The notes beneath the pieces were generated by a model. That model saw nothing but the letters and a program-made list of their open reading frames with translations, was not told the origin of the DNA and ran no database searches. A DNA stretch of 64,000 nucleotides, taken from Natronorubrum tibetense GA33 (GTDB lineage Archaea; Halobacteriota; Halobacteria; Halobacteriales; Natrialbaceae). The stretch covers positions 379,133 to 443,132 of the forward strand of contig NZ_KB913017.1 in the NCBI RefSeq assembly GCF_000383975.1, written 5' to 3'. Positions 1 through 64,000 of this stretch are shown here, in pieces. The position numbers were made by a program, and so were the translations under genes. Positions within the stretch are counted from its first letter, which is position 1. Every line of letters starts with the position of its first letter.

Positions 1-470
1 TCCATGTTGCAGAAGATAACACCCTTCTCCTCCCACTGGTCCTGCATGTTCTGGTAGACGATCTCGGACTCGTACTGCGCGCCGACGCCCGAAAGGGCGT
101 TCTTCTCCGCTTCCGGGATGCCCAGTTTGTCGAACGTGTCCTTGATCTCTTCGGGCAGCTCCGTCCAGTCGTCGACGCCTTCGCGCTTGTCGACGTCCGG
201 GCGGATGTACGGAACGATCTCTTCGACGTCGAGTTCGGAGAGATCCGGCATGCCGGGCCAATCGGTCGGCATCGGCATGTTCTGGTACTGCTTGAGCGCA
301 CGTAGGCGTCGCTCGAGCATCCAGTCGGGCTCGTCCTTGTCCTCGGAGATCATGCGGATGACCTCTTCGGTCAGGCCTTTGCCGGATCGGACTGCGGAGT
401 TCTCCTCTTTCTTGAACTCGAACCGGGCTTCAGTGTCTGTCTCTTTTAGGTGGTCTTGATCGGAACTCAT
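1..470 (-). CDS. sufB: Fe-S cluster assembly protein SufB, N-terminal part
   Basis: The first 156 residues of SufB, the scaffold subunit that builds Fe-S clusters with SufC (and usually SufD) in the cytosol. The gene runs off the left edge. The N-terminus begins MSSDQDHLKET and continues with a segment typical of SufB (SGKGLTEEVIRMISEDKDEP, then WMLERRLRALK and a proline-rich MPMPTDWPGMPDL stretch). The ATG at 468-470 is the first in-frame start and gives the normal short halophilic leader before the conserved part. It lies 60 bases downstream of sufC on the same strand, so the two are probably co-transcribed. Catalytic and cluster-binding residues lie beyond the window. SufD is not visible here. 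Confidence 0.93.
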   Translation of the reverse strand, partial: MSSDQDHLKETDTEARFEFKKEENSAVRSGKGLTEEVIRMISEDKDEPDWMLERRLRALKQYQNMPMPTDWPGMPDLSELDVEEIVPYIRPDVDKREGVDDWTELPEEIKDTFDKLGIPEAEKNALSGVGAQYESEIVYQNMQDQWEEKGVIFCNM

Positions 471-530
471 GATGTGTTGTGTTTATGGTTACGGCTGTAG
501 CGTTATTACCGTTGTTCTAGCCGAATTCGG

Positions 531-1439
531 TTACGCCGTGCCGTAGACCTCTTCGCGGACCCAGTCGTACCCCTTGTCCTCGAGTTGCTCGGCGAGCTCC
601 GGACCGCCGCTTTTGGCGATTCGACCGTCGATCATCACGTGGACGTGATCGGGTTCGACGTAGTCGAGGATTCGCTGGTAGTGGGTAATCTGGAGGACGC
701 CGGTGCCCTCCTCGTCGCGCAGCGCGTTGATGCCGTTCGAAACGTCTTGCAGGCGGTCGATGTCGAGCCCGGAGTCGATTTCGTCGAGGACGGCGACCGA
801 GGGCTCGAGGATGGCTGCCTGGAGCACTTCGTTCTGTTTTTTCTCGCCGCCGGAGAAGCCGGCGTTGAGGTAGCGCTGGGCGAACTTCTCGTCCATGTCC
901 AGCGCTTCCATCTTCTCCTGGAGGATCTGCTGGAACTCGGCGACGCCGACATCGCCTTCGTCGACGTTGCCTTCCATCGGCGAGGTCTCAAAGCCTGCGT
1001 CTTCCGCTTCTTCTTCCTCGGCGTCGTCGTCCTCGAAGAGCTCTTCTCGCTCTTCGATCTTGGCGTTGAGCGCCGTACGCAGGAAGTTCGTCATCGTGAC
1101 GCCGTCGATCTCGGCCGGATACTGGAAACCGAGGAAGACGCCGAGCGCGGCGCGCTCGTTTGGCTCGAGTTCGAGCAGGTTCCAGGTTCGCTGGTCCTCG
1201 TCGATCTCGATCTCGTCACCGAACTCGCCCTCCTCGAGGTGGAGGAGGACCTCGCCTTCGGTCACCTCGTACTCCGGGTGACCGGCGACGACCTTCGCAG
1301 TCGTCGACTTCCCGGAGCCGTTCGGCCCCATCAAGGCGTGAATCTCGCCCGACTTGACCTCGAGGTCGACGCCCTCGAGAATCTTCTCGTCGCCCTCAGC
1401 CACTTCCGCGTGCAGGTTGCGTAGTTCGAGACGTGCCAT
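531..1439 (-). CDS. sufC: Fe-S cluster assembly ATPase SufC
   Basis: A 302-residue ABC-type ATPase that drives the SufBCD scaffold. Walker A GPNGSGKST is near residue 38, the signature FSGGEKKQNE and the Walker B region VAVLDEIDSGLD follow in the second half, and the switch histidine is in QITHYQRIL. These are the standard SufC forms. An acidic insert (EEREELFEDDDAEEEEAEDA, near residues 128-147) sits between the Q-loop and the signature; it makes the protein longer than the bacterial form of about 250 residues and looks like halophilic surface adaptation. It is the first gene of a sufC-sufB transcript. A TATA-like element and a perfect palindrome lie upstream. Confidence 0.96.
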   Translation of the reverse strand: MARLELRNLHAEVAEGDEKILEGVDLEVKSGEIHALMGPNGSGKSTTAKVVAGHPEYEVTEGEVLLHLEEGEFGDEIEIDEDQRTWNLLELEPNERAALGVFLGFQYPAEIDGVTMTNFLRTALNAKIEEREELFEDDDAEEEEAEDAGFETSPMEGNVDEGDVGVAEFQQILQEKMEALDMDEKFAQRYLNAGFSGGEKKQNEVLQAAILEPSVAVLDEIDSGLDIDRLQDVSNGINALRDEEGTGVLQITHYQRILDYVEPDHVHVMIDGRIAKSGGPELAEQLEDKGYDWVREEVYGTA

Positions 1440-1485
1440 AGTACTCTGTCGTCTGAATGGTGGGTCGTATGACTGATAACGGTTT

Positions 1486-1503
1486 CGTATCCAATTGGAT
1501 ACG
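1486..1503. promoter_or_regulatory. Perfect 18-bp palindrome at the predicted sufC transcription start
   Basis: CGTATCCAATTGGATACG reads the same on both strands. Its centre is 25 bases downstream of a TATA-like element (about 1515-1526), which is where archaeal transcription would start, and about 55 bases before the sufC start codon. A dimeric repressor bound here would block initiation. The function is inferred; the symmetry is directly visible. Confidence 0.6.
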
Positions 1504-1514
1504 GTCTCTCATTG

Positions 1515-1526
1515 CCAAAATAATTT
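1515..1526 (-). promoter_or_regulatory. TATA-like element for sufCB
   Basis: On the minus strand this reads AAATTATTTTGG, an A/T-rich patch in an otherwise G+C-rich gap. It is spaced correctly to start transcription within the palindrome at 1486-1503. That would leave a leader of roughly 55 nucleotides before sufC. Confidence 0.5.
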
Positions 1527-1670
1527 GCTAAAAGGGAAACGACGGCGGGGGCGATCTGAAGGTGTTGCGAGCGAATTGGCGGGAGTTCTCGGGGCAGTCC
1601 AGACCGTGTTTCAACTCCTGTCTGCGTTCTGCGATTGAATTCCCGAAGCGGTCTCAAATCGCTTCAAATG

Positions 1671-4600
1671 CTACATGAAGCTGTCTAGCCCCTTCTGCTC
1701 TTGGCCGCTTTTTACCTCGTCCCACGAGACGCCCAACGCCTCGAGGATCCGCTCGATCGGGCCCTGTAGCGTCTTCTCGAGCATCTTGTCGTAGTCGACC
1801 TCGAACTCGTCGGGGATCTGGTCGTCGTACTCGAAGCAAATCACGTCGGGATCGCGTTTGAACGCGCCGTAGAGGGGATCCGTCTGGGGGTTGAACCCTT
1901 CCTCGCTCTCCATGCGTCGGAAGAAGGCGGGGTCGACCCGGTCGAGGTAGAGTCGCTTAGGCTTGCTCCCGCGCTGGAAGTTGGTTCCCAGCAGCAGGTT
2001 CGCGTACTTCGCACCCCGAACCTGCGCCGTATCGGTGTCGTAGTTGTCCAGTCGCTTGCCGATGCCGCCCGGGATGGCGATCTGCTCGAGCGAGATCTCG
2101 CCCGACTGAACGTCCTCGATGACGCCGTTGACGTACTCCTTCGTGCCCTCGATGTCGCCGTCCCTGACGATCATCTCGATAACCTTGTGCTGAACTTCCT
2201 TCGTGATCGGGGCGATGTCCGAGCGCTGGTACTCGAAGCCGACGATGTCGATGGTGTCGACGTCCTTCCCCTCCTTCCAGGTAATGTGGCCCGCGTAGCG
2301 TTTCTTCTTGCCTGCCTGGAAGAACCGCCGGTAGAGCTTCTCGAACTCGATCTGGAAGCGGTGGAATTCGGCATTGAGTTCGTCGCGCGCGAAGTCGTCG
2401 TACCGATCGTTGATGTACTCCTCGATCTCGAAAGACTGCTCGAGGGCGTCTTCTTTCGGGATATCAGGTCCGAGTTCGAGCATGACGCTGTCGGTGTCAC
2501 CGTAGGCAACCGTATAATCAATCTCGTTTGCGGCGGTTTCCGTGAATTCGATTACTTCTCGGCCAGTTGCAGTAATCGCAGACGCTGCCTCTTTGTCGTA
2601 GAGTCGGAACTGCTCCCAGCCCGAGACGCCGTACAATGACTGGCCGACGAACTGGAACTTTCCGTTTCGTCCTGCAAGCAGCGTGTGATTGTCTTCGACG
2701 GTGACACAGTAGACGCCATCGTCGGCAGTACTTCGAGACGAACTCCGATGCATCCGAAGCGTGTTCTTCGACTCTTCAGTGACATAAATTCGCCACGAGC
2801 CGCTATCTCGGTTATAGTTCGCCGTGAGACCGAGATGTGCACAGAGACGGAGGACATCGTCTCGAAGCCGGTCGCTAGAGGTGGAGTAGCGCCACGAGTT
2901 CACCTGCCGATCGCCGTCTCCGTCGATGAGAACCTCGAGGAATCGTCGCTTCTGCCGGCGGCTACAGTCGAAGACGAAATCAGGGATTCGTTTCTCGAAG
3001 CTATCTTCGCCACAGATCGACGTTAGAAACTCCCCAAGCAACTTCGACGTGACAGTATAGGACCGATCGTCGACGTAGTAATCGAATCCCATACCGTCGA
3101 GCAGTTGACCGATCGTCGCGTGGTGATCGACGCCGCCGTCAGCGATCGGCAGTTTATCCTGGGCTAGTTTCACCGTTGTCGCTGATCCACGGAAGTTCTC
3201 GCCGAACTGCTTGTCTTCGGACGTGTAGACGTTCCCTTCAGTCACGAACCACGCGAGCACGTCGAGGAAGTCGTCCCCGTCGTAGGTCCGGGGGATCCAT
3301 TTTCGGCCGGATTCGCGGTGGATGAAGCTTAGTTCACAGACATCTTCAATATACTCGCGGTGTTCGTCGAACTCCTCGGCGGTGAAGACGTAGCCAACTT
3401 TTCCGACATCCGCCTTCGGGACTCGACGTGGCGTCCACCCTAACTCTGCGGTGAACGTCCGGCCGTGAACGGACGGTCGAACCCAAACTTCGTATTCGCC
3501 GTCGATCAGTTCCGTTAGGTCGACGCTCTTCAGTTCGTCACCGTCTGGCCCCTCCCAGTCGTGAGGGAGTTCGTAGTTCGTCGCTCGGTCGAGGTTTCCA
3601 GCCTCGACGAATCCGTATTCGTCTTCGGTAATGCCGTTCGTCTCGTTCTTCCGGACGAGCATCCGGTGATTCGGGGTGACGCTGAAATCGATCTTGTCCG
3701 TCTCGATGTCGATCAGCTCGTCGTCGTAGTCGGGATAGGCATGTGTCTCAACGACGGGTTTAACCTCCATTTCCTCCGTTTCCGGGTCGAGCGAGTATAC
3801 ATCGTCACCGATCTCGAGGTCGGTAATATCCCGGACACCGTCGGGCGTCAGCACCTCCGTATCCGGCGTAAAGCAGTTCATGATGACCTTTACTGCCCCT
3901 TGCTGGCGGTCGTACTGCTCGTACTCGAGGCTCCCGGGTTCGTACTCGTTTCGCAGGGATTTCTTCTCCTCGCGCTCGGCGAGCAGTTCCGTGATCATCT
4001 CGCGCATGACGCCGTCAGGTTCCTTGCGGAAGTGGATCGGCTCCGGTTTGGTGGGTGCGACGTAGGTCTCCCCGTCGTATGTCTCGGGATCGACCTTCGT
4101 CTCCGGTGAGGCGTTGACCGTCGTCATGCACATCGGGTACAAACTTTTCAGGTCGAGCACGGTGACGTTCTCCTTGACGCCTGTGATCGGATCGAAGACG
4201 GCCCCGCCCTCGTACTCCTCGCCGGCTTCCTGTTGGCCCTTCGAGGGCAGCGAGAACCGGCCGTGGGCCTCGTGAAGGACGTACATGTCCACTGCGTCGC
4301 CCGGCGTGGGGGCGTCCTCTAACTTACAGCCGACGAAGGAACGCACCTCGTCCCAGAAGGTGATGATCTCCTGTTGACGGTCGAGTTCCACGCAGAGTTC
4401 GACGTCACGGAGGTTGTACTCGAGCAGTTTCGTGGGGTCGACTTCCCAAAGGTCCCCGATGTCGCCGGTATAGCGCTCCTTTCCGACCCCTAACTCGGAC
4501 TCGCCGACCGCATCCAGGCGGTAGGAATCGAGTTCGGAGAAGACCATCCGCTGGTAGCCATAGAGCAGGTCGAAGACGACCCGGCCCTTGATGTCGGGGC

Positions 4601-5636
4601 CGCCCCAGTTGCTGCGCCAGACTTCGTCGACCCGCGAGAGTCGGTCGATCGAAAGGTCGTAGTCGTGGTGGGAGCCGGCGAGTTCCTCGAGGCGGTCTAA
4701 GAAGTACGGCGCGTCGAAATCCTCGAAGTTCCAGCCCGTGAGGACGTCGGGATCCGTTTCTCGGATGTAGTCGACGAACGCCTCGAGCATCGCCTCCTCT
4801 TCCTCGAATGCCCGAACCTCGTGATCGATTTCGCCCTCGATCGGTTCGTACTCCTCGATCTCGGTGGGTATCTCCCCGTCGCCGACAGGAGCCTCGTAGA
4901 GCCACATGATGTACTCGTCGCGGTAGGAGTCGTGGCTGGTGAGACAGACGATCGGCTCCTCGCCGTCTTCGGGAAAGCCCGCGCGGTCGTTGACCTCGAT
5001 GTCGAAGGTGTTGACGCGCGGATCGGCGTCGACGTCAACTGCCTCGAGTTCGTCGTGGGGGACGACCAGCGAGCCGTCGTCGGCCCGCCGTTCCGGCACC
5101 CGAACACCGCTGCGGATGTCCTTGTCGATCAGGAGCCGATTTGGAAAGAGAATGTCGGCCTCGAAGTGCTGAAACTCGTCGCGCACCTGTCCGACGTCGC
5201 GGGGCGTCTGACCGAAGATTTTGGTCAATTTCTCGCCGCGGATACTCTCGTAGGGCTCGCCGTCCTCGCCGACCTCGCGGCTGCCGGTCAGCCGGTCGTA
5301 CTGTTCTTCGGGTGGTCGCTCGAGGGTGTCAGTCGGCGCGTAGAAGTACGGCCGGAAGCCGACGACCTGCACGTGCTCGAGTTCGCCGTCGACCGTTCGG
5401 CCGAAGACGTGCACGATCGGTCGCTCTTCGTCGCCGTAGCCGGCGATGGTGTAGTCGACCTGCATGACGGCGAGTTCGAGTTCGCCGTCGGCCTCGGGAA
5501 CCGCCTCCTCGACGACGTCGATCACGTCGGTACCGCTCGAACCGCCGTTGCCGGCGATGGCTTTCGCTTCCTCTACCGGTCGCTCGGCGGACTCGTCGGA
5601 AAATGCCTCGAGTCCAGTTTGGCCCGCCTCAGTCAT
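1671..5636 (-). CDS. polB: DNA polymerase, family B (PolB), with an in-frame intein
   Basis: Replicative or repair family B DNA polymerase with proofreading exonuclease. The precursor is 1,321 residues; removing residues 588-999 (intein) leaves 909. Exonuclease motifs are visible: Exo I FDIE (D212, E214), Exo II NFEDFD from N303, Exo III YNLRD (Y407, D411). Polymerase motif A is DLKSLYPM from D495, motif B is KVIMN/SLYG split by the intein, and motif C is YGDTDS from Y1045. The open frame extends upstream to 6296, but that part is low-complexity and overlaps plus-strand genes. The ATG at 5636 (MTEAGQTGLEAF) has a TATA-like GAATAAAAA on the top strand at 5659-5667, the right distance for a leaderless transcript, so I use it. 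Confidence 0.95.
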   Translation of the reverse strand: MTEAGQTGLEAFSDESAERPVEEAKAIAGNGGSSGTDVIDVVEEAVPEADGELELAVMQVDYTIAGYGDEERPIVHVFGRTVDGELEHVQVVGFRPYFYAPTDTLERPPEEQYDRLTGSREVGEDGEPYESIRGEKLTKIFGQTPRDVGQVRDEFQHFEADILFPNRLLIDKDIRSGVRVPERRADDGSLVVPHDELEAVDVDADPRVNTFDIEVNDRAGFPEDGEEPIVCLTSHDSYRDEYIMWLYEAPVGDGEIPTEIEEYEPIEGEIDHEVRAFEEEEAMLEAFVDYIRETDPDVLTGWNFEDFDAPYFLDRLEELAGSHHDYDLSIDRLSRVDEVWRSNWGGPDIKGRVVFDLLYGYQRMVFSELDSYRLDAVGESELGVGKERYTGDIGDLWEVDPTKLLEYNLRDVELCVELDRQQEIITFWDEVRSFVGCKLEDAPTPGDAVDMYVLHEAHGRFSLPSKGQQEAGEEYEGGAVFDPITGVKENVTVLDLKSLYPMCMTTVNASPETKVDPETYDGETYVAPTKPEPIHFRKEPDGVMREMITELLAEREEKKSLRNEYEPGSLEYEQYDRQQGAVKVIMNCFTPDTEVLTPDGVRDITDLEIGDDVYSLDPETEEMEVKPVVETHAYPDYDDELIDIETDKIDFSVTPNHRMLVRKNETNGITEDEYGFVEAGNLDRATNYELPHDWEGPDGDELKSVDLTELIDGEYEVWVRPSVHGRTFTAELGWTPRRVPKADVGKVGYVFTAEEFDEHREYIEDVCELSFIHRESGRKWIPRTYDGDDFLDVLAWFVTEGNVYTSEDKQFGENFRGSATTVKLAQDKLPIADGGVDHHATIGQLLDGMGFDYYVDDRSYTVTSKLLGEFLTSICGEDSFEKRIPDFVFDCSRRQKRRFLEVLIDGDGDRQVNSWRYSTSSDRLRDDVLRLCAHLGLTANYNRDSGSWRIYVTEESKNTLRMHRSSSRSTADDGVYCVTVEDNHTLLAGRNGKFQFVGQSLYGVSGWEQFRLYDKEAASAITATGREVIEFTETAANEIDYTVAYGDTDSVMLELGPDIPKEDALEQSFEIEEYINDRYDDFARDELNAEFHRFQIEFEKLYRRFFQAGKKKRYAGHITWKEGKDVDTIDIVGFEYQRSDIAPITKEVQHKVIEMIVRDGDIEGTKEYVNGVIEDVQSGEISLEQIAIPGGIGKRLDNYDTDTAQVRGAKYANLLLGTNFQRGSKPKRLYLDRVDPAFFRRMESEEGFNPQTDPLYGAFKRDPDVICFEYDDQIPDEFEVDYDKMLEKTLQGPIERILEALGVSWDEVKSGQEQKGLDSFM
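2640..3875 (-). other. PolB intein with LAGLIDADG homing endonuclease domain (412 residues)
   Basis: A protein-splicing element inserted in polymerase motif B, between the Asn of KVIMN and the Ser of SLYG. It starts with Cys1 (CFTPDTEVLTPDG, block A). Block B is TPNH with His70. Two LAGLIDADG-type helices are present at residues 203-215 (FLDVLAWFVTEGN) and 312-322 (FLEVLIDGDGD), each with an acidic residue in the usual catalytic place, so the endonuclease may be intact. The C-terminal end is KFQFVGQ followed by extein Ser+1: the usual His-Asn pair is Gly-Gln. The insertion keeps the reading frame. Boundaries come from Cys1 and from restoration of the conserved polymerase motif. Confidence 0.92.
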
Positions 5637-5658
5637 GGTATCGGGGTTCGAAGCGGTC

Positions 5659-5667
5659 GAATAAAAA
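5659..5667 (-). promoter_or_regulatory. TATA-like element for polB
   Basis: GAATAAAAA on the top strand (TTTTTATTC on the coding strand) is centred about 27 bases before the ATG at 5636. This favours that start and leaderless transcription. Confidence 0.5.
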
Positions 5668-5777
5668 CCCCCATACTTCGGCTGGTCGGCCCGCTCGCCA
5701 CAGACTGATGGGTCGCGCCGAGTTTTGCAGGGGCAACAAGACATATAATGTGGTAACACATACCATAGCATCAGGTG

Positions 5778-5960
5778 ATGAAAGTGTCCACCGAAGTAAA
5801 CGACGATACGACGGATCGGAGCGAGCCGCGTAGTGAACCCGAGGGCACCGCGACAGTCGAGTCCTACGAGACGGAAGACGGTGTCGTGTTCTATGACGCC
5901 GAGAATCCGCTCGCGTGGGTGGAGACCTCCCAGACGCTCACGCTCACGGAACTCGCCTGA
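5778..5960 (+). CDS. Small acidic haloarchaeal protein (60 aa)
   Basis: A 60-residue soluble protein starting MKVSTEVNDD. An acidic low-complexity N-terminus is followed by a compact conserved-looking core, VESYETEDGVVFYDAENPLA and then WVETSQTLTL. I recognise this pattern from short haloarchaeal proteins of unknown function (possibly the DUF7331 family; from memory, unchecked). A GTG lies one codon upstream; ATG 5778 is preferred. It is divergent from polB, with 141 bases between start codons. No cysteines, membrane segment or catalytic motif is visible. Confidence 0.75.
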   Translation: MKVSTEVNDDTTDRSEPRSEPEGTATVESYETEDGVVFYDAENPLAWVETSQTLTLTELA

Positions 5961-6051
5961 TCGATCTATCGACTGCACTGAACGCCGCCGAACGCGAACC
6001 GCCCCGCCCCGAACGCGAACGTTTTTTGACTTACTCGCCGACAATTCGAGT

Positions 6052-6606
6052 GTGGGACTCGACCGGAGCGAACACGAACCCGATGAGTACGACCCCGAAG
6101 AGGAGTTCAGGGATCCGGACAGTGACTCCCTGACGATTCCACAGGTCCCGACTGAGAACGCGGGGTCGGATCTGCGCTCCGATCTGAAATCGGAGTTCGA
6201 GGAGGACGCGATCCCGGAGCCCGAGTTTTCGGCAGCGGAAACCGACGTCGACGGAGAGACGCTCAAGAACTTCTGGGCGCTCGTGCTCGTCATCAACGCT
6301 GCCGTACTAGCGTACGCGCTCGGAGTGCTGTTCCTGGTCTTCGAAGGGGCGACGACCTACGCAAGCTACCTGTTCGCCGCTGGACTCGTCCTCACCGGGT
6401 TCTGTATTCAACGATATCGAGCCTTTCGGCGCGATGTCGGGTCCGACTCGAGCACGACCGATCCAGTGGGCGACTCGGCCGAGGGATCGTCGACAGACGA
6501 CAGAACCGATGAGACGACGACAAACAGTAGAGGCAGGGAGTCGACGGCGGCTATCGACGCCGATCAAACGGACGAAACGACGGACGACGACGCCGACCCG
6601 AAATAG
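6052..6606 (+). CDS. Haloarchaeal membrane protein with acidic N-terminus (184 aa)
   Basis: Starts at GTG 6052 (VGLDRSEHEPDEYDPEEEF). The frame is open further upstream, but that part is arginine- and serine-rich shadow sequence, and a T-rich element (GTTTTTTGAC) lies about 25 bases before the GTG. An acidic N-terminal half is followed by two hydrophobic segments: FWALVLVINAAVLAYALGVL near residues 75-95 and YASYLFAAGLVLTGFCI about 15 residues later. A cytoplasmic-looking tail rich in Asp, Ser and Thr follows. It resembles a conserved haloarchaeal family of unknown function (possibly DUF7322; from memory). No enzymatic motif is visible. Confidence 0.78.
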   Translation: MGLDRSEHEPDEYDPEEEFRDPDSDSLTIPQVPTENAGSDLRSDLKSEFEEDAIPEPEFSAAETDVDGETLKNFWALVLVINAAVLAYALGVLFLVFEGATTYASYLFAAGLVLTGFCIQRYRAFRRDVGSDSSTTDPVGDSAEGSSTDDRTDETTTNSRGRESTAAIDADQTDETTDDDADPK

Positions 6607-6674
6607 TTGATGGCAGGCGAAACTACTTCACGATCAGTCACGCAACAACAATCATCGGCCGATCACGACCGATC

Positions 6675-7145
6675 ATGAAAACCGTCCAAGACGACACCGG
6701 CAAACGATATCTGCTTCTCAAACGGTCCGAACACGCGAGCCTCGTCCGTGATCCACAGAACGGCAACGAGTGTTACGTCCAGAACGATCGTCTCGAGGAT
6801 CTCGAGAGCGAATCCGCACTGGAGACGGCCGCAGGTTGCGTGAGCGATCCGGTCAAAACGCTCCTGACAAACGTCCACGACGAGACAACGCTCGGGCTGC
6901 TCGTCGAACTCGAGGAGCGCGGCCCGCTCGGTGTTCGTACCCTCCTCGACGCCTACGACTTCTGCGAGAGCGATCTCCACGGGCGACTTACCGTATTGAC
7001 GGCGGCCGGGCTGCTCGAGGAGACCGAGGTCGCCGGCGAGCGCGGCTATCGCGTCACGGAGACCTGTGGACGTGCACTCGAGGTGATCCGCGTCGACGAG
7101 GGCGACGAACCGACCGCTACAGCGGAGACGTCCGACGTCTCGTAG
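6675..7145 (+). CDS. Winged-helix-like haloarchaeal protein (156 aa)
   Basis: The N-terminal 50 residues contain the pattern KRYLLLKRSEHASLVRDPQN; the rest looks like a winged helix. The segment from VSDPVKTLLTNV through LLVELEERGPLGVRTLLDAY to ESDLHGRLTVLTAAGLLEE has the helix spacing of an archaeal HTH, and GYRVTETCGRALEVI could be the wing and last helix. The acidic C-terminus is typical of halophiles. It may bind DNA, but no target is indicated. It follows the membrane protein gene after 68 bases and may share its transcript. Confidence 0.75.
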   Translation: MKTVQDDTGKRYLLLKRSEHASLVRDPQNGNECYVQNDRLEDLESESALETAAGCVSDPVKTLLTNVHDETTLGLLVELEERGPLGVRTLLDAYDFCESDLHGRLTVLTAAGLLEETEVAGERGYRVTETCGRALEVIRVDEGDEPTATAETSDVS

Positions 7146-7228
7146 AGTGAACTGAACGAAAGCCAATCCTGACGCGCCCTACGATCCACTCCTCGCTTAG
7201 GGAAGACCAACCCTCGAGCAGCTCACTC

Positions 7229-9922
7229 TCAGTCGGAGGCGAGCAGTTCGATCTCCGGCGGCGCACCGCGCTCGAGGCGCGAACGGTTCGACGTCGCGTC
7301 CTTTTCGACGCTGACCAGCGAGTCGGCCGCGCCGACGAGTTCCTCGTCGTGGCTGACGACCACGATCTGTTCGACGCCCAGGTCGCGCATGGATTCGACC
7401 AGCGAGACGAGTTGCGTGACGTGGCCCGAGTCGAGGAAGACCGTGGGCTCGTCCAGAATCAGCGGTGGCATCGGCGCCGCACCCTCGACCCCCTCGGCGA
7501 GGAGCCGATAGATCGCACAGCGCAAGCTGAGGTTGAACAGCGCGCGTTCGCCGCCCGATAACTGTTCGGGCTCGAGCGCTTCACCGTCTTTCTGATAGAC
7601 GGTCAGTCGGTACTCGCCGTCCAGATCGATCGCCGCGTAGGAGTCGTTCTGGTAGACCAAATCGAACGTCTCGTTGAGCAACCGCTCGAGGGTCTCGACG
7701 TTGTGTTGGCGCAGTTCCGACCGCAGGTCGGCGTAGGTCGCCTGTAGCGTCTCGGCCTCGTCGTACAGCGACTCGAGGCGCTCACAGCGCTCCTCGAGTC
7801 CCGCCAGCTCTTCGCGTCGCTCCTCGAGTTCCTCGAGTTCGCGTTCGACGGCTCCGATGGCGTTCTGGAGGTTCGTCCGCTTCGCCTCGAGGTCCTCGAG
7901 CTTTGCGTCGACCTTCTCGAGGTAGTTCTCGGCGTTTTGCTTGTCCTCACGGGCGGTCTCGACGCGCTCCTCGTCGAACTCGGACTCGAGGTCGCGCTTG
8001 CGCTCGCGTTTGCTCGAGAGCGTCTCGCGGCGCTCGTCGTTCATCGTCTGCCAGTCCTGACGCCGTTCGCGGCGGTTCTCGACGTTCGTCGCGAGATCGG
8101 CGCGTTCGGCGTCGATCTCGGCGACGCGGCGCAGCGACTCGAGCGTCTCCTTGATCTCGCCGCGCTCGCTGTTGATCGCACCGAGTTCGGATCGAATGTC
8201 GTCGACCTCGCTCTCGAGTTCGTTGGCTTTCGCGCGGTTTTCTTCGGCGTCGGTCTCGTACTCCTCGGCGTCCTCGCGCAGTCGGTCGCGCTGCTCGCGT
8301 CGATCCGTGAGGGTCTCGCGCTTTTCGGCGACCAGCGTCTCGATGTTGTCGCGGTTCTCCTCGAGTCGGTCGACCGTTCGTTCGGCCTCGCGGAGTTCCT
8401 CAGCGTGCTCGATCCGCTCGTCGAGGTCGTCGCGCTCGGCCTCGAGATCCTCGCGTCGCTCCTCGAGGTCGGCGAGTTCCTCCCGCTTCTCGTCGAGTAC
8501 GTCGACGTGCGGCGAGTCCTCGACGGGCTGACCACACTCCGGACACTTCCCCTCCTCGAGCAGCCGTTCGCCCTCCTCGATCGCGTTCTCGACGGTTCGG
8601 ATGTCAGCCGTGATGTCGCCGATATCGTTCGTTAGTTTCTGGCGGTCAGTCTCGAGGGAGTCGAGATGGTCGGCTGCCTCGCCGAACTCGATCGGCGCGC
8701 TGTCGAACTGTTCGCGTGCGGTCTCAATCTGCTCCTCGAGATCGTCGAGGTCCGATTCGCGGTCCTCGATCGCTTCTTCGTCGGTCTCGAGCGTCGCTTC
8801 GAGTTCGTCGGCCTCCTCGCGTGCAGCTTCGGCCTGAATCTCGAGGTCGTCGGCCTCCTCGCGAAACCGTTCGATCTCCCCGTTAGTCTCCGTGATCGAG
8901 ACGCGAACGTCCTCGAGGTCGTCCCGCAGTTCCTCGTCACGAGCTTCGAGATCCGCGATGCGTTCGTCGACCGCGTCCGCTCGGTCGCCGCCGTCCGATC
9001 CGGCGTCGAGGTCGACCTCTATCAGCAGTTCCTCGCGCTCGGCCGCGAGTTCCTCGCGTTGCTCCTCGAGTTCGCGTATCTCCGCTTTCGCGTCTTCGCG
9101 CTCGCGTTCGGTCTCCTCGATCTTCGATCGGAGATCGTCGATATCCGTTTCGAGCGTTTCGATCTCCTCGCGCGTCTCCTCATGGCGCTCGAGGACGTCT
9201 TCGGCGGTCTCGAGCGTTTTTCGAGCCTGTTCACGCTGGTCTTCGAAGCGATCGATATCTTCGGTCACGTCGGCCTGATTGGACTCGAGGCTGTTGAGGC
9301 GCTCGTGGAGGTCCTTGTCTTCCTTCTGTTCGACCTGCTGGCGGACGTTCTCGAGGACCTCCCGCTGGCCGTCGAGCACCGATTTGACGCCTAGCCTGGC
9401 CTTACTGGCCCGTTCGCGGTAGTCCTCGAGGGCCCCCAGCTGGAGGAGATCGTCGATCATGTCCTGGCGGTCGCTCGGCGAGGCGTGGATCAGTTTGTTC
9501 ACCTCGCCCTGACGGACGTACGCACAGTTGACGAACGCCTCGGCGTCCATTCGCAGGAGTTCGGTGATCTCCCGGCGAACGTCGCGTGCACCCTCGATCG
9601 TCTCGCTTGGTGTCTCGAGGACGCATTTCGTGGTCGTCGCCCGATCGCCCCGGAGTTTGAGGTGGCGCTCGATGTGGTACTCGCGGCCGTCGTGGGTGAA
9701 GTGGAGTTCGACCTCCGCCTCCTCCTCGCCGGTCGTGATCACGTCGTCGAGTGTTCGGTCGTCCAGCGCCTTCGAACCGTAGAGGGCGAAGAAGACGGCC
9801 TCGAGCAGCGTCGACTTCCCGCTGCCGTTGACGCCGTGGACGACGGTGACGCCGTGCTCGAGGCCGAGGTCGGCCTCGCCGTAGCACTTGAAGTTCAGCA
9901 GGCGGATGCGATCGACTTTCAC
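7229..9922 (-). CDS. rad50: DNA double-strand break repair ATPase Rad50
   Basis: An SMC-like ATPase of 897 residues that works with Mre11 in DNA end processing. The N-terminal Walker A is [11 protein letters not shown] near residue 30. Very long coiled coils flank a zinc hook, GKCPECGQP, with C460 and C463 in the middle of the protein. The C-terminal lobe carries the signature [13 protein letters not shown], Walker [12 protein letters not shown] and the VVSHDEEL switch. Start is GTG 9922, giving [15 protein letters not shown], the standard beginning; the GTGA overlaps the stop of mre11 by four bases, so the two are translationally coupled. Length and motif order are normal for archaeal Rad50. 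Confidence 0.97.
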
Positions 9923-11409
9923 GCGAAATCACCCAGCGAGGCATCGGCGTCAGCCGGACCGTCGCTCTCGGACTCGGCGTCCGTCTCCGTGGTCTCCGCG
10001 GGCGGTTCGTCGATATCCGTCTCCGGTTCGTCGGTATCCGTCTCCGAGCCGTTCGACGACGGTTCGTGCTCGTCGGGATTCGCCTCGGTCGCGTCCGCAG
10101 TCGGCTCGCCGCCGTCGGTGTCGGCGGCCGCCGCGTCGATCACCGCTTCAACCGCGCTCTCTTCGATGTCATCGCTCCCGTCGATGTTATCGATCTCGGT
10201 CGCGGCCGGTTCTTCGGCCTCCGCACCGCCCTCGAGTTGGTCCGCGACCGTCGTCACGTCCTCGTCGTCAGGGCTGCGTTCCGGTGCGGGGTCGAACGCC
10301 GAGGTGTCGTCCTCGAGTAAGTCCCGTACGCGGCGTTCGACGGTCTCGCGGACGTTCGCGTCGACGAGACCGTCGTCCCGGACCGTCTCGTCGATGTTTC
10401 GTGCGGCGTCGCTCAAGCCGAGTTCTCGGACCCGCTCGCGGACGGCGGCGTCGGGGTCGGCGAAACTCACCGACACTTCCTCGTCCTCGTCGGGTAGCTC
10501 TCGGCGGTCGTTCACGCGAGCGACGAGCGCGCCGCGATCGATGGCAGCCCCCTCGATCGTCGCCGGCGTGATCGGTTTTCCGTCGCCCTCGACCGTGACG
10601 ACCACCACCGCGTCCTCGAGGTCGTACTCCCGAACCCGTTCCTGAATTCGGTCGACGCCCTCGCCGGCCTCGAGGTCGACGTCGACGAAGACGAACTCGC
10701 GGGTGTCGGTGAGGCCGCGGCGACTGATCCCCACGGCGTCGTCCTCGAAATCGACGAGGTTGTAGCCCCGGTTCTCGCGTTCGCTGGCGCTCGCGCGTTC
10801 CGTCGATCCGCAATAGGTGACCCAGGTGTCGAGTACTTCTGCCGTGTCCGGCTTGTGGTTGTCCCCGAGGAGGACGGCATCGAAGTCGATCGTCGACTCC
10901 TCGAGTAATCGTTCGGTGTCCCAGTCGGCGTGGGCGAACGGCTGGAACAGGCCGTGGCTCACGAGCGTCGCGTGTTCGGCCTCGTCGGGGACGGGTGCGA
11001 AGTCGTACTCGAGATCGTCGCGTCTCGAGCGCGGGACGAAATCCAGGCCGTAAACGGCCACGTCGTCGACGACTTCGGGTTCCGCACCGAGTCGCGTCGC
11101 CAGTCCGAGATCCGCGAAAAGGTCGAGCCACTGGGCGTCGCGTTTCGACTCGTGGTTGCCGACGACGGCGAGAAAGGGGATGTCGGCGTCGGCGAGCGTA
11201 CGGAGGATTTCGACGGTGCCCTGCAGATCGATCAGCCCCGGTCGCCGGTCGTGAAAGAGGTCGCCGGCGTGGATCACGGCGTCGACGTCGTCCGCGACCG
11301 CGTCGTCGACGACGGAGCGAAAGGCCTCGAGAAAGTCCTGTCGTCGCTCGGGCGCGTTGTACTGCTGGTACCCGATGTGGGTGTCGCCCGTGTGGATAAC
11401 CCGCGTCAT
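9919..11409 (-). CDS. mre11: DNA double-strand break repair nuclease Mre11
   Basis: A metallophosphoesterase-fold nuclease of 496 residues, partner of Rad50. Metal-binding motifs are D9-T-H11 (HTGDTHIGY), D50 ([10 protein letters not shown]), N85-H86 ([10 protein letters not shown]), then [10 protein letters not shown] and LLGDNHKPD. The last 120 or so residues are a very acidic, Thr/Glu/Asp-rich tail without recognisable domains, typical of haloarchaeal Mre11. The gene overlaps rad50 by four bases. A TATA-like CCTTTAGGG lies on the coding strand about 28 bases before the ATG, consistent with leaderless transcription of an mre11-rad50 operon. Confidence 0.97.
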
Positions 11410-11626
11410 TGTCGCCTCGTTGGCAGGCCCGCCCTAAAGGGGTTCCGCGACCGAAGTGGAAGTGAAACGAAGTGTGTGCAGTGGGTGGGTGTATCGTGGC
11501 AGCGAGGAAAGACACCACAACAGCAGATCAGTTTCGTGCAGTGGCGCGCGCCGAGTCGCGGCGAGGTAAACGAGGCGCGACTCGAGACCGTTCGAGGTCG
11601 TCGTGAGTGTAACGAGCGACGTCGTT

Positions 11627-11647
11627 CGAAACGGCAAAGCCGTTTCG
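11627..11647. repeat. Hairpin 1: 9-bp perfect stem, AAA loop
   Basis: CGAAACGGC, loop AAA, GCCGTTTCG. The first of three hairpins in 80 bases. Confidence 0.8.
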
Positions 11648-11653
11648 TGATGC

Positions 11654-11674
11654 CGAAAACGCGTCACGTTTTCG
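11654..11674. repeat. Hairpin 2: 8-bp perfect stem
   Basis: CGAAAACG, short loop, CGTTTTCG. It lies six bases after hairpin 1. Confidence 0.8.
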
Positions 11675-11680
11675 AGCAGC

Positions 11681-11705
11681 CTGGAAGTCGCAAAGCGTCT
11701 TCCAG
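11681..11705. repeat. Hairpin 3: stem with one T-T mismatch, AAA loop
   Basis: CTGGAAG-T-CGC, loop AAA, GCG-T-CTTCCAG. The AAA loop matches hairpin 1. It lies six bases after hairpin 2. Confidence 0.8.
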
Positions 11706-11735
11706 TGGATGAGTGAAGGAGCGTCGCGACTGAAC

Positions 11736-11762
11736 GAATCGGTTGGGGAGGACGTGGCAATC
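11736..11762. repeat. Left arm of perfect 27-bp inverted repeat
   Basis: Begins GAATCGGTTGGGGAGGACG and is the exact reverse complement of 11859-11885. The arms are separated by 96 bases. Similarity continues weakly inside the arms, so two copies of one repeat unit probably face each other. Confidence 0.9.
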
Positions 11763-11858
11763 ATAGTGTTCACGGTAGCAGGACGCTCGTCGGTGTCTTT
11801 CCGTGTTCTCGAGGACGTATGGAAACGAGACATATACTGCTCTCACACTGGCAACGAG

Positions 11859-11885
11859 GATTGCCACGTCCTCCCCAACCGATTC
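11859..11885. repeat. Right arm of perfect 27-bp inverted repeat
   Basis: Begins GATTGCCACGTCCTCCCC and ends ACCGATTC. A diverged version, GAGGATTTCCAC...CCGATTC, occurs near 38243 in another gap. Confidence 0.9.
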
Positions 11886-12129
11886 ACTCGCTCCCTTCGG
11901 TCGCTCGCTCATCCCTCGCACGGTGGTATCGTCCGCCCTCACTACCGTTCGGACGGACGACAGCGCGCGCCACCACCCAACGCTAACCCGGCAATGCTAC
12001 TCTCACCGTCGGAAAACGGGCGTCGGTAGACGGTGGTACCGATCGATATTGGCGACTGGTCTGGGCGACAAACGGGAGAAAACGGTGAGAAGATCGAACC
12101 GCCGGAGCGATGATCGTTCGGGAATCCGG

Positions 12130-12399
12130 TCAGGCTTCGATATCGAGACTGTACAGGCGCTTCCGGGCGTCCGAGAACGAGAAGCGCGAGTCGATCACGT
12201 GCTCGTCATCGAGGCGATTCAGCGCGTAGCGCACCGTCCGCGAGGGAAGCAGCGTCTCGTCGGCAATCTGCTGTTGGGTCATCGTTTCGTTGTACTCGAG
12301 CACCTTCGCGACGAGTTTGGCGCTCGGTGGAAGCTCCCGCACGTCGTCCCACGTTCCCCGCTTGTCGGTCTCGTGTCGCAGCGACTCTGAAGCACTCAT
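12130..12399 (-). CDS. Small HTH transcriptional regulator (MarR/TrmB-like, 89 aa)
   Basis: A single winged-helix domain. TMTQQQIADETLLPSRTVRY is a clear helix-turn-helix, followed by ALNRLDDEHVIDSRFSFSDARKRLY as recognition-helix end and wing. Start ATG 12399 (MSASESLRHETDK) is one codon inside a GTG-started frame. A strong A/T element, AAAATATTATC on the coding strand (about 12426-12437), sits near -30, so the message is probably leaderless. The gene is divergent from the PAN ATPase with 124 bases between starts, so the two promoters share control DNA. The target is unknown; self-regulation and control of pan are both reasonable guesses. Confidence 0.85.
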   Translation of the reverse strand: MSASESLRHETDKRGTWDDVRELPPSAKLVAKVLEYNETMTQQQIADETLLPSRTVRYALNRLDDEHVIDSRFSFSDARKRLYSLDIEA

Positions 12400-12523
12400 C
12401 ACTACCCCCTAGCCGATACAGCGTGATAATATTTTCTGTTTCAAAAAATGTCTGTTGGTTATACATCTGGCGGGGGTACACCGACCCGAAGTCTCTTATG
12501 AACCAACACCCAAAGGACGGGTG

Positions 12524-13741
12524 ATGAGCGACACCGTGGACGACGTCGACCTCCCATACGACGAGGACGAGGCGTCCCAACAGGAGAAGATTCAGGCACT
12601 CGAGGACCAGCTTGAGATCCTCGAGGCGCAAAACGAGGAGATGCGGGACAAGCTCCTCGATGCCAACGCCGAGAACAACAAGTACCAGCAGAAACTCGAG
12701 CGGCTGACCCACGAGAACAAGAAGCTCAAGCAGTCCCCGCTGTTCGTCGCCACCGTCCAGGAGATCACGGACGAGGGCGTCATCATCAAACAGCACGGGA
12801 ACAACCAGGAGGCCCTCACCGAGGTCACCGACGAGATGCGCGAGGACATCGACCCCGATGCCCGCGTCGCGGTCAACAACTCCCTTTCTATCGTCAAGAC
12901 GCTCTCCAACGAAACTGATGTGCGCGCTCGCGTGATGGAAGTCACTGAGAGCCCCGAAGTCAGCTACGAGGATATCGGCGGCCTCGAAGAGCAGATGCAG
13001 GAAGTCCGCGAAACCGTCGAGATGCCACTCGAGAAGCCCGACGCGTTCAAAGATGTCGGGATCGACCCGCCGAGCGGCGTCCTGCTCTATGGCCCGCCGG
13101 GCACGGGCAAGACGATGCTCGCCAAAGCCGTCGCCAACCAGACCGACGCCACCTTCATCAAGATGGCTGGCTCGGAACTGGTCCACAAGTTCATCGGCGA
13201 GGGTGCCAAACTCGTCCGCGACCTGTTCAAGGTCGCCCGCGAACACGAACCTGCCGTCATCTTCATCGACGAGATCGACGCCATCGCCGCCAAGCGAACC
13301 GAATCCAAGACCTCCGGCGACGCCGAGGTCCAGCGGACGATGATGCAACTCCTCTCGGAGATGGACGGGTTCGAGGACCGCGGCGAGATCCGCATCATCG
13401 CTGCGACGAACCGATTCGATATGCTCGATCGCGCCATCCTCCGCCCCGGCCGGTTCGACCGCCTCATCGAGGTGCCGAAGCCGAACGAGGAGGGTCGCGA
13501 GATTATCTTCCAGATCCACACCCGCGGCATGAACGTCGCCGACGACGTCGACTTCGCCGAGTTGGCGCTCGAAGCCGAGGAGGCCTCCGGGGCCGACGTC
13601 AAGGCCATCTGTACGGAAGCCGGAATGTTCGCCATCCGCGACGACCGCACGGAGATTCGGATGGAGGACTTCCGTAACGCCTGGGACAAGGTCCAGGCCG
13701 ACTCCGAGACCAACGACGAAGTCTCGAAGACCTTCGCCTGA
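12524..13741 (+). CDS. pan: Proteasome-activating nucleotidase PAN
   Basis: A AAA+ ATPase of 405 residues that unfolds substrates for the 20S proteasome. An N-terminal coiled coil (EKIQALEDQLEILEAQNEEM onward) is followed by an OB-type domain (residues about 75-135). The ATPase domain has Walker A GPPGTGKT at 190-197, Walker B VIFIDEID at 245-252, and sensor and arginine regions (IIAATNRFDMLD, LRPGRFDRLIEV). ATG 12524 is chosen over upstream in-frame starts because it gives MSDTVDDVDL and the normal PAN length. The C-terminus ends in Thr-Phe-Ala rather than the usual hydrophobic-Tyr-X tail that docks into the proteasome. The neighbour is a divergent HTH regulator. Confidence 0.96.
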   Translation: MSDTVDDVDLPYDEDEASQQEKIQALEDQLEILEAQNEEMRDKLLDANAENNKYQQKLERLTHENKKLKQSPLFVATVQEITDEGVIIKQHGNNQEALTEVTDEMREDIDPDARVAVNNSLSIVKTLSNETDVRARVMEVTESPEVSYEDIGGLEEQMQEVRETVEMPLEKPDAFKDVGIDPPSGVLLYGPPGTGKTMLAKAVANQTDATFIKMAGSELVHKFIGEGAKLVRDLFKVAREHEPAVIFIDEIDAIAAKRTESKTSGDAEVQRTMMQLLSEMDGFEDRGEIRIIAATNRFDMLDRAILRPGRFDRLIEVPKPNEEGREIIFQIHTRGMNVADDVDFAELALEAEEASGADVKAICTEAGMFAIRDDRTEIRMEDFRNAWDKVQADSETNDEVSKTFA

Positions 13742-13948
13742 ACCGGGCGGTTTCTCCTCCTGTTTTGCCAGCATCCGACAGCACCAGCGTCAGCTCAGTA
13801 ATTAGCCCAGCGTCCCCGCTCGGCGCTCGAGGACGCGACAAAATATCGGTAGTACCAACTCAGCGTATCGATACTGTCGGATCAGTGCTTCGAGACGCAC
13901 GAAACGACCCGTTCGAAGCCGACCGTTTTCAGTGCCGAATCCGACCCG

Positions 13949-14086
13949 CTACAGGGCCGCAAAGATCAGCCACGGGACGATGAACAGGGCGACGGTCAAC
14001 ACCGCGAGGATCAGTAGATAACCGATACCGGTTCCGACCGCGGTGAGCCACGCCGGATGCTCGAACTCGTTGAGATCGACTGCCAT
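13949..14086 (-). CDS. Tiny membrane protein (45 aa)
   Basis: Too short for ordinary gene calls but plausible. It begins MAVDLNEFEHPAWLTAVGTG and continues with a single strong hydrophobic helix (YLLILAVLTVALFIVPWLIF) to the stop. The ATG at 14084-14086 is the only start. Proteins of this form (short charged N-terminus, EHPAWLTAVGTG, one helix) are, from memory, conserved in haloarchaea with unknown function. It is convergent with pan, 207 bases away; that gap shows nothing beyond a T-rich stretch (CTCCTGTTTTG) that could end pan transcription. Confidence 0.7.
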   Translation of the reverse strand: MAVDLNEFEHPAWLTAVGTGIGYLLILAVLTVALFIVPWLIFAAL

Positions 14087-14173
14087 ACTGCTACCGTCCG
14101 GTGAGACGAGTATAAACGTACCGAAAATTGGGATCGATCGGCGACTTCAGCGCGATGGCGGCACTGACGACAG

Positions 14174-14347
14174 TTACCGCCACGCCTCGAGGGAGGCGGC
14201 ATCTCGCTCGACCATCGAGAGCCATGTCTTGTCCCGCGCGATATCGGCGATGACGAGGTGTGATTGCCCGTCGATCTCGTCGACTGCAGCGACGACGTCG
14301 CCGTCGTCTTCGGTCTGACTCCCGACTGCTTCGGCCTCGAGTGTCAT
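14174..14347 (-). CDS. Small soluble protein (57 aa), DUF7556-like
   Basis: Begins MTLEAEAVGSQTEDDGD and continues VVAAVDEIDGQSHLVIADIA, RDKTWLSMVERDAAS and LEAWR. The alternating pattern suggests a small beta-sheet domain, and the ending LEAWR is what I associate with the haloarchaeal DUF7556 family (from memory). ATG 14347 is the natural start. The gene is 87 bases upstream of the 45-residue membrane protein on the same strand, so they may share a transcript. No function is known. Confidence 0.7.
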   Translation of the reverse strand: MTLEAEAVGSQTEDDGDVVAAVDEIDGQSHLVIADIARDKTWLSMVERDAASLEAWR

Positions 14348-14588
14348 AGTTACTGATTGATCTTCGAGAGCATGAACGTTTTGGTATCACCACACGCTGT
14401 GGTTGAAGGTATCGAAATACGGAGGGAAACACCGAACAAATGATTCTATTGCCGGTACTAATTTGAAGGACGGAACTACCGCTGTTGCACACCCTCTCGC
14501 GGTGACCGGGTCGACTCTCGCTCGAGTCACGCCGACCCGAAAACGCGTTCCGGACCGTTTTTACCGGGTGACTGGCTAGGGACCGTCA

Positions 14589-15140
14589 ATGACGACGATC
14601 GTCGTGGTGGACAATCACGGACAGTTCACCCACCTCGAGCGCCGGGCGCTTCGCGACCTCGGCGTCGACACGGACCTGATCGACAACGAAACGCCTCCCG
14701 AAGAGGTCGACGCGGACGGTATCGTCCTCTCCGGCGGACCGGATATGGACCGAATCGGCCGGTCCGCAGAGTACCTCGAGGGAGACGTTCCCGTCCTCGG
14801 AATCTGTCTCGGCATGCAGCTGATCGCCGAGGAACTCGGCGGCCGCGTCGGTAGCGGCGAGTACGGCGGCTACGCCGACGTCACCGTCGATATCGTCGAC
14901 GAGGAGGATCCGCTGACCGGCTCGCTCCACCCCGAGACCCGCGTCTGGGCGAGCCACGCCGACGAAGTGAAGGAACTCCCGGAGGGGTTCGAACTCACCG
15001 CGAAAAGCGATGTCTGCGGCGTCGAAGCTATGAGCGACACCGACCGCGACCTCTACGGCGTCCAGTGGCACCCCGAGGTCGCCCACACCGAGGAAGGCGA
15101 CGAGATCTTCGAGAACTTCCTCGAGATCTGCGAGCAGTAA
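14589..15140 (+). CDS. guaAA: GMP synthase, glutamine amidotransferase subunit
   Basis: A class I glutamine amidotransferase of 183 residues. In archaea GMP synthase is split: this subunit releases ammonia from glutamine and the separate ATP-pyrophosphatase subunit uses it to convert XMP to GMP. The nucleophile is Cys73 in GICLGMQ, and the rest of the triad is H161 and E163 in QWHPEV. The N-terminus IVVVDNHGQFTHLE and the SGGPDMDRIG loop match the archaeal subunit rather than other amidotransferases. A T-rich TATA-like GTTTTTACC lies about 30 bases upstream. The synthetase subunit is not in this window. Confidence 0.94.
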   Translation: MTTIVVVDNHGQFTHLERRALRDLGVDTDLIDNETPPEEVDADGIVLSGGPDMDRIGRSAEYLEGDVPVLGICLGMQLIAEELGGRVGSGEYGGYADVTVDIVDEEDPLTGSLHPETRVWASHADEVKELPEGFELTAKSDVCGVEAMSDTDRDLYGVQWHPEVAHTEEGDEIFENFLEICEQ

Positions 15141-15269
15141 GGCTCGCTTGAGACGGGAGCGTTCGTCGACCCGGTTGGGACCGACCACGGAGTGTCGCAA
15201 CCGTCCGAACCAATTTCCAGTATTTTCTGGTTCACGAGTTTCTTAACCACCTCCGTCCAATCTTCGATC

Positions 15270-16583
15270 ATGGCCGAAACGCAGGGAGAAACGACGGGTC
15301 CGGCAGATGTCTACCGGCAGTTCTTCTCGCTCGAGCGCGACGTGTTGGTGCTCTCGCTCGCGATGTTCGCGTTCAGTCTGGGCTTCCAGATGACCAACCG
15401 GTTTCTGCCGGACTACCTCGTCTTCCTCGGGGCAACCGGCTTCGTCGTCGGCCTCTACGCCACGCTCGGGAACGTGATCGGGGCCGTCTTCCCCTACTAC
15501 GGTGGCGTCGTCTCCGACCGGTTCGGTTCGCGGCTTTCGCTCACTCTTTTCGGCCTGCTCTCGACGCTCGGCTTCGGCATCTGGCTGGCCGGCGCGTTCG
15601 TCCCCGCGATCGATCTCGGCGTGATCGTCGTAGAGCCCTGGATCTGGGTGTTCGTCGGGCTCCTCTTCGCACAGGGCTGGAAGTCCTTCGGCGTCGGCGC
15701 GACCTACGCCATCGTCAAGCAGAGCGTGCCCCCTGACCGGCTGGCGCGCGGGTTCGCCAGTACCGAGACGTTCCGTCGATCGGCGTTCCTGCTCGCGCCG
15801 CTGATCGTCGCGGTGCTCGTCGCCGACAGCCTCATGCCGGGCTTTCTCTTCGTGCTCGCGATCGCGGTCGTCTTCGGCGCGCTCGGGACGCTCGCCCAGC
15901 ACTTCCTCTACGAGGCCGAAGACACCATCGGCAAGGAGTTCGAGGGCTTCGGCCAGATCCGCTCGGATCTGCGCGCGATGCCGGCTCCACTGCGACCGCT
16001 GCTGGTCGCCGACACGTTCGTCCGCTTCGCGAACGGGATGGTCTACGTCTTCTTCATCCTCGTCATCACCCAGCTCATGGGGATCGGACTCTCGATCACG
16101 CTTCCGTTCGTCGGCGCGATCTCGCTCTCGCCGGCGGCCTTCTTCGGCGTCCTGCTCGCCGTCGAGATGTTCGTCGCGCTGGTCACGATGGCACCCACGG
16201 CGAAGGTCGCCGAGTACACCGGGCTCAAGCCGGTCGTCGGGCTGGGCTTTTTCGTCTACGCGATCTTCCCCGTCCTCCTGATCTTCGCTCCCGAAAACGC
16301 GACCATGCTCGTCCTGCTCTTTGCGTTTTCCGGGCTTCGATTCGCCGGTCTACCGGCCCACAAGGCGCTGGTCGTCGGACCCGCAGAACAGGACGCAGGC
16401 GGTCGGGTCACGGGCTCGTACTACTTCTTGCGGAACCTGATCGTCATCCCGAGCGGCGCGCTCGGCGGCCTCCTCTGGGAGTTCGCCAGCCCCGAACTCT
16501 CCTTCGTCGTCGCCTCGGTTATCGGAATGGTCGGCGTGGGCTACTTCGCGCTGTTCGGCCAGGAGTTCGAGGCTTACGCCTGA
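15270..16583 (+). CDS. Major facilitator superfamily transporter
   Basis: A 437-residue integral membrane protein with about twelve hydrophobic segments. The loop after helix 2 carries YYGGVVSDRFGSRLSLTLFG, an MFS motif A-like GxxSDRxGSR sequence. Mid-protein there is a charged loop (EAEDTIGKEFEGFGQIRSDL) between the two six-helix halves. ATG 15270 gives a short soluble N-terminus (MAETQGETTGPADVYRQFF); the frame is open upstream to 15192 but that part overlaps the promoter, with TTTCTTAACC near -30. The substrate cannot be told. It is unrelated to the upstream GMP synthase gene except by direction. Confidence 0.88.
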   Translation: MAETQGETTGPADVYRQFFSLERDVLVLSLAMFAFSLGFQMTNRFLPDYLVFLGATGFVVGLYATLGNVIGAVFPYYGGVVSDRFGSRLSLTLFGLLSTLGFGIWLAGAFVPAIDLGVIVVEPWIWVFVGLLFAQGWKSFGVGATYAIVKQSVPPDRLARGFASTETFRRSAFLLAPLIVAVLVADSLMPGFLFVLAIAVVFGALGTLAQHFLYEAEDTIGKEFEGFGQIRSDLRAMPAPLRPLLVADTFVRFANGMVYVFFILVITQLMGIGLSITLPFVGAISLSPAAFFGVLLAVEMFVALVTMAPTAKVAEYTGLKPVVGLGFFVYAIFPVLLIFAPENATMLVLLFAFSGLRFAGLPAHKALVVGPAEQDAGGRVTGSYYFLRNLIVIPSGALGGLLWEFASPELSFVVASVIGMVGVGYFALFGQEFEAYA

Positions 16584-16786
16584 GTTCGGCGTGAGAGTCG
16601 ATCGGACTCTCGCCGCTCCGATCCGCGATCGGCCCGATCCTCGAGAACTCGACCTTCCCCGATCCGCAGTATCCGGTAGTCTGCTGTCTCGTCCGCTCTC
16701 GCGGACGCATTGGTAACACCGGTGTAAGCTGGTATCGCTCGTGTCGCCAAGCGTATATGTAGTTCGCAGGCGAATCAGGTAACGTG

Positions 16787-16867
16787 ATGAAACCAGCTTC
16801 GAGCAGCGTTTCGAGCGTGACCGTATCAGCGACAACTACCCGGAAATTCACGTCGGAGGTGAACTGA
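16787..16867 (+). CDS. Possible 26-codon leader ORF before the NmrA gene
   Basis: ATG at 16787 opens a 26-codon frame ([20 protein letters not shown] onward) that stops one base before the NmrA start. A TATA-like GCGTATATGTAG at about 16751-16762 is at the right distance for a leaderless message beginning at this ATG. Within its 3' end, GGAGGTGA (16855-16862) is a strong Shine-Dalgarno sequence for the NmrA gene. The peptide is Ser/Thr-rich and lacks acidic bias, so it may be a leader rather than a functional protein. Translation is inferred. Confidence 0.4.
   Translation: MKPASSSVSSVTVSATTTRKFTSEVN
16855..16862 (+). promoter_or_regulatory. Strong ribosome binding site of the NmrA gene
   Basis: GGAGGTGA, six bases before ATG 16869. 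Many genes in this window look leaderless, so this site suggests that the NmrA gene is read from a leadered message. Confidence 0.7.
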
Positions 16868-16868
16868 G

Positions 16869-17774
16869 ATGACCACGAGCGTCCTCGTCACCGGCGCGAC
16901 CGGCAATCAGGGCGGCAGCGTCGTCGAACACCTCCTTGCATCCGACACCGAGTTCGACGTCTACGGACTCACGCGCGATGCGTCGGGCGACCGCGCACAG
17001 GAACTGTCCGAGCAGGGCGTCTCGATGGTCGAAGGGGACCTGAACGACAAAGATTCCCTCGCGCCCCACGTCGCCGAAGTCGACGCGGTCTTCGCCGTTA
17101 CCAACTTCTGGACGGAAGGCTACGAGCAACAGGTCCAGCAGGGTGAGAACATCGCGGAGGTCGCGAGCGAAGAAGGCGTCGACCAGTTCGTCTTCAGCGG
17201 CGTCGGCAGCCACGAGAAGGACACCGGCGTACCCCACTTCGACTCGGCCGAGGAGATCGACCAGCACGCACAGGAGCTCAACCTCCCGCTAACCGTCCTC
17301 CAGCCCGTGTTCTTCTTCCAGAACTTCGAGGCCTTCGCCGAGGACGTCGTCGAGGACGGCCAGATCGCGCTCCCCCTCGAGGAGGGCGTTTCCCTCCAGA
17401 TGATCGACGTCGACGACGTGGGCCACGCCGCCGCAGTCGCACTCGAGAATCCCGACGAGTTCGTCGGCGAACACGTCGAACTCGCGGGCGACGAGTTGAC
17501 GCTCGCCGAGACGGCCGACCTGCTGAGCGAGGTCACCGGCCAGGATGTCGATCCGGTCCACGTCCCCATCGAGGACGCCTACGAGAGCTTCGGCGAGGAG
17601 TTCACCGTCATGTGCGAGTGGTTCAACGAGGTCGGTTACAGCGCCGACATCCCCGCGCTCGAAGAGCAGTTCGGCTTCGAGTTCACGGATCTCGAGTCCT
17701 CCCTCCGTGCGAACGGCTGGGAGGACAAGGAGGGCATGGCCTCGGTTCCCGGCTGGGTCAAGGCGATGCAGTAG
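16869..17774 (+). CDS. NmrA-like NAD(P)-binding protein
   Basis: A 301-residue atypical short-chain dehydrogenase fold. The N-terminal SVLVTGATGNQGGSVVEHLL holds the GxxGxxG dinucleotide-binding motif, TRDASGD follows the second strand, and FVFSGVGSHEKDTGVPHFDS is the NmrA-type substitute for the catalytic Tyr-x-x-x-Lys region. Such proteins sense redox cofactors or reduce quinone-like compounds; the role here is unknown. A 26-codon ORF and a clear Shine-Dalgarno precede it. A damaged copy of its 3' end lies 0.65 kb downstream (18398-18521), beyond an opposite-strand lipoprotein gene. Confidence 0.88.
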   Translation: MTTSVLVTGATGNQGGSVVEHLLASDTEFDVYGLTRDASGDRAQELSEQGVSMVEGDLNDKDSLAPHVAEVDAVFAVTNFWTEGYEQQVQQGENIAEVASEEGVDQFVFSGVGSHEKDTGVPHFDSAEEIDQHAQELNLPLTVLQPVFFFQNFEAFAEDVVEDGQIALPLEEGVSLQMIDVDDVGHAAAVALENPDEFVGEHVELAGDELTLAETADLLSEVTGQDVDPVHVPIEDAYESFGEEFTVMCEWFNEVGYSADIPALEEQFGFEFTDLESSLRANGWEDKEGMASVPGWVKAMQ

Positions 17775-17824
17775 TCACTCGCCGTAAGTACAACGGCCGG
17801 ACGACACGTTCCGCCGATAGCAGT

Positions 17825-18328
17825 TTAGTAGTGATGTTGTATCCGGCCGTCTGTCGGCAGTTCTCCGTCGTGTTCGACGAGAAGACCGATGGACATCGTC
17901 GTTACTACGTCGTTCGGCGGCGATTCTGGCCGTTCGGGTGTGCACACGTGCAATTCGATCGTCCCTTCGGCGTACTGATCGACTCCGATCACGTGATGAG
18001 AGCCCCAATTTCCGTGCAGTGAGCGTTCTACAACCACGCCGTACTGCGTTGCGAAGTCCACCGACTCCATCGCTTCCGGAATAGTCGTCTCCTCGAGGAA
18101 CTGTTCTACCTCTTGGCGACTCGTGAGGATTTTCACTACTTCCTCCTCGTCCGTCTCTAGAACTCCCCCCTCGAAATCGAACGCGTCGTACTCCAGTGGA
18201 CCTTCCAGGTTCAGGTCGGGACACTCGCTCGAGGCGCTTTCCTCGGTGAACGAGAGGCTTCCGAGGCACCCGGCGAGGACAATCGAACCGGCGGTACCCA
18301 CGGAAGCGAGGAACGCGCTTCGTTTCAT
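17825..18328 (-). CDS. Secreted lipoprotein of unknown function (167 aa)
   Basis: Begins MKRSAFLASVGTAGSIVLAG and continues CLGSL: a hydrophobic signal ending in a lipobox (LAGC) with acylated Cys21, followed by an acidic spacer. The mature part contains ILTSRQEVEQFLEETTIPEA and FATQYGVVVERSLHGNWGSH, typical of a small beta-rich domain, but I do not recognise the family. A TATA-like TTTATTA (about 18345-18352, coding strand) lies near -25. The gene sits between the intact NmrA gene and its broken duplicate, on the other strand, as if inserted between them. Confidence 0.8.
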   Translation of the reverse strand: MKRSAFLASVGTAGSIVLAGCLGSLSFTEESASSECPDLNLEGPLEYDAFDFEGGVLETDEEEVVKILTSRQEVEQFLEETTIPEAMESVDFATQYGVVVERSLHGNWGSHHVIGVDQYAEGTIELHVCTPERPESPPNDVVTTMSIGLLVEHDGELPTDGRIQHHY

Positions 18329-18397
18329 ATCCCACCCACCATATACCGTAATAAATAGCTTTTCCGGACTGATCGCAAATCACGACAAACAGTGTTT

Positions 18398-18521
18398 AAT
18401 GGGTCTGGCTACAGCGTCGATATCGATGCACTCGAGGAGGTTTCAAATTCGAGTTTCCGGACTTCGAGTCCTCCCTCCGCGAGAACGGCTGGGAGGACAA
18501 GAAGGGCATGGCCTCGGTTCC
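18398..18521 (+). pseudogene. Truncated, frameshifted duplicate of the NmrA gene 3' end
   Basis: The DNA here repeats the end of the NmrA gene. Bases 18464-18521 match 17692-17749 with 55 of 58 identities, coding FESSLRENGWEDKKGMASVP. Upstream, GYSVDIDALEE parallels GYSADIPALEE of the intact gene, but a frame change at about 18440 separates the two parts. No start codon or N-terminal domain is present. It is debris of a duplication, not a working gene. Confidence 0.85.
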
Positions 18522-18594
18522 GTTCGCCAGTCTCCGTTCCCGCAATTCCCCTTCGAAAGAAAGGTTTTAATTGACTGAGTCATTGGTAGGTACA

Positions 18595-18774
18595 ATGACG
18601 AATTGGGGCCGCTGGGGTGTTCTCTGCGGAACGGGCGGGTTCCTCGCGAGCGCCGCGGGTTGTCAGGATCTGACAGCCCTCGAGACGGAATCCGTGGAAC
18701 GGAAGCCGAGTTGCAGCGTCGACTGCGGCGAAAGTGCCGGAAACGAGACGTCTACCGACGGTGACGACCGATGA
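18595..18774 (+). CDS. Short Cys-containing lipoprotein-like peptide (59 aa)
   Basis: Begins MTNWGRWGVLCGTGGFLASA and continues AGCQDLTAL, which reads as a weak signal with a lipobox-like SAAGC. The tail has two more cysteines (SCSVDCGES) and an acidic end. A T-rich TATA-like GGTTTTAATTG (18563-18573) is near -28, supporting this ATG over the longer frame starting at 18571. Its last four bases (ATGA) overlap the next gene's start, so the two are coupled. The family is unknown. Confidence 0.6.
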   Translation: MTNWGRWGVLCGTGGFLASAAGCQDLTALETESVERKPSCSVDCGESAGNETSTDGDDR

Positions 18775-20090
18775 GCCGGAGTCGGGATCCACTCGAGCGA
18801 TCGGCTTCGACGAGACGCGGTCTCCTCGCGGCGATCGGGTGTCTTCCGCTGGCTGGCTGTACCGAACTCTGGTCCCGGTCGTCGCCCTCGATCAACGGTG
18901 ACCGGCTCGCGGCGATCGTCGACGACACCGACGTGCCGACCGTCGACCACGAGTACCCGCTTCCGGTATCGGACGACCACGTCGAAGCGAGCGTCCAGCA
19001 GGTCGGCGAATTGATTGAGTCGATCCCACAGCCTATCGACACTGAAACGATTCCGAACGAAGCGGTTCGCGAGCGGATCGAACGGCGGCGAGAACGTGCC
19101 TCCGAGGACCTCGAGGCCGCTCCCGACGAACCGACGAGCCGCGACCTCCTCGAGCGGCTTCGAAACGCACACGGGAGCGGCGCGGAGGCTGCGGGTATCT
19201 GGGAGGCGGTCGACGACGAGCAAACGCGAGACGATGTCTCCGAGTCGGTTGCCGATCTGCGGACAGCACGACTGGAGTTCGATCAGGAGTGGGAGTATCA
19301 CGTCGGCGACGATCCGCTCGAGGCGGTCTTTACTTACGCCGACACCAGTCGGCTGACCGACGAGGCATTCGAGGAGATAACGGCAGTCACCGACATCGAC
19401 GAACCGGTCGAGTCACTGGCCGTCGGCGAGATGGCCGCTCATCGTGAAAAGGGACGTGTAGCCCTCGAGGATGCAGTACACGTGTATTCGCGGTACGTCG
19501 ACTCGCTCGAGGAAACCGACACCACGGTCATCGCCGAAGCTGCCGAGACGCTCGAAGCGGAACTGTCCGGCGAGTGGTGGATGCTGCAACCGGAGTACGA
19601 CGCGCACGAACTCGTCGACCGAGATATCGACCCGGATTCGACGTCGGCATCCGTCCTGGCGAACGTGCGCTGGGATTTGCGCGGTGAGAGACGGGGAGCA
19701 CCCTCGATCGACTTCGAACCGGCGCGGTACGTCCAGTACGCCCACGGCGCACTCCTCGCCCTCGACGGCTTCGAACGAGTTCGAGCCCGGATCGATGGGG
19801 GCGATTCGATCGAGATCGACGACGCCGACGACGTGGACGCCTACCGTATCGAGGCAATCGACGGGATCAAATCGCTGCTCGAGGAGGACTCGCGGCCACT
19901 CGAGCGACAGACCGCGTTCGATCTGACAGCACGGTTCGATCAACCCGATCGGTCACTTCGATCGGCTGCAGGCGAATCGATCGATTCCGAGTCGGTGACC
20001 TATCCGGTAGCCCAGTACTGCTGGTTTGCCGGGATGGCCGAAGCGACACCCGAGGTAGTCGATACCGTTTACGAAGCGCTTGAGGCGTAA
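18771..20090 (+). CDS. Large secreted lipoprotein of unknown function (439 aa)
   Basis: Starts MSRSRDPLERSASTRRGLLA with a twin arginine (TRRGLLAAIG) and lipobox PLAGC, so it is probably exported by the Tat route and lipid-anchored. The mature part is almost entirely predicted helix and very acidic, with many Glu/Arg heptad-like stretches (AVRERIERRRERASEDLEAA) and a DRLAAIVDDTDVPTVDHEYP start. No cysteine pairs or enzymatic motifs are seen. It is translated after the 59-residue lipoprotein-like peptide with a four-base overlap. The two probably form a small exported pair of unknown role. Confidence 0.8.
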   Translation: MSRSRDPLERSASTRRGLLAAIGCLPLAGCTELWSRSSPSINGDRLAAIVDDTDVPTVDHEYPLPVSDDHVEASVQQVGELIESIPQPIDTETIPNEAVRERIERRRERASEDLEAAPDEPTSRDLLERLRNAHGSGAEAAGIWEAVDDEQTRDDVSESVADLRTARLEFDQEWEYHVGDDPLEAVFTYADTSRLTDEAFEEITAVTDIDEPVESLAVGEMAAHREKGRVALEDAVHVYSRYVDSLEETDTTVIAEAAETLEAELSGEWWMLQPEYDAHELVDRDIDPDSTSASVLANVRWDLRGERRGAPSIDFEPARYVQYAHGALLALDGFERVRARIDGGDSIEIDDADDVDAYRIEAIDGIKSLLEEDSRPLERQTAFDLTARFDQPDRSLRSAAGESIDSESVTYPVAQYCWFAGMAEATPEVVDTVYEALEA

Positions 20091-20220
20091 CGCCCGTCGA
20101 CACCCAGTGCTACGACCGTGCCCGATCACGCCGTCGCTAACCCTCGCATTCGTTTTCCGCGCGTTCGTCGACCGAAACCGACCGCCAGTATATTGACTGT
20201 CGCCCCAAATGCGATAGACG

Positions 20221-20724
20221 ATGACAACCGACACAGTCAGCCGATTCGAACGCGAACTCGAGGACCTCGAGGTCGGTCTCGAGCGCGCGTCGGCGGCCGA
20301 CGCGAGCGAGCGGATCGCATCGGTGGTAGAACCACCCGCGGTCGGAACGCCACTTCTGTTCGACGGCGTCTCGCAGCCGGATTCGGTGACGACGGAACCG
20401 ACCAACGGCGACGTCGCGACGGCGCGGACGGGCGTCACCCCCGCGACGTTCGCGATCGCCGAGTACGGGAGTCTCGCGATCGAGTCGCGGCCCGCGGGCG
20501 ACGAACCGATCAGCGTCTACCCCGACCGACACGTCGCCGTCGTCGCTGCGAGCGACGTCCTCCCGGATCTCGAGGCCGGATTCGATCGGCTCGAAACGCA
20601 GTTCGCCGATCGCAACAGCGTCGTCTTCGCGACCGGTCGGAGCGCGACGGCTGACATGGGCGACCTCGTCCACGGCGTCCACGGCCCCGGAGAAGTCAAC
20701 GTGATCGTCCTGGAGGATCGGTGA
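20221..20724 (+). CDS. lutC: LUD-domain protein, LutC/YkgG type
   Basis: A 167-residue single LUD domain, one of three components of the LutABC lactate utilisation complex, which oxidises L-lactate to pyruvate in the cytoplasm. Family features are AEYGSLAIESRPAGDEPISV and YPDRHVAVVAASDVLPDLEA, with the ending HGPGEVNVIVLEDR typical of LutC (the family usually reads GPxxVxVxLLE). A TATA-like CAGTATATTG at about 20186-20195 fits leaderless transcription from ATG 20221. Its TGA stop overlaps the GTG start of the LutB-LutA fusion. The substrate lactate is inferred from the family. Confidence 0.85.
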   Translation: MTTDTVSRFERELEDLEVGLERASAADASERIASVVEPPAVGTPLLFDGVSQPDSVTTEPTNGDVATARTGVTPATFAIAEYGSLAIESRPAGDEPISVYPDRHVAVVAASDVLPDLEAGFDRLETQFADRNSVVFATGRSATADMGDLVHGVHGPGEVNVIVLEDR

Positions 20725-23078
20725 GCACGATGGCGGAGCGCACCCATCCACCCGAGACGCGGTCCGAGACTGCCGCGCGGCTTCGTCACCTCCTCGAGAC
20801 CGAAGGCGAGGCAGTTCACGCACACGTAAGCGTGTCGAACCTCCGTCGCGAACAGGCCTACGAGGCGACTGACGACATCGAGGCCCTCCGAACTGAGGCG
20901 CGGGCCATCAAGGAAGACGCCATCGATCGCCTGCCCGAGTTGCTCGAGACGGTCCGCGAGGCGGTCGAAGAAAACGGCGGGACCGTCTACGTGGCCGACG
21001 ATGCCGCGGACGCGAATCGGTACATTTCCGAGGTGGTCGACGGAAAGGCACCGCCGGACGCAGACCCCTCGGTCGTCAAATCCAAATCGATGACCACCGA
21101 GGAGATCGATCTCAACGACGCCTTGGAGCGCGAGGACATCGACGTCTACGAAACCGATCTCGGCGAGTGGGTGCTACAGGTGGCCGACGACACGCCCTCT
21201 CACATCGTCGGACCGGCGATGCATCTCACTCGAGAGGAGATCGCCGACCTGTTCAACGAGCGGTTCGATCCCGACGAGCCGTTCGAGACGGCCGAGGAGC
21301 TCACCCGGTTCGCTCGCGATCACCTCGGCGAGCGCATCCGCGAGGCGGACGTGGGGATCACGGGCGCGAACTTTATTGCCGCGGAGAGCGGGACGATGAC
21401 CCTCATCACGAACGAGGGCAACGCCCGGAAGTGCGCCGTCACGCCGGACACGCACGTCGCGGTCGCGGGCGTCGAGAAGCTGATCCCGTCGGCTCGCGAC
21501 CTCGAGCCGTTCGTCGACATCATCGCCAAGAGCGCGACCGGCCAGCCCATCTCTCAGTACGTGACGATGCTGACGCCGCCGACCGACTCGCCCACGCTCG
21601 ATTTCGACGAGCCTGACGAGCCGCTCGCGAACGCCGGCCCTGATCATGAGTCTGTCGACTCGAGCGCCACGGGCGATGGTCCCGAAAGCGACCGCGAGTT
21701 CCACCTCGTCCTGCTCGACAACGGGCGGCTGGACATGCGCGAGGACGACCAGCTTCGGGAAACGCTGTACTGCATCCGCTGTGGCGCTTGTTCGAACTCG
21801 TGTGCGAACTTCCAGGCCGTCGGCGGCCACGGCTTCGGCGGCGAGACCTACTCCGGCGGGATCGCGACCGGCTGGGAGGCCGGCGTCCACGGCCAGGACT
21901 CTGCAGCCGAGTTCAACGACCTCTGTACGGGCTGTACGCGCTGCGTCGACGCCTGCCCGGTGAAGATCGACATTCCGTGGATCAACACCGTCGTCCGAGA
22001 CCGGGTTAACCGCGACGCAGAGCCCGAGGCCTACGACTTCCTCGTTGATGGGTTGACTCCGGACGCCGAAGCGGGCGGGCTCGACCTCGGAAAGCGATTC
22101 TTCGGCAACGTCGGGACGGCCGCGAAACTCGGCTCCGCGACGGCTCCCGTCTCGAACTGGCTCGCCGAAACGGGTCCGGTCCGCACGCTGCTCGAGCGAA
22201 CCCTCGGAATCGACCGCCGTCGCGAGCTGCCGACCTTCCAGCGGGAGTCCCTCGTCGACTGGTTCGAGACGCGAGGGGGCGCGGACGCCTCGAGGAAGCG
22301 AGCGGAACGAGCCGCAGTTCGCGGCGACGGGAGCGATATCGACCGCGAGGTCGTCCTCTACCCCGACGTCTACACGAACTACGTCGACACCGACCGCGGA
22401 AAGGCCGCCGTCAGGACACTCGAGACTCTCGGCATCCCGGTCAGCGTCCCAGACCTTCCCGAGAGCGGGCGCGCGCCGCTGTCACAGGGGATGGTCGCGA
22501 CGGCGGACCGACAGGCCAGTCGACTCTACGGCGCCGTCGCCGAGGACCTCGACGCCGGCCGCGACCTCGTCGTCGTCGAACCCTCCGATCTGGCGGCGTT
22601 CCAGCGAGAGTACGAGCGACTCCTGCCCGAGCGGTCGTTCGAGCGGATTCGGGACAACAGCTACGAGATCTGCGAGTACGTCTACGGATTGGTCGAGAAC
22701 GGCGCCGACGCGGAGCTTCTGTCAACCGGGAGCGACGCGGGAGACGATCACGCGGACGGCGACCGCGGCGAACCGATCGCCTACCACTCCCATTGTCAAC
22801 AGCGCACCCTCGGCCTCGAGGCCCCGACGACGGCCCTGCTCGAGCGCTGTGGCTACGCCCCCCAGACCTCGAGCGTCGAGTGCTGCGGGATGGCCGGCTC
22901 CTTCGGCTACAAGCGGGAGTACTACGAGGTGAGTATGGACGTCGGCGACCGGCTGGCTCGGGAGTTCGAGGGGGCGGAGACGGTCGTCGCTTCGGGGACG
23001 TCCTGTGGCGACCAACTCGAGACCTTGCTCGAACGTACCGTTCCGCATCCGATCGAGATTCTGGCACCCGACCGCTGA
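20721..23078 (+). CDS. LutB-LutA fusion: LUD domain, two 4Fe-4S clusters, Cys-rich (CCG) domain
   Basis: A 785-residue protein joining two Lut subunits. Residues about 1-310 are a LUD domain (VGPAMHLTREEIADLFNERF, then GANFIAAESGTMTLITNEGN, IPSARDLEPFV). Next are two ferredoxin-type motifs, CIRCGACSNSC from C351 and CTGCTRCVDACP from C402. The C-terminal 250 residues are LutA/HdrD-like: the second CCG module is intact (YHSHCQQRTLGLE, VECCGMAGSFGYK), whereas the first lacks its cysteines. It probably oxidises a 2-hydroxyacid such as lactate and passes electrons through the clusters. A GTG start overlaps lutC by four bases; ATG 20730 is an alternative. Confidence 0.88.
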   Translation: MSTMAERTHPPETRSETAARLRHLLETEGEAVHAHVSVSNLRREQAYEATDDIEALRTEARAIKEDAIDRLPELLETVREAVEENGGTVYVADDAADANRYISEVVDGKAPPDADPSVVKSKSMTTEEIDLNDALEREDIDVYETDLGEWVLQVADDTPSHIVGPAMHLTREEIADLFNERFDPDEPFETAEELTRFARDHLGERIREADVGITGANFIAAESGTMTLITNEGNARKCAVTPDTHVAVAGVEKLIPSARDLEPFVDIIAKSATGQPISQYVTMLTPPTDSPTLDFDEPDEPLANAGPDHESVDSSATGDGPESDREFHLVLLDNGRLDMREDDQLRETLYCIRCGACSNSCANFQAVGGHGFGGETYSGGIATGWEAGVHGQDSAAEFNDLCTGCTRCVDACPVKIDIPWINTVVRDRVNRDAEPEAYDFLVDGLTPDAEAGGLDLGKRFFGNVGTAAKLGSATAPVSNWLAETGPVRTLLERTLGIDRRRELPTFQRESLVDWFETRGGADASRKRAERAAVRGDGSDIDREVVLYPDVYTNYVDTDRGKAAVRTLETLGIPVSVPDLPESGRAPLSQGMVATADRQASRLYGAVAEDLDAGRDLVVVEPSDLAAFQREYERLLPERSFERIRDNSYEICEYVYGLVENGADAELLSTGSDAGDDHADGDRGEPIAYHSHCQQRTLGLEAPTTALLERCGYAPQTSSVECCGMAGSFGYKREYYEVSMDVGDRLAREFEGAETVVASGTSCGDQLETLLERTVPHPIEILAPDR

Positions 23079-23148
23079 GACGCCGGCCGCTGAAAACGGT
23101 GTCTCGCGTCGGTGTCCGCGCTCACCCCGCGTTGCGAGTGCAGGGTCG

Positions 23149-24477
23149 CTACGATCGAGCCGTCTCGAGTTCCCTGGCCCGACGTCGGAGCTGCGTAAGC
23201 ACCGACGGTCGACCACGACACTCGAGTCGTACCTCGGCTCCCTCGTAGTCGACTGTCTCCACGGACGTCCGATCGTAGGCCCGCGAGACGAGCGCCATCG
23301 CCTCGTCGCAGTTGGGCATTCGTATCGTCGCGGATTCCTCGGGGAGCCGATCCCGAATCGCCGTCCGAAGCGCTTCGAGGTTCGTCCCTTCGAGCACGCT
23401 CACCGGAATCGGCTCCGGTGTCGATGGGGACAGCGATTCCGAGGCAATCTCGAGCCGGCACTCTCGCTCGTTCGCCGAGAGCTGATCGACCTTGTTCAAC
23501 ACGGGGACGATCCGCTCGTCCGCAATGTTCTGCGCGGAGAGCACCTCGTCGGACACCTCGAGCCGTCGGCGAAACCGCTCGAGCGGATCGCTCGCGTCGG
23601 CGACGAGAACGACAACGTCCGCCGTCGCGGCCTCCGAAAGCGTCGAACTGAACGACTCGACGAGGTCGTGGGGCAGGTCGTCGACGAAGCCGACCGTATC
23701 CGTCGCGAGCACGGGTCGACCGCTGATTGTCGCCCGCCGAGTCGTCGTCTCGAGCGTCTTGAACAACCGATTTTCGATCGCTGCGGTGGCGTTCTTGTCC
23801 GAGCTATCCGGGTTCGAATCGTCGTCGGTCCGCGATTGCTCGAGCGAGAGGTCGTCGGCGAGCCGATGCAGCAGGGTCGATTTGCCGGCGTTCGTGTAGC
23901 CCGCGATCGTGACGAGATCGAACCCTTCATCGCGGCGGCGTTCGCGGAACTGTTCGGCCGGGTTCGGGAGGTCGGCGAGTTTGCCTTCGAGACGGTCGAT
24001 CCGGTCGCGAACGTCGTAGACGGGCGACCCCTTCTCGGTTTGTTTGTTCAGTGCGCCTTCGTCCGCGGACTCGATGATCCGTGGCAGGTCGTATCTGAGC
24101 TGTGCCAGTTCGACCTGCAGTTGTGCGCGTCGCGTGCCGGCCTGCTCCTCAAAAATATCGAGTACGAGCCGATATCTGTCGATGACGACCGTTTCGTCGG
24201 GCAACAGTGACTCGAGGGTGTGGTGCTGACTCGGCGTCAGTTCGCCGTCGACGACCACACACTGGGCGTCGTGGCTGGCGACGGTTTCGGCGAGTTCGTC
24301 GACTTTGCCACGCCCGAGGTACGTTCCGGAATCCGCCGGGCCGGTCTGGGTTAGTTCGGCGACGACCTCGTCGCCGGCGGCACGGGTGAGGGCCCGTATC
24401 TCGCGGGTCTCTACGGGGGTGGTTGTCGATCGGTTCGCGACGACTGTACGACGTCCTGTGCTGCGATTTCGTGACAT
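23149..24477 (-). CDS. hflX: Ribosome-associated GTPase HflX
   Basis: A 442-residue HflX-family GTPase. The N-terminal nucleotide-binding domain contains the family signature GTYLGRGKVDELAE and VVDGELTPSQHHTLES, then a helical linker (EEQAGTRRAQLQVELAQLRY). The G domain has G1 GYTNAGKST, G3 DTVGFVDDLP and G4 NKVD. HflX binds 50S subunits and splits or rescues stalled ribosomes in bacteria; the archaeal role is less certain. The N-terminus MSRNRSTGRRTVVANRST is basic, unusual for the proteome. It is convergent with the LutB-LutA gene, 70 bases apart. Confidence 0.93.
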   Translation of the reverse strand: MSRNRSTGRRTVVANRSTTTPVETREIRALTRAAGDEVVAELTQTGPADSGTYLGRGKVDELAETVASHDAQCVVVDGELTPSQHHTLESLLPDETVVIDRYRLVLDIFEEQAGTRRAQLQVELAQLRYDLPRIIESADEGALNKQTEKGSPVYDVRDRIDRLEGKLADLPNPAEQFRERRRDEGFDLVTIAGYTNAGKSTLLHRLADDLSLEQSRTDDDSNPDSSDKNATAAIENRLFKTLETTTRRATISGRPVLATDTVGFVDDLPHDLVESFSSTLSEAATADVVVLVADASDPLERFRRRLEVSDEVLSAQNIADERIVPVLNKVDQLSANERECRLEIASESLSPSTPEPIPVSVLEGTNLEALRTAIRDRLPEESATIRMPNCDEAMALVSRAYDRTSVETVDYEGAEVRLECRGRPSVLTQLRRRARELETARS

Positions 24478-24802
24478 AGTGGTGGTGTTGTGTTCATCAC
24501 TGTTTGCGATCGGTGCCGAGCCCCGCCGCTACGGGGTCAGGGGTCATCAGAACGAATACGAACCGGCTGCTCACGCGCGTCGCAACTCGTCGATTCCGTC
24601 GGCGACACGTCGGTCAAGCGGACCCGGCTCAGTGGGAAGAACAGGTCTCCATCGGCCTACATCGAACATACTCCGTCAGCTACAAATTAGTTGTGGCTGG
24701 CATCACGGTGAGCGTGAGGACAGCTACCCGACGACGTGATCCCTGGTGTAGCAACTCTCGTTCGAATCGGTGACGGCCCCGCAAAAACTGCAGCCGAGAG
24801 CG
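24478..24802. other. 325-base gap upstream of hflX, no gene seen
   Basis: Frames here are short and lack haloarchaeal codon bias. I see no tRNA cloverleaf (a GTTCGAATC-like stretch at about 24764 is not part of one), no SRP or RNase P signature, and no clear hairpin. One A/T-rich spot (ACAAATTAGTTGT, near 24681) could belong to an hflX promoter with a long leader. A small RNA cannot be excluded by eye. Confidence 0.4.
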
Positions 24803-25057
24803 TTACTCGCCGAACAGTTCGTCGACCGCCTCACGCGCGGTGAGCGCGGCGTCGTCCGCCACCTGTTCGGCGTCGGGTCCGTCCTCGGTCTCGGGTGCGT
24901 TCAGATAGACGTCGACCTCGAGGACGCCCTCCTCGAAGGTGACGGTGACGTCGAGGTCGCGCACCGCGGACTGCTTGTACTGCGAGAAGACGTAGCCTTC
25001 CGCAGCGTCGGAGGCCGTCTGGACGACCTCGTCGTCAGTCGGCTCGCCGGTCGACAT
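24803..25057 (-). CDS. DUF3194 family protein (84 aa)
   Basis: A short acidic protein, MSTGEPTDDEVVQTASDAAE followed by GYVFSQYKQSAVRDLDVTV and VTFEEGVLEVDVYLNAPETE. The strand-rich centre and the DDAALTAREAVDELF helix at the end match the archaeal DUF3194 family, which is regularly found directly after the prefoldin beta gene. Function is unknown. It begins one base after the prefoldin stop, so the two are co-translated. The final gene of the rpl37ae-rpoP-pcc1-pfdB cluster. Confidence 0.85.
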   Translation of the reverse strand: MSTGEPTDDEVVQTASDAAEGYVFSQYKQSAVRDLDVTVTFEEGVLEVDVYLNAPETEDGPDAEQVADDAALTAREAVDELFGE

Positions 25058-25459
25058 TTATGCGCCGCCTGCGCCCGGACCGCCTGGGCCTGCTGGGCCG
25101 CCCATGCCGCCGCCCGCGCCGCCGAGGAGCTCCTCGAGTTCGTCCTGAAGGCTCTCGAACTGCTCCTGGACTCGGTCTTCCTGCTTCTCGAGGGTCTCGA
25201 GGCGGATCTCGAGGGAGTCGACCTTGTCCTGCAGGTCTTCCTCGGCCGCGTCGTACTCGGTCTCGACGAGGAGTTCGCCGACCTTTCGGTACATGCCGGT
25301 TTCCTCGTCGATGTTCTCGAGTTCGTCGAGGGCGTTCTCGGCCTCGGAAAGGCTCGATTCGGCCTCCTGTTTCTGCATGGCGACGGTCTGGGCCGTCTCC
25401 TGAAGGTCCTGCAGTTGTTCGATTTTCTCCTGTGCTTCCGGTGGGAGATTGCCTTGCAT
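25058..25459 (-). CDS. pfdB: Prefoldin subunit beta
   Basis: A 133-residue chaperone subunit; two alpha and four beta subunits form the prefoldin hexamer that passes unfolded proteins to the thermosome. The sequence is two long coiled-coil helices joined by a hairpin: [20 protein letters not shown] and [20 protein letters not shown], then [20 protein letters not shown] (the family signature VYxxxGxLLVE), then a second coil. The tail is Gly/Ala-rich ([18 protein letters not shown]), common in haloarchaea. It is immediately followed by DUF3194. Confidence 0.95.
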
Positions 25460-25553
25460 ATCTCGACCGTCGCCCTCCGCACTGATAAAGCCAAGCTTTG
25501 TCGTCGGCGAGCGGGTCCGACGGCGAGAATCAATAGACGAAAGCCGGCTACTG

Positions 25554-25817
25554 CTACGACTCGAGTACCGAATCGCCGAGTTCGGCCGTTCGTTCGGCGA
25601 CGTCGACCAGCGTGAACCAGGTGTTGAGCGCGGCTCGGAGGGCGATCACGTCCGCGGCCACGACGTCGACTCGAACGGTCGCGCCGTCGCGCTCGATCGT
25701 CGTACGCGAGCGGTCGTCGTCGATCTCGCCGATCTCGCGGGCGACGCTCTCGGCAACGAGCGCGGCGCGAGACGCGGTCTCGTAGTCGAACTCGAGAGTC
25801 GCATCGTGAGAAGACAC
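25554..25817 (-). CDS. pcc1: KEOPS complex subunit Pcc1
   Basis: An 87-residue Pcc1/CTAG-type protein. In KEOPS it dimerises and helps Kae1 make threonylcarbamoyl-A37 of tRNAs that read ANN codons. Recognised from the pattern [20 protein letters not shown], then [20 protein letters not shown] and [20 protein letters not shown], a beta-alpha-beta unit followed by the conserved DxxALRAxxNSxLR-like helix. It lies between rpoP (9 bases upstream) and prefoldin beta (94 bases downstream), an order usual in archaea. Other KEOPS genes are not in this window. Confidence 0.9.
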
Positions 25818-25826
25818 GCGCGGTCG

Positions 25827-25961
25827 TTAGTTGACGCCGACTTCCTTGACGTCGCGGCTGCGCTCTTTCAGGAGCACGCGGTGGCCGCAGTACGGACAGC
25901 GGACGCCACCGTACTCGTCGATCTGGACGTCGCGTTTACAGCGGGAGCACTTGTAACTCAT
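25827..25961 (-). CDS. rpoP: DNA-directed RNA polymerase subunit P (RpoP)
   Basis: A 44-residue zinc-ribbon subunit of archaeal RNA polymerase (eukaryotic Rpb12 relative). Two CxxC pairs are present: CSRCKRD near residue 5 and [15 protein letters not shown] near residue 23. The ending RDVKEVGVN is typical. It is too short for routine gene calling, but the sequence is unmistakable. It follows the L37Ae gene by 14 bases and precedes pcc1 by 9, all on the minus strand. Confidence 0.95.
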
Positions 25962-25975
25962 ACAGGGTAATGGGA

Positions 25976-26239
25976 TTATTCGCCGTCTTCGGCGAGTGCA
26001 GCGCGGATCGAGCGCTTGACGGTTCGGCCGGCAGGGGTCTCGGGACGGTAGGCACCGCCGGTGAAAACCTCACCGGTCTCTTCGTTCTTCCAGATACCGG
26101 TTCCGACGCGCTTGACGTCGTCGCCGTCGACCTGGGCGCTGTTCATGTCGTCTTCGATCTCGCTGACGCGACGTCGGGCGACGCGACCGTAGCGCGCGCC
26201 GAAGCGGCCTGCACTCCCGACATCTCCTTTATCAGACAT
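25976..26239 (-). CDS. rpl37ae: Large-subunit ribosomal protein L37Ae lacking zinc-binding cysteines
   Basis: An 87-residue ribosomal protein of the L37Ae (eL43) family. The N-terminal signature [20 protein letters not shown] and the C-terminal [20 protein letters not shown] are diagnostic. The family normally has a four-cysteine zinc ribbon between and around these (CPxCG...CxxC). Here there is no cysteine at all: the first pair is replaced in [13 protein letters not shown], and the second falls in KNEETGEV. Length and the rest are normal, and the genome context (before rpoP) is normal, so the gene is probably functional with a zinc-free fold. It may not be the only L37Ae copy in the genome. 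Confidence 0.92.
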
Positions 26240-26278
26240 GGTGGTAGCTATCGTCAGCGGATTCTTAAACCTGTTGAG

Positions 26279-26491
26279 TTACGCCGATCCGTTCTCCGCC
26301 TGTTCGGCGACCGGACCGGTGAGCAACTCCCGAAAGACCAGCGCGAGCGCCGCGAGGTAGCCGACGGGCGCTAATGGTGCGGCGAGGAGCCCCGTTCCGG
26401 CACCCGTCACCGCGATGACCGTACGGAGGGCGAGTCCACTCATGGCGAGCAGCGGAATCGCAGCCAGGACGGCGTCGGGTCGTTCGAGCAT
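26279..26491 (-). CDS. Small membrane protein (70 aa)
   Basis: Begins MLERPDAVLAAIPLLAMSGL and has two hydrophobic segments (AAIPLLAMSGLALRTVIAVTG and LLAAPLAPVGYLAALALVF) with a short acidic tail. It is probably a two-helix inner-membrane protein of unknown role. It lies 39 bases before the L37Ae gene on the same strand. An A/T-rich element (TAATTATATC) is only 4-13 bases upstream of the ATG, too close for a leaderless start, so the promoter assignment is unclear. Confidence 0.7.
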   Translation of the reverse strand: MLERPDAVLAAIPLLAMSGLALRTVIAVTGAGTGLLAAPLAPVGYLAALALVFRELLTGPVAEQAENGSA

Positions 26492-26600
26492 GGCTAATTA
26501 TATCTCATTACTCCCGGTCGGAAAAGGGCCTGACAACCAGCAGCCAGTGTCACTTCCACGAGGTCGTGACAGTTCTTGTACGACAGTAGTCGACGGACGG

Positions 26601-27356
26601 CTACTGGAACTCCGCGTTGGACAGCACGTCGTTCAGATCCTCACGGATCCGTTCGCCCATCTCTCGGTCTCGAGCCGTCGTCACGACTCGGTTTTCCTGT
26701 ACGCTCGAGCCGTCTCGGAGGAGCATGCGAACGTTACCGCCGTCGTCGGCGCGGGTGACTTTCGCCCGCAATCCCGACTGGGAGCCCTTCCCGCCAGCGT
26801 CGATGGGTCCCGGGATGACCTTCTTGACGTGGGGGTGATCCGCGACGGTGTGGATCGCCCGCATGCCCGTACGGCCGCCGATGAGCGTGGTGTGACTGCC
26901 CCCGATCTTGTCGGCTGGCGGCGTCTCGACGACGTCGAGTGCGGGTTTGCCGCGACGTTCGAGGACCGCCTCGACGGGGTCGTCGTCCGCGACGCGGTAG
27001 AACGGGTGGTGGATATCCTCGCGGACGGCCTGAATCACCGCCCGTTCGCCGCCGGCGTAGACCTCCTCGGGGCGCTTGCGGCGGATTTCGTCGCCGATCA
27101 GCCCCGCGAAATTTCGTAGCTCGACGACCTCGTTTTCGCCCTCCTCGGGCGTCGTCGTAATCGTCGTCTCACCCAGTACCGGATCGGAAGGTTCGCTCGC
27201 CGACTCCGTGTCCTCGTCGCCGTCGTCTGCAAGCATCGTCAGTGTCGTCCGTTCTCGCCCCGCCTCGAGAACGATCGCCGCGGTATTTTGCTCCCGGCAG
27301 ACTAGACAGAAATCGCCGGGTTTCTCGAGCGGCGAGGCGCAGTGGCGACACTCCAT
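26601..27356 (-). CDS. DUF2103 family zinc-ribbon protein (251 aa)
   Basis: An archaeal conserved protein. The N-terminal zinc ribbon has C3 and C6 in MECRHCASP and a second pair in DFCLVCREQ; then an acidic linker (TMLADDGDEDTESASEPSDP). The C-terminal 100 residues contain the DUF2103 core, SHTTLIGGRTGMRAIHTVAD followed by HPHVKKVIPGPIDAGGKG and a TRADDGGNVRMLL sheet. RNA or metal binding is possible, but no activity is established as far as I know. Upstream of the ribosomal protein cluster and downstream of surE on the same strand. Confidence 0.85.
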   Translation of the reverse strand: MECRHCASPLEKPGDFCLVCREQNTAAIVLEAGRERTTLTMLADDGDEDTESASEPSDPVLGETTITTTPEEGENEVVELRNFAGLIGDEIRRKRPEEVYAGGERAVIQAVREDIHHPFYRVADDDPVEAVLERRGKPALDVVETPPADKIGGSHTTLIGGRTGMRAIHTVADHPHVKKVIPGPIDAGGKGSQSGLRAKVTRADDGGNVRMLLRDGSSVQENRVVTTARDREMGERIREDLNDVLSNAEFQ

Positions 27357-27424
27357 AGCCGTGGTTCGAGGGACGCGTGTAAAATGACGGTGTTTTCGAT
27401 CGCGTCGCTCGGGAACACCGGGCG

Positions 27425-28267
27425 CTACAGCAACTTCTCGAGGATCGTCCGAACCTCCGGCGTCTCCACGATGTCGTAGGGAACCCGCATCGGGGAGATC
27501 GAGACCTCTCCCTCGAGTACAGCGTGGCGGTCCGTATCATCGGGATCGGGGATGTCCCGATTGGCCATCTGCTGCCAGAGGCGGTTGGTCAACTGGAAGC
27601 CGCCGTCCTCGACGGTGGCGTCCATCTCGTAGACCTCGGTCGGTCGAGTGAGCGCGAAGCCGTCGGACGCCACGTCGGGCCGTGGGACGTTGACGTTCAG
27701 GTAGTCCACGCGGTCGAACAGCCCCGTGCCGGGCGCGCCGCTCGCGAGTTTCGCCGCGATCTCGCCCGCGCGTTCGAAGTCCGCGGGCTCGAGGTCGCGC
27801 TCGATGCCCAGCGTGTCCATCGAGATCGCGATCGAGGGCGTCCCGAGAAAGGCAGCCTCCATCGCGGCGCTGACGGTCCCCGAGCGCGAGAAGACGTAGG
27901 CCCCGAGGTTCGCCCCCTTGTTGCAGCCCGAAACGACGATATCGGGTTCGGGGTCGAGCGCGTTGACGCCGACGATGGCGCAGTCACAGGGCGTCCCGCG
28001 GACGGCGTAGCCGAGTTCGTGGTCGGCGTGGGGAACCGGCGAGGTGAACAGCCCATCGGCCATGCTCGTCGTCAGCTCCGGATCGTCGGCGTCCGTCGCC
28101 GTCCGTCCGTACGACAGCGACCGACCGACGGCGCTCTGGTTGCGGTCGGGTGCGATGACGGTGACCGAGCCGACCTCGGAGAGCGCGTCGTACAGGGCTC
28201 TGATACCCGGCGCGTCAATCCCGTCGTCGTTCGTCAGGAGAATTTCCGGTCCGTCGTCCTGGTCCAT
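27425..28267 (-). CDS. surE: 5'/3'-nucleotidase SurE
   Basis: A 280-residue SurE-family nucleotidase that removes phosphate from nucleoside monophosphates. The metal site is clear: TNDDGIDAPGI near residue 13 (adjacent Asp-Asp), a conserved serine in DRNQSAVGRS, and VVSGCNKGANLG, the signature Asn-x-Gly. The C-terminal part carries the DxxAVLEGEVSISPM pattern. The length is normal for archaeal SurE. It sits upstream of the DUF2103 gene on the minus strand, 68 bases apart. Confidence 0.94.
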   Translation of the reverse strand: MDQDDGPEILLTNDDGIDAPGIRALYDALSEVGSVTVIAPDRNQSAVGRSLSYGRTATDADDPELTTSMADGLFTSPVPHADHELGYAVRGTPCDCAIVGVNALDPEPDIVVSGCNKGANLGAYVFSRSGTVSAAMEAAFLGTPSIAISMDTLGIERDLEPADFERAGEIAAKLASGAPGTGLFDRVDYLNVNVPRPDVASDGFALTRPTEVYEMDATVEDGGFQLTNRLWQQMANRDIPDPDDTDRHAVLEGEVSISPMRVPYDIVETPEVRTILEKLL

Positions 28268-28354
28268 ACCCTAACTTCGGATTCGGGCTGGATACGAGTA
28301 CCTATTCGGCGCGCTCCGCCGCGTCGGCGTCGGCTCGCGGTCCCCAGCGTCGTA

Positions 28355-28798
28355 TCAGCTCGCGGTTCCCATCGCGTCCGCCAACTTCGTCCCGCAGGAG
28401 CGACAGTATCGCGAGCCTTCGGCGACGACCGCGTCACACTCCGGACAGGGCATCGTGTCTCCAGCACCCGCTGCCCGATCCATTCGAGCCTCGAGATCCT
28501 CGCCGCAGGAACGACAGTACGCCGCGTCGACCGAGACGTCCGCCCCGCAGGACGGACAACCCGTCGTCTCCTCCCAGAGAACCTGTCGCCTCGAGTTCGA
28601 GACGTAGTTGTACGCTCCCCAGAGGACGTTGCCGATCCCCATCGTCCACCAGACGGTCAGTATCGCGACGAGGATGTGCGAGCCGACCGAACCGAACTCC
28701 CGATCGACCATCACGACGCGGTCGCGGTCCTCGTCCTCGATCTTCCAGCCCTGGGCGACGAGGTCGTCGATCTGGCGTTGCAGCCGAGTGCTTCTCAT
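28355..28798 (-). CDS. Membrane protein with two C-terminal zinc ribbons (147 aa)
   Basis: The N-terminal cytoplasmic part is RSTRLQRQIDDLVAQGWKIE, then a short hydrophobic segment (ILVAILTVWWTMGIGNVLWG), then two double-glycine zinc ribbons: CPSCGADVSVDAAYCRSCG and CPECDAVVAEGSRYCRSCG. The ribbons look like a tandem duplication of the common archaeal double zinc ribbon. I use ATG 28798; a TTG frame nine codons upstream is unlikely. No partner or function is indicated. It is divergent from the next membrane protein. Confidence 0.82.
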   Translation of the reverse strand: MRSTRLQRQIDDLVAQGWKIEDEDRDRVVMVDREFGSVGSHILVAILTVWWTMGIGNVLWGAYNYVSNSRRQVLWEETTGCPSCGADVSVDAAYCRSCGEDLEARMDRAAGAGDTMPCPECDAVVAEGSRYCRSCGTKLADAMGTAS

Positions 28799-28936
28799 GG
28801 GAGATGCGAGGACTCGAGCGAACAAAAGCCTATCAGCGCGGACGACGCAGCACGAAAACGGTGTGGCGGTCCACGTCCGGACACCCGAGAGGATCGATAG
28901 GGCCGTTTATTTGGTTGCGGCGGATCCTCAGCATTC

Positions 28937-29458
28937 GTGATAGAACCGACACAATCCGTACTGGCCGGGCTACTGGTCGCACAGACGTATCCGGGAATCG
29001 GCATCGAAATCGACGCGACCGACGGCCTCCTCGGCGGCGCCGTCAGCGCTTTCCTGACGACGCTGATCGTCGGTGCGATCATGATCGCAGTCGCGCCCGC
29101 GTTCACCGAGCGCATGATGGCCGACGCGCTTGAGAACCCCGTCGGCTCGTTCGTCTACGGCATCCTCTCTATCGTGGGAATCGTTATGCTGGCGTTCCTT
29201 CTGTTCATCACGCTCGTCGGAATCCTCGTTGCCATCCCGCTATTGCTCGTCGCGTACCTGCTGTGGGCGATCGGAACGGTCGTTGGCTACCTCGCCATCG
29301 CCGACCGGCTGGTCGGACACGAGGACGGCTGGCTGAAGCCGGTACTCGTTGCGGCTGGGTTCAACGGCGCGCTCGCGCTCACCGGGATCGGCGGTCTCGT
29401 CTCGCTCTGTGTCGGCGCCGTCGGCTTCGGTGCGGTGCTCCGCGACGTTCTCGACTGA
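28937..29458 (+). CDS. Polytopic membrane protein (173 aa)
   Basis: Starts GTG 28937 (IEPTQSVLAGLLVAQTYPGI). Four hydrophobic segments: residues about 30-53 (GAVSAFLTTLIVGAIMIAVA), 70-95 (YGILSIVGIVMLAFLLFITL), 97-125 (GILVAIPLLLVAYLLWAIGT) and 140-165 (FNGALALTGIGGLVSLCVGA). It resembles the integral membrane half of bactofilin-associated polymer-forming proteins in haloarchaea, but the cytoskeletal half is absent. Role unknown. Confidence 0.78.
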   Translation: MIEPTQSVLAGLLVAQTYPGIGIEIDATDGLLGGAVSAFLTTLIVGAIMIAVAPAFTERMMADALENPVGSFVYGILSIVGIVMLAFLLFITLVGILVAIPLLLVAYLLWAIGTVVGYLAIADRLVGHEDGWLKPVLVAAGFNGALALTGIGGLVSLCVGAVGFGAVLRDVLD

Positions 29459-29499
29459 GTCGCTATCTTTGCAATTCAGCGCTCGACTCAGGCTCGAGT

Positions 29500-29829
29500 C
29501 TACCACGGCAGATATTCCAGACATCGATCTAGCAACGACGGCGACTCGTGACGGACTCGGAGCGTGGTTCCCTCGGTCTCGTAGGTCAGTTCGGTCGCGG
29601 GAAGCCGTTCGCCGTCGGGTAACTCGACGTATTGATCGCCCGCCGGAACCGTCCCGCCGCTGCTCGCGCCGAACAACGTCCGCGGCCGGCCCGTCGGTGC
29701 CGAGACGGGACCGTCGTACTCCAGAATGTACACCGGAACCCCGTCGTCAGTCGTCTTCTCCCAGTCGATTAGCTCGGTGTCCTCGTCCGTTCCGATCATC
29801 TGTCTCTCGGCGATCCATGTATGGCCCAC
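29500..29829 (-). CDS. Hypothetical protein (109 aa, start uncertain)
   Basis: A soluble acidic protein with no recognised domain. The core is DDGVPVYILEYDGPVSAPTG followed by VPAGDQYVELPDGERLPATE and LTYETEGTTLRVRHESPSLL, mostly strands. The GTG at 29829 gives GHTWIAERQMIGT; ATG 29799 would make it 99 residues and may be the real start. A T-rich GGTTTTACC at 29846-29854 is too close to the GTG for a leaderless TATA. It is convergent with the upstream-strand membrane protein, 41 bases away. Confidence 0.62.
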   Translation of the reverse strand: MGHTWIAERQMIGTDEDTELIDWEKTTDDGVPVYILEYDGPVSAPTGRPRTLFGASSGGTVPAGDQYVELPDGERLPATELTYETEGTTLRVRHESPSLLDRCLEYLPW

Positions 29830-29929
29830 GGTGTCTCGTAGCGCGGTTTTACCTCCCGAGTGACTATTCGCGGTATTGGCATGAATCTACTGTTCAGTGT
29901 GATCTGAATCGATCCGACGGCCGTCGACC

Positions 29930-31279
29930 TCAGCCGAGATCAACGGGATCGACCTTCAGATACTCCCGAAGGACGACCGTGGCGTACGACCCCTTCGGGA
30001 GGGCAAAGGAGAGCGTGAGCGGGTCGGTCTCGACCTCGAGATCGGTCCGAACCAGCATCGCTCGCCGGGTGCCAGTTGAGTGGAACTCGCCAGGGAGGTC
30101 GAAGTCTTCGGGCGCGAGACCGAGGTCGTCGAGCACCGCCCGTTCGATCTCGCCCTGCTCGCCGTCGGCGAGTTCGGTTTCCGTACCCACCAGCGGAGCG
30201 GTGACAAACGCTCGGCCACGCTCGCAGTGGCGCGTCACGGACCGAACGCGACGCTCGTCGACCCGCTGGAGGCGGTCGGTGTCGGGCAACTCGAGCCCCT
30301 CCGGCGCGTCGGTGTCCGCGAAGCAGACCACGTCGCCCTCGACGGGTTCGTCGAACGGCAGTCCGCGCTCGAGGCGCTCGGAGAGCATCAGGTTAAAGGC
30401 GTACGACTGTGCGGCGTGGACGAACAGCCGCTGGAGGTTCGAGGGGACGCGCTCGAGGGCAGCCCGAAAGTCCTCGGGACCCGGCTCGCCGTCGCAGTCG
30501 ACGACCCCGTGGAGCATCGAACGTTCGTAGCGCAGGCGATTGGGAAACCGCTCGAGGGCTTCCTGCCAGTCGCGGGTCTCCTGGACGAACGCGCGGGCTT
30601 CCTGGGTGGACTCCGGCTCTTCGTCCGTCGGATTGCCGAGGTAGGCCATCACGGCTCCCTCCCAGCTTCCGCGGGCGATCTCGAGGCCCACTTTATGCGT
30701 AACTGGGCGACGACTGCCGAAGCGCTGCTGGCCGAAGAAGTTGGGGACCCCGACCGACACTCCAGCAGCGTTGGGAGAGTCGAGGCCGCCGAATTCGTGA
30801 AGCTCGTCCGTAATCTCGCTCGCGTTGTCGGGTCGGTCGGGCTCGCTGACCACGAGTTCGAACGCGTTGCCCGCGAGGTCGCCGAACTCGAGGTTGCGGC
30901 CCGCTCGTCCGAGTACCTCAATCTCGGCCCCGTCGACGTCCGGCAGGTCTCCGGGATCGGCACCGTAGACCGAAAACAGCTGCGTCGTCACCGCGTACTT
31001 GTCTTTCGTCCCGGCCCAGTTGACACGCTCTCGAGACATCTCGAGCGCGTTGGAGAGTCGAGACGCGAAGTCGTTCGTGTCCCAGCCGGACAGCGTCACC
31101 CGAAAGACGAGGTGGGGGTAGGCGTCAGTGGGCGCGTCGACCGGTTGTGTCGAGAATCGCTCGAGTTCGCGCACGCGAAAGTGCTCGTCCTCTTCGCGGA
31201 GGTGGCCGCCGACGCCGTCGGCGTCGCTGACGTAGTGGTCCATCCCGACGGCCTGCTCTGTGGGGTGTGCCGGACGCAT
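29930..31279 (-). CDS. truD: tRNA pseudouridine(13) synthase TruD
   Basis: A 449-residue pseudouridine synthase acting on U13 of tRNA. The start [20 protein letters not shown] is the common haloarchaeal TruD beginning. The motif [14 protein letters not shown] contains the GTKDK sequence with the catalytic aspartate. [20 protein letters not shown] is the second family signature. The C-terminal region ([16 protein letters not shown]) is the TRUD-domain end. Length and motif order are normal. The neighbours are small unknown proteins; no operon is evident. Confidence 0.95.
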
Positions 31280-31544
31280 GCTGATTGGCGACGTTTCGGC
31301 GGCTGGAGGTAAATCGGTTCGTTCTCGCGACGGCGAGGGCTCGAGCGACGGTCCCCGTCAAGCACTCGCATTCGCCCGACCACTGAGGATTTCTGCTGTC
31401 TGTTCGATCCGTCGAGAACACTATCTCGTTTCTACCACGACGAATCATCGTAGCCATCCGCCACGGTGATGGCCGCGGATCGACGCCAACAGGTGAGCGT
31501 ATGCAGGCTGTTTCGGTTTGTCCGCCGAGTCTGAACAGTAAACC

Positions 31545-31706
31545 ATGACATTCCAGCTGCCGACCACGTGTCCGATCTGTCAGGAGACGCTGGCTCCCGA
31601 CCGCAGTCTCGACGACCATCTCGTCGGGAGCCACACGCACCGCGAGGTCGTCAGTCACTTCGTTTCGGAGTACGACCTTACCGGCGAGCAGTCCGTCGCT
31701 GACTGA
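31545..31706 (+). CDS. Small C2H2-type zinc-finger protein (53 aa)
   Basis: Begins MTFQLPTTCPICQETLAPDR and continues SLDDHLVGSHTHREVVSHFV. One zinc finger is visible: CPIC near residues 9-12 and His...His in DDHLVGSH, with the conserved hydrophobics of archaeal C2H2 mini-proteins. Such proteins of about 50-60 residues in haloarchaea have been linked to biofilm and lipid traits, but this one is uncharacterised. Too short for ordinary gene calls. Coding starts 265 bases after the truD start, divergently. Confidence 0.75.
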   Translation: MTFQLPTTCPICQETLAPDRSLDDHLVGSHTHREVVSHFVSEYDLTGEQSVAD

Positions 31707-31822
31707 CCAGTATCCCGTGGAAAACGACGTTCGATCGCGATTGCGCAGGTATCGCGCCCGTTCACTCGAGTCCGCGCTTCCGAAACCAAACTCGCTATTG
31801 ACAGGTCGATCGAACGGAACGT

Positions 31823-32065
31823 ATGGACGGAAAAGACGTCCGACCGGCGCTCGCGTTGACGGTCGGACTCGCTGTCGGCATCGGTCTCGTTTCGCTCGTG
31901 TCGGGGGACGGTCTCAGACCGGGGTTCGTAGTCGGTACGCTGCTCGTTTTCCCCGTCGTACTCGCGCTGTCGGCTATCAACGGCCCGCTCGAGGTGCGGA
32001 CGGCTCGCGCGGGTGCCGTCGTCCTGTCCGCAGGACTGCTCGGGGCCGCGTGGTGGCTGTACTGA
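31823..32065 (+). CDS. Small membrane protein (80 aa)
   Basis: Begins MDGKDVRPALALTVGLAVGI with three hydrophobic segments (ALALTVGLAVGIGLVSLVS, GFVVGTLLVFPVVLALSAIN, AGAVVLSAGLLGAAWWLY) joined by short loops. The charged start and the C-terminal Trp-Trp are typical of tiny haloarchaeal membrane proteins. The family is not known to me. It is convergent with the PRC-barrel-like gene, 24 bases away. Confidence 0.7.
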   Translation: MDGKDVRPALALTVGLAVGIGLVSLVSGDGLRPGFVVGTLLVFPVVLALSAINGPLEVRTARAGAVVLSAGLLGAAWWLY

Positions 32066-32089
32066 CCCCCATGGCCTCGATGTTCGCGA

Positions 32090-32347
32090 TCAGGCGTCGC
32101 TGCTGAGATCGGCGTCGACGCGGACCTCCGAGTCCGTGATCGTCTCGATGTTGTCGCTCGGAATCTCGAGGTCGTCCTCGCCGGCATCGCCGCGGCCGAG
32201 GCTCTGAATCCACGCGTTCGTGAGCGTCGGTTCGGGATCGACGTAGGCGACCTGTTCGATCGGATCGACTTCGGTGACGATCCCGATCTGTTCGCCTCTG
32301 ACATCCATCAGAAACTTTCCTTCGTCTTCGGTCGAGAGGACAGACAT
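32090..32347 (-). CDS. PRC-barrel-like haloarchaeal protein (85 aa)
   Basis: A single small beta-barrel. The pattern GKFLMDVRGEQIGIVTEVDP, IEQVAYVDPEPTLTNAWIQS and DDLEIPSDNIETITDSEVRV matches the G-x-x-V...G...G.V.. layout of PRC-barrel domains that bind RNA or membrane-protein partners. A TATA-like GCATATAATTGG on the coding strand (about 32369-32380) lies near -27, supporting leaderless start at ATG 32347. Function unknown. It precedes the large exported repeat protein gene only by position, since that gene is transcribed from its far end. Confidence 0.75.
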   Translation of the reverse strand: MSVLSTEDEGKFLMDVRGEQIGIVTEVDPIEQVAYVDPEPTLTNAWIQSLGRGDAGEDDLEIPSDNIETITDSEVRVDADLSSDA

Positions 32348-32503
32348 TGTAGGTGTCTCCTCGGCGACGCCAATTATATGCTTTCTGTTCTGTTACGAAG
32401 AAATCACGATCGGCTCTCCGTCCACACAGTGGCGAGCGGAGGGAACGGACGAGAACGGCCCACGGTTCGTGGGCCATCGCTTAGCACGGCGATGAGTCGG
32501 CGA

Positions 32504-35236
32504 TCAGTCGTCGAATTGCTCCTCGTAGAGAATTTCGCGCTCGCGGAAGACGACGAAAACGAACTTCGGATCGTCGTCGAGTTCGACCGTCCGGCTGTCC
32601 CCCTTCTCGATGGTGCCGTCGTCGTCCCACACCACCGGATCGGCTCGAGCAGGCTGAGCGTACAGTTGAACGTCGGCGGCGGCGAGCTCGTCGCCGCCCT
32701 CGTGGGTGACGGTCAGGACTCCGTCCTCGTCGAAGGCGACATCGAAGGCAGCGTCGGGGGCAATAACGTGGTCGCTCACCTCGACCGAGTCGTCCGGAAC
32801 GGTCCACTCGACGACGAGTTCGGTCCCCATCTCAAACGTACCGAGGTCGATCTCGTCACCGCCTTCGAGTTCGTCGTACTCGTCGGCCGGCTGCACGTCG
32901 GTCGCGTCGCCGTCCGCGAGAACGCGGAACGCGTCGGCGCTGCGGGCTACTTCGTCACGGTAGACGGCCACGATCTCTCCCTCCCGAGACTCGAAGGAGA
33001 ACGCGAATCGCGGTTTCGGTGTGAAGTTGAAGATGTGGTGGCGGTACCGCCCTTCGTCGTCGTTGAGGACGACGTTGATGCGCTCGTCAACATCGACGTC
33101 TCCCAGCACGACCGTATCACCCGTGGTCAGCGTATCATGCTCCTCCGCGAACAGTGGCTGTGGTTCGTGAACGCCGGTGGACTCCGGAACCCGACGAACG
33201 ACACCCAGGCGTTCGGGGTCGGCCTGCTGTTCGCCGGTGTAGGCCAGTTCTACCTCGGCCGAATCGGCGTCGTACGCCGCCTCGAAGCGGTCTGCGGCGG
33301 TCACCGTCCGACCAAGCGTGTACTCGCGGTCGGCGTCCTCGACGGACCACGCCAGGGTGACCTCCACGAACGGTTCCGCCTCGACCGTCAGTTCGTCGCC
33401 CGGCTCGAACCGATCGTACTCGTCAGCCGGCTGTACATCGGTCATATCGCCGCCGACGCGCAACTCGAGGTCCCCGACGTCCACGGCATCGCCCTCGTTG
33501 TGACCGATCGTCACCTCTCCGTCGTCGGCGTCGTACTCCATGTCGACCCGCACGTTCGGGCGCACGATCAGGTCGCCAATCTCCATCGGTTCGTCCGGCT
33601 CGGTCCACTCAACGGTGAGCGTCGTGCCAATATCGTAGTCGCCGAGTTCGACTTCGTCGCCGGGATTGAGATTGTCTGTGAGATCTTCGAACTGCGTCTC
33701 GGCTTTCTGATCGTTGACCAGCAGACGGAACGCCGCGGCGTCGCGCTCGTGCTCGTCGTGATACTGCGCGACGACGCCGCGCTCCCGATACCGACGGAGG
33801 AAAAGCCGCGGCGGACGCACTCGGTGGCTGACCAGTTGGGTCGGCGACCGGCGGGGTTTGTTCGGCACGTCGAGTTGCAACGAGACGCGGTCGTCGACGC
33901 CGACGCCATCGACGGTGATCGCGTCGCCCGCGGTCAGCGTGTCGTACTGGTCGGCGAAGCCGTCGAGCGACCCCACATCGACGCCGGAGTACGACTGGAG
34001 GATCAGCTTCGACGGGTCGGCCTCACGATCACCGACGTACTCGAGCGCCAGTCGCTCCGCGTCGAACTCGTGATCGACCTCGAACGAGTCCCGTCCGACG
34101 AGGTAACTATCGTACGTGTAGAACGCGTTCGCCTCCTCGTCGAACCAGCGGAGGGTGACCGTAGCGAGCGGGTCGGTGGCGACGGTCAGCTCGTCTCCCT
34201 CCTCGAAGACGTCGAACGCGTCGGCCGGTCCATCGTCGGAGAGGTTACCGTCGTGCCACAGCTCGAGATCGTCGGTATCGATCGCTTCACCGCCGCGATG
34301 GCGGAAGACGACGACCTCCTCGTCGTGATCGACCTCGGCGACGATTTGTGCGTCGGGTGCCGCCTCACGATCGCGTTCCGGCGGCGCCTCGGCGACCACC
34401 GTCGTGTGAACGAGGTCGTCCTCGCGGTCGACATCCATCTCGACGACGATGCCGGTCTCGAGTTCGGTGACGATTTCCTCGACGGTCTCGTCATCGAGCT
34501 CGCTGCCGTCGGCCGGGAACAGGACGTACCGGTTCTCGGCGGTTTCCTCGATCAGATTCGGATCGCCGGCGAAGCCCGCCGCGAACGCCTCGAGGGTGTC
34601 CGAATCGATGCCGGGGAAGCCCATCTCCTCGACGCTCTCTGCGAAGTAGACGAGCGGCTGGTCGGCAAGCAGTTCGAACGCCGTCGCGGCGTCCTCGCGG
34701 CCCGCGAGGAACGGCTCGGCGTCGCCGGCGGCGACGTCGACGGTCGCGTTCGTCAGCGCCGCGGCTTCCTCGCCGTGAGCGACCGCTGCGCGGTCGTCGG
34801 CGGTTGCGTACGCTCGATCGTTGGCTTCCGCGAGGCGCCAATCGTCCTCCTCGTCGGTCTCCTCGCCCGGGGTCGGCCGATCGAAGGAGCCGGCCGCGAC
34901 ACCGAGCCGTCCGTAGGGATCCATGCTGTGACCCGCGGCGACGTGGGAGACGTCACCGACCTCGAGGTCGTCGAACGATCGAAGTACGTCTCGCACCTCG
35001 TAGCCGTACTCGTCCTCGTCGTCAACCTCCGTAACATCGGCGAGGAGCACCATTCGGAAGTCGGCGTCCGCGGTCGACTGCGACGGAACCAGCGCGAGTG
35101 CGTTCGAAGCCCCGTCGGGGACATCGATGTCGAGACTCTCGAGTTGCTGTGCGTACGATCCGCCCGTGATGCCGGCGAAGCCGACTGCCGTGACGGCGCT
35201 TCCGGCGAGGAAGCCCCGTCTGGAGGGACGTTTCAC
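32504..35236 (-). CDS. Tat-exported protein with large internal repeats (910 aa)
   Basis: A secreted surface-type protein. The N-terminus MKRPSRRGFLAGSAVTAVGF is a Tat signal (RRGFLAG) without lipobox. Residues about 40-290 are a unique acidic domain. Then come two copies of a unit of about 265 residues (297-559, 562-823) and a third partial copy (826-910). Each unit contains VVVFRHRGGEAIDTDDLELW or VTIGHNEGDAVDVGDLELRV, then EGDELTVATDPLATVTLRW, and a second subdomain with EWTEPDEPMEIGDLIV. The HxGGDxLxxxDLxL pattern resembles the beta-sandwich of haloarchaeal pilins. GTG 35236 with TATATATTTT near -30. Its partner and ligand are unknown. Confidence 0.85.
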   Translation of the reverse strand: MKRPSRRGFLAGSAVTAVGFAGITGGSYAQQLESLDIDVPDGASNALALVPSQSTADADFRMVLLADVTEVDDEDEYGYEVRDVLRSFDDLEVGDVSHVAAGHSMDPYGRLGVAAGSFDRPTPGEETDEEDDWRLAEANDRAYATADDRAAVAHGEEAAALTNATVDVAAGDAEPFLAGREDAATAFELLADQPLVYFAESVEEMGFPGIDSDTLEAFAAGFAGDPNLIEETAENRYVLFPADGSELDDETVEEIVTELETGIVVEMDVDREDDLVHTTVVAEAPPERDREAAPDAQIVAEVDHDEEVVVFRHRGGEAIDTDDLELWHDGNLSDDGPADAFDVFEEGDELTVATDPLATVTLRWFDEEANAFYTYDSYLVGRDSFEVDHEFDAERLALEYVGDREADPSKLILQSYSGVDVGSLDGFADQYDTLTAGDAITVDGVGVDDRVSLQLDVPNKPRRSPTQLVSHRVRPPRLFLRRYRERGVVAQYHDEHERDAAAFRLLVNDQKAETQFEDLTDNLNPGDEVELGDYDIGTTLTVEWTEPDEPMEIGDLIVRPNVRVDMEYDADDGEVTIGHNEGDAVDVGDLELRVGGDMTDVQPADEYDRFEPGDELTVEAEPFVEVTLAWSVEDADREYTLGRTVTAADRFEAAYDADSAEVELAYTGEQQADPERLGVVRRVPESTGVHEPQPLFAEEHDTLTTGDTVVLGDVDVDERINVVLNDDEGRYRHHIFNFTPKPRFAFSFESREGEIVAVYRDEVARSADAFRVLADGDATDVQPADEYDELEGGDEIDLGTFEMGTELVVEWTVPDDSVEVSDHVIAPDAAFDVAFDEDGVLTVTHEGGDELAAADVQLYAQPARADPVVWDDDGTIEKGDSRTVELDDDPKFVFVVFREREILYEEQFDD

Positions 35237-35260
35237 GGCTAGTACATCTAAGAGTTCCTG

Positions 35261-35270
35261 TATATATTTT
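35261..35270 (-). promoter_or_regulatory. TATA box of the exported repeat protein gene
   Basis: TATATATTTT on the top strand, 25-34 bases before the GTG start at 35236. It is one of the clearest TATA elements in the window and supports a leaderless GTG start. Confidence 0.65.
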
Positions 35271-35465
35271 TCTATGACATTCGGGGCCAGAAATAGCGGG
35301 AGTGAACTCCCTCACGGATCGACAAGCACCATCGGGGGTCGGTAGCGGGACGGGCCCACGGCTCTACGGCGGGTCAGCGATTATCGCAGCGGAAAACGAT
35401 CTGCCTCGAGCGATTCGGAGGCTGACTCCTCCGGTGCCCGACTCCCGCTGATCAGGACTCGTCGG

Positions 35466-35804
35466 TCAGAATAGCGACAGCTCGCCCGTCACGGCATCAA
35501 CCCGGTCGTCCGCCGCCGGGCCGACGGCCAGCGTGGTGACGGTGCCGGGCTCGAGCTGGGTGTGGCCCGCATCCCGGACGACCGCGTTGGGGATCCCCTC
35601 GCTGTCCGCAATGGCCGAGAGTTCGTGCAGTTGGCGTTCGCTCTCGCCCTTGAGGACGACCTTCTTCTGGCCACCCTGTTTCCACTGGCTCCGGAGCTGA
35701 TCGTCCGCCTTCTCGTAGGCCGACAGCGACGCGTGGGCGACCTGTGCGGCGAGTTTTCCCTGTCCCATGCCGATGTCCGTGCGGGCGACGATGGCCTGTT
35801 TCAT
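35466..35804 (-). CDS. pth2: Peptidyl-tRNA hydrolase, Pth2 type
   Basis: A 112-residue archaeal/eukaryotic-type enzyme that frees tRNA from peptidyl-tRNA dropped by ribosomes. [20 protein letters not shown] and [15 protein letters not shown] hold the conserved GKxAAQVAHA helix, and [20 protein letters not shown] holds the DAGxTQxxPGTxTxLAxGP signature. Unrelated to bacterial Pth. Length and motifs are complete. It stands alone between the repeat protein and a Yip1-like gene. Confidence 0.96.
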
Positions 35805-35895
35805 GGCTCTACTGAGTGTGTCGACCCCTATAGCCGCAGCGAAACCAGCAGCGCGAATCCGAACGGTTTTGATGAACTAGTTTGTGCGTTGAAAT

Positions 35896-36462
35896 ATGGC
35901 GATGACACCGCTCGTCGATCCCGACGAGTACTTCACTCGCGTGGACGCCGGGTCCCTCCCGCGCGCGATCGGTCTCGTGCTCGTCTACTGGGTCGGCTCG
36001 CTCGCCGTTGGACTCCTCTGGCGAGCCACGGCTGAGATCAACGTCGAGCCCGTGACGCTACTGTATCTGCTCCAGACCCTCGAGGCGACGCTACTCTACT
36101 GGGTGGTCCCGACGATACTACTGTACGGGCTCGGCTACGCACTCGGTGCCAGGCTCGAGCCGGCCGACACCTTGGCGCTCGCGGCGTGGGGCCTCGTCCC
36201 CATGCTGGCCGGTGAGGCAATTTCGAACCTGCTCCTCTATGCGCTTTCGGCGCTCGAAATCGATCCGACTGTCGTCTCGCTCGAACCCGAAGTCTTGGTG
36301 TTCGTCCCGCTCACGCTCCTCGCCTGCGGCTGGGCCGCCTACATCTGGCGGGGCGGACTCCGGTACGGGTTTGGCCTCGAGCGCTCGACCGCGACGTCGA
36401 CGGCGCTGCTCACGGCCGGGATCTGTGCGGGGCTGTTGTTGCTTCCAGTTGCACTCATGTAG
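35896..36462 (+). CDS. Yip1-family membrane protein (188 aa)
   Basis: An integral membrane protein with five hydrophobic segments. The pattern PLVDPDEYFTRVDAGSLPRA then a helix (IGLVLVYWVGSLAVGLLW), and later PADTLALAAWGLVPMLAGEA is that of archaeal YIP1-domain proteins. The last helix (TALLTAGICAGLLLLPVALM) ends at the stop. Function in archaea is unknown. Immediately after the stop is a tandem 18-bp repeat. Confidence 0.82.
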   Translation: MAMTPLVDPDEYFTRVDAGSLPRAIGLVLVYWVGSLAVGLLWRATAEINVEPVTLLYLLQTLEATLLYWVVPTILLYGLGYALGARLEPADTLALAAWGLVPMLAGEAISNLLLYALSALEIDPTVVSLEPEVLVFVPLTLLACGWAAYIWRGGLRYGFGLERSTATSTALLTAGICAGLLLLPVALM

Positions 36463-36498
36463 CAGCGATTCGCACCGGAGCAGCGATTCACATCGGAG
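36463..36498. repeat. Tandem 18-bp direct repeat after the Yip1-like gene
   Basis: CAGCGATTCGCACCGGAG is directly followed by CAGCGATTCACATCGGAG; 16 of 18 bases agree. It begins right after the TAG stop and lies before the end of the convergent unknown gene. Confidence 0.85.
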
Positions 36499-36538
36499 CA
36501 CCGTTTATTGGACGACGGAGCGCTATGTTCGTCGACTA

Positions 36539-37354
36539 TCAGTGAACGATTTCGTCGTCGAGTCCGAGCGCTCGTTCAGTTCGCCTCGCCTCCGCTCCCG
36601 CGTCGACGAGCGTCGGCTCGGTGGCTGGCTCCGAAAACCGGTCGGGGTCGGGTTCGACGCGTTCGACCACCGTCGAGAAGACCGACCCACGTCGACCCTC
36701 TGCCGAGACGATTCCGCCGTACTTCCGTTCCTCGAAGGACGTTTCGCCCGGATCGGGGAACTCCTCGCGAATCATCGCTGCGGCGTCCCTGACGTATTCC
36801 GCCGCCTGTCGCTGTGAGTACTGACTCTCCTCGTAGTAGGTCTCGACGTACTCGTCACCTAACTCCTCGGAAGCGTGTTCCGGCGACTCGTAGTGAATTG
36901 ATTTCGGCGTAGTGTGTCCGCTGGCGAACCGAATGTTCAGCGTGAAGCAATCGGGATAGCGAACGAGCAGTGGAGCGTACACCATGTCGGTCACGGTGGT
37001 TCGTTGTTGAATTCGCCAGGCACCTTCGAAGTAGTACGCGGCGATCTCGGCGATTCGATCGTCGCGCTCGCCCCGATAGTACGCCATCGCCACCTCCTCG
37101 TAGTCGTCGCCCGCGATTCGCTCCAGTCGGCGCTCGAAGCCCTTGGCGGCGTGCTCGAGTTCCGCTTCGTAGGCGGCGAGCAGCGGCACGTCCGGGTCCG
37201 CGAGGAGATCCGCTTTCCGCTCTTTGGCCGCCGCGATCGTCATCATGTTCTCGTGAAACACACGCTCGGCGTCCGCGTCGGGAAGCGGTATTCTGACCGC
37301 TCGTTGGTGCAAGAGCTGCGTATCGCCGTTGAACCGCTCTTGTTGCCCCGCCAT
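36539..37354 (-). CDS. Unknown protein (271 aa)
   Basis: Starts MAGQQERFNGDTQLLHQRAV at ATG 37354; the frame is open upstream to 37627 but that part looks non-coding. The protein is helical and charged. Noticeable segments are ERKADLLADPDVPLLAAYEA, FERRLERIAGDDYEEVAMAY, AWRIQQRTTVTDMVYAPLLV and TPKSIHYESPEHASEELGDE. No signal peptide, membrane segment, cysteine motif or known catalytic pattern is visible. Its start is 209 bases from dcd, which is divergent. I do not recognise the family. Confidence 0.72.
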   Translation of the reverse strand: MAGQQERFNGDTQLLHQRAVRIPLPDADAERVFHENMMTIAAAKERKADLLADPDVPLLAAYEAELEHAAKGFERRLERIAGDDYEEVAMAYYRGERDDRIAEIAAYYFEGAWRIQQRTTVTDMVYAPLLVRYPDCFTLNIRFASGHTTPKSIHYESPEHASEELGDEYVETYYEESQYSQRQAAEYVRDAAAMIREEFPDPGETSFEERKYGGIVSAEGRRGSVFSTVVERVEPDPDRFSEPATEPTLVDAGAEARRTERALGLDDEIVH

Positions 37355-37562
37355 AGAACGAGTCTTCGAGATCCGTCGTAGTAACCGATTCGGCCCGAAC
37401 GCGAGAGAGTCCGGATTTCTATTACGTCTCACCGTCGTCGGATCGGGGTGTGCTGGCCCGTCGGACGGACCGATCGAAAATCGGTCGTTCGAACGTTCGA
37501 GATCGATTGTGCGCTGACTCCGCTCCGACAGTATTAGGACCCCGTGTTCGCTCCTACTCGAT

Positions 37563-38165
37563 ATGATCCTCTCCGACGCGGACATCCTGCAGCGCCTCGA
37601 GGGCGGCGACCTCGTGATCGAGCCCATAGACGACCTCGACCTCCAGATTCAACCGGCGAGCGTCGACCTCCGACTCGGCAAGGAGTTCCTCGAGTTCCAG
37701 CGGACGAACATCCCCTGCATTCACCCGAACTCCGAACAGGAAGTCGACGAGTACGTCACCGAGACCATCGTCGAGGACGGCGACGACTTCATTTTGCACC
37801 CCGGCGATTTCGTGCTGGGGACGACCTACGAGCGCGTCGAGATCCCCGCGGATCTGATCGCCCACGTCGAGGGTCGGTCCTCGCTGGGTCGGCTCGCCGT
37901 GGTGGTGCACGCGACGGCGGGGCTGTGCGACCCCGGTTATCGGGGCCAGATCACGCTCGAGCTATCGAACCTTGGGACGGCTCCCGTGGCACTGACGCCC
38001 GGCATGCGCATCTCGCAGTTGACCTTCACGGAACTGAAAACCGAAGCCGAACGGCCCTACGGCAGCGACCGCGGCTCGAAGTATCAGGATCAGGACGGCC
38101 CGCAGGCTTCCCGGATTCAGAGCGACGACGAGTTCGGCGGAGACCAACTCGAGCGAAACGAGTAA
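37563..38165 (+). CDS. dcd: dCTP deaminase
   Basis: A 200-residue trimeric enzyme making dUTP (or dUMP in bifunctional forms) from dCTP for thymidylate synthesis. [60 protein letters not shown] and [20 protein letters not shown] are the ordered dUTPase-superfamily motifs; the Glu in QITLELSN is the deaminase base. The C-terminal tail ([20 protein letters not shown]) is the usual nucleotide lid. It is divergent from the unknown 271-residue gene. Confidence 0.95.
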
Positions 38166-38468
38166 CGGTCGGTGCGCTGTCGCCCGTTCTACCGGTGTCT
38201 CGATGACGGCGGTGAACACGCTACTTTCGTGGTGACGAGGATTTCCACACGATCCCTAGCCGATTCGTTCGCTTTCCGAGGCCCTCGCGTTGCTCGCGCC
38301 TCGCTCCGCTCACTCATCCCTCGCACGGTTTGCTGTCACAGTTCGCTGTTCGCTCACTGCGACCCAGCGCACGCCTCAGCAGCGTGCAGAAGTGGGGTTC
38401 GGAAAAACCGAGCGAACACCGCTCTCGAGACCCACAAGTTATTTCGACGGCGGCCGTAGCCGCCGGTA
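38166..38468. repeat. 303-base gap containing interspersed repeat related to 11859-11930
   Basis: No gene. Bases about 38242-38335 share with 11855-11922 the order GAGGATT-(T/G)CCAC, CCGATTC, TCGCTC-type repeats, then CTCATCCCTCGCACGG (38318-38333 here). The remainder reads as repeat DNA. The last 35 bases hold a TATA-like AGTTATTT (38437-38444) for thiR, near -30. Confidence 0.65.
38437..38444 (+). promoter_or_regulatory. TATA-like element for thiR
   Basis: AGTTATTT in a G+C-rich context, 25-32 bases before ATG 38469; consistent with leaderless transcription. Confidence 0.5.
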
Positions 38469-39368
38469 ATGCAATTCGTCGAAGAAATTGTCGTCGATGA
38501 GTTTCTCCCGACGGTTCGGTCGCTCCTGGCCGGAGCACTCCGGGACCGCGGGCTAACTCAGAGCGAGGTCGCCGACGTCCTCGGGATCAGCCAGAGCGCC
38601 GTCTCGAAGTACGCCCACGGCGACGTCGCGACCAACGACCGAATCGCCGACGACGAGCGCGTCGAGGCCCTCGTCGACGAACTCGCCGACGGATTGGCAG
38701 CAGGTGACACCACCCCGGTACAGGCGCTGATCGAAATCGAGGTGCTCGTCCGGGAACTCGAGACCGGCGGCGACCTGCTGGCACAGCTCCACGAGGACGC
38801 CGTCCCCGAACTCGCCGACCACGGCTCGAGTTTCCGCGTCCACGACCCCGAGAGCGACCTGCGAACGAGCGAGCGCGTGCTCTCTTCGCTCCGGCGCGGG
38901 CTGCGCATCCTCGAGAACGCCAGCGGCTTCGCGACGCTGATCCCCGCCGTCGGCTCGAATCTGGTCGCCTGCATCCCCGACGCCCGCGACGTCGACGACG
39001 TCGCGGGCGTCCCGGGCCGCATCTTCGACGTTAAAGGGAAGGCGACGGTGCCGTCGGATCCCGAGTTCGGCGTCTCCGAACACGTCGCCTCGGTGTTGCT
39101 CGTCGCGCGCGATCACGGCGCGGAGGTCTCGGCGGCGATCAACGTCACGTACGATCCGAAACTGCTCGCCGAACTGACAGAGCGCGGCCACGTCACCGCC
39201 GAGTTCGACGAGGGAAGCGACGTCGCCTCGAGCGTCGGTGCGGCCATCGAAGACGAACCCGATGCGACGGTGCTGTACCAGACCGGCGCGATGGGGATCG
39301 AGCCGCTGATCTACGTCCTGGGATCGGACGCCGAATCAGTTGCCGACACGGTCCGGTCGCTGATCTGA
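38469..39368 (+). CDS. thiR: Thiamine-responsive regulator ThiR (HTH-ThiN)
   Basis: A 299-residue two-domain regulator. Residues about 1-60 hold a helix-turn-helix, LTQSEVADVLGISQSAVSKY. Residues about 130-299 are a ThiN domain (thiamine-phosphate synthase fold): LRRGLRILENASGFATLIPA, VGSNLVACIPDARDVDDVAG, and GVSEHVASVLLVARDHGAEV. In known archaeal ThiR the ThiN part senses thiamine phosphate and the protein represses thiamine genes. The methyltransferase gene begins two bases after its stop. A thi4 gene lies 3.5 kb further on and is a likely target. Confidence 0.88.
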   Translation: MQFVEEIVVDEFLPTVRSLLAGALRDRGLTQSEVADVLGISQSAVSKYAHGDVATNDRIADDERVEALVDELADGLAAGDTTPVQALIEIEVLVRELETGGDLLAQLHEDAVPELADHGSSFRVHDPESDLRTSERVLSSLRRGLRILENASGFATLIPAVGSNLVACIPDARDVDDVAGVPGRIFDVKGKATVPSDPEFGVSEHVASVLLVARDHGAEVSAAINVTYDPKLLAELTERGHVTAEFDEGSDVASSVGAAIEDEPDATVLYQTGAMGIEPLIYVLGSDAESVADTVRSLI

Positions 39369-39369
39369 G

Positions 39370-40068
39370 ATGGCGGACCTCCGATCGAAGCTTCCGCGGA
39401 TGGAACCGGAGACCGCACAGGAGTTCTACGGCCGCTGGGCGGGCCTCTACGACGTTATCGCGCGTCGAACGCCCGGTATCCCGGCGCTGCGCCGGCGGGC
39501 GGCCGCCGCCTGTCGACTCGAGCCCGGCGACACCGTCGTCGAGATGGGCTGTGGAACGGGCGCGAACCTGCCGTACCTGCGCGACCGGGTCGGTCCCGAG
39601 GGGACCGTCATCGGGATCGATTTTACGGGGCCGGTGCTCGAGCGCGCTCGAGACCTGACGGCCGAGTACGACAACGTTCACGTCGTTCGTGCCGACGCAA
39701 CCCAGCCACCGCTCGACGTCGAAGACATCGACGCCCTCCTCGCGACGTTCGTCGTCGGGATGCTCGAGGACCCCACTGGCGCGGTCGACGACTGGTGCGA
39801 CCTCGTCGGTCCCGACGGCCACGTCGTCCTCGCCAACGCAGCCCGGAGCGACGAGTGGTACGCGCCGCCGGTCAACGCGGTCTTCAAGGCCATCGTCGTT
39901 CTCTCGACGCCGCCGACGACGAAACTGCGCTACGAGAACGAGCCGGATCTGCGACTCGACGCGAAGATCGATGCCGCACACCGACGATTGCGGGAGCGAT
40001 CGGCCGCCATCGCCGACGAGACCCACGTCTTCGGCGTCGTTCGACTGACCGGCGGCCGACTCGAGTGA
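39370..40068 (+). CDS. Class I SAM-dependent methyltransferase (232 aa)
   Basis: A UbiE/COQ5-like fold. The SAM-binding motif I is VVEMGCGTGANLPYLRDRVG near residue 57; motif II is GIDFTGPVLERARDLTAEYD; the acidic post-motif LLATFVVGMLEDPTGAVDDW follows. The N-terminus EPETAQEFYGRWAGLYDVIA is that of ubiquinone/menaquinone-type methyltransferases. The substrate is unknown; haloarchaea use menaquinone, so a quinone is possible but only inferred. It is separated from thiR by one base and probably co-transcribed. Confidence 0.85.
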   Translation: MADLRSKLPRMEPETAQEFYGRWAGLYDVIARRTPGIPALRRRAAAACRLEPGDTVVEMGCGTGANLPYLRDRVGPEGTVIGIDFTGPVLERARDLTAEYDNVHVVRADATQPPLDVEDIDALLATFVVGMLEDPTGAVDDWCDLVGPDGHVVLANAARSDEWYAPPVNAVFKAIVVLSTPPTTKLRYENEPDLRLDAKIDAAHRRLRERSAAIADETHVFGVVRLTGGRLE

Positions 40069-40146
40069 CGGCGCACGAACCAGTCGAGGCTGACGGTCTC
40101 GAGGCGGTCGACGGCAGAGCGAGGATGAGCGAAACGGTCTCGAAGC

Positions 40147-40557
40147 CTACGCCGACGCTTCGACCCCCTCGTACGCCTCGATCGGCTCCCGAATCTCGTC
40201 GGGGAGCGGGGACGGCCGCTTCGTGTCGGGATCGATGTGGACCATCGTCGTCTCGGCCGTCGCGACCACGTCGTCGCCGACGCTGATCTCGTACTCCATG
40301 GTACAACTCGAGTTGCCGAGTCGACCGACCCGTAGCGAGACCTCGGGGTCGTCGCCCTTGACGATCGGCTGTCGGTAGTCGATCTCGAGGTTCGCGATGA
40401 CAAAGGAGATGTTCTCGGCGGCGATGCCGACGACCTCCTCCAGGTAGTCCGTGCGGGCGGCCTCGAGATAACTCGCGTAGACGGCGTGGTTGACGTGGTT
40501 CAGCGGGTCGAGATCGCGGTACCGGACGGGGACAGAAACAGTAAACGGATCGTTCAT
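40147..40557 (-). CDS. Hotdog-fold acyl-CoA thioesterase
   Basis: A 136-residue thioesterase of the 4-hydroxybenzoyl-CoA/YbgC type. VPVRYRDLDPLNHVNHAVYA contains the RxxDxDxxxHVNNxxY signature with the catalytic aspartate, then YLEAARTDYLEEVVG and IDYRQPIVKGDDPEVSLRVG. The chosen ATG (40557, MNDPFTVSVPVRYRD) is 16 codons inside the open frame and gives the usual short N-terminus. It hydrolyses some acyl-CoA; the substrate is unknown. Convergent with the methyltransferase gene. Confidence 0.87.
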   Translation of the reverse strand: MNDPFTVSVPVRYRDLDPLNHVNHAVYASYLEAARTDYLEEVVGIAAENISFVIANLEIDYRQPIVKGDDPEVSLRVGRLGNSSCTMEYEISVGDDVVATAETTMVHIDPDTKRPSPLPDEIREPIEAYEGVEASA

Positions 40558-40653
40558 TGTGTGTGGGAAACGGGCTGGTACAAAAGAGGGCTGCGGTTCT
40601 GGCAATCGTTCTGCCCTCGTGCGAATACGCGATCGTCCTCGAGAGACAAGCCG

Positions 40654-41415
40654 CTACTCGTAGCGGCGTGCGTGGTCCGTACAGAACGGCGGCTCGCGCA
40701 ACTGGGCGTCGATCAGTTCCTCGTGGTAGTGGGCGTTGAAGAGCCGACAGTCCTCGCGGTCGCAGAACGCCTCCCCGGTCTCGAGGTAGTGCACGGTCTG
40801 CAGGACGTAGCCTTTGAGCGCGTCGGTCGTTCGGGGGTCGTCCTCGATCAGGAACTCGCCTTCCACCTGATTCTCGAGCACCTCTCGGGGCGGCGTATCC
40901 CCCGACAGGAGGGCGTGGCGTTGTTTTTCCTTGTAGTACGCCTCGGGCTTTGCCGGTGCCTCGTAGAGTCCCGGCACCGACACCAGCGCGGGCTGGCCGA
41001 GGACGTTCACGCGCTTGTGCCAGCGGCCGTCGTGGTCGCCCCAAGTGCCGATGGCCCGATCCAGAATCGGGACGTGAAGCGTCTCGAGGCCGCGTTCGTC
41101 GGCCGGTAACGCGCTGTTGAGGGCCCGCTGAACCTGTAGGCCGTCGTAGAGCACCCCGCCCTCGCGGTCGGGGTTCTCGAGGGCGCGTTCTTCGTAGCGG
41201 ACGATTCCCAGCATCGTGTTGCCGGTGTCACGCTCGTAGGGGGAACTGACCCGTGCCTCGGCGAACCGTTCAGCGAGGTCTTCAGTTCGATGGACATCGA
41301 GAAACCGGTCGCGAATCGTCACCGAGGCATCGATTCGAGACTCGAGCCACTTCCCGATCTCGCCGACATCGGCGACCGTCGAGGGGGCGCGATAAAGAAC
41401 GACGCTATCGACCAT
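40654..41415 (-). CDS. Unknown protein with Cys/His-rich C-terminus (253 aa; possible zincin relative)
   Basis: N-terminal alpha/beta part (VVLYRAPSTVADVGEIGKWL) and a C-terminus with a probable metal site: ETGEAFCDREDCRLFNAHYH followed by EELIDAQLREPPFCTDHARR. The spacing C-x4-C-x5-H-x-H...C-x2-H suggests a bound zinc. The Cys-Asn-His-Glu-Leu context reminds me of archaeal putative metallopeptidase families (for example DUF6775), but the classical HExxH is not present. Function unknown. It is divergent from no near gene and convergent with none; the 238 bases to the left hold only the thioesterase start. Confidence 0.72.
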   Translation of the reverse strand: MVDSVVLYRAPSTVADVGEIGKWLESRIDASVTIRDRFLDVHRTEDLAERFAEARVSSPYERDTGNTMLGIVRYEERALENPDREGGVLYDGLQVQRALNSALPADERGLETLHVPILDRAIGTWGDHDGRWHKRVNVLGQPALVSVPGLYEAPAKPEAYYKEKQRHALLSGDTPPREVLENQVEGEFLIEDDPRTTDALKGYVLQTVHYLETGEAFCDREDCRLFNAHYHEELIDAQLREPPFCTDHARRYE

Positions 41416-41494
41416 GTATTCACTAGTCGTACCACTCGGTGAAACGCTTACGGTCGCGGATCGCTCGTCGGGTTGGGACCTCGAAACCGGCGGT

Positions 41495-42385
41495 CTACGA
41501 TTTCAGAAACGCCGGTCCGTCGACCGCCTCCTCCCGCGCCTCACGCCAGGAGTGTGCCGGCCCCCAGTCCAGTTCCCGACGCGCTTTCGCCGTCGAGAAC
41601 GCCGACTCCTCGCCCTCGAGGTCGCAGTCGTCGGGCAGGCCGCCGAAAACGGACTCGACGACGTCCGCGGTCGACCGGCCGATGCCGTTCTCCGCAGCGG
41701 CCGCGAGGTAGGCCTCGTGGCCGTCGATATCGGCCTCGAGGGCGGCGTCGACGATCGAGACCACGTCGCGGACGTCGACGTACGACCAGAAACAGCCGCT
41801 CCGGTCTGCCGTCTCGGGATCGAACGGCGTCCACTCGTCGATCGCGTAATACTCGCCGGGGTACTGAATCCACGTCGGCCGGATCGAGGCGACCGAGATG
41901 CCGTACTTCCGGACCGTCTTCGCGGCGAGTTCCTCACCGACCAGTTTCGACGCGCCGTAGCCGTCTTCGGGCCGCTGGGGATGGGACTCGTCGATCGGCA
42001 GATAGTCAGGCAGGAACGGCTCTGCCGCGAAGGCCGTACCATAGAGACTCTCGCTCGAGGCCCAGATCACGTCCGCACCGGCACGGCCTGCGGCCTCGAA
42101 GACGTGGTAGGCGCTCGAGACGTTCGTCAGGAACGTTTCGGTACCGGTCGTGATTCCCATGCGCGGAATTCCCGCGAAGTGGATCACCGCATCCGGTTCG
42201 GGGTCGAGGATCGCCTCCACCGCCTGTCCCTGTTCAGTGAGGTCGGCCGCGAGGAAGGTCGCGTTCTCGCGCTCGCGCGGCGGTCGCTCGAGGTCGATCC
42301 CGATCACCTGGTGGCCGGCCTCCGCGAAGTGATCGACGATCCAGCTCCCCGCGGCGCCGGTCGCGCCGGTGACGACGAGTTTCAT
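41495..42385 (-). CDS. NAD-dependent epimerase/dehydratase family protein
   Basis: A 296-residue extended short-chain dehydrogenase. GxxGxxG is in KLVVTGATGAAGSWIVDHFA; the second-strand acid is in GIDLERPP; the catalytic triad region is WASSESLYGTAF and YGASKLVGEELAAKT (Tyr-x-x-x-Lys). Sugar-nucleotide or related carbonyl substrates are typical; none is indicated by neighbours. TrpCys- and Tyr-rich QYPGEYYAIDEWTPFDPETA resembles haloarchaeal epimerases such as those in sugar oxidation (uronate dehydrogenase-like). The start ATG 42385 gives the dinucleotide motif within ten residues, as usual. Confidence 0.86.
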   Translation of the reverse strand: MKLVVTGATGAAGSWIVDHFAEAGHQVIGIDLERPPRERENATFLAADLTEQGQAVEAILDPEPDAVIHFAGIPRMGITTGTETFLTNVSSAYHVFEAAGRAGADVIWASSESLYGTAFAAEPFLPDYLPIDESHPQRPEDGYGASKLVGEELAAKTVRKYGISVASIRPTWIQYPGEYYAIDEWTPFDPETADRSGCFWSYVDVRDVVSIVDAALEADIDGHEAYLAAAAENGIGRSTADVVESVFGGLPDDCDLEGEESAFSTAKARRELDWGPAHSWREAREEAVDGPAFLKS

Positions 42386-42527
42386 GCCGAAATGGTGCTC
42401 GCGAGTTGCGAAAACGGTGTGGATTCCGGTGTGCCGACGCCAACGCTGGGACCGCTCGAACGACCGTCTCGAGCGACCACTGGATCCGAAGAGTTACGAT
42501 ACAGTTCGACAAATAGACAGGATTCAC

Positions 42528-42824
42528 GTGACAGTCTCGACGAACGAAATCGTATTTCTCGTCACCTCCAGCACCGCCGAATCGCTGGTGGCGGTCGCGG
42601 TACTAGCCGTGTTTGGAGTGCTGTTCTTGCTCCGAGTTCTCGTCGACTTCGAACTGCTGCACGCGGTCGCGAGTTCCGAGACGTCGTCCTCCCAGCCGTC
42701 CAAAACAAACTGTCCGTCGTGTGGCGCTCGTACGACGGTCGACGGCGTCTGTGATTACTGTGAGGAACCGTTAGCCGACGACTTTTCGACTACCGACCGG
42801 ACGGACGAGACCGGCCGGTCCTGA
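42528..42824 (+). CDS. Small membrane protein with zinc ribbon (98 aa)
   Basis: GTG 42528 gives VTVSTNEIVFLVTSSTAESL, one hydrophobic helix (VAVAVLAVFGVLFLLRVLVD) and a C-terminal ribbon, CPSCGARTTVDGVCDYCEEP. The upstream frame is open but non-conserved. The ribbon has two CxxC pairs spaced as in archaeal zinc ribbons. No partner is evident. It is convergent with thi4, with 40 bases between stops. Confidence 0.65.
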   Translation: MTVSTNEIVFLVTSSTAESLVAVAVLAVFGVLFLLRVLVDFELLHAVASSETSSSQPSKTNCPSCGARTTVDGVCDYCEEPLADDFSTTDRTDETGRS

Positions 42825-42864
42825 GTCGAGCGCAAAAAATGCGGGAACGGAGTCGAGGGCCGAC

Positions 42865-43794
42865 TCAGTCGTCGGCGGGCGCGGCGCGGCTGGTGAGTTG
42901 GACGGGTTCGGCGTCGACCTCGAGTTCGTCGAGTGCGACCTGGGCGGCGCGCTTGCCGGAGACGAGCATGGCCCCGAAGGTCGGGCCCATGCGCGGGAGG
43001 CCGTAGGTCGTCGCGGTGGCCATCCCGGTGGCGATGAGCCCTTCGTGGACGAGGCCGGTGTGTTCGACGACGGCATCCTCGGACTTGCCGACCCACATCG
43101 AGTCGTGACCGGGCGAGTCGTGGCCGGGCGCGCCGTAGCTGTCGTCGCCGGTCTGATCCATCCCCGTCGCGTTGGCCTCGGCGTCGGCGATGCCCGGGGC
43201 GTCTAAGACGCCGCGCTCGTCGAGTTTCTTGACGGCCATCGCGTCGTGGCCCGTCGCGTCGATGACGAGGTCGGCCTCGACCGCGATCGGGTCGACGCAG
43301 GTGATCTCGCGGGGCAGCGCGTGGACCGGCGTCCAGTTCATCACGATGCCGCCGACGCGGTGGTTCTCACGGATGACGATGTCCGTGAACTCGGTCATGT
43401 TCTGCATCTTCGCGCCGGCGTCGCAAGCGGCCTTGATGAGCCCGGAACAGGCCTCGGGGCCGTTGGCGACGTACAGCCCCTCGCTGTCCTGCGATTGCTT
43501 GTAGGAGACCTCAAGTTCGTCGAGGACCTGCTGGGCCGGGTCACGAACCGTGACCTTGTTCATCAGGAAGCCGCCGAGCCAGAACCCGCCGCCGAGGTAG
43601 TTGTTCTTCTCGACGACCATGACCTTCACACCGCGTTCTGCGAGTTCCTTCGCGGCCGTCAGCCCCGAGGGGCCGCCGCCGACGATGATCACGTCCGAGT
43701 CCGAGAAGTCCATGAACTCCTCGGTCCACTCCTGACCGATTGCACGCGTTACGTCGGCTTCGCCAACCTGACTGAACTGTTCGAATTCGCTCAT
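42865..43794 (-). CDS. thi4: Thiazole biosynthesis protein Thi4 (ADP-thiazole synthase)
   Basis: A 309-residue enzyme making the thiazole half of thiamine from NAD, glycine and sulfur. The FAD/NAD Rossmann motif is [20 protein letters not shown] near residue 36; [20 protein letters not shown] follows. The residue equal to the active-site cysteine of yeast and Haloferax Thi4 is Cys166 ([13 protein letters not shown]); methanogens have His there. The C-terminal [20 protein letters not shown] is standard. ATG 43794 gives [16 protein letters not shown]; a TATA-like TAAACTTTT lies near -32. Likely controlled by ThiR nearby. Confidence 0.95.
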
Positions 43795-43821
43795 ACAACT
43801 AGGTGGTAACATTCAGTGGTG

Positions 43822-43830
43822 AAAAGTTTA
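43822..43830 (-). promoter_or_regulatory. TATA-like element for thi4
   Basis: TAAACTTTT on the coding strand, centred about 32 bases before ATG 43794. Flanking bases may include a ThiR site, but I cannot pick out the motif. Confidence 0.5.
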
Positions 43831-43987
43831 TCGGGACCGGTTAGTCGAGATCGAAACTCTCAGTAGCTGAACCGTCTGGGCACACGATTATTCGTGATGG
43901 GCGGGGTCGGTCACCGCCTGTGACCCGAGTCCGCTCGATATCGGGTCTCCAGAACGCTGAAGCCGCACCGCCACATACGCAGTATCG

Positions 43988-44377
43988 ATGGATCGTCGTG
44001 CGTTTCTCGCGTGTGCCGCTCTCGTGCCGTTGTCGGGCTGTCTCGAGTTTCTCGAGGACAGTGGCGAGGATATCACCGAGCCCGGCGACGTCGAGATCGT
44101 CTGGCACGACCTCGTTCGCGACAATCCGGGGACTGACGACGAGCGGGTAGTCGTCTGGGGTGCGGTCAGGAACGTCGGCGATCGAGCGCTCTCGTACCTC
44201 GAGGTCCGGGCGACGTTCTTCGACGAAGAGGGGGAGGAACTCGAGACCGTTATCGAGAACGTCGATGCCGACGTCTCGTCGGGCGAGAAGTGGCCGTTCG
44301 AGGTCGAGTTTCCCAGATTCGGCGAGGACGCAGCGGCGGTCACGACGTACGAACTCGAGCCGGCAACGGGGGTCTGA
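43988..44377 (+). CDS. FxLYD-type lipoprotein (129 aa)
   Basis: Begins MDRRAFLACAALVPLSGCLE: a twin-arginine-like start and a lipobox (LSGC) with Cys18. The mature part is a single small beta-sandwich of the FxLYD kind: WHDLVRDNPGTDDERVVVWG, then AVRNVGDRALSYLEVRATFF, DEEGEELETVIENVDADVSS and GEKWPFEVEFPRFGEDAAA. This domain is common in haloarchaeal surface lipoproteins and usually handles protein contacts. Function unknown. Confidence 0.82.
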   Translation: MDRRAFLACAALVPLSGCLEFLEDSGEDITEPGDVEIVWHDLVRDNPGTDDERVVVWGAVRNVGDRALSYLEVRATFFDEEGEELETVIENVDADVSSGEKWPFEVEFPRFGEDAAAVTTYELEPATGV

Positions 44378-44483
44378 TGGTATCTCGCATGAGGTGGATG
44401 CACCGAACGCGCTCGCTTGCGAGGCGCTCGAGTGAGCCGTCGGGAGCCGAGGTCGCGACGGGCGGACGAAGGAGGGCCGTGTC

Positions 44484-46124
44484 ATGACCGACGGCGACTC
44501 GGATTCCGACCGCGATTCCGATCCCGGCCGCGACGACGGTGTCGATCCCGATGGGGGCTCGGACGCCGGACTCGGTCTCGGCGCGGACGCCGATACCGAG
44601 ACGGAGAGCGACCCGAACTCGGACCGCGACGAGGGGATTTCGACGCTCGCGAAACAGGGAAGCATCACGTTCGTCGGCAACCTCATCAACGGCGCGCTCG
44701 GGTTCGCGATCGTCATGCTGATGACCCGGTTCGTCAGCCCCTCGGTCTACGGGCTGTTCGTGCTGGCGACCTCGGTCATCTTGTTCATGCAGGTGTTCGC
44801 GAACCTCGGTCTGCCGCTGGCGATCGACTACTTCGTGCCGCAGTATTTAGACGAGGGCGAGCACGGGAAGGCCAAGGGCGTAATCGTACAGGTGACCGCG
44901 ACCGTGCTGATCACGTCCTCGCTTGTCGCCTTCGCCCTCGCCGTCAGCGCCACGTACATCGCCGAACTCTTCCAGGAGCCGGCGATGGGGATCGGGCTCC
45001 TCTTGCTCTCGGTGACGATCCCGATGCTCGCCATCTACAACGTCCTGTTGACCTCCTATTACAGCATCAAGAAGCTCCAGTACCGCGTCATCATGCGCGA
45101 TATCGTGCGGCCGATCGTCCGTTTCGTCGTCACCGCGGGGCTCTTACTCGTCGGCTACGGACTGCTCGGCCTCATCGCCGGCTACGTCGTCGGCCTCTTC
45201 GTCGCGATCACGATCGGCGCGGCCGTCTTCGTCTACAAGGCCTGGGGGCTGTTGACCGCCGAGATCGAACTCGTCGCGCCGGCCCCACTCGTCAAGTACT
45301 CCGTCCCGCTGGCGATGACCAGCGTCGTCTTCGTCCTGATGGGCCACGTCGACTACTTCGTCCTCGGCTTCTTCCTCGATTCCGACGACGTCGGCATCTA
45401 CCGCGTCGGCTACATGCTCGGATCGGGGTTGATGATCATTTTCAACTCGCTGTCGCCCGTTTTCAAGCCGCTGATCGCCGAGACGCGGGACGACATCGAT
45501 CTGGTCGAACAGCGGTTTCGGATCATGGCCCGCTGGATCGCCGCGATCACGCTCCCCGTCGCCATCTTCCTCTCGCTCGGTGCGAGTTCGTACCTCGCTG
45601 TGCTGTACACGCCTCAGTACTCCGAAGCGAGCGCCGTCGTCGCGCTGCTCGCCGTTGCGTTCCTCTTCAACGTCACCTTCGGCGGCCCTGACGGCTCGTT
45701 GCTACAGGGGCTTGGCTACTCGCGGGTCGTCTTCGGAAACACGCTCGTCCTCTTCGTCACGAACTTCCTCGTCTCGTTCACGCTCGTGCCCTTCATCGGG
45801 ATCGAAGGGGCGGCGATCGGGTCGGCAACCGCGCTTTTTCTCGTGGGCTGTCTGACCCTCGTCGAAATCTACTACTTCGACGGTATTCATCCGTTTACCC
45901 GGGACTTTGCCAAAGTCGTCGGCGCCGGCGTGCCCGCAGCTATCGCCGGCGCACCGATCGCCTACTTCCTCGAGTCCGATCTACTCATCGCTGCCATGCT
46001 CCCCATCGTAGTCGTCGGCACCTACCTGCTCACGCTGATCGTAACGGACGCCTTCACCGACGCGGACGCCCAGATGGCCGCCGAGTTCAGTCCCACGCTC
46101 AGGAAGTGGATTCCGAGCCGGTAG
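44484..46124 (+). CDS. Oligosaccharide flippase family protein (MOP superfamily)
   Basis: A 546-residue membrane protein with 12 or more helices. The first 50 residues are a soluble acidic tail (MTDGDSDSDRDSDPGRDDGV). The transport part begins ISTLAKQGSITFVGNLINGA, the typical polysaccharide-flippase entry, and includes VSPSVYGLFVLATSVILFMQ, VKYSVPLAMTSVVFVLMGHV and YTPQYSEASAVVALLAVAFL. Such proteins flip lipid-linked glycans, for example for S-layer glycosylation, but no glycosyltransferase is adjacent. A Shine-Dalgarno-like GGAGG precedes the ATG by about 10 bases. Confidence 0.87.
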   Translation: MTDGDSDSDRDSDPGRDDGVDPDGGSDAGLGLGADADTETESDPNSDRDEGISTLAKQGSITFVGNLINGALGFAIVMLMTRFVSPSVYGLFVLATSVILFMQVFANLGLPLAIDYFVPQYLDEGEHGKAKGVIVQVTATVLITSSLVAFALAVSATYIAELFQEPAMGIGLLLLSVTIPMLAIYNVLLTSYYSIKKLQYRVIMRDIVRPIVRFVVTAGLLLVGYGLLGLIAGYVVGLFVAITIGAAVFVYKAWGLLTAEIELVAPAPLVKYSVPLAMTSVVFVLMGHVDYFVLGFFLDSDDVGIYRVGYMLGSGLMIIFNSLSPVFKPLIAETRDDIDLVEQRFRIMARWIAAITLPVAIFLSLGASSYLAVLYTPQYSEASAVVALLAVAFLFNVTFGGPDGSLLQGLGYSRVVFGNTLVLFVTNFLVSFTLVPFIGIEGAAIGSATALFLVGCLTLVEIYYFDGIHPFTRDFAKVVGAGVPAAIAGAPIAYFLESDLLIAAMLPIVVVGTYLLTLIVTDAFTDADAQMAAEFSPTLRKWIPSR

Positions 46125-46293
46125 GCGGCCCTCGAACGTCGAACTCTCGTCTCAATGCGTCAGCAGCACCTCGATGCAGTCGTCCTCCTTGTCGTGGATC
46201 GTGTGAAACCGTTGAACGGACGGTCAAGCGGCGAGTGACGCTGTCACCTGCCGCTGGAACGAGTCGGACTGAGCCACGAAGCCGTCCGGCTGT

Positions 46294-47772
46294 CTACGAG
46301 GTGTCTCCGCTCGAGGACCGATCCCGAGGTCCGTCCATCCCCTCAGCCGGCTCCTGATCCTCGCCGATGACACCCTCCGTCCACGTCCCCAGTCGGAACC
46401 AGCCGACGGCGACGACGAACGAAGCGACCATCCCGAACGAGTAGGCCCACCAGATCCCCTCGATGCCCCATTCGAGTCCGCTGATCTCGAGGCCGAAGAC
46501 GGGCACCGTCACCGTCCAGGCGAACGCGAGCACGAGCGCGACGGGAACCCGGAAAATCCACCGCGAGAGGAACGAGAGGACCATCGCTTCGCGGGTGTTG
46601 CCCGCGCCGCGGAACGCGCCTTGGATGACCATCACGCCCGCGAAGAGCGCCCAGAAGGGGGCCATGATCCGCAGGAAAACGACGCCCTCGGCGATCACGT
46701 CGGGATCGGCGACGAAGATCCGCATGGCCTGTGCGGGAAAGGCGATCAACACGGCTGCGATGGCCGCGATCAATATCATCGTCCCCGCGGTCGCGGTTCG
46801 CGCGACGGCCGCCGCACGGTCCGGCGTCTTCGCACCGAGATTCTGCCCGACGCCGGTCGCGGTCGCGTTGCCGACGGCTCCCGAGACGGCCCACGTGACC
46901 GACATCAGTCGGACGCCAATCCCGTAGGCAGCCGTCGGGTTCGCCCCGAACCGGGCGACGAAGCCGGCCATCGCGACCGACGCGAAACTTCGCGCCCAGC
47001 CGTCGATCGTCGAGGGGTAGCCGATGTCGACCAGCTGTTTCAGGATGGCTACGTTGGGGGTAAGATCCTCGAGTCGCAGTCGAACCCCAAAACGACCATC
47101 GAGCAGGATGTAGATCCCGGCGACGGTGGCGAACGCGCGGGCGATGAACGTCGCGACGGCGGCTCCGCGGGTTCCCATCTCGGGGAACGGCCCCCAGCCG
47201 AGGATGAAGAAGGGGTCGAGGACGACGTTGATCCCGGCGGAGATGAAGACGAGCCACATCGCCGTCTTCGTGTCACCGGCACCCTGTAACGAGGACCGGA
47301 ACGCGAAGAAGAGGAAGGTGAGCGGTAACGCGAGGAAGATCACTTCGATGTAGGCGAGCGCCTCGACGAACACCTGATCGCGCGCGCCGATCAGGGTCAG
47401 GAGGGGGCGTCGGAAGTAGAATCCGACGGCCGCGAGGACGCTCGAGACGGCCAGCGTGAGCAGGATCGTCTGGCCGACGACCTTGTCAGCCATCCGGTCG
47501 TCGTCCGCGCCGACGTACTGGGAGATCAAGGCGATGGTCGCCGCGGTGATCCCCATCGCCGTCGAGACGAACAGCCACGAGAGCGGGAACATGAGCGAGA
47601 CGGCGGCGACAGCGTCGCTACTGACGCGGCCGACCCAGAACATGTCCGCGAGATTGTAGAACGTCTGGAGCAGGTTCCCGAGGACCAGCGGCCACGCGAG
47701 GTGTAACAGTTTCGGAGGAATCGCCCCCGTCGTCATATCGACGCGCTTGCGTTGTGAATCCGTTTCTGCCAC
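46294..47772 (-). CDS. MATE family efflux transporter
   Basis: A 492-residue exporter with twelve helices in two halves. IPPKLLHLAWPLVLGNLLQT and FYNLADMFWVGRVSSDAVAA are the MATE beginning; the equivalent of the second half is VARFGANPTAAYGIGVRLMS with the P/A-rich loop. ATIALISQYVGADDDRMADK is a family motif. It probably uses a sodium or proton gradient to expel organic cations. GTG 47772 (VAETDSQRKRVD) or ATG 47736 could be the start; the frame further upstream is non-coding. It is convergent with the flippase gene, 169 bases apart. Confidence 0.9.
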   Translation of the reverse strand: MAETDSQRKRVDMTTGAIPPKLLHLAWPLVLGNLLQTFYNLADMFWVGRVSSDAVAAVSLMFPLSWLFVSTAMGITAATIALISQYVGADDDRMADKVVGQTILLTLAVSSVLAAVGFYFRRPLLTLIGARDQVFVEALAYIEVIFLALPLTFLFFAFRSSLQGAGDTKTAMWLVFISAGINVVLDPFFILGWGPFPEMGTRGAAVATFIARAFATVAGIYILLDGRFGVRLRLEDLTPNVAILKQLVDIGYPSTIDGWARSFASVAMAGFVARFGANPTAAYGIGVRLMSVTWAVSGAVGNATATGVGQNLGAKTPDRAAAVARTATAGTMILIAAIAAVLIAFPAQAMRIFVADPDVIAEGVVFLRIMAPFWALFAGVMVIQGAFRGAGNTREAMVLSFLSRWIFRVPVALVLAFAWTVTVPVFGLEISGLEWGIEGIWWAYSFGMVASFVVAVGWFRLGTWTEGVIGEDQEPAEGMDGPRDRSSSGDTS

Positions 47773-48095
47773 GATATCGTTTCGTTCGTCCCTCTCCCGG
47801 GTCCGTGAAAAGGGCTCGGCTCTCGGGGTGGGTTGCCGGCTCCGCGATGCTCGAGCGCGAACGAGTCCACGCTGCCGATTCGGTACGGTGTCGGCTTCGC
47901 TGCGGTCGACACGGTTCGGCTTCGACGCAGTTCGACTCCGACGTGGTGCGGTCGACGCGGGGTGGTCTCCGACGCGGGGTCCTCTCGCACACGCGCATCG
48001 CTCGAGCGCGCTCGCTCGCCCACCGCACGCACACCCGCGCTGTCGGCGGGTTTTCGGCGAAAGCGTTATCAGATCCTCAGTCGTACCGGCCGACA
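47773..48095. other. Gap between divergent MATE and topA genes, no clear gene
   Basis: All frames are low-complexity Arg/Ser/Ala reads of TCG- and CGA-rich DNA without acidic bias. The stretch around 47960-48030 is rich in CTCG and CGC repeats. A weak TATA-like AAGCGTTATC at 48061-48070 may drive topA. No tRNA or hairpin of note. Confidence 0.4.
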
Positions 48096-48161
48096 ATGCA
48101 GACCACTCGCCCGCACCGGCTGGCACCGACCGCTTGCGGAGGTGAGCCGTCGTGGAACTGA
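48096..48161 (+). CDS. Possible 21-codon leader ORF overlapping the topA start
   Basis: ATG 48096 opens a 21-codon frame (MQTTRPHRLAPTACGGEPSW onward) that ends ten bases into topA, in a different frame. A weak TATA-like AAGCGTTATC lies near -30 of this ATG. A strong Shine-Dalgarno, GGAGGTGA, lies inside it. The same layout (leaderless-type mini-ORF, then Shine-Dalgarno and gene) is seen before the NmrA gene. Translation is not proven; the peptide is basic rather than acidic. Confidence 0.35.
   Translation: MQTTRPHRLAPTACGGEPSWN
48138..48145 (+). promoter_or_regulatory. Strong ribosome binding site of topA
   Basis: GGAGGTGA, six bases before the GTG at 48152. It decides the unusual GTG start of topA (the GTG gives MELIITEKDNAARRI, the family beginning). 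Confidence 0.75.
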
Positions 48162-50695
48162 TCATCACGGAGAAGGACAACGCCGCGCGACGGATCGCCG
48201 ACATCCTGAGCGGGGGCACGTACGACTCGAGTCGCGAGAAGGGCGTCAACGTCTACGAGTGGGGCGGCAAGCGCTGCGTGGGGCTGTCGGGTCACGTCGT
48301 CGGCGTCGACTTCCCCTCGGAGTATTCGGACTGGCGAGACGTCGAACCCGTCGAACTCATCGACGCGTCGGTTGAGAAGACGGCCACGAAGGAGAACATC
48401 GTCGCGACGTTGCGGATCCTCTCGCGGAAGGCGACCCGCGTGACGATCGCGACGGACTACGACCGCGAGGGCGAGTTGATCGGAAAGGAGGCCTACGACA
48501 TCGTCCGCGACGTCGACGAAGAGGTCCCGATCCGACGCGTTCGGTTCTCCTCGATCACCGAAAACGAGGTCCAGAACGCGTTCGACGAACCGGACGATCT
48601 CGACTTCGATCTCGCGGCCGCCGGCGAAGCCCGCCAGATCATCGACCTCATCTGGGGGGCCGCACTCACGCGATTCCTCTCACTTTCGGCCGGCCAGCTC
48701 GGAAACGACTTCATCTCCGTCGGCCGCGTGCAGTCGCCGACGCTCAAGCTGATCGTCGACCGCGAGCGCGAGATCGAAGCCTTCGACCCCGAGACGTACT
48801 GGGAACTGTTCGCCGACCTCCGGAAGCGCGAGGGCGAGACGGAACCCTTCGACGCGCAGTACTTCTACCGCGACGAGGACGGCAACGAGGCTGAACGCGT
48901 CTGGGAGGAGACCGCCGCGAGCGAGGTCTACGAGACCCTCGCCGAGCGCGACAGCGCGACGGTCGTCGACGTCAACCGCCGAACGCGCACCGACACGCCG
49001 CCGACGCCGTTCAACACGACCCAGTTCATCCGCGCGGCGAGCGCGATCGGCTACTCGGCGAAACGGGCGATGTCGATCGCCGAGGACCTCTACACGGCCG
49101 GCTACATCACGTACCCGCGGACCGACAACACCGTCTACCCCGACGACCTGGACCCGGAGGAACTGCTCGACGACTTCGTCGGCCATCCCACGCTGGGCGA
49201 CTCGGCCGAGAGCCTCCTCGAGTCGGACGACGAAATCGTCCCCACCGAGGGCGACGAGGAGACGACCGACCACCCCCCGATACACCCGACCGGCGAGATT
49301 CCGTCCCGCGGCGGCGACGTGAGCGACGACGAGTGGGAGGTGTACGAACTCGTCGTGCGCCGATTCTACGCGACGGTCGCCGAGGCAGCTATTTGGGAGC
49401 ACCTCAAGGTCGTCACCGAGGTCGACGACTACCGGCTCAAGTCCAACGGCAAGCGCCTCGTCGAAGCGGGCTACCACGACGTCTATCCCTACTTCAACAG
49501 CACCGAGAACTTCGTCCCCGGCGTCGACGAGGGGGAGGAACTCGACCTCTCGGAAGTCGAACTCGAGGAGAAAGAGACCCAGCCACCCCGTCGATACGGC
49601 CAGTCGCGGCTCATCGAGACGATGGAGGATCTGGGAATCGGGACGAAGAGTACTCGTCACGACATCCTCGAGAAACTGTACGATCGGGGCTACGTCGAGA
49701 GCGATCCGCCGCGACCGACGCGCCTCGCGATGGCCGTCGTCGGAGCCGCCGAGGACCACGCCGACCGCGTCGTCAGCGAGGAGATGACGGCCCAACTCGA
49801 GGCCGACATGGACGCCATCGCGAGCGGCGAGGCGACGCTCGACGACGTCACCGACGAGTCCCGTGAGATGCTCGAGGAGATCTTCGCCAATCTCGCGGAG
49901 TCGCGCGAGGAGATCGGCGACCAACTGCGCAAGTCGCTCAAGGACGACAAGCGGCTGGGTCCGTGTCCCGAGTGCGGCGAGGACCTGCTGGTCCGACGCA
50001 GCCGCCACGGCTCGTACTTCGTCGGCTGCGACGGCTATCCCGACTGCGAGAACACGCTCCCGCTGCCGTCGACCGGCAAGCCGCTGATCATGGAAAGCGA
50101 GTGCGAGGACCACGGCCTGAACGAGGTCAAAATGCTCGCTGGCCGCCAGACGTTCGTCCACGGCTGTCCGCTCTGTAAGGCCGAGGACGCCGGCGAGGGC
50201 CCCATCCTGGGGACCTGTCCCGACTGCGGCGAAGACAGCGCGACGACTCCGTCGTCGCGAGACGGAGGCGGTGAAACCGCCGAAGAAGGCGGCGAACTTG
50301 CCATCAAGACCCTCCAGAGTGGCTCGAGACTCGTCGGCTGTACCCGCTATCCGGATTGCGAGTACTCGCTGCCGCTGCCCCGGCGCGGCGATATCGAGGT
50401 TACCGACGAGCACTGTGAGGAGCACGAACTCCCCGAACTCGTCGTCCACAGCGGCGACGAGCCCTGGGAACTCGGCTGTCCGATCTGTAACTACCAGGAG
50501 TTCCAGGCCCGCGAGAGCGAGACCGGCTCGGATCTCGAGGCGCTCGAGGGCGTCGGCGCGAAAACCGTCGAGAAACTCGCCGACGCGGGAATTGAGAGTC
50601 TCGACGATCTGACGGATGCCGATCCCGACACCATCGCTGCGGACGTCGACGGCGTCAGCGCCGAACGCGTCCGGTCCTGGCAGGCCAAGGCCTGA
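48152..50695 (+). CDS. topA: DNA topoisomerase I (type IA)
   Basis: An 847-residue type IA enzyme that relaxes negative supercoils. The TOPRIM domain begins ELIITEKDNAARRIADILSG and includes IATDYDREGELIG (DxDREGE). The active tyrosine is Tyr321 in GYITYPRTDN. After the core come zinc fingers: CPECGEDLLVRRSRHGSYFV...C, CPLCKAEDAGEGPIL...C and TRYPDCEYSLPLPR with CPICNYQEF. The C-terminus carries a helix-hairpin-helix, LEALEGVGAKTVEKLADAGI. GTG start with a strong ribosome binding site. The gene context is otherwise plain. Confidence 0.95.
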   Translation: MELIITEKDNAARRIADILSGGTYDSSREKGVNVYEWGGKRCVGLSGHVVGVDFPSEYSDWRDVEPVELIDASVEKTATKENIVATLRILSRKATRVTIATDYDREGELIGKEAYDIVRDVDEEVPIRRVRFSSITENEVQNAFDEPDDLDFDLAAAGEARQIIDLIWGAALTRFLSLSAGQLGNDFISVGRVQSPTLKLIVDREREIEAFDPETYWELFADLRKREGETEPFDAQYFYRDEDGNEAERVWEETAASEVYETLAERDSATVVDVNRRTRTDTPPTPFNTTQFIRAASAIGYSAKRAMSIAEDLYTAGYITYPRTDNTVYPDDLDPEELLDDFVGHPTLGDSAESLLESDDEIVPTEGDEETTDHPPIHPTGEIPSRGGDVSDDEWEVYELVVRRFYATVAEAAIWEHLKVVTEVDDYRLKSNGKRLVEAGYHDVYPYFNSTENFVPGVDEGEELDLSEVELEEKETQPPRRYGQSRLIETMEDLGIGTKSTRHDILEKLYDRGYVESDPPRPTRLAMAVVGAAEDHADRVVSEEMTAQLEADMDAIASGEATLDDVTDESREMLEEIFANLAESREEIGDQLRKSLKDDKRLGPCPECGEDLLVRRSRHGSYFVGCDGYPDCENTLPLPSTGKPLIMESECEDHGLNEVKMLAGRQTFVHGCPLCKAEDAGEGPILGTCPDCGEDSATTPSSRDGGGETAEEGGELAIKTLQSGSRLVGCTRYPDCEYSLPLPRRGDIEVTDEHCEEHELPELVVHSGDEPWELGCPICNYQEFQARESETGSDLEALEGVGAKTVEKLADAGIESLDDLTDADPDTIAADVDGVSAERVRSWQAKA

Positions 50696-50979
50696 TACTG
50701 TCTACCGTGAGTCATTTTCGGTGGGACCGCAACCGTCCTGCGGTCTCACCGGGAGATCGGTACAGCAAACCGTATGAGACGCTCGCGACGAACTCGTTTT
50801 CGACGGAGTGAACGACGGATTCCGTCCTGTGCAACGCTCCCAGCGGCGCTATCGCCGGTGTAGCGTCCCGTTGGAAACCAGTCATTCAGAGATAGAATTA
50901 ACTTGGTGTGTCCGTATGCACAACTATCTGCGCGACGACGTGTGGTTCGCTCACGCGCGTCGTGACACGGGTTGGATAC

Positions 50980-53900
50980 ATGACAGGGAACGACACGACG
51001 CCGACCGATCTCCAGTTGGACGACCAGGGCGACGGAATCGAAGTGACCGTCGGAATCACGCAACTCGAGGCCTTTCTGACGGCCGACGATCCCGAGGTCA
51101 GGGAGTACGCCGCCAAGACGCTGGCGAACGAGGCCACGGAGCGACCGGACGACGTCCGTTCGGCCGTCGAGGCGCTGACAGATCGCCTCGAGGACGATCC
51201 CGCCATCAGATCCCACGCGGCCGCGGCGCTGTCGGCTCTCGCTACGACCCATCCCGCGGCGATCCGAGACTCGGTATCGGCGCTGACCGATCGACTCGAC
51301 GGCTCGACGACGATCCGAGCGGACGCGGCGGACGCGCTCGCCGCCGTCGCGGATGACGAGCCCCGGATCGTCGCCGACTCGACCGATGCACTCGGAACCC
51401 ACGTCACCGACGAGAACGAACGCGTTCGCGTCCGGGCGACGGACGCACTCGCCGCGATCGCCGACGCCGACCCCGAAACGGCCGCGACGGTCGTCGTCGA
51501 CGTGGCCGAGGCGACCGACGACGAGACGGCTGCCGTCCGCGAGAATACGACGGCGATCCTCGCCGCGGTCGCGACGAACAGCCCCGAGGACGTGCTCGAG
51601 ACGATCACGCCGCTCGTCGACCGGCTCGACGACGAAGAGGCTATCAGAGCCAACGCAATGCGTGCCCTCCGGGCGATCGCCCTCGAGGCGCCGGAGGCGG
51701 TCGCGACCGAAGTCGACCCGCTCGCCGACAGGCTCGCGGACTCGCAGGTGGGAATCCGGACCGACACCGCAATCGCCCTCGCCGCCGTCGCCGCAGAGCG
51801 CCCCGATGCAGTGGGCGAGGCCGTCGAACCGCTTGCGGACAGGCTCGACGACGTCTCCGAGGTTCGTAGCGAGACCATCCGAGCGCTCCGTGATGTCGCG
51901 GAGAACGATCCCGTCGCCGGCGTTCCGGCGGTCCCGGAACTCGTCGAGCGACTCGAGGACTCCCGAGCAGGCGTGCGAACGGACGCGGCCGGAGCGCTGT
52001 CGGCCGTCGCGTCGAAGCGACCGACCGCGGTCACCGATGCCGTCGTGGCGCTTGCTGACTGGCTCGAGGAGGGGTCGCCGGAGCTCCGAGCGCACGGCGT
52101 CGCGGCTATCGCAGCCGTCGCGTCGAAGCGACCGACAGCCGTCGAACCCGTGGTAACCGACGTTGCGGGCGTTCTCGACGACGAAGACGAACTTGTCCGT
52201 CTCGACGCCGCTCGCGCCATCGCGGCCGTCTCCGAAGCCGCGCCCGATGCGGTCCGGCCGGTCGTCCCGGATCTCGCCGATCGACTCGACGATCCGCACG
52301 AACCGGTGCGCCACCGCGCGGCTGACGCCCTGAGCGCCATCGCGCTCGAGGCCGGCGAGGCCGACGACGACCCCGACGTCCCCGCGCTGGTCGACCGACT
52401 CGACGACGGCGACGAGTGGGTCCGTGGGTACGCGGCTCGCGCACTCGCCGAGGTGGCCAGCGCGCAGGTCGCCGACGCCCACCCGGCGATTCGGTCGCTG
52501 TGCCGACGGCTCGAGGACGACGCGGCCCCGGTTCGCCGGGCCGCAACGCGTGATCTGGTCACCGTCGCGTCCGAGGAGCCGAACGACGTTCGCGTCGCTG
52601 TGCCCGCACTCGGCGACCGGTTGAGCGACGACGACGCGACGGTCAGGAACAACGCGGCGATCACGCTCGGACGACTCGCGGAGCGCTATCCGGCCGACAT
52701 CCGCGAGGCCGACGTACTGGTGTCGCTGTTCGGCGCGCTCGACGACGAAGACCGAACGATCGCGGCGACCGTCCGAAACATCCTTGGGACGATCGTCTCC
52801 GATGGGGGGGACGACTGTCGACCACCGCTGGCGCTCGCGATCGAGGCGACGACTGCCGACGAGGAACGGGTCCGGGTGGCCGCCTGCGAGGCGCTTGCAA
52901 CCCTCGGCGCGGACACCGGTGAGGAAACCGTGGCCGTGATCGATGCGGTCTGTGAGTTACTGGTCGATCCCACGCCGGCCGTTCGCGCCGCCGCGCTGTC
53001 CGCGCTCGAGTCGACGCTCTCGGCGGATATCGACACCGAACCAACGCCGATCGACGCCGTCCTCGAGGTCCTCGAAGCGGGCGACGAGCGCGTGGCCGCC
53101 GTCGCCGACGGACTCGCCGACATCGTCCGGAGCGATCCGGAACTCGTCGGCGACGCCGCCACACCGCTGCTGGAGCGATTCGACGCGGCCGAGGGCCGCG
53201 AACGACGGGCGCTCCTGTCCGTGCTGACGACGGTCGTCGAAGCGGGCGACGGCAACCCCGTAACGGGACTGCTGCTCGACCGACTCGAGAGCGACGGGGA
53301 TCGACGCGCGATCGCCGGTGAAATCGCTCGACTGGCCGCGACGACGCCCGACGATGTCGTCGCCGAACGGGACCGGTTGTGCGCCCTTCTCGAGGCCGGC
53401 GCGGCCGGAGACGACGCGAACGGTCGGTCTGGGCCCGGCCACGACGAGGCGATTCGCGGCTACGCCGCGCTCGCGCTCGGCACGCTCGCAATCACCGGCC
53501 ACGACGACGGCGAGACGCTGGGATCGGCGCTCGAACACGTCGACGATCGCCTGCTCGACGCCGCCTCGCTTGCGACCGGCGGCGAGACGCCGACCCACAC
53601 CGACGGCATCAACAAACAGCTCTCGGGGATGGGACGGCGGCTGGACGGCGATCCCTGGGCGGCCGGCCTCGCCGTGCTTGCACTCTCCGTGCTGGCCGAC
53701 GAGTCCGACAGTCTCCGACCGACCGGCGTCGCGAAGATCGCTGACGGACTCGGGGTCGAGAACCCGGTCGTCCGGGTCACCGCCGGACGCGTCCTCGAGA
53801 CAATGGCGGCCGACGATCCGACGGGGTTCGAGGAGGCGCTCCCTGCGCAGGTCGACGCGCTCGAGGACTCCGACGGCGACGTCCGGGCGACCGCGGCGGC

Positions 53901-55269
53901 CGCGCTGGCCGCGTGCGCCGAAGCCGACGCCGGGCCCAGTCTCGAGGACGCGACCGGCGACCACCTCACGCCGCTCCGTCGATCGCTCGCCGATCCCGAC
54001 GGCCGCGTTCGAGGCCGTGCCGTTCGGATGCTCGCGGCGCTCGAAGATACCGACTCGCTGCCGGCTATCGAGGCGCTCGCCGACGATCCCGTGCCGAGCG
54101 TCGCCGAGGCGGCGTCGAACGCGACGACGCGACTCGAGGCCGTACAGGAGCGCGACGCCGACGAAGACGACGAGGTTGGCACGCCAGACTGGCCGATGGT
54201 CCGCGGGGGACCGACGCGTACCGGCCACGTCGCCGGCGAAGCGCTCGACCGGCGAGCGAGCGAACGGTGGCACGTTGACTGCGACGACGATGTCGACATC
54301 GAGACCGCGCCCGCGCTCGTCGGCGAGACGGTCGTCGTCGGGCGCGACGACGGCAGCGTGAGCGCGCTGGCGATCGAGGACGGCCACGAACACTGGCGGT
54401 TCGAGGCCGGCGGCCCGGTCAGATCCGAACCGGCGGTCGTCGACGGGACGGTGTACGTCGGCAGCGACGACGGCGCCGTTTACGCGCTCGACGCCGAGAC
54501 CGGCGAGCGCGCCTGGCGCTATCAGACCGACGGTCGCGTCCGAACCGCACCGATCGCCGTCGACGGGACGGTCTACGTAGGTAGCGACGAACTCCACGCG
54601 ATCGACGCCGAAACCGGCCAACCCGTCTGGACCGTCGATCTCGAGGCCGGCACCGAACGCGAGGCGCTCGTGGGGCCGACGATTGCGGACGGAACGGTGT
54701 ACGCCGCCGTCGACGACCGGCTGTTCGCGGTCGCGGCCGCCGACGGGAGTCCGCGCTGGGAGACGACCCTCGAGACAACCATTGGAACGACGCCGGCCGT
54801 CGACGACGGCCGGGTGTACGTGACCTGCGGCGAGACGCTGGTGGCGGTCTCGAGCGCCGACGGCTCCCGCGAGTGCCGGTTCGACACCGGCGGTCGGATC
54901 GAGACTCCACCCGCCGTCGCCGACGGGACGGCCTACGTCGCCAGTTCAGACGCTAGCGTCTACGCCGTCGACGCGGCGACGGGAATCGAGCGCTGGCGCG
55001 TCCCCGTCGGTCAGGTTACGACCGACCTCGCCGCGATCGACGGAACCGTATATCTGGGCGTCGAGGGCGAGAGTCTCACCGCGCTGGGGACCGCAGACGG
55101 CACGCGACTGTGGCACCACCAGTGTGAGGGTCCCGTCTCGTCGCTCGCCGTCGCCAGCGGTCGGCTCTGCGTCGTCGGCGAGGCCGGGATCACGACGATC
55201 GGTGACTCGAGCGCGTCGCTGACGGACTCCATTTCCGGGCTGTTCACGCGGCTCGGTGGGGATCGATAG
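50980..55269 (+). CDS. Giant HEAT-repeat plus PQQ beta-propeller protein (1,429 aa)
   Basis: A multidomain protein of unusual build. Residues about 20-1060 are tandem HEAT/PBS-lyase-type helical repeats of roughly 38 residues, on the order of 25 copies, with a pattern like AVEALTDRLEDDPAIRSHAA and ALSALATTHPAAIRDSVSAL. Residues about 1067-1429 are a PQQ-type propeller: DWPMVRGGPTRTGHVAGEAL, then repeated VDGTVYVGSDDGAVYALDAE-like blades. No signal peptide, Tat motif or membrane helix is seen, so it is probably cytoplasmic, which is unusual for a PQQ propeller. ATG 50980 is chosen over the open frame from 50908. Likely a scaffold; its ligand is unknown. Confidence 0.87.
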   Translation: MTGNDTTPTDLQLDDQGDGIEVTVGITQLEAFLTADDPEVREYAAKTLANEATERPDDVRSAVEALTDRLEDDPAIRSHAAAALSALATTHPAAIRDSVSALTDRLDGSTTIRADAADALAAVADDEPRIVADSTDALGTHVTDENERVRVRATDALAAIADADPETAATVVVDVAEATDDETAAVRENTTAILAAVATNSPEDVLETITPLVDRLDDEEAIRANAMRALRAIALEAPEAVATEVDPLADRLADSQVGIRTDTAIALAAVAAERPDAVGEAVEPLADRLDDVSEVRSETIRALRDVAENDPVAGVPAVPELVERLEDSRAGVRTDAAGALSAVASKRPTAVTDAVVALADWLEEGSPELRAHGVAAIAAVASKRPTAVEPVVTDVAGVLDDEDELVRLDAARAIAAVSEAAPDAVRPVVPDLADRLDDPHEPVRHRAADALSAIALEAGEADDDPDVPALVDRLDDGDEWVRGYAARALAEVASAQVADAHPAIRSLCRRLEDDAAPVRRAATRDLVTVASEEPNDVRVAVPALGDRLSDDDATVRNNAAITLGRLAERYPADIREADVLVSLFGALDDEDRTIAATVRNILGTIVSDGGDDCRPPLALAIEATTADEERVRVAACEALATLGADTGEETVAVIDAVCELLVDPTPAVRAAALSALESTLSADIDTEPTPIDAVLEVLEAGDERVAAVADGLADIVRSDPELVGDAATPLLERFDAAEGRERRALLSVLTTVVEAGDGNPVTGLLLDRLESDGDRRAIAGEIARLAATTPDDVVAERDRLCALLEAGAAGDDANGRSGPGHDEAIRGYAALALGTLAITGHDDGETLGSALEHVDDRLLDAASLATGGETPTHTDGINKQLSGMGRRLDGDPWAAGLAVLALSVLADESDSLRPTGVAKIADGLGVENPVVRVTAGRVLETMAADDPTGFEEALPAQVDALEDSDGDVRATAAAALAACAEADAGPSLEDATGDHLTPLRRSLADPDGRVRGRAVRMLAALEDTDSLPAIEALADDPVPSVAEAASNATTRLEAVQERDADEDDEVGTPDWPMVRGGPTRTGHVAGEALDRRASERWHVDCDDDVDIETAPALVGETVVVGRDDGSVSALAIEDGHEHWRFEAGGPVRSEPAVVDGTVYVGSDDGAVYALDAETGERAWRYQTDGRVRTAPIAVDGTVYVGSDELHAIDAETGQPVWTVDLEAGTEREALVGPTIADGTVYAAVDDRLFAVAAADGSPRWETTLETTIGTTPAVDDGRVYVTCGETLVAVSSADGSRECRFDTGGRIETPPAVADGTAYVASSDASVYAVDAATGIERWRVPVGQVTTDLAAIDGTVYLGVEGESLTALGTADGTRLWHHQCEGPVSSLAVASGRLCVVGEAGITTIGDSSASLTDSISGLFTRLGGDR

Positions 55270-55333
55270 GACCGCTCACGCAGTCGAGTGCGGGAACTGA
55301 ACGACCAAGTAGTGCTCACCCGTTTGGACGACC

Positions 55334-55948
55334 ATGAGCGACGACCGCGAGCGGTGGAACGAGAAGTACAACCGGGTCGAGTGGAGCCTTCCTGACACCC
55401 CAATCCCCGAACTCGAGCGACGGCTCGCGACCCTGCCGGACGGGCGCGCACTCGACGTCGCGACCGGTACCGGGCGGAACGCACGGTTTCTCGCCGCCAA
55501 CGACTACGACGTCGACGCCGTCGATATCTCCGACGTAGCGCTCGATGACGCACGGGCCCGCGCCGAAGAACGCGACCTCGAGGTGAACTGGATCCGGGCC
55601 GACCTGGCCGAGTTCGATCTGGAGACCGACGCCTACGACGTGATCACGGTGAGTTTCTTCGCGGCGCTCGAGCACCTGCCCGCGCTCAAGGAGGCGTTGG
55701 CACCCGGCGGCGTGCTCGTCTACGAACACCACCTGCGCTCGAGCGACGCGGTCGAGGTGGGTCCCTCGAGCGAGCGGTTTCAGTACCGGTCGAACGACCT
55801 CCTCCGGGCGTGTCTCGACCTGACGATCCTCTCCTACGAGGAACGACGGCGACCGGTTTCCGGCGGTATCGCCGCGGTCGCGACGCTCGTGGCTCGGAAC
55901 TCGAGCGGTGGTACCCAGTCGTACCCGAAGCATCCGGCGCGCGACTAG
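55334..55948 (+). CDS. Class I SAM-dependent methyltransferase (204 aa)
   Basis: A short methyltransferase. RALDVATGTGRNARFLAAND is the SAM-binding motif I near residue 37, VDAVDISDVALDDARARAEE motif II, VNWIRADLAEFDLETDAYDV motif III, and VITVSFFAALEHLPALKEAL the acceptor loop. The N-terminus SDDRERWNEKYNRVEWSLPD is that of tellurite-resistance/UbiE-like small methyltransferases in haloarchaea. Substrate unknown. Its last four bases overlap the end of the convergent thioredoxin-like gene. Confidence 0.85.
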   Translation: MSDDRERWNEKYNRVEWSLPDTPIPELERRLATLPDGRALDVATGTGRNARFLAANDYDVDAVDISDVALDDARARAEERDLEVNWIRADLAEFDLETDAYDVITVSFFAALEHLPALKEALAPGGVLVYEHHLRSSDAVEVGPSSERFQYRSNDLLRACLDLTILSYEERRRPVSGGIAAVATLVARNSSGGTQSYPKHPARD

Positions 55949-56628
55949 TCCTGAGAATCGTCTGCCGTTTCGTCGCCGTCATCCATGGATCCCTCGTCGC
56001 CGTCTTCCTCTCCTTCGTCGTCCGTCGGTTCCTCGCCGTCGCCGTCCGTCTCTCCGTCGTCAGCCGACGCCTGCGCCTCGAGTGCGTTCTCGACGCCGGA
56101 GACGATGTTCCCCGCTGTCGTGCCGCCTTCGTTGCGCCAGTGGACCTCGCCATCGCCGTCGATGGCGATCAACGTCGGGAGGACCCGAACGTTGTAGTAG
56201 TCGTTGAGCACGCCGCGTTCGTCGATACCGACCGTCCAGTTGCCGTCGTGTTCGTCCCACCAGTCGGCCAGTTCCGCCGGCGAGTTCATCGGGCCGGCCG
56301 AGTCGTCGAAGAGGGATATAACGTCGACGTCGGCCTCGGCGGCCTCGAGTTCGGCTCTCGCCTCGTTGATCGCGGGCAGCAACCCCAGACTGGTCGGGCA
56401 ATCCGTCCGGGTGAAGTTGATGAGTATTACCTGCCCCTCTCGCGGAATCGTGACGGTTCCCGCTTCGCTACCGGGTGCGTCGAGAGTTTGGAGTTCGAAC
56501 GGCGGCGAGTCGTCGATCGTTTCGCTTTCGCTTTCGTCGGCGGAATCGTCGTCTCCGCTGTCGAGGCAGCCGGCACAAGCGATCGAAACGGTCCCCGCGC
56601 CGGCGATCACGAACTCCCGTCGTCTCAT
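55945..56628 (-). CDS. Thioredoxin-like (TlpA/redoxin) lipoprotein with a CPTS site
   Basis: A 227-residue secreted redoxin. The signal is MRRREFVIAGAGTVSIACAG with lipobox Cys21. The thioredoxin fold begins QVILINFTRTDCPTSLGLLP; the active site is C77-P-T-S80 in place of CxxC, and the cis-Pro loop NVRVLPTLIAIDGDGEVHWR follows. The C-terminus is a long Asp/Glu tail. It is probably anchored outside the cell membrane. A single active-site cysteine argues against ordinary disulfide exchange; a monothiol or structural role is possible. ATG 56628 is preferred to the GTG three codons upstream. Confidence 0.85.
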   Translation of the reverse strand: MRRREFVIAGAGTVSIACAGCLDSGDDDSADESESETIDDSPPFELQTLDAPGSEAGTVTIPREGQVILINFTRTDCPTSLGLLPAINEARAELEAAEADVDVISLFDDSAGPMNSPAELADWWDEHDGNWTVGIDERGVLNDYYNVRVLPTLIAIDGDGEVHWRNEGGTTAGNIVSGVENALEAQASADDGETDGDGEEPTDDEGEEDGDEGSMDDGDETADDSQD

Positions 56629-56843
56629 CGCGACCACCGTCCGTCATTCGGATCCGATTTCGACACGCGCTCGAAACGGCCGGCGCTCTCGAGTCCGATC
56701 CGGCGCCCTCGGTGTCTCACAATAGTTCACTCTTGGACGCTGGTACCAAAGAATCAACGGTCTCGACCAGCTCACTGAGCGGCTACCGGAACCCACGTAG
56801 CAGTGTTCGGGTGATCGTTCGCTTCGATCCCACATTCTCACAC

Positions 56844-56858
56844 GAAACTCTGAGTTTC
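56844..56858. promoter_or_regulatory. 15-bp inverted repeat upstream of the small wHTH gene
   Basis: GAAACTC-T-GAGTTTC, perfect 7-bp arms around one base. It ends about 30 bases before the TATA-like TGCATATTTT (56889-56898) of the wHTH gene. A candidate operator; regulator unknown. Confidence 0.5.
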
Positions 56859-56888
56859 TCTCAGGCCGATACGGCACCGAAACAATTA

Positions 56889-56898
56889 TGCATATTTT
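56889..56898 (+). promoter_or_regulatory. TATA-like element for the small wHTH gene
   Basis: TGCATATTTT, 24-33 bases before ATG 56922, consistent with a leaderless transcript. Confidence 0.5.
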
Positions 56899-56921
56899 CG
56901 CCTAGTAGGTGGTTATACAGC

Positions 56922-57137
56922 ATGACCAACTGCTCGAGTCGAGTGCTCCTCCGGGTCCTCGACGAGCGCGGGGCGGTCGAAACGACGTCGCTTGCGGACG
57001 CACTCGGCGTCCATCCGGTGACGGTGAGCAAGGAGTGTCACGAACTGCAGTCCGACGGCCACATTCGGCAGATTTCGGGCGGCGTGTACGCGATTACGGA
57101 CACCGGCGAGCGACACCTCGAGACGCTTTCTGAGTAG
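56922..57137 (+). CDS. Small winged-HTH regulator (71 aa)
   Basis: A single DNA-binding domain: SSRVLLRVLDERGAVETTSL, ADALGVHPVTVSKECHELQS (helix-turn-helix), DGHIRQISGGVYAITDTGER (wing). It resembles the haloarchaeal PhiH1-like or MarR-type mini-regulators. The ATG is supported by a TATA-like element near -30, and a perfect 15-bp inverted repeat lies upstream, so autoregulation is plausible. It is convergent with an EamA transporter gene, 20 bases between stops. Confidence 0.82.
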   Translation: MTNCSSRVLLRVLDERGAVETTSLADALGVHPVTVSKECHELQSDGHIRQISGGVYAITDTGERHLETLSE

Positions 57138-57157
57138 CGATAGCTCGGTCCCAACGA

Positions 57158-58075
57158 TCAGGATTCCGGCCGCTGTCGCCGTTCTCGTTCGATCGTCGTC
57201 ACGTAGATCCCCGCGAGGACGACCAGTCCGCCGACCACGGTCACTGCGTCGGGAACCTCCGCGAGCAACACCAACGCGAGCAGCGTCGCCCCGACGGGTT
57301 CGCCGAGCCAGGCGACGCTGACCACAACCGACTCGAGGTGTTTCAACACCCAGTTGATGACGGTGTGTCCGAAGACGCCGGGACCGACGGCCATGCCGAG
57401 AAAGAGCAGCCACTCCCGCGGCGGATACGCCAGGAAGTCGTGGCCCTGCGCGCCGACGAGCAGACACAGCGTGAGCGCACAGGCCGTGTAGACGACGGTG
57501 ACGTAGGGAAACAGCGAGACGCGCTGGCGGATCGACCGGCCGGCGAGCACGTAGCCCGCGACGGTGACCGCTCCGAGCAGCGCGAGGGAGTTTCCGTACA
57601 GTGTCGAATCGGAGATCGGCGCCTGACCGGCGTCGCCGAACGACATGACGGCAGCGCCGACGATGGCGACGGTGATCCCCAGGACGGTCTCGCGGTTGAT
57701 CCGCTCGCCGAGGACGAGCGCCGCCCCCAGCGCCACGAAGATGGGCTGGCTCTGGACGATGGTCACGCTCGCGGCGACGCTCGTGTGATTTAGGCTCTCG
57801 AACCACGCCGCGAAGTGGATCGCGAGGGCGACCCCCGCGAGGATCGCAAAGCCGAGGTCCCGACTCGAGAGTCGACCGAACTCCTCGCGGTAGCGGAGCA
57901 AGGCGACCGGGGCGATCAGCGCCGTCGTGAACAGCACCCGGTAGAAGGCCGCGACCGAACTCGGGGCCGCACTCCAGCGCACCAGGATGGCGCTGGTGCT
58001 CGCCGCGAACACGGCAAATGCTAGCGCGACGACGGGCGTTACCTCGAGATCGGAACTGCGCACGGTTCGTGACAC
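57158..58075 (-). CDS. EamA/DMT-family transporter (305 aa)
   Basis: A ten-helix drug/metabolite transporter with two EamA halves. The first half starts VALAFAVFAASTSAILVRWS, the second (after a loop near residue 150) LLGAVTVAGYVLAGRSIRQR. FAAWFESLNHTSVAASVTIV and QSQPIFVALGAALVLGERIN are the EamA signature (with the conserved GExxN-like turn). The substrate is unknown; family members move amino acids, purines and others. It is divergent from a second EamA gene at 58244. Confidence 0.87.
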   Translation of the reverse strand: MSRTVRSSDLEVTPVVALAFAVFAASTSAILVRWSAAPSSVAAFYRVLFTTALIAPVALLRYREEFGRLSSRDLGFAILAGVALAIHFAAWFESLNHTSVAASVTIVQSQPIFVALGAALVLGERINRETVLGITVAIVGAAVMSFGDAGQAPISDSTLYGNSLALLGAVTVAGYVLAGRSIRQRVSLFPYVTVVYTACALTLCLLVGAQGHDFLAYPPREWLLFLGMAVGPGVFGHTVINWVLKHLESVVVSVAWLGEPVGATLLALVLLAEVPDAVTVVGGLVVLAGIYVTTIERERRQRPES

Positions 58076-58160
58076 TCAGCGGAATCTCAAACCCCTTCCG
58101 AAACGGGGTGCTTCGAGGATCTTCCGACCGACCTCGAGTCATCCCCGGTTCGAGCGTGAA

Positions 58161-58221
58161 ATCGGCGGGTCCGGATCGCTGTTGTTAAAAGATCGGCGGG
58201 TCCGGATCGCTGCTGCTAAAG
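58161..58221. repeat. Tandem 31-bp direct repeat in the EamA promoter region
   Basis: ATCGGCGGGTCCGGATCGCT starts both copies (58161-58191 and 58192-58221+1). The copies differ at three positions in the TTGTTAAAA versus CTGCTAAAG end. The TAAA-containing end of the second copy is about 27 bases before ATG 58244, the TATA position; the first copy keeps a better TATA-like sequence further upstream. Confidence 0.8.
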
Positions 58222-58243
58222 GGCCGAGTGCGGGAGTGCTCGT

Positions 58244-59113
58244 ATGGACGAGCGGACGGTCGGCACCGTGTGCGTACTCGCATCTGCCGTCGGGTTCGGA
58301 GCCACCGGGATCTTCGGCACGCTCGCGAGCGATATCGGTCTCTCGATCCCGACCGTCCTCGTGTTCCGGTTCGTCATTGCGGCCGCAGTCCTCTGGCTGT
58401 TGCTTGCGCTCCGCGGCCGAGCGCGACTGCTCACCGGCGCCACGCTCGGCCAGGCGACCGTCCTGGGCGTCGCCGGATTCGGTGCGATGAGCGGCTTCTA
58501 CTTCTGGGGGCTGGAGTATCTGACCGCGGGGCTGGTTGCCATCGTCCTCTACACGTATCCGGCGATCATCGTCGTCGTAACGATCGTTATGAACCCGAAC
58601 CGCGTCAGTCGAACGCTCGTCGCCGCGCTCTGTCTCTCGCTCGGCGGCGTCGGTCTCATCGTCGGCGCGGATCCGGCCGGCGCCGATCCGCGAGGCGTGC
58701 TCATCGTCTTCTGCGGCGCCGTGAGCTACGCCGGCTACGTGATCGGCAGCGAGCGCGTCCTCGAGTCCGTCGACCCGGAGCTCCTGACGGCACACGTCCT
58801 GCCGGCGGCCGGTGTCGCCTTCCTCACCATCGGCGTCGCGATGGACGCGTTTGCAGTGCCGTCGGCGAGCGAGACGACAGCCTGGGGCGTACTGACCGCG
58901 CTGTCGATACTCTCGACCGCGGTGCCGATCCTCCTGCTGTACGCCGGACTGCCGCGGCTCGGGGCGAGCAGGGCCGGCATCGTCAGCACCGCCGAACCGG
59001 CCGTCGCCGTCGTCCTCGGCGCGGCGATACTCAGCGAGTCGGTGACGGCCACGACGGTGCTCGGCGGCGGACTCGTCGTCGTCGGCGTCCTCCTGATTCA
59101 CCGTCGAACGTGA
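58244..59113 (+). CDS. EamA/DMT-family transporter (289 aa)
   Basis: A second ten-helix EamA transporter, MDERTVGTVCVLASAVGFGA onward, with IFGTLASDIGLSIPTVLVFR and FYFWGLEYLTAGLVAIVLYT in the first half and AVSYAGYVIGSERVLESVDP in the second. The end AVAVVLGAAILSESVTATTV is the family's last helix pair. It is divergent from the related gene at 58075 but the two are not close copies. Its promoter holds a 31-bp duplication. Substrate unknown. Confidence 0.87.
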   Translation: MDERTVGTVCVLASAVGFGATGIFGTLASDIGLSIPTVLVFRFVIAAAVLWLLLALRGRARLLTGATLGQATVLGVAGFGAMSGFYFWGLEYLTAGLVAIVLYTYPAIIVVVTIVMNPNRVSRTLVAALCLSLGGVGLIVGADPAGADPRGVLIVFCGAVSYAGYVIGSERVLESVDPELLTAHVLPAAGVAFLTIGVAMDAFAVPSASETTAWGVLTALSILSTAVPILLLYAGLPRLGASRAGIVSTAEPAVAVVLGAAILSESVTATTVLGGGLVVVGVLLIHRRT

Positions 59114-59157
59114 GTGCAAAATCGTTCTTCGTCGGTCGTCAAACGGGCGGGTCGACC

Positions 59158-59754
59158 CTATATTCGGCTCGCCCGGTAGATCATCGCGACGTCGCGATCG
59201 ACATCCTCGAGACCGATGATGTCGTCCTCCGTTAGCTCCTCTGCGTCCCAGTCCTCGACGAACTCGAGGGCGTCGTCCTCGTCGCCGAAGGCCCGCGGAT
59301 TGATCGTCATCGGATCGTCGACTGCGGTCTCGTCGGTGATGAGGACGTAGTGCGCCTCGGTCGCGTCGACGAGGTCTCGCGTCTCGTAGTCCATCGTCCA
59401 GGCGTTTTCGATCGGCGAGTCGGACGCCATCGCGGCGACGTACGCGAACAGGCAGCCGGTCGTGTCGAAGATGGCTCCCGTCCCGTCCTCGTGGGCCAGT
59501 TGTGCGTTCCACCGGGAGTAGTTCGTCGGGGGCATCCCGCAGACCGGACAGTCCTGATCGCCGGTGAAATCGACCGGATCGTCGCCCGGATGCTCCATGT
59601 TCGGCTCGATCAGCCGTTCGTCGGTACCGTCCTCGTCCTCGTCGTCGGCCTCGTCGTCATCGCCACTACAGCCCGCGAGCCCCGCAATCGCACCCGCCCC
59701 GAGGAGCCCGAGCAGTCGCCGCCGCTCGAGCGGAAGCCGATCACGTTCAGTCAT
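59158..59754 (-). CDS. nosL: NosL-type copper lipoprotein
   Basis: A 198-residue secreted copper-binding lipoprotein of the NosL family, which supplies copper to nitrous oxide reductase in denitrifiers. LLGAGAIAGLAGCSG holds the lipobox (Cys29) after a twin arginine (ERRRLLG). The copper motif is CPVCGMPPTNYSRWNAQ with C69, C72 and M74. IFDTTGCLFAYVAAMASDSP and DYETRDLVDATEAHYVLITD are family strands. No nosZ or other nos gene is in the window, so it may serve a different copper enzyme. ATG 59754 is preferred to an upstream frame start. Confidence 0.88.
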   Translation of the reverse strand: MTERDRLPLERRRLLGLLGAGAIAGLAGCSGDDDEADDEDEDGTDERLIEPNMEHPGDDPVDFTGDQDCPVCGMPPTNYSRWNAQLAHEDGTGAIFDTTGCLFAYVAAMASDSPIENAWTMDYETRDLVDATEAHYVLITDETAVDDPMTINPRAFGDEDDALEFVEDWDAEELTEDDIIGLEDVDRDVAMIYRASRI

Positions 59755-59839
59755 ACGTGTGGCTATCGGTCGGATCACCAAAACGCACGTGGTTCGACCG
59801 TCGAATCGACTGTCGCTCGGTGGGAGACGGCGTGATCGC

Positions 59840-60337
59840 TCACTCGAGTCGCGCCTTCGTCAGCCGATGGCGCGTTCGGAACATGCCCTCGAAACCGACC
59901 TTCGAGAACGGGCCGACCGCATCGACGACTTGGCCGATACCCGGAACGCCGCTACAGGGCAGTTCGTACTCAACGCGGTCCCGCAGAATCGTCTTCTCGC
60001 CGTCGGCGAAGAACGTGTGGGTGTGGAGCCAGTGGTCGAACGGGCCGTCGACCATCTCGTCGCGGAAGTACGCGACGCCGTCGTCCCGCTCGCGCTCCGT
60101 GATCAGCGAGGTCCAGTACTGGCGCGGACCGACGCCGAACGGCCGCGTCGACAGCGAGATTTCGGTGCCGGCCTCGAGTATCTCGGGCTCTTGCTCGCCG
60201 TTCGGGCCGATCATCGACTCGACGCGTAGCCCCATCCAGTCGGGCGTGAGGGCCTCGAGTCCCTCGATTCGGGAGTGAAACTGCCAGACATCCTCGAGCG
60301 GGGCATCGATCGTACTCTGGCGGTTGTAGGTCGGCAT
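59840..60337 (-). CDS. SRPBCC-family (START-like) protein (165 aa)
   Basis: A hydrophobic-pocket fold. TYNRQSTIDAPLEDVWQFHS is the common polyketide-cyclase-like start, RPFGVGPRQYWTSLITERER and DHWLHTHTFFADGEKTILRD are middle strands, and VVDAVGPFSKVGFEGMFRTR the last helix. Such proteins bind lipids or polyketides; no partner is obvious. ATG 60337 (MPTYNRQST) is four codons inside the open frame. It lies upstream of nosL on the same strand, 85 bases apart. Confidence 0.83.
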   Translation of the reverse strand: MPTYNRQSTIDAPLEDVWQFHSRIEGLEALTPDWMGLRVESMIGPNGEQEPEILEAGTEISLSTRPFGVGPRQYWTSLITERERDDGVAYFRDEMVDGPFDHWLHTHTFFADGEKTILRDRVEYELPCSGVPGIGQVVDAVGPFSKVGFEGMFRTRHRLTKARLE

Positions 60338-60402
60338 AGCTGTACCCACGGCGGCCGGCGTGAAAACGAAACTGCCGAACAGTGTCTCGGCCGAACTCCC
60401 GA

Positions 60403-60831
60403 CTACTTCAGTCGCTCCTGTAGGAACGACGGATGGGCCGCGGTGACGCCGTCGATCTCGAGGATATCCTCGGAGATGATCTCGCCCAGCGCGTCGCCGT
60501 CTGCGGCGCGAACCTCGGCCATCAGCATGTGGTCGCCGCTGGAACTGTAGAGAGCTTCGATCTGGTCGAGGTCCTTGAGGGCCTTCGTCGCCTCGACGTA
60601 GCGTTCACTCGCGACGTCGATCCCAACCATGGCGATGGTCTTGCTCGAGAGCTTCTTCGGGTCGATGTCGGCCGAGTAGCCGACGATCACGCCCTCGTCC
60701 TCGAGTTTGTTGATGTACTTTCGAACGGTCGGCTTCGAGACGTCCGCGCGGTCGGCGATCTCGGCGTAGGACGCCTGGGCATCCTCTTCGAGAACGTCGA
60801 GGATGCGATCCTCCGTCGCCTGTGTGCTCAT
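60403..60831 (-). CDS. Lrp/AsnC-family transcriptional regulator
   Basis: A 142-residue feast/famine regulator. N-terminal HTH: EDAQASYAEIADRADVSKPT and VRKYINKLEDEGVIVGYSAD; C-terminal RAM effector domain: AMVGIDVASERYVEATKALK and MLMAEVRAADGDALGEIISE. ATG 60831 (MSTQATEDRILDVLEEDA) has an excellent TATA-like AAAAGATATTTTT on the coding strand (60855-60867) near -30. The ligand is unknown; such proteins usually respond to amino acids. It is divergent from the membrane protein at 61037. Confidence 0.9.
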   Translation of the reverse strand: MSTQATEDRILDVLEEDAQASYAEIADRADVSKPTVRKYINKLEDEGVIVGYSADIDPKKLSSKTIAMVGIDVASERYVEATKALKDLDQIEALYSSSGDHMLMAEVRAADGDALGEIISEDILEIDGVTAAHPSFLQERLK

Positions 60832-60854
60832 GTGATACTGTTTTGCTCCGACGG

Positions 60855-60867
60855 AAAAATATCTTTT
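60855..60867 (-). promoter_or_regulatory. TATA box of the Lrp/AsnC gene
   Basis: AAAAGATATTTTT on the coding strand, 24-36 bases before ATG 60831. It fixes that start and indicates a leaderless message. Confidence 0.6.
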
Positions 60868-61036
60868 GTATACGAAAACGGCCGACATTCCGGGGATGAC
60901 GCCGCCATTGGGCCGGTCAGCCGCCGGTATTCGGATGTGGAGCGAACCGACGATCTCGCTGGCAGTTCGTCGCGTCGTCCACCGGGACGGGACCGAGGGA
61001 CTTATTCGCGTACTGACCCGAGTTTCGGAGAAGCAC

Positions 61037-61351
61037 ATGGTCGACCCGAGCCTCATCAGCGGGACCGTCTGGCTGCTTTGTGGGATCGCGATCCTGTTTC
61101 TCGGCTACCTCATCGCGATCCGCGGACGGGCCGACCTGCACGCGAACTACGACGAGTCGGTCGATCCGGCGTACGTCTCGCGGTGGGCCGGCGGCACCGC
61201 CCTGCTCATGGGCGCGCTCGTCGTCGCCTACGGGATCCGCGAGATGCTCTACGGCTTCCAGCCCGTTGCACTCGGCGGGCTCCTCGTGGCGTTGCTCGTC
61301 CTGAGCTACCTCACGAAACTGTTCGCACGCGGGTTCGGTTACCGCGGGTGA
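61037..61351 (+). CDS. Small membrane protein (104 aa)
   Basis: ATG 61037 gives MVDPSLISGTVWLLCGIAIL, followed by three hydrophobic helices (LFLGYLIAIRGRADLHANYD precedes a loop; then GGTALLMGALVVAYGIREML and GGLLVALLVLSYLTKLFARG). The loop-and-helix arrangement is like DUF3784-type proteins. The frame is open back to 60866, but the upstream part is not protein-like and includes Lrp promoter DNA. Function unknown. Confidence 0.72.
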   Translation: MVDPSLISGTVWLLCGIAILFLGYLIAIRGRADLHANYDESVDPAYVSRWAGGTALLMGALVVAYGIREMLYGFQPVALGGLLVALLVLSYLTKLFARGFGYRG

Positions 61352-61425
61352 AAGCGTTCGTCGCACGTCGGCCCACCCGGTGATGACCGGTGGTGTAATA
61401 TGCCACGAGTGTCAATAAACCAAAC

Positions 61426-62586
61426 ATGTCTCCCGGCGACGGCACTCATCGATCCGCCCTCCTCCTGGCAGTCGTCGCGCTCGCCTGTCTGAGCGCCGGC
61501 TGCGTCGCTCTTCCCGACGAGGGTGTCTCGCAAGACCACCTCGAGGACCGATTCGCGGAGACGGAGCCGCCCGAGGCGGTCGCCGCGACGGTCGAAGTCA
61601 CCGAGACGGTCGACGGTGAAGTGACCACGCACACCGAAACCGTCTGGCTGCGCGCCGACGGCACGAGCCGGATCGAGACGGCCGAAGACGGCGCTGAGAT
61701 GGTTATCATCAACGACGGCAGTGAGCGCTACTTCCACGACCGCGAGGCGAACTCCGTGTGGAGTTACGAGCTCGATTCGACCGCGACATCCTCCCTCGAG
61801 GGACTCTACGAACAGCCCGAGCGGTACGTCGAGAGCTACGACGTGACCGACATCGAGGAGACGACGGTCGACGGCCGCGACGCCTACCGCGTCGTGTTCG
61901 ATCCGCCGGCGAACGAGACGATCGACCGCTCGATCAGCGTCCGGCTCGGTCCCGACGAGTACGTATTACCGCTCGAGACGAGCGAGGTGGATACTGCCGA
62001 GCGAAGCGCCGACCGGGTCGAACTCTGGCTCGATCAGGAGACCATGTTCCCGGTCAAACACGCCATCGCCGGCGACGGGATCGAACTGGAGACGGCCTAT
62101 CGATCCCTCTCGCTCGACGAGGCGCTCGAGGAGGGGCTGTTCGACCCGCCCGAGACCGACGACGGAGCCGACTCCGAGGAGTTCGTGCTGCCGACGATTA
62201 CTCACCACGAATCCGTCGCCGAGGCCGACGCGGCGGCACCGTTCTCGGTCGCCGAACCCGAGGCCGACGTGCTTTCCGACGGCGTCGAACTCGAGGAGAT
62301 CAGTCAGTACGAGTTCCACGACGAGGACCGAACCCAGGTGACGCTGAGTTATCGGAACGGGGACGGCGATTCGATCGCGGTCACCACGAGCGACGGCCAG
62401 CGGCAGTTCGCGACCGGGGGCGATCCGGTCGCCGTCGGGAACGCGACGGGAACGATCGCCCACACCGACGAGGGAACCGAACTCCAGTGGTCGTGTGACA
62501 ACCTGTACTACTCCGTGTTCGCCGGCGACGGGTACGAAAGCGAGACAGCCATCTCGATCGGAGAGTCAGTCTCGTCTGCGTGTTAA
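61426..62586 (+). CDS. LolA-like lipoprotein with DUF4367-type C-terminus (386 aa)
   Basis: Starts MSPGDGTHRSALLLAVVALA with lipobox LSAGC (Cys26). Residues about 40-240 are a LolA/outer-membrane-lipoprotein-sorting-like beta-sheet: FAETEPPEAVAATVEVTETV, THTETVWLRADGTSRIETAE and VELWLDQETMFPVKHAIAGD. The C-terminal 130 residues resemble the DUF4367 domain found with anti-sigma factor-like and spore proteins (VAEADAAAPFSVAEPEADVL, SQYEFHDEDRTQVTLSYRNG). It is probably lipid-anchored on the outside; its cargo is unknown. A remnant of a related gene follows at 62602. Confidence 0.83.
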   Translation: MSPGDGTHRSALLLAVVALACLSAGCVALPDEGVSQDHLEDRFAETEPPEAVAATVEVTETVDGEVTTHTETVWLRADGTSRIETAEDGAEMVIINDGSERYFHDREANSVWSYELDSTATSSLEGLYEQPERYVESYDVTDIEETTVDGRDAYRVVFDPPANETIDRSISVRLGPDEYVLPLETSEVDTAERSADRVELWLDQETMFPVKHAIAGDGIELETAYRSLSLDEALEEGLFDPPETDDGADSEEFVLPTITHHESVAEADAAAPFSVAEPEADVLSDGVELEEISQYEFHDEDRTQVTLSYRNGDGDSIAVTTSDGQRQFATGGDPVAVGNATGTIAHTDEGTELQWSCDNLYYSVFAGDGYESETAISIGESVSSAC

Positions 62587-62601
62587 CGACCGGAGCCGAC
62601 G

Positions 62602-62691
62602 CGCGAACTCGTCACGGCCGAGCCGCCGGCCGAAGTCACGGCGACCCTCGAGGTGACGATCAAGCGCGACGGCGAACGGGAGACAATTACC
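62602..62691 (+). pseudogene. Remnant of a second LolA-like gene
   Basis: Fourteen of 28 residues match the intact upstream gene: ELVTAEPPAEVTATLEVTIK followed by RDGERETIT, against FAETEPPEAVAATVEVTETV and DGEVTTHT. No start, signal or downstream part is present. It lies 15 bases after the intact gene's stop. Confidence 0.6.
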
Positions 62692-62770
62692 GGACGCGGT
62701 AGCTCATCGGGACTATTACGGGTAAAAATCGAATCTCGTCTCGAGCGGCGTCGAAACACTTCCTCGAGGG

Positions 62771-63706
62771 TTATTTGTGGCGGTCGAGCAGGTCGTAGCT
62801 GCGCTCCCACTCACTGTCCTCGTCGAAGTAGCGCTCGGCGAGGGGCTGATCGGGCATCTCGCCGACTGCGGCCTTCTCCTCCTGGTAGGACGGTCGGTCC
62901 TCCTCGACGAAGTACCGACCCGTCAGGACGGTCCCCTCGTTGAGGACGTCCTCGGTCTCGCGCATCATCTCGGCGGCCTCCACCCGGTCGTGGACGTCGA
63001 ACTCGTAGTCCTCGGACTCCTGGACGTCGATATAGGGGACGTACTGCCGGGCGTCCTTGTTCCAGGTCGGACACTGCGTCAGGAAGTCGACGTGGGCGAA
63101 GCCGTCGTGTTCGATGGCCTCCGCGATGATCTCCTTGGCCTGGTTCGGGTTGACCGCGGCCGTGCGAGCGACGTAGCTCGCGCCGGCGTTCAGCGACATC
63201 GACAGCGGACGCAGCGGCATCTTCGCGCTGCCCGAGGGCTGAGTCTTGGACTTGTGGCCCTTCGGACTCGTCGGCGAGGTCTGGCCCTTCGTCAGGCCGA
63301 AGATCTCGTTGTTGAAGACGATGTAGGTGATGTCGTGGTTCTCCCGGGCCGTGTGGATCCAGTGGTTGCCGCCGATCCCGTAGCCGTCACCGTCGCCGCC
63401 GGCGGCGATGACCTCGAGTTCGGGGTTGGCGAGCTTTGCAGCCCGAGCGACGGGCAGCGAGCGGCCGTGGATCGTGTGGAACCCGTACGTGTCGAGATAG
63501 CTGTTCAGCTTGCCGGAACAGCCGATTCCGGTGACCGTCAGCACCTCTTCGGGCGTCTTGCCAACTTCCGGTAGGGCCTGCTTGAGCGACTTCAGCACGC
63601 CGAAGTCGCCACAGCCAGGACACCAGGTCGGCTGCGGTTCGACACCGGGCGTGAACTCGTCCCGGTCGATCTCTCGCTCCTCTCCGATGGCGTTGAATGC
63701 ACTCAT
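62771..63706 (-). CDS. korB: 2-oxoacid:ferredoxin oxidoreductase, beta subunit
   Basis: A 311-residue thiamine-diphosphate subunit that, with alpha, oxidatively decarboxylates a 2-oxoacid and reduces ferredoxin. TWCPGCGDFGVLKSLKQALP near residue 28 is the Cys-Pro-x-Cys-Gly-Asp motif, GDGDGYGIGGNHWIHTAREN is the TPP-binding GDG...N segment, and VFNNEIFGLTKGQTSPTSPK is the following loop. Whether it uses 2-oxoglutarate (Kor) or pyruvate (Por) cannot be settled by eye; the N-terminus (GEEREIDRDEFTPGVEPQP) resembles haloarchaeal KorB. It follows alpha by two bases. Confidence 0.85.
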   Translation of the reverse strand: MSAFNAIGEEREIDRDEFTPGVEPQPTWCPGCGDFGVLKSLKQALPEVGKTPEEVLTVTGIGCSGKLNSYLDTYGFHTIHGRSLPVARAAKLANPELEVIAAGGDGDGYGIGGNHWIHTARENHDITYIVFNNEIFGLTKGQTSPTSPKGHKSKTQPSGSAKMPLRPLSMSLNAGASYVARTAAVNPNQAKEIIAEAIEHDGFAHVDFLTQCPTWNKDARQYVPYIDVQESEDYEFDVHDRVEAAEMMRETEDVLNEGTVLTGRYFVEEDRPSYQEEKAAVGEMPDQPLAERYFDEDSEWERSYDLLDRHK

Positions 63707-63708
63707 GA

Positions 63709-64000
63709 TTAGTCACCTGCAGCGGGTTCGATTCGTACCTGTGCGGTCGGCTCGCGGTCCTCCTCGGCGAGGTTGACCTCGTAGCCTTCGACGACTTCCG
63801 CCGGTTCGAACGGGTTCCCGTTGTACTTGAGGAGACTGGTCATCTTCTCGCCGAAGAGACCCAGTTCCTTCTGGATGAGACCGCGGAACTGTGCGGTGGC
63901 GTTCATCTCGACGACCATCGCCTCGTCGACGCTCTCTAAGAACTCGGTCATCTCTGCCTCGGGGAACGGCATCATATCCGAGACGGTAACTCCCTTGACG
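63709..64000 (-). CDS. korA: 2-oxoacid:ferredoxin oxidoreductase, alpha subunit, C-terminal part
   Basis: The last 96 or so residues of the large subunit; the rest lies to the right of the window. The readable end is KGVTVSDMMPFPEAEMTEFL followed by VVEMNATAQFRGLIQKELGL and FGEKMTSLLKYNGNPFEPAE. The E-N/M-N-x-x-x-Q-L pattern (VEMNATAQFRGLI) is the standard end of the alpha subunit. Two bases separate its stop from the beta start, so it heads the operon. The same kor/por uncertainty applies. Confidence 0.85.
   Translation of the reverse strand, partial: VKGVTVSDMMPFPEAEMTEFLESVDEAMVVEMNATAQFRGLIQKELGLFGEKMTSLLKYNGNPFEPAEVVEGYEVNLAEEDREPTAQVRIEPAAGD

Follow-up and report, generated by a model that had tools for sequence, protein, structure and literature searches.

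The polB gene of Natronorubrum tibetense GA33 carries an intein that ends in Gly-Gln, whereas His-Asn is the usual end, and this raises the question of whether the end is a defect, a brake on splicing or a normal feature of the element. In the 64,000-nucleotide stretch of DNA analyzed (the window; all features below lie on its minus strand), the PolB reading frame spans 1671..5636 and codes for 1,321 amino acids with the Pfam domains DNA_pol_B and DNA_pol_B_exo1. The 412-residue intein (2640..3875) leaves an extein of 909 residues, the length given in an earlier note on this locus. Its translation runs CFTPDTEV...FQFVGQ and is followed by Ser-Leu-Tyr-Gly of the C-extein. Also visible in the translation are the features from which the earlier note had recognized it, namely Cys1, the TPNH block, two LAGLIDADG motifs and, from the codons as well, the C-terminal Gly411-Gln412 (GGC CAG, 2640..2645) before Ser+1. 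The insertion separates KVIMN, the last N-extein residues (3876..3890, from the translation and intein-free relatives), from SLYG, a region which we take to be polymerase motif B. As a PolB query finds this polB as the single match in the genome at E≤0.001, no continuous copy of that polymerase would exist without splicing.

The limits of the intein are set by relatives that lack it. Twelve intein-free relatives (L017-L028) read ...VKVIMN|SLYGVSGW at the empty site, and Met-Asn|Ser-Leu-Tyr-Gly was matched directly in 263 of 391 Halobacteria genomes, so that the intein is exactly Cys1 to Gln412. A likelier C-terminal junction, for example one at an upstream Asn, had been held open by the earlier note but fails against these alleles, because the empty sites leave no upstream junction that restores the extein.

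The same insertion site was then compared across other haloarchaea, as the earlier note had proposed, in a census of the 391 Halobacteria genomes (the window's own included). DNA patterns were used for the two residues before S-L-Y-G, with Asn, Lys, Gln or His as last residue and, after the junction, a Ser/Thr/Cys-like codon, Leu or Phe, and Tyr-Gly-Val-x-Gly-Trp. The intein-free Met-Asn is present in 266 genomes (263 by pattern, and G392, G289 and G200 on follow-up) and the site is not vacant in 122. Gly-Gln is the prevailing end among the latter, with 111 genomes (107 by pattern, and G230, G032, G034 and G298 on follow-up) as against nine with Gly-Asn and two with Ser-Asn, and His-Asn was found in 0 of the 122 by this pattern census, contrary to the earlier picture of a standard intein that lost its His-Asn by two changes. 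Ten genomes were missed by all patterns: the four Gly-Gln inteins and three intein-free genes recovered on follow-up, and three genomes left unscored (G318, G069, G244). In G069 polB is apparently in pieces, with TGA stops (L129, L138, L141). All 27 non-vacant-site genomes that were opened have an intein starting with Cys, the other genomes being scored from the two codons alone. A search of named genomes, for which the intein without its last 37 residues served as query, gave 65 of 69 loci ending in Gly-Gln and three in Gly-Asn, the last one (L099) being cut off before its end becomes visible. Chance or a sequencing error is excluded because the same end is common to close and distant relatives. 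Gly-Gln is on this evidence an old end which the allele has kept in Halobacteria, an oddity of the allele and not of this gene.

The intein has the anatomy of class 1. Among 97 unique inteins (82 from this site and 15 from a second PolB site), Cys1 (3873..3875), the presumed step-1 nucleophile, is invariant (97/97), as are Thr67, Asn69 and His70 of the block B motif Thr67-Pro-Asn-His70 (residues 67-70, 3666..3677), where Thr67 and His70 provide the Thr (B:7) and His (B:10) typical of the class. Position +1, like residue 1 a Cys, Ser or Thr in class 1, is Ser in 82/82 unique inteins at this site; in the window this first C-extein residue and predicted branch-point nucleophile is encoded by TCA (2637..2639). 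The C-terminal residue, Gln412, is one of those able to cyclize (Asn usual; Gln and Asp known), and the penultimate His, usual but not defining for the class, is replaced by Gly411, which does not exclude membership. The first LAGLIDADG motif, FLDVLAWFVTEGNVY (residues 203-217, 3225..3269), contains Gly214, invariant in 97/97, and the second, FLEVLIDGDGD (residues 312-322, 2910..2942), lies within a match to Pfam LAGLIDADG_3 (PF14528, residues 308-364) that is above the cut-off. With acidic residues in both motifs, the element classifies by sequence as an intein with a LAGLIDADG homing endonuclease. The NCBIfam model intein_Nterm (TIGR01445) is matched with 32.5-35.4 bits against a cut-off of 24.5, and intein_Cterm (TIGR01443) with 17.8-19.9 against 15.6, over model positions 2-18 of 24 and hence short of the Gly-Gln end. 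An AlphaFold model of the intein (pLDDT 81, pTM 0.81) shows the predicted Hint/intein fold expected of class 1, with full-length similarity to the solved inteins TliVMA (Z 23.6) and PI-PkoII (Z 22.8); the Gln-ended Pab Pol II intein (2lcj) aligns with Z 11.6 and an rmsd of 3.7 over 155 residues.

Selection on the intein bears on whether it is still used. Pooled over the 28 inteins of 412 amino acids, pN/pS comes to 0.192 in residues 1-110 and 0.292 in the endonuclease (190-370); it is 0.108 in residues 380-412 and 0.033 in the last 12, where constraint is stronger than anywhere else in the intein. The 70 unique Gly-Gln inteins use all four Gly codons (29, 20, 13 and 8) and both Gln codons (41 and 29). 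This pattern resembles that of a used splice site and not of decay, and the strong constraint on the last residues, together with persistence across the class, suggests an adapted end. With two textbook residues absent from its end, the intein might seem to have decayed, so that it has lost splicing or is left with cleavage alone. This is hardly credible given its open frame, the invariance of its catalytic residues, the strength of purifying selection and its wide persistence in a gene where it interrupts motif B. Intact frames are moreover the rule among the relatives retrieved, and 0 of the extracted inteins were rejected for a stop.

We consider it very likely that the PolB insert, with its LAGLIDADG homing endonuclease, is functional and splices normally by the class 1 route, with Gln412 as the residue that cyclizes. 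Cys1 would form a thioester, from which Ser+1 would take the N-extein; Gln412, instead of Asn, would then cyclize to a glutarimide and release the intein, and an O-N shift would come last, the exteins rejoining to give the uninterrupted 909-residue polymerase. Passages of three sources (PMC4031507, PMC8175363, PMC8229266) describe the class 1 route for Gln-ended inteins, with Gln cyclization at step 3 and a block-F His able to promote it, in line with the earlier note's view of terminal Gln as a known minority variant. The penultimate His is, in a passage of PMC4031507, absent in about 5% of functional inteins and not required. As that residue is absent here, we infer that the likeliest helper of Gln412 cyclization would be the block-F residue His397 (F:13, 2685..2687), which is His in 69, Asn in 10 and Gln in three of the 82 unique inteins at the site. 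Against a strict need for it, three Gly-Gln inteins have Asn or Gln at this position (L086, L088, L098), the residue being Asn in L088 and L098.

The earlier note had instead proposed that splicing may be slow or conditional, with consequences for the supply of the polymerase. In this reading the Gly-Gln end would make release rate-limiting, and PolB supply would depend on salt, redox or another condition. Passages of PMC4031507 do report Gln cyclization as slower than Asn cyclization in two studied Pol II inteins, those of Pab and Mma, and high salt is needed by most extreme-halophile mini-inteins according to a passage of PMC8229266; Cys1 and the block-F residue Cys390, both conserved, could in principle be redox-linked. 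The Chilo iridescent virus (CIV) RNR intein is, however, more efficient with Gln than with Asn (PMC4031507, in the passages concerned). Since known Gln inteins go both ways, slow or conditional splicing does not follow from the end itself, and several observations speak against it. The strongest constraint of the intein sits on precisely these last residues, and the empty site in close congeners, G005 included, implies that the host does not need the intein. In passages of PMC3024317, another haloarchaeal PolB intein, of a different allele, was removable without an effect on growth. Finally, the change of Gln to Asn at least three times (see below) means that a brake imposed by Gln has not been kept universally. 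Taken together, we regard such a dependence as improbable.

Cys390 (F:4, 2706..2708) opens a further route, in which the N-extein would first branch at this residue and only then pass to Ser+1, mixing the chemistries of classes 1 and 3. Class 3 inteins lack Cys1 and have Trp at B:12 and Thr at G:5. The window intein has Cys1, Met72 at B:12 and Val410 at G:5, and Cys390 alone fits class 3. Of the 82 unique inteins at this site 81 have Cys at F:4, as do 15/15 at the second PolB site, and in a passage of PMC4031507 class 3 inteins use a Cys at this position as their branch point. The invariance of Cys1 and the presence of Met72 and Val410 argue against such a route, as does the one exception (L011), which has Ser at F:4 and is otherwise a normal member, so that we think it more doubtful still than conditional splicing.

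In an allele tree built without the trait columns and rooted with the second PolB site, all of whose inteins end in Gly-Gln, the Asn ends require four changes, three of which are needed on well supported branches alone, and are nested inside the Gly-Gln family. Gln is thus probably the older state in this allele, given the inferred placement of the root, and the tree indicates at least three replacements of Gln by Asn, in most of which the block-F His was lost as well. The state of block-F position 13 changes seven times on the same tree. In raw counts, His is kept in 67 of 70 Gly-Gln inteins versus two of 12 Asn-ended ones (Fisher p ~8e-9, with related rows). There are three independent pairs for terminal residue and block-F His on well supported branches and four on all branches, and when the pairs are drawn at random, His moves in the same direction in one to three of three pairs (mean 2.6) and in none against it, with a median p of 0.25. 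Coevolution of the block-F His with the terminal Gln may be suggested but no more, the pairs being too few for significance. The Gly-Gln inteins without this His (L086, L088, L098) suggest that its loss can come first. Asn-ended members are mostly shorter (353-372 amino acids; exceptions L113 and L114, both with Asn at F:13). In the larger tree two long branches (L029, L036) are of unsure placement.

Ends in Gln extend to other inteins of haloarchaeal replicative polymerases. At the second PolB site (LDLK|SLYP) Gly-Gln ends 15/15 unique inteins, which group with the intein family of this site with a support of 99. All 15 C-termini read in the PolD large subunit (L192-L202 and the range L175-L189) end in Gln, as Gly-Gln, Lys-Gln, Glu-Gln, Gln-Gln or Arg-Gln; F:4 is Cys in 10 and Asn in one of the 11 whole inteins, and Ser in L184, of which the end alone was read. 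Three of the 11 (L196, L197, L202) are 178-residue mini-inteins without an endonuclease. In contrast to these, His-Asn ends go with Asp at F:4 in the extracted inteins of PolB-c (2/2), PolB-d (2/2) and three MCM sites (6/6), and likewise in a G016 intein and in the RFC intein found in the window's genome, the alleles sampled having been picked in part with a C-terminal profile biased toward His-Asn. The window's genome has two MCM inteins and one RFC intein (L203, L204), all ending in His-Asn. An internal control is offered by G032 (L036, G032:C11:1500-10000), where a single PolB frame of 2,517 amino acids holds four inteins at four sites, two ending in Gly-Gln and two in His-Asn.

These data leave some room, albeit limited, for the idea of a separate catalytic subclass of inteins in haloarchaeal replicative polymerases, comprising those at two PolB sites and in the PolD large subunit, in which Cys at F:4 and C-terminal Gln without a penultimate His replace Asp and His-Asn. 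Cys390 might then be a redox partner of Cys1 or a second acyl carrier, and reversions to Asn would become possible after Gln has ceased to depend on the block-F His. All Gln-ended polymerase inteins may have a single origin, but the branch joining the two PolB sites with the PolD site has a support of 74 only, in a tree of 173 columns made with a quick method.

The distribution of the intein points to recent movement. In the genus of the window (G000-G009, the window's genome counted), five of ten genomes have the intein and five an empty site, indicating that gain and loss are recent; G005, the nearest by extein (N-extein 98% identical), has an empty site. Spread by viruses or plasmids was considered and set aside: a scan of viral contigs gave 0 relatives, a phage collection yielded matches that were all below 60% identity (25-36% among those listed), and the plasmid matches were four, all partial. 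The Leu codon of SLYG is the rare TTA in 15 of 101 distinct C-exteins, against 45 of 1,360 elsewhere in the same C-exteins (Fisher p ~6e-6, with related rows); co-conversion is one possible reason for this excess, and evasion of the endonuclease another.

The usual view of terminal Gln is of a rare stage that follows loss of Asn; in the present, widespread allele most members have it. For annotators, the lack of His-Asn at the end of a haloarchaeal polymerase intein should be regarded as normal and not as a sign of defect. The natural Gln-to-Asn changes and the linked change of the block-F His offer a ready comparative set on what replaces the His-Asn chemistry; the repeated changes and the coupled set of Cys at F:4, Gln at G:7 and no penultimate His in polymerase inteins are worth a second look. 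Across titles, the beginnings of abstracts and passages (a scope outside which InBase and subscription papers fall), no description of Gly-Gln ends in haloarchaeal PolB inteins was found.

Among known systems, the haloarchaeal alleles polB-a to polB-d (Soucy et al. 2014, PMC4071816, from passages) share the gene, the host class and the intein make-up, and the window intein is very probably polB-b, the commonest PolB allele of that work, as a candidate match of site to letter. The passages of PMC4071816 do not mention C-terminal residues, and 'glutamine' and 'Gln' are absent from its main text. The Haloferax volcanii PolB intein resembles ours in gene and host class and has an active endonuclease, but it occupies another insertion site, judged by its length (PMC3024317): at the YGD|TDS site, G040 has a 437-residue intein with a His-Asn end before Thr and Asp at F:4. 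The CIV RNR intein, likened here by its description, has a natural Gln end and splices, better than with Asn, in a different host protein (passages of PMC4031507). The Pol II (DP2) inteins of Pyrococcus abyssi and P. horikoshii, as described in passages of PMC8175363 and PMC8229266, share with the window intein class 1 membership, Cys1, the block B Thr and His, the block-F His and the C-terminal Gln; they differ in being mini-inteins with a penultimate His, Ser at F:4 (P. abyssi) and Cys+1, whereas the window intein has a penultimate Gly, Cys at F:4, Ser+1 and an endonuclease. Gln-ended inteins are therefore already known, and the window intein is a further case.

Follow-up and report, generated by a model that had tools for sequence, protein, structure and literature searches.

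A solitary gene of Natrialbaceae encoding a HEAT-solenoid/PQQ-like propeller fusion, a candidate cytoplasmic scaffold

A 64,000-nucleotide stretch of the Natronorubrum tibetense GA33 genome, here called the window, contains an open reading frame for 1,429 residues at 50980..55269 on the + strand (as are all features given below). A preliminary description made from the sequence had read its product as a fusion of HEAT repeats and a PQQ-type beta-propeller without an export signal, and as a possible large cytoplasmic assembly platform. Two questions follow: is this a genuine single-chain cytoplasmic protein, and what might a protein so built do?

The frame is open from the ATG at 50980 to the stop at 55269, with an in-frame GTG upstream of that ATG at 50908. 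Pfam model HEAT_2 matches seven stretches of the protein (E=7e-47), and helix pairs in AlphaFold2 models extend these to a HEAT solenoid of about 27-28 units at residues ~26-1056 (51055..54147). The solenoid is joined directly, with nothing between in any orthologue of a 24-sequence alignment, to an eight-bladed PQQ/BamB-like beta-propeller at residues ~1071-1407 (54190..55200; PF13570/PF13360). The best Pfam match of the propeller is Beta-prop_ACSF4 (E=1e-55, 190 bits against a curated cut-off of 133); PQQ_2 matches as well (E=7e-46). The Pfam scan of the protein returned no Pkinase domain, no Ig-like appendage domain, and no effector or NTPase domain. Both parts of the layout first proposed, about 1,040 residues of HEAT/PBS-type repeats and then a series of repeated blades, are present, with the amendments that the solenoid ends near residue 1056 and that the final two blades depart more from the regular pattern.

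Folds were predicted in two pieces, residues 1-667 from three sequences and residues 601-1429 from a single sequence. The first piece is a solenoid of helix pairs (mean pLDDT 82, above 90 over most of 31-420) with 17 HEAT pairs in residues 38-661. The second adds some 11 helix pairs, predicted with low confidence, and then the propeller, whose eight blades mostly reach pLDDT ~85-93. By Foldseek, the propeller model resembles the designed eight-bladed Cake8 (E=2e-23) and BamB (E~1e-22). The nearest folds to the HEAT model include CAND1, transportin/karyopherin, and SF3B1, with low TM-scores that make them evidence of fold class only. All three are protein-wrapping HEAT superhelices.

Outside the repeat core, the 24-sequence alignment has conserved patches at residues 19-60, at about 868-920, and at the C-terminus. 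The N-terminal cap, (I/L)EVT(V/L)GIxxLExFLxADDPEVREYAAxTLA (residues 19-60; 51034..51159), ranks with the most strongly conserved segments. Between two HEAT units lies a non-canonical insert, GGETP(T/S)HTDxINxQLSG(M/L)GRR..DPW (residues 868-897; 53581..53670). The chain closes with a tail, SS(W/L)xxSISGLFTR(F/L)G (55201..55266), predicted to form a helix past the last blade; the AlphaFold2 model places this helix at residues 1414-1424 with low confidence.

An artefact, in which a frame error had fused genes that are separate in relatives, is ruled out. The gene is an intact single ORF in the source genome and in 22 of the 25 other loci examined, six genera of Natrialbaceae have single-ORF orthologues with 46-88% identity, and no relative checked shows a two-gene split. 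Three loci are damaged: several frameshifts interrupt G089, a single N-terminal one interrupts G295, and G095 lacks the propeller. The frameshifts of G089 and G295 may be assembly errors. In G095, a deletion of ~1.2 kb relative to its close relative G056 took out the propeller together with the gene's end, and this could indicate either that the propeller is not needed or merely that the gene is in decay. As the preliminary description had stated for the source protein, there is no export signal: neither it nor the orthologues show a hydrophobic stretch, twin-arginine motif, or lipobox cysteine at the N-terminus (a pair of arginines in G295 falls within the frameshifted stretch). Pfam, AlphaFold2, Foldseek, and the single-ORF orthologues all agree on a HEAT solenoid and a PQQ-type propeller in one chain of 1,429 residues, and the fusion is confirmed as a genuine cytoplasmic single-chain protein. 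The ratio dN/dS against the closest relative is 0.23 for the fusion gene and 0.09 for the adjacent topA, and against the next relative 0.35 and 0.11, with non-synonymous evolution about three times faster in the fusion gene than in topA. Values of 0.23-0.35 place the fusion gene under purifying selection, which acts on both of its halves.

The same domain order was sought in other haloarchaea and found in six genera, all of them Natrialbaceae, a family name that we take from matches in Natrinema hispanicum and N. limicola. Of 101 genomes sampled from the family, 21 carry the gene and about four fifths lack it, and a 293-genome sample of the order contained no instance outside the family. The gene lies directly downstream of topA in most carriers; in g5, the most distant genus, three members have it there and three others elsewhere. 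Non-carriers show a clean empty site: next after topA, often about 250 bp away, comes a TlpA-like or methyltransferase gene. On a tree of topA from 45 genomes, presence and absence require about 6 changes. That distant genera share this site speaks for a single ancestral gene with several losses, and the clean join after topA in genomes without it points to the same history. Sequence comparison thus favors a gene ancestral to Natrialbaceae, dispensable, and repeatedly lost.

The neighboring genes offer no functional context. Upstream lies topA, encoding DNA topoisomerase I (48152..50695), a neighbor conserved in synteny; downstream lies a gene for a TehB-like class I SAM-dependent methyltransferase (55334..55948). 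Both were assigned by Pfam and synteny. The methyltransferase gene keeps near topA where the fusion gene is missing, and the downstream gene varies among genera (TlpA-like redoxin, methyltransferase, TrkA, or lipoprotein). We do not think topA a functional partner, and an operon with topA or the methyltransferase is ruled out, as the gene is off topA in three g5 genomes and the downstream genes differ. Among the neighbors compared across genera, none travels with the fusion gene, which therefore looks like a one-gene system; the earlier remark that no neighbor reveals the job holds.

The protein was compared with several known families. The statement that PQQ propellers are normally periplasmic or extracellular proved too strong, since AfsK-type kinases and human ACSF4/AASDH, the family of the fusion's best Pfam match, have cytoplasmic propellers of this type, and a HEAT-kinase-PQQ protein without an export signal is encoded on Halomicrobium plasmids. 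A PQQ-dependent dehydrogenase is rejected: scores are 70.7 against 480 bits for TIGR03075 and 40 against 833 for TIGR03074, there is no signal peptide, and none of the PQQ-enzyme models is matched over its cut-off. BamB (YfgL) is rejected too: it shares the eight-bladed PQQ-like scaffold propeller, but it is an exported outer-membrane lipoprotein, whereas the fusion has no lipoprotein signal and scores 151 bits against an equivalog cut-off of 285. The AfsK-type Ser/Thr kinases of Streptomyces also carry a PQQ-like propeller, and the NCBIfam AfsK model matches that of the fusion at 106 bits, far below its cut-off of 1300; AfsK, however, has a kinase domain and no HEAT repeats. A PQQ-propeller Ser/Thr kinase is rejected as well, there being no Pkinase match anywhere in the fusion chain, where HEAT joins propeller directly. 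The HEAT part does exceed the threshold of the DVU0298 family (NCBIfam NF045662; 150.8 against 75 bits), a score summed over three stretches of a 213-position HEAT model and inflated by the repeats.

Since the chain combines two interaction folds and has neither a catalytic domain nor a match to a curated enzyme model, the protein is most likely a scaffold. Our best reading, to which we assign a probability of roughly 0.55, is a non-enzymatic cytoplasmic scaffold that uses its HEAT superhelix for one client and its propeller for a second. The superhelix, some ~1,030 residues long, would flex and wrap around the first client, while the C-terminal eight-bladed propeller would present a rigid surface to the second. 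The N-terminal cap, the 868-897 insert, and the C-terminal SGLFTRFG helix would serve as fixed docking points; being non-repeat and strongly conserved, they are the best candidates for such sites. We infer protein binding, two-client scaffolding, and a lack of enzymatic activity, the scaffolding from fold classes alone. By analogy, such two-handed binding could work as in the eukaryotic scaffold VPS15, which likewise ends in a propeller placed after HEAT repeats and pivots at the junction of the two (PMC4281882). The order seen in VPS15 and Raptor, HEAT and then C-terminal propeller, is found in the fusion by both Pfam and AlphaFold2. VPS15, however, has a WD40 propeller, an N-terminal kinase, and a 180-residue linker, all lacking in the fusion. 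The likeness is one of analogy rather than homology; the fusion has no Pfam match to the VPS15 kinase, to the caspase-like RNC N-terminal domain of Raptor, or to a WD40-type propeller.

An ancestral yet dispensable stand-alone gene probably serves a non-core task, in regulation, stress, or quality control rather than in core growth. As an accessory gene, it would more plausibly have a conditional task than a core role at the ribosome or proteasome. The large cytoplasmic assembly platform of the preliminary description, if taken loosely to mean a scaffold, survives as the best guess; its suggested service to tRNA/ribosome or proteasome is not supported, given a gene that is patchy, repeatedly lost, and evolving about three times faster than topA at non-synonymous sites.

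Other readings were weighed against this scaffold. The protein could be a sensor or regulator derived, through loss of the kinase, from haloarchaeal HEAT-kinase-PQQ signaling proteins, its propeller binding a ligand or phosphoprotein and titrating or recruiting a signaling partner. PQQ-repeat kinases have long been known in bacteria, and prokaryotic kinases with PQQ repeats are described (PMC1262709). The closest relative in layout that we found is of this kind: WP_153554981.1 of Halomicrobium sp. LC1Hm, encoded on a plasmid (L016:6132-9032) beside a HEAT-kinase gene and other kinase genes, is a single chain with N-terminal HEAT repeats, a C-terminal PQQ-like propeller, and no export signal. 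Its propeller opens with a similar WP...G entry motif, is 40% identical to that of the fusion (E=3e-41), and is among the best plasmid matches. It differs in having a Pkinase domain between HEAT and propeller (PF00069, E=2e-24), in its plasmid kinase cluster, and in its fewer HEAT units, which cover only about 250 residues against ~1,030 in the fusion. Moreover, a tree of propellers unites those of the fusion proteins (83/84) and gives no support for joining them to that of the kinase, so that descent from such kinases is no more than a possibility. Nowhere in the source genome does a Hanks-type kinase pass the Pfam cut-off, which also disposes of a kinase partner at that threshold. We consider this origin and role unlikely.

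Much less probable is a membrane-coat or trafficking protein, a coat or adaptor like COPI, clathrin, or the Halo_adaptin ESCRT systems. Coat proteins, among them the membrane-coat-like proteins of Planctomycetes and the eukaryotic protocoatomer, unite these two fold classes in a single chain; haloarchaeal ESCRT 'adaptin-like' proteins carry PQQ-like propellers (PMC10936438); and the conserved helix predicted at the C-terminus could make contact with membranes. The defining coat order, however, is propeller first and solenoid second (PMC2799638). The fusion has the reverse, so that protocoatomer architecture is rejected, and it lacks an Ig-like appendage; nor did the identified neighbors include Vps4, ESCRT, or CetZ genes. 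A shade more doubtful still is a platform on which a core machine, whether ribosome/tRNA or proteasome, would be assembled or kept under quality control. HEAT solenoids commonly serve such assemblies, and CAND1 and karyopherins are among the nearest folds, but the gene is patchy, repeatedly lost, and faster evolving than neighboring core genes, and no translation or proteolysis genes are adjacent. We give least credence of all to a defense or conflict component that recognizes invaders by its HEAT and propeller repeats. Its patchy distribution would suit that role, and the HEAT part has weak PADLOC matches (OloA, 1.5e-14; HEAT-ARM_XIII, 3e-11) of the sort expected of any HEAT protein. Against it stand the lack of an effector or NTPase domain, the absence of defense genes among the neighbors, the stable syntenic site by topA, and a pattern of vertical loss rather than island hopping.

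The literature searched contains no published description of a haloarchaeal HEAT-PQQ fusion; the protein is so far undescribed there and well conserved within one family, while HEAT/propeller scaffolds are already known as a class. If the fusion does organize partners, scaffold layouts deemed eukaryotic would be seen to arise in ordinary haloarchaea. It is also a genetically tractable archaeal case of solenoid plus propeller, with one gene, no operon, presence or absence at a single syntenic site, and a natural propeller deletion.

The region upstream of the gene is unusual in its own right. A conserved promoter-like element, AGAGATAGAATTAACT (50888..50903; consensus GGnGRTAGAATTAACT), was recognized by upstream alignment and pattern scans. 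This 16-bp element lies ~75-90 nt before the start codon in 24 of 24 orthologues examined, in surroundings that have otherwise diverged, and 19 of the 24 retain the exact core TAGAATTAAC. It stays with the fusion gene even where topA is not adjacent. A pattern scan found it once in the source genome; it is therefore no regulon motif, and a regulon acting through it is ruled out. The gene thus looks to have its own promoter-like element and to work as a stand-alone unit. Between element and start codon, per-sequence folding predicts a leader hairpin (50929..50967) that varies in sequence among relatives but keeps its position. Relative to dinucleotide shuffles, the hairpin region has a mean z of -1.05, compared with -0.09 upstream of the element, for related and hence non-independent sequences that are mostly not significant individually; the values are suggestive of a structured leader. 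In Haloferax volcanii, 72% of protein-coding transcripts are leaderless, and translational control by structured leaders is reported to be untypical in haloarchaea (PMC4983044). A bolder and rather improbable version of the scaffold reading would have a one-gene archaeal scaffold that acquired a VPS15/Raptor-like layout independently and without a kinase, is controlled by a promoter of its own and by a structured leader RNA unusual for haloarchaea, and organizes an undescribed signaling or membrane process in Natrialbaceae. Given the mostly leaderless transcripts of Haloferax volcanii, the putative structured leader together with the unique promoter-like element is a second oddity of this locus.

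A promoter-like element, followed by a leader with a predicted hairpin, lies upstream of the HEAT-solenoid/PQQ-like propeller fusion gene (window 50888-50967). The element occurs only once in the genome and is kept in all of the orthologues examined (24/24), while the predicted hairpin 3' of it is conserved in position and varies in sequence among orthologues. At three loci of g5, the most distant genus carrying the fusion gene (L060, L061, and L062), the gene is not found at topA, its usual upstream neighbor, and the upstream element is nonetheless retained. There the fusion gene adjoins AIR-synthase-like and DUF2062-like genes, named from sequence by eye only.

The topA frames of three sampled genomes (G016, G051, and G057) run to about 1,365-1,383 codons, with the match broken near residue 501, a combination that suggests an intein. 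In genome G095 (L053:8130-9760), the fusion gene has lost its propeller end through a deletion of about 1.2 kb relative to G056; a TrkA-like gene is the convergent neighbor of the truncated gene.

A TlpA-like redoxin lipoprotein is encoded at 55945-56637 (-), and many relatives have two diverged TlpA-like redoxin copies, one on each side of the TehB-like methyltransferase gene. A Halomicrobium plasmid carries a Ser/Thr kinase cluster (L016:1-10699) in which HEAT repeats and PQQ propellers share a single polypeptide with the kinase; the cluster looks like a signalling island and is adjoined by a short TCP-1/cpn60-family protein.
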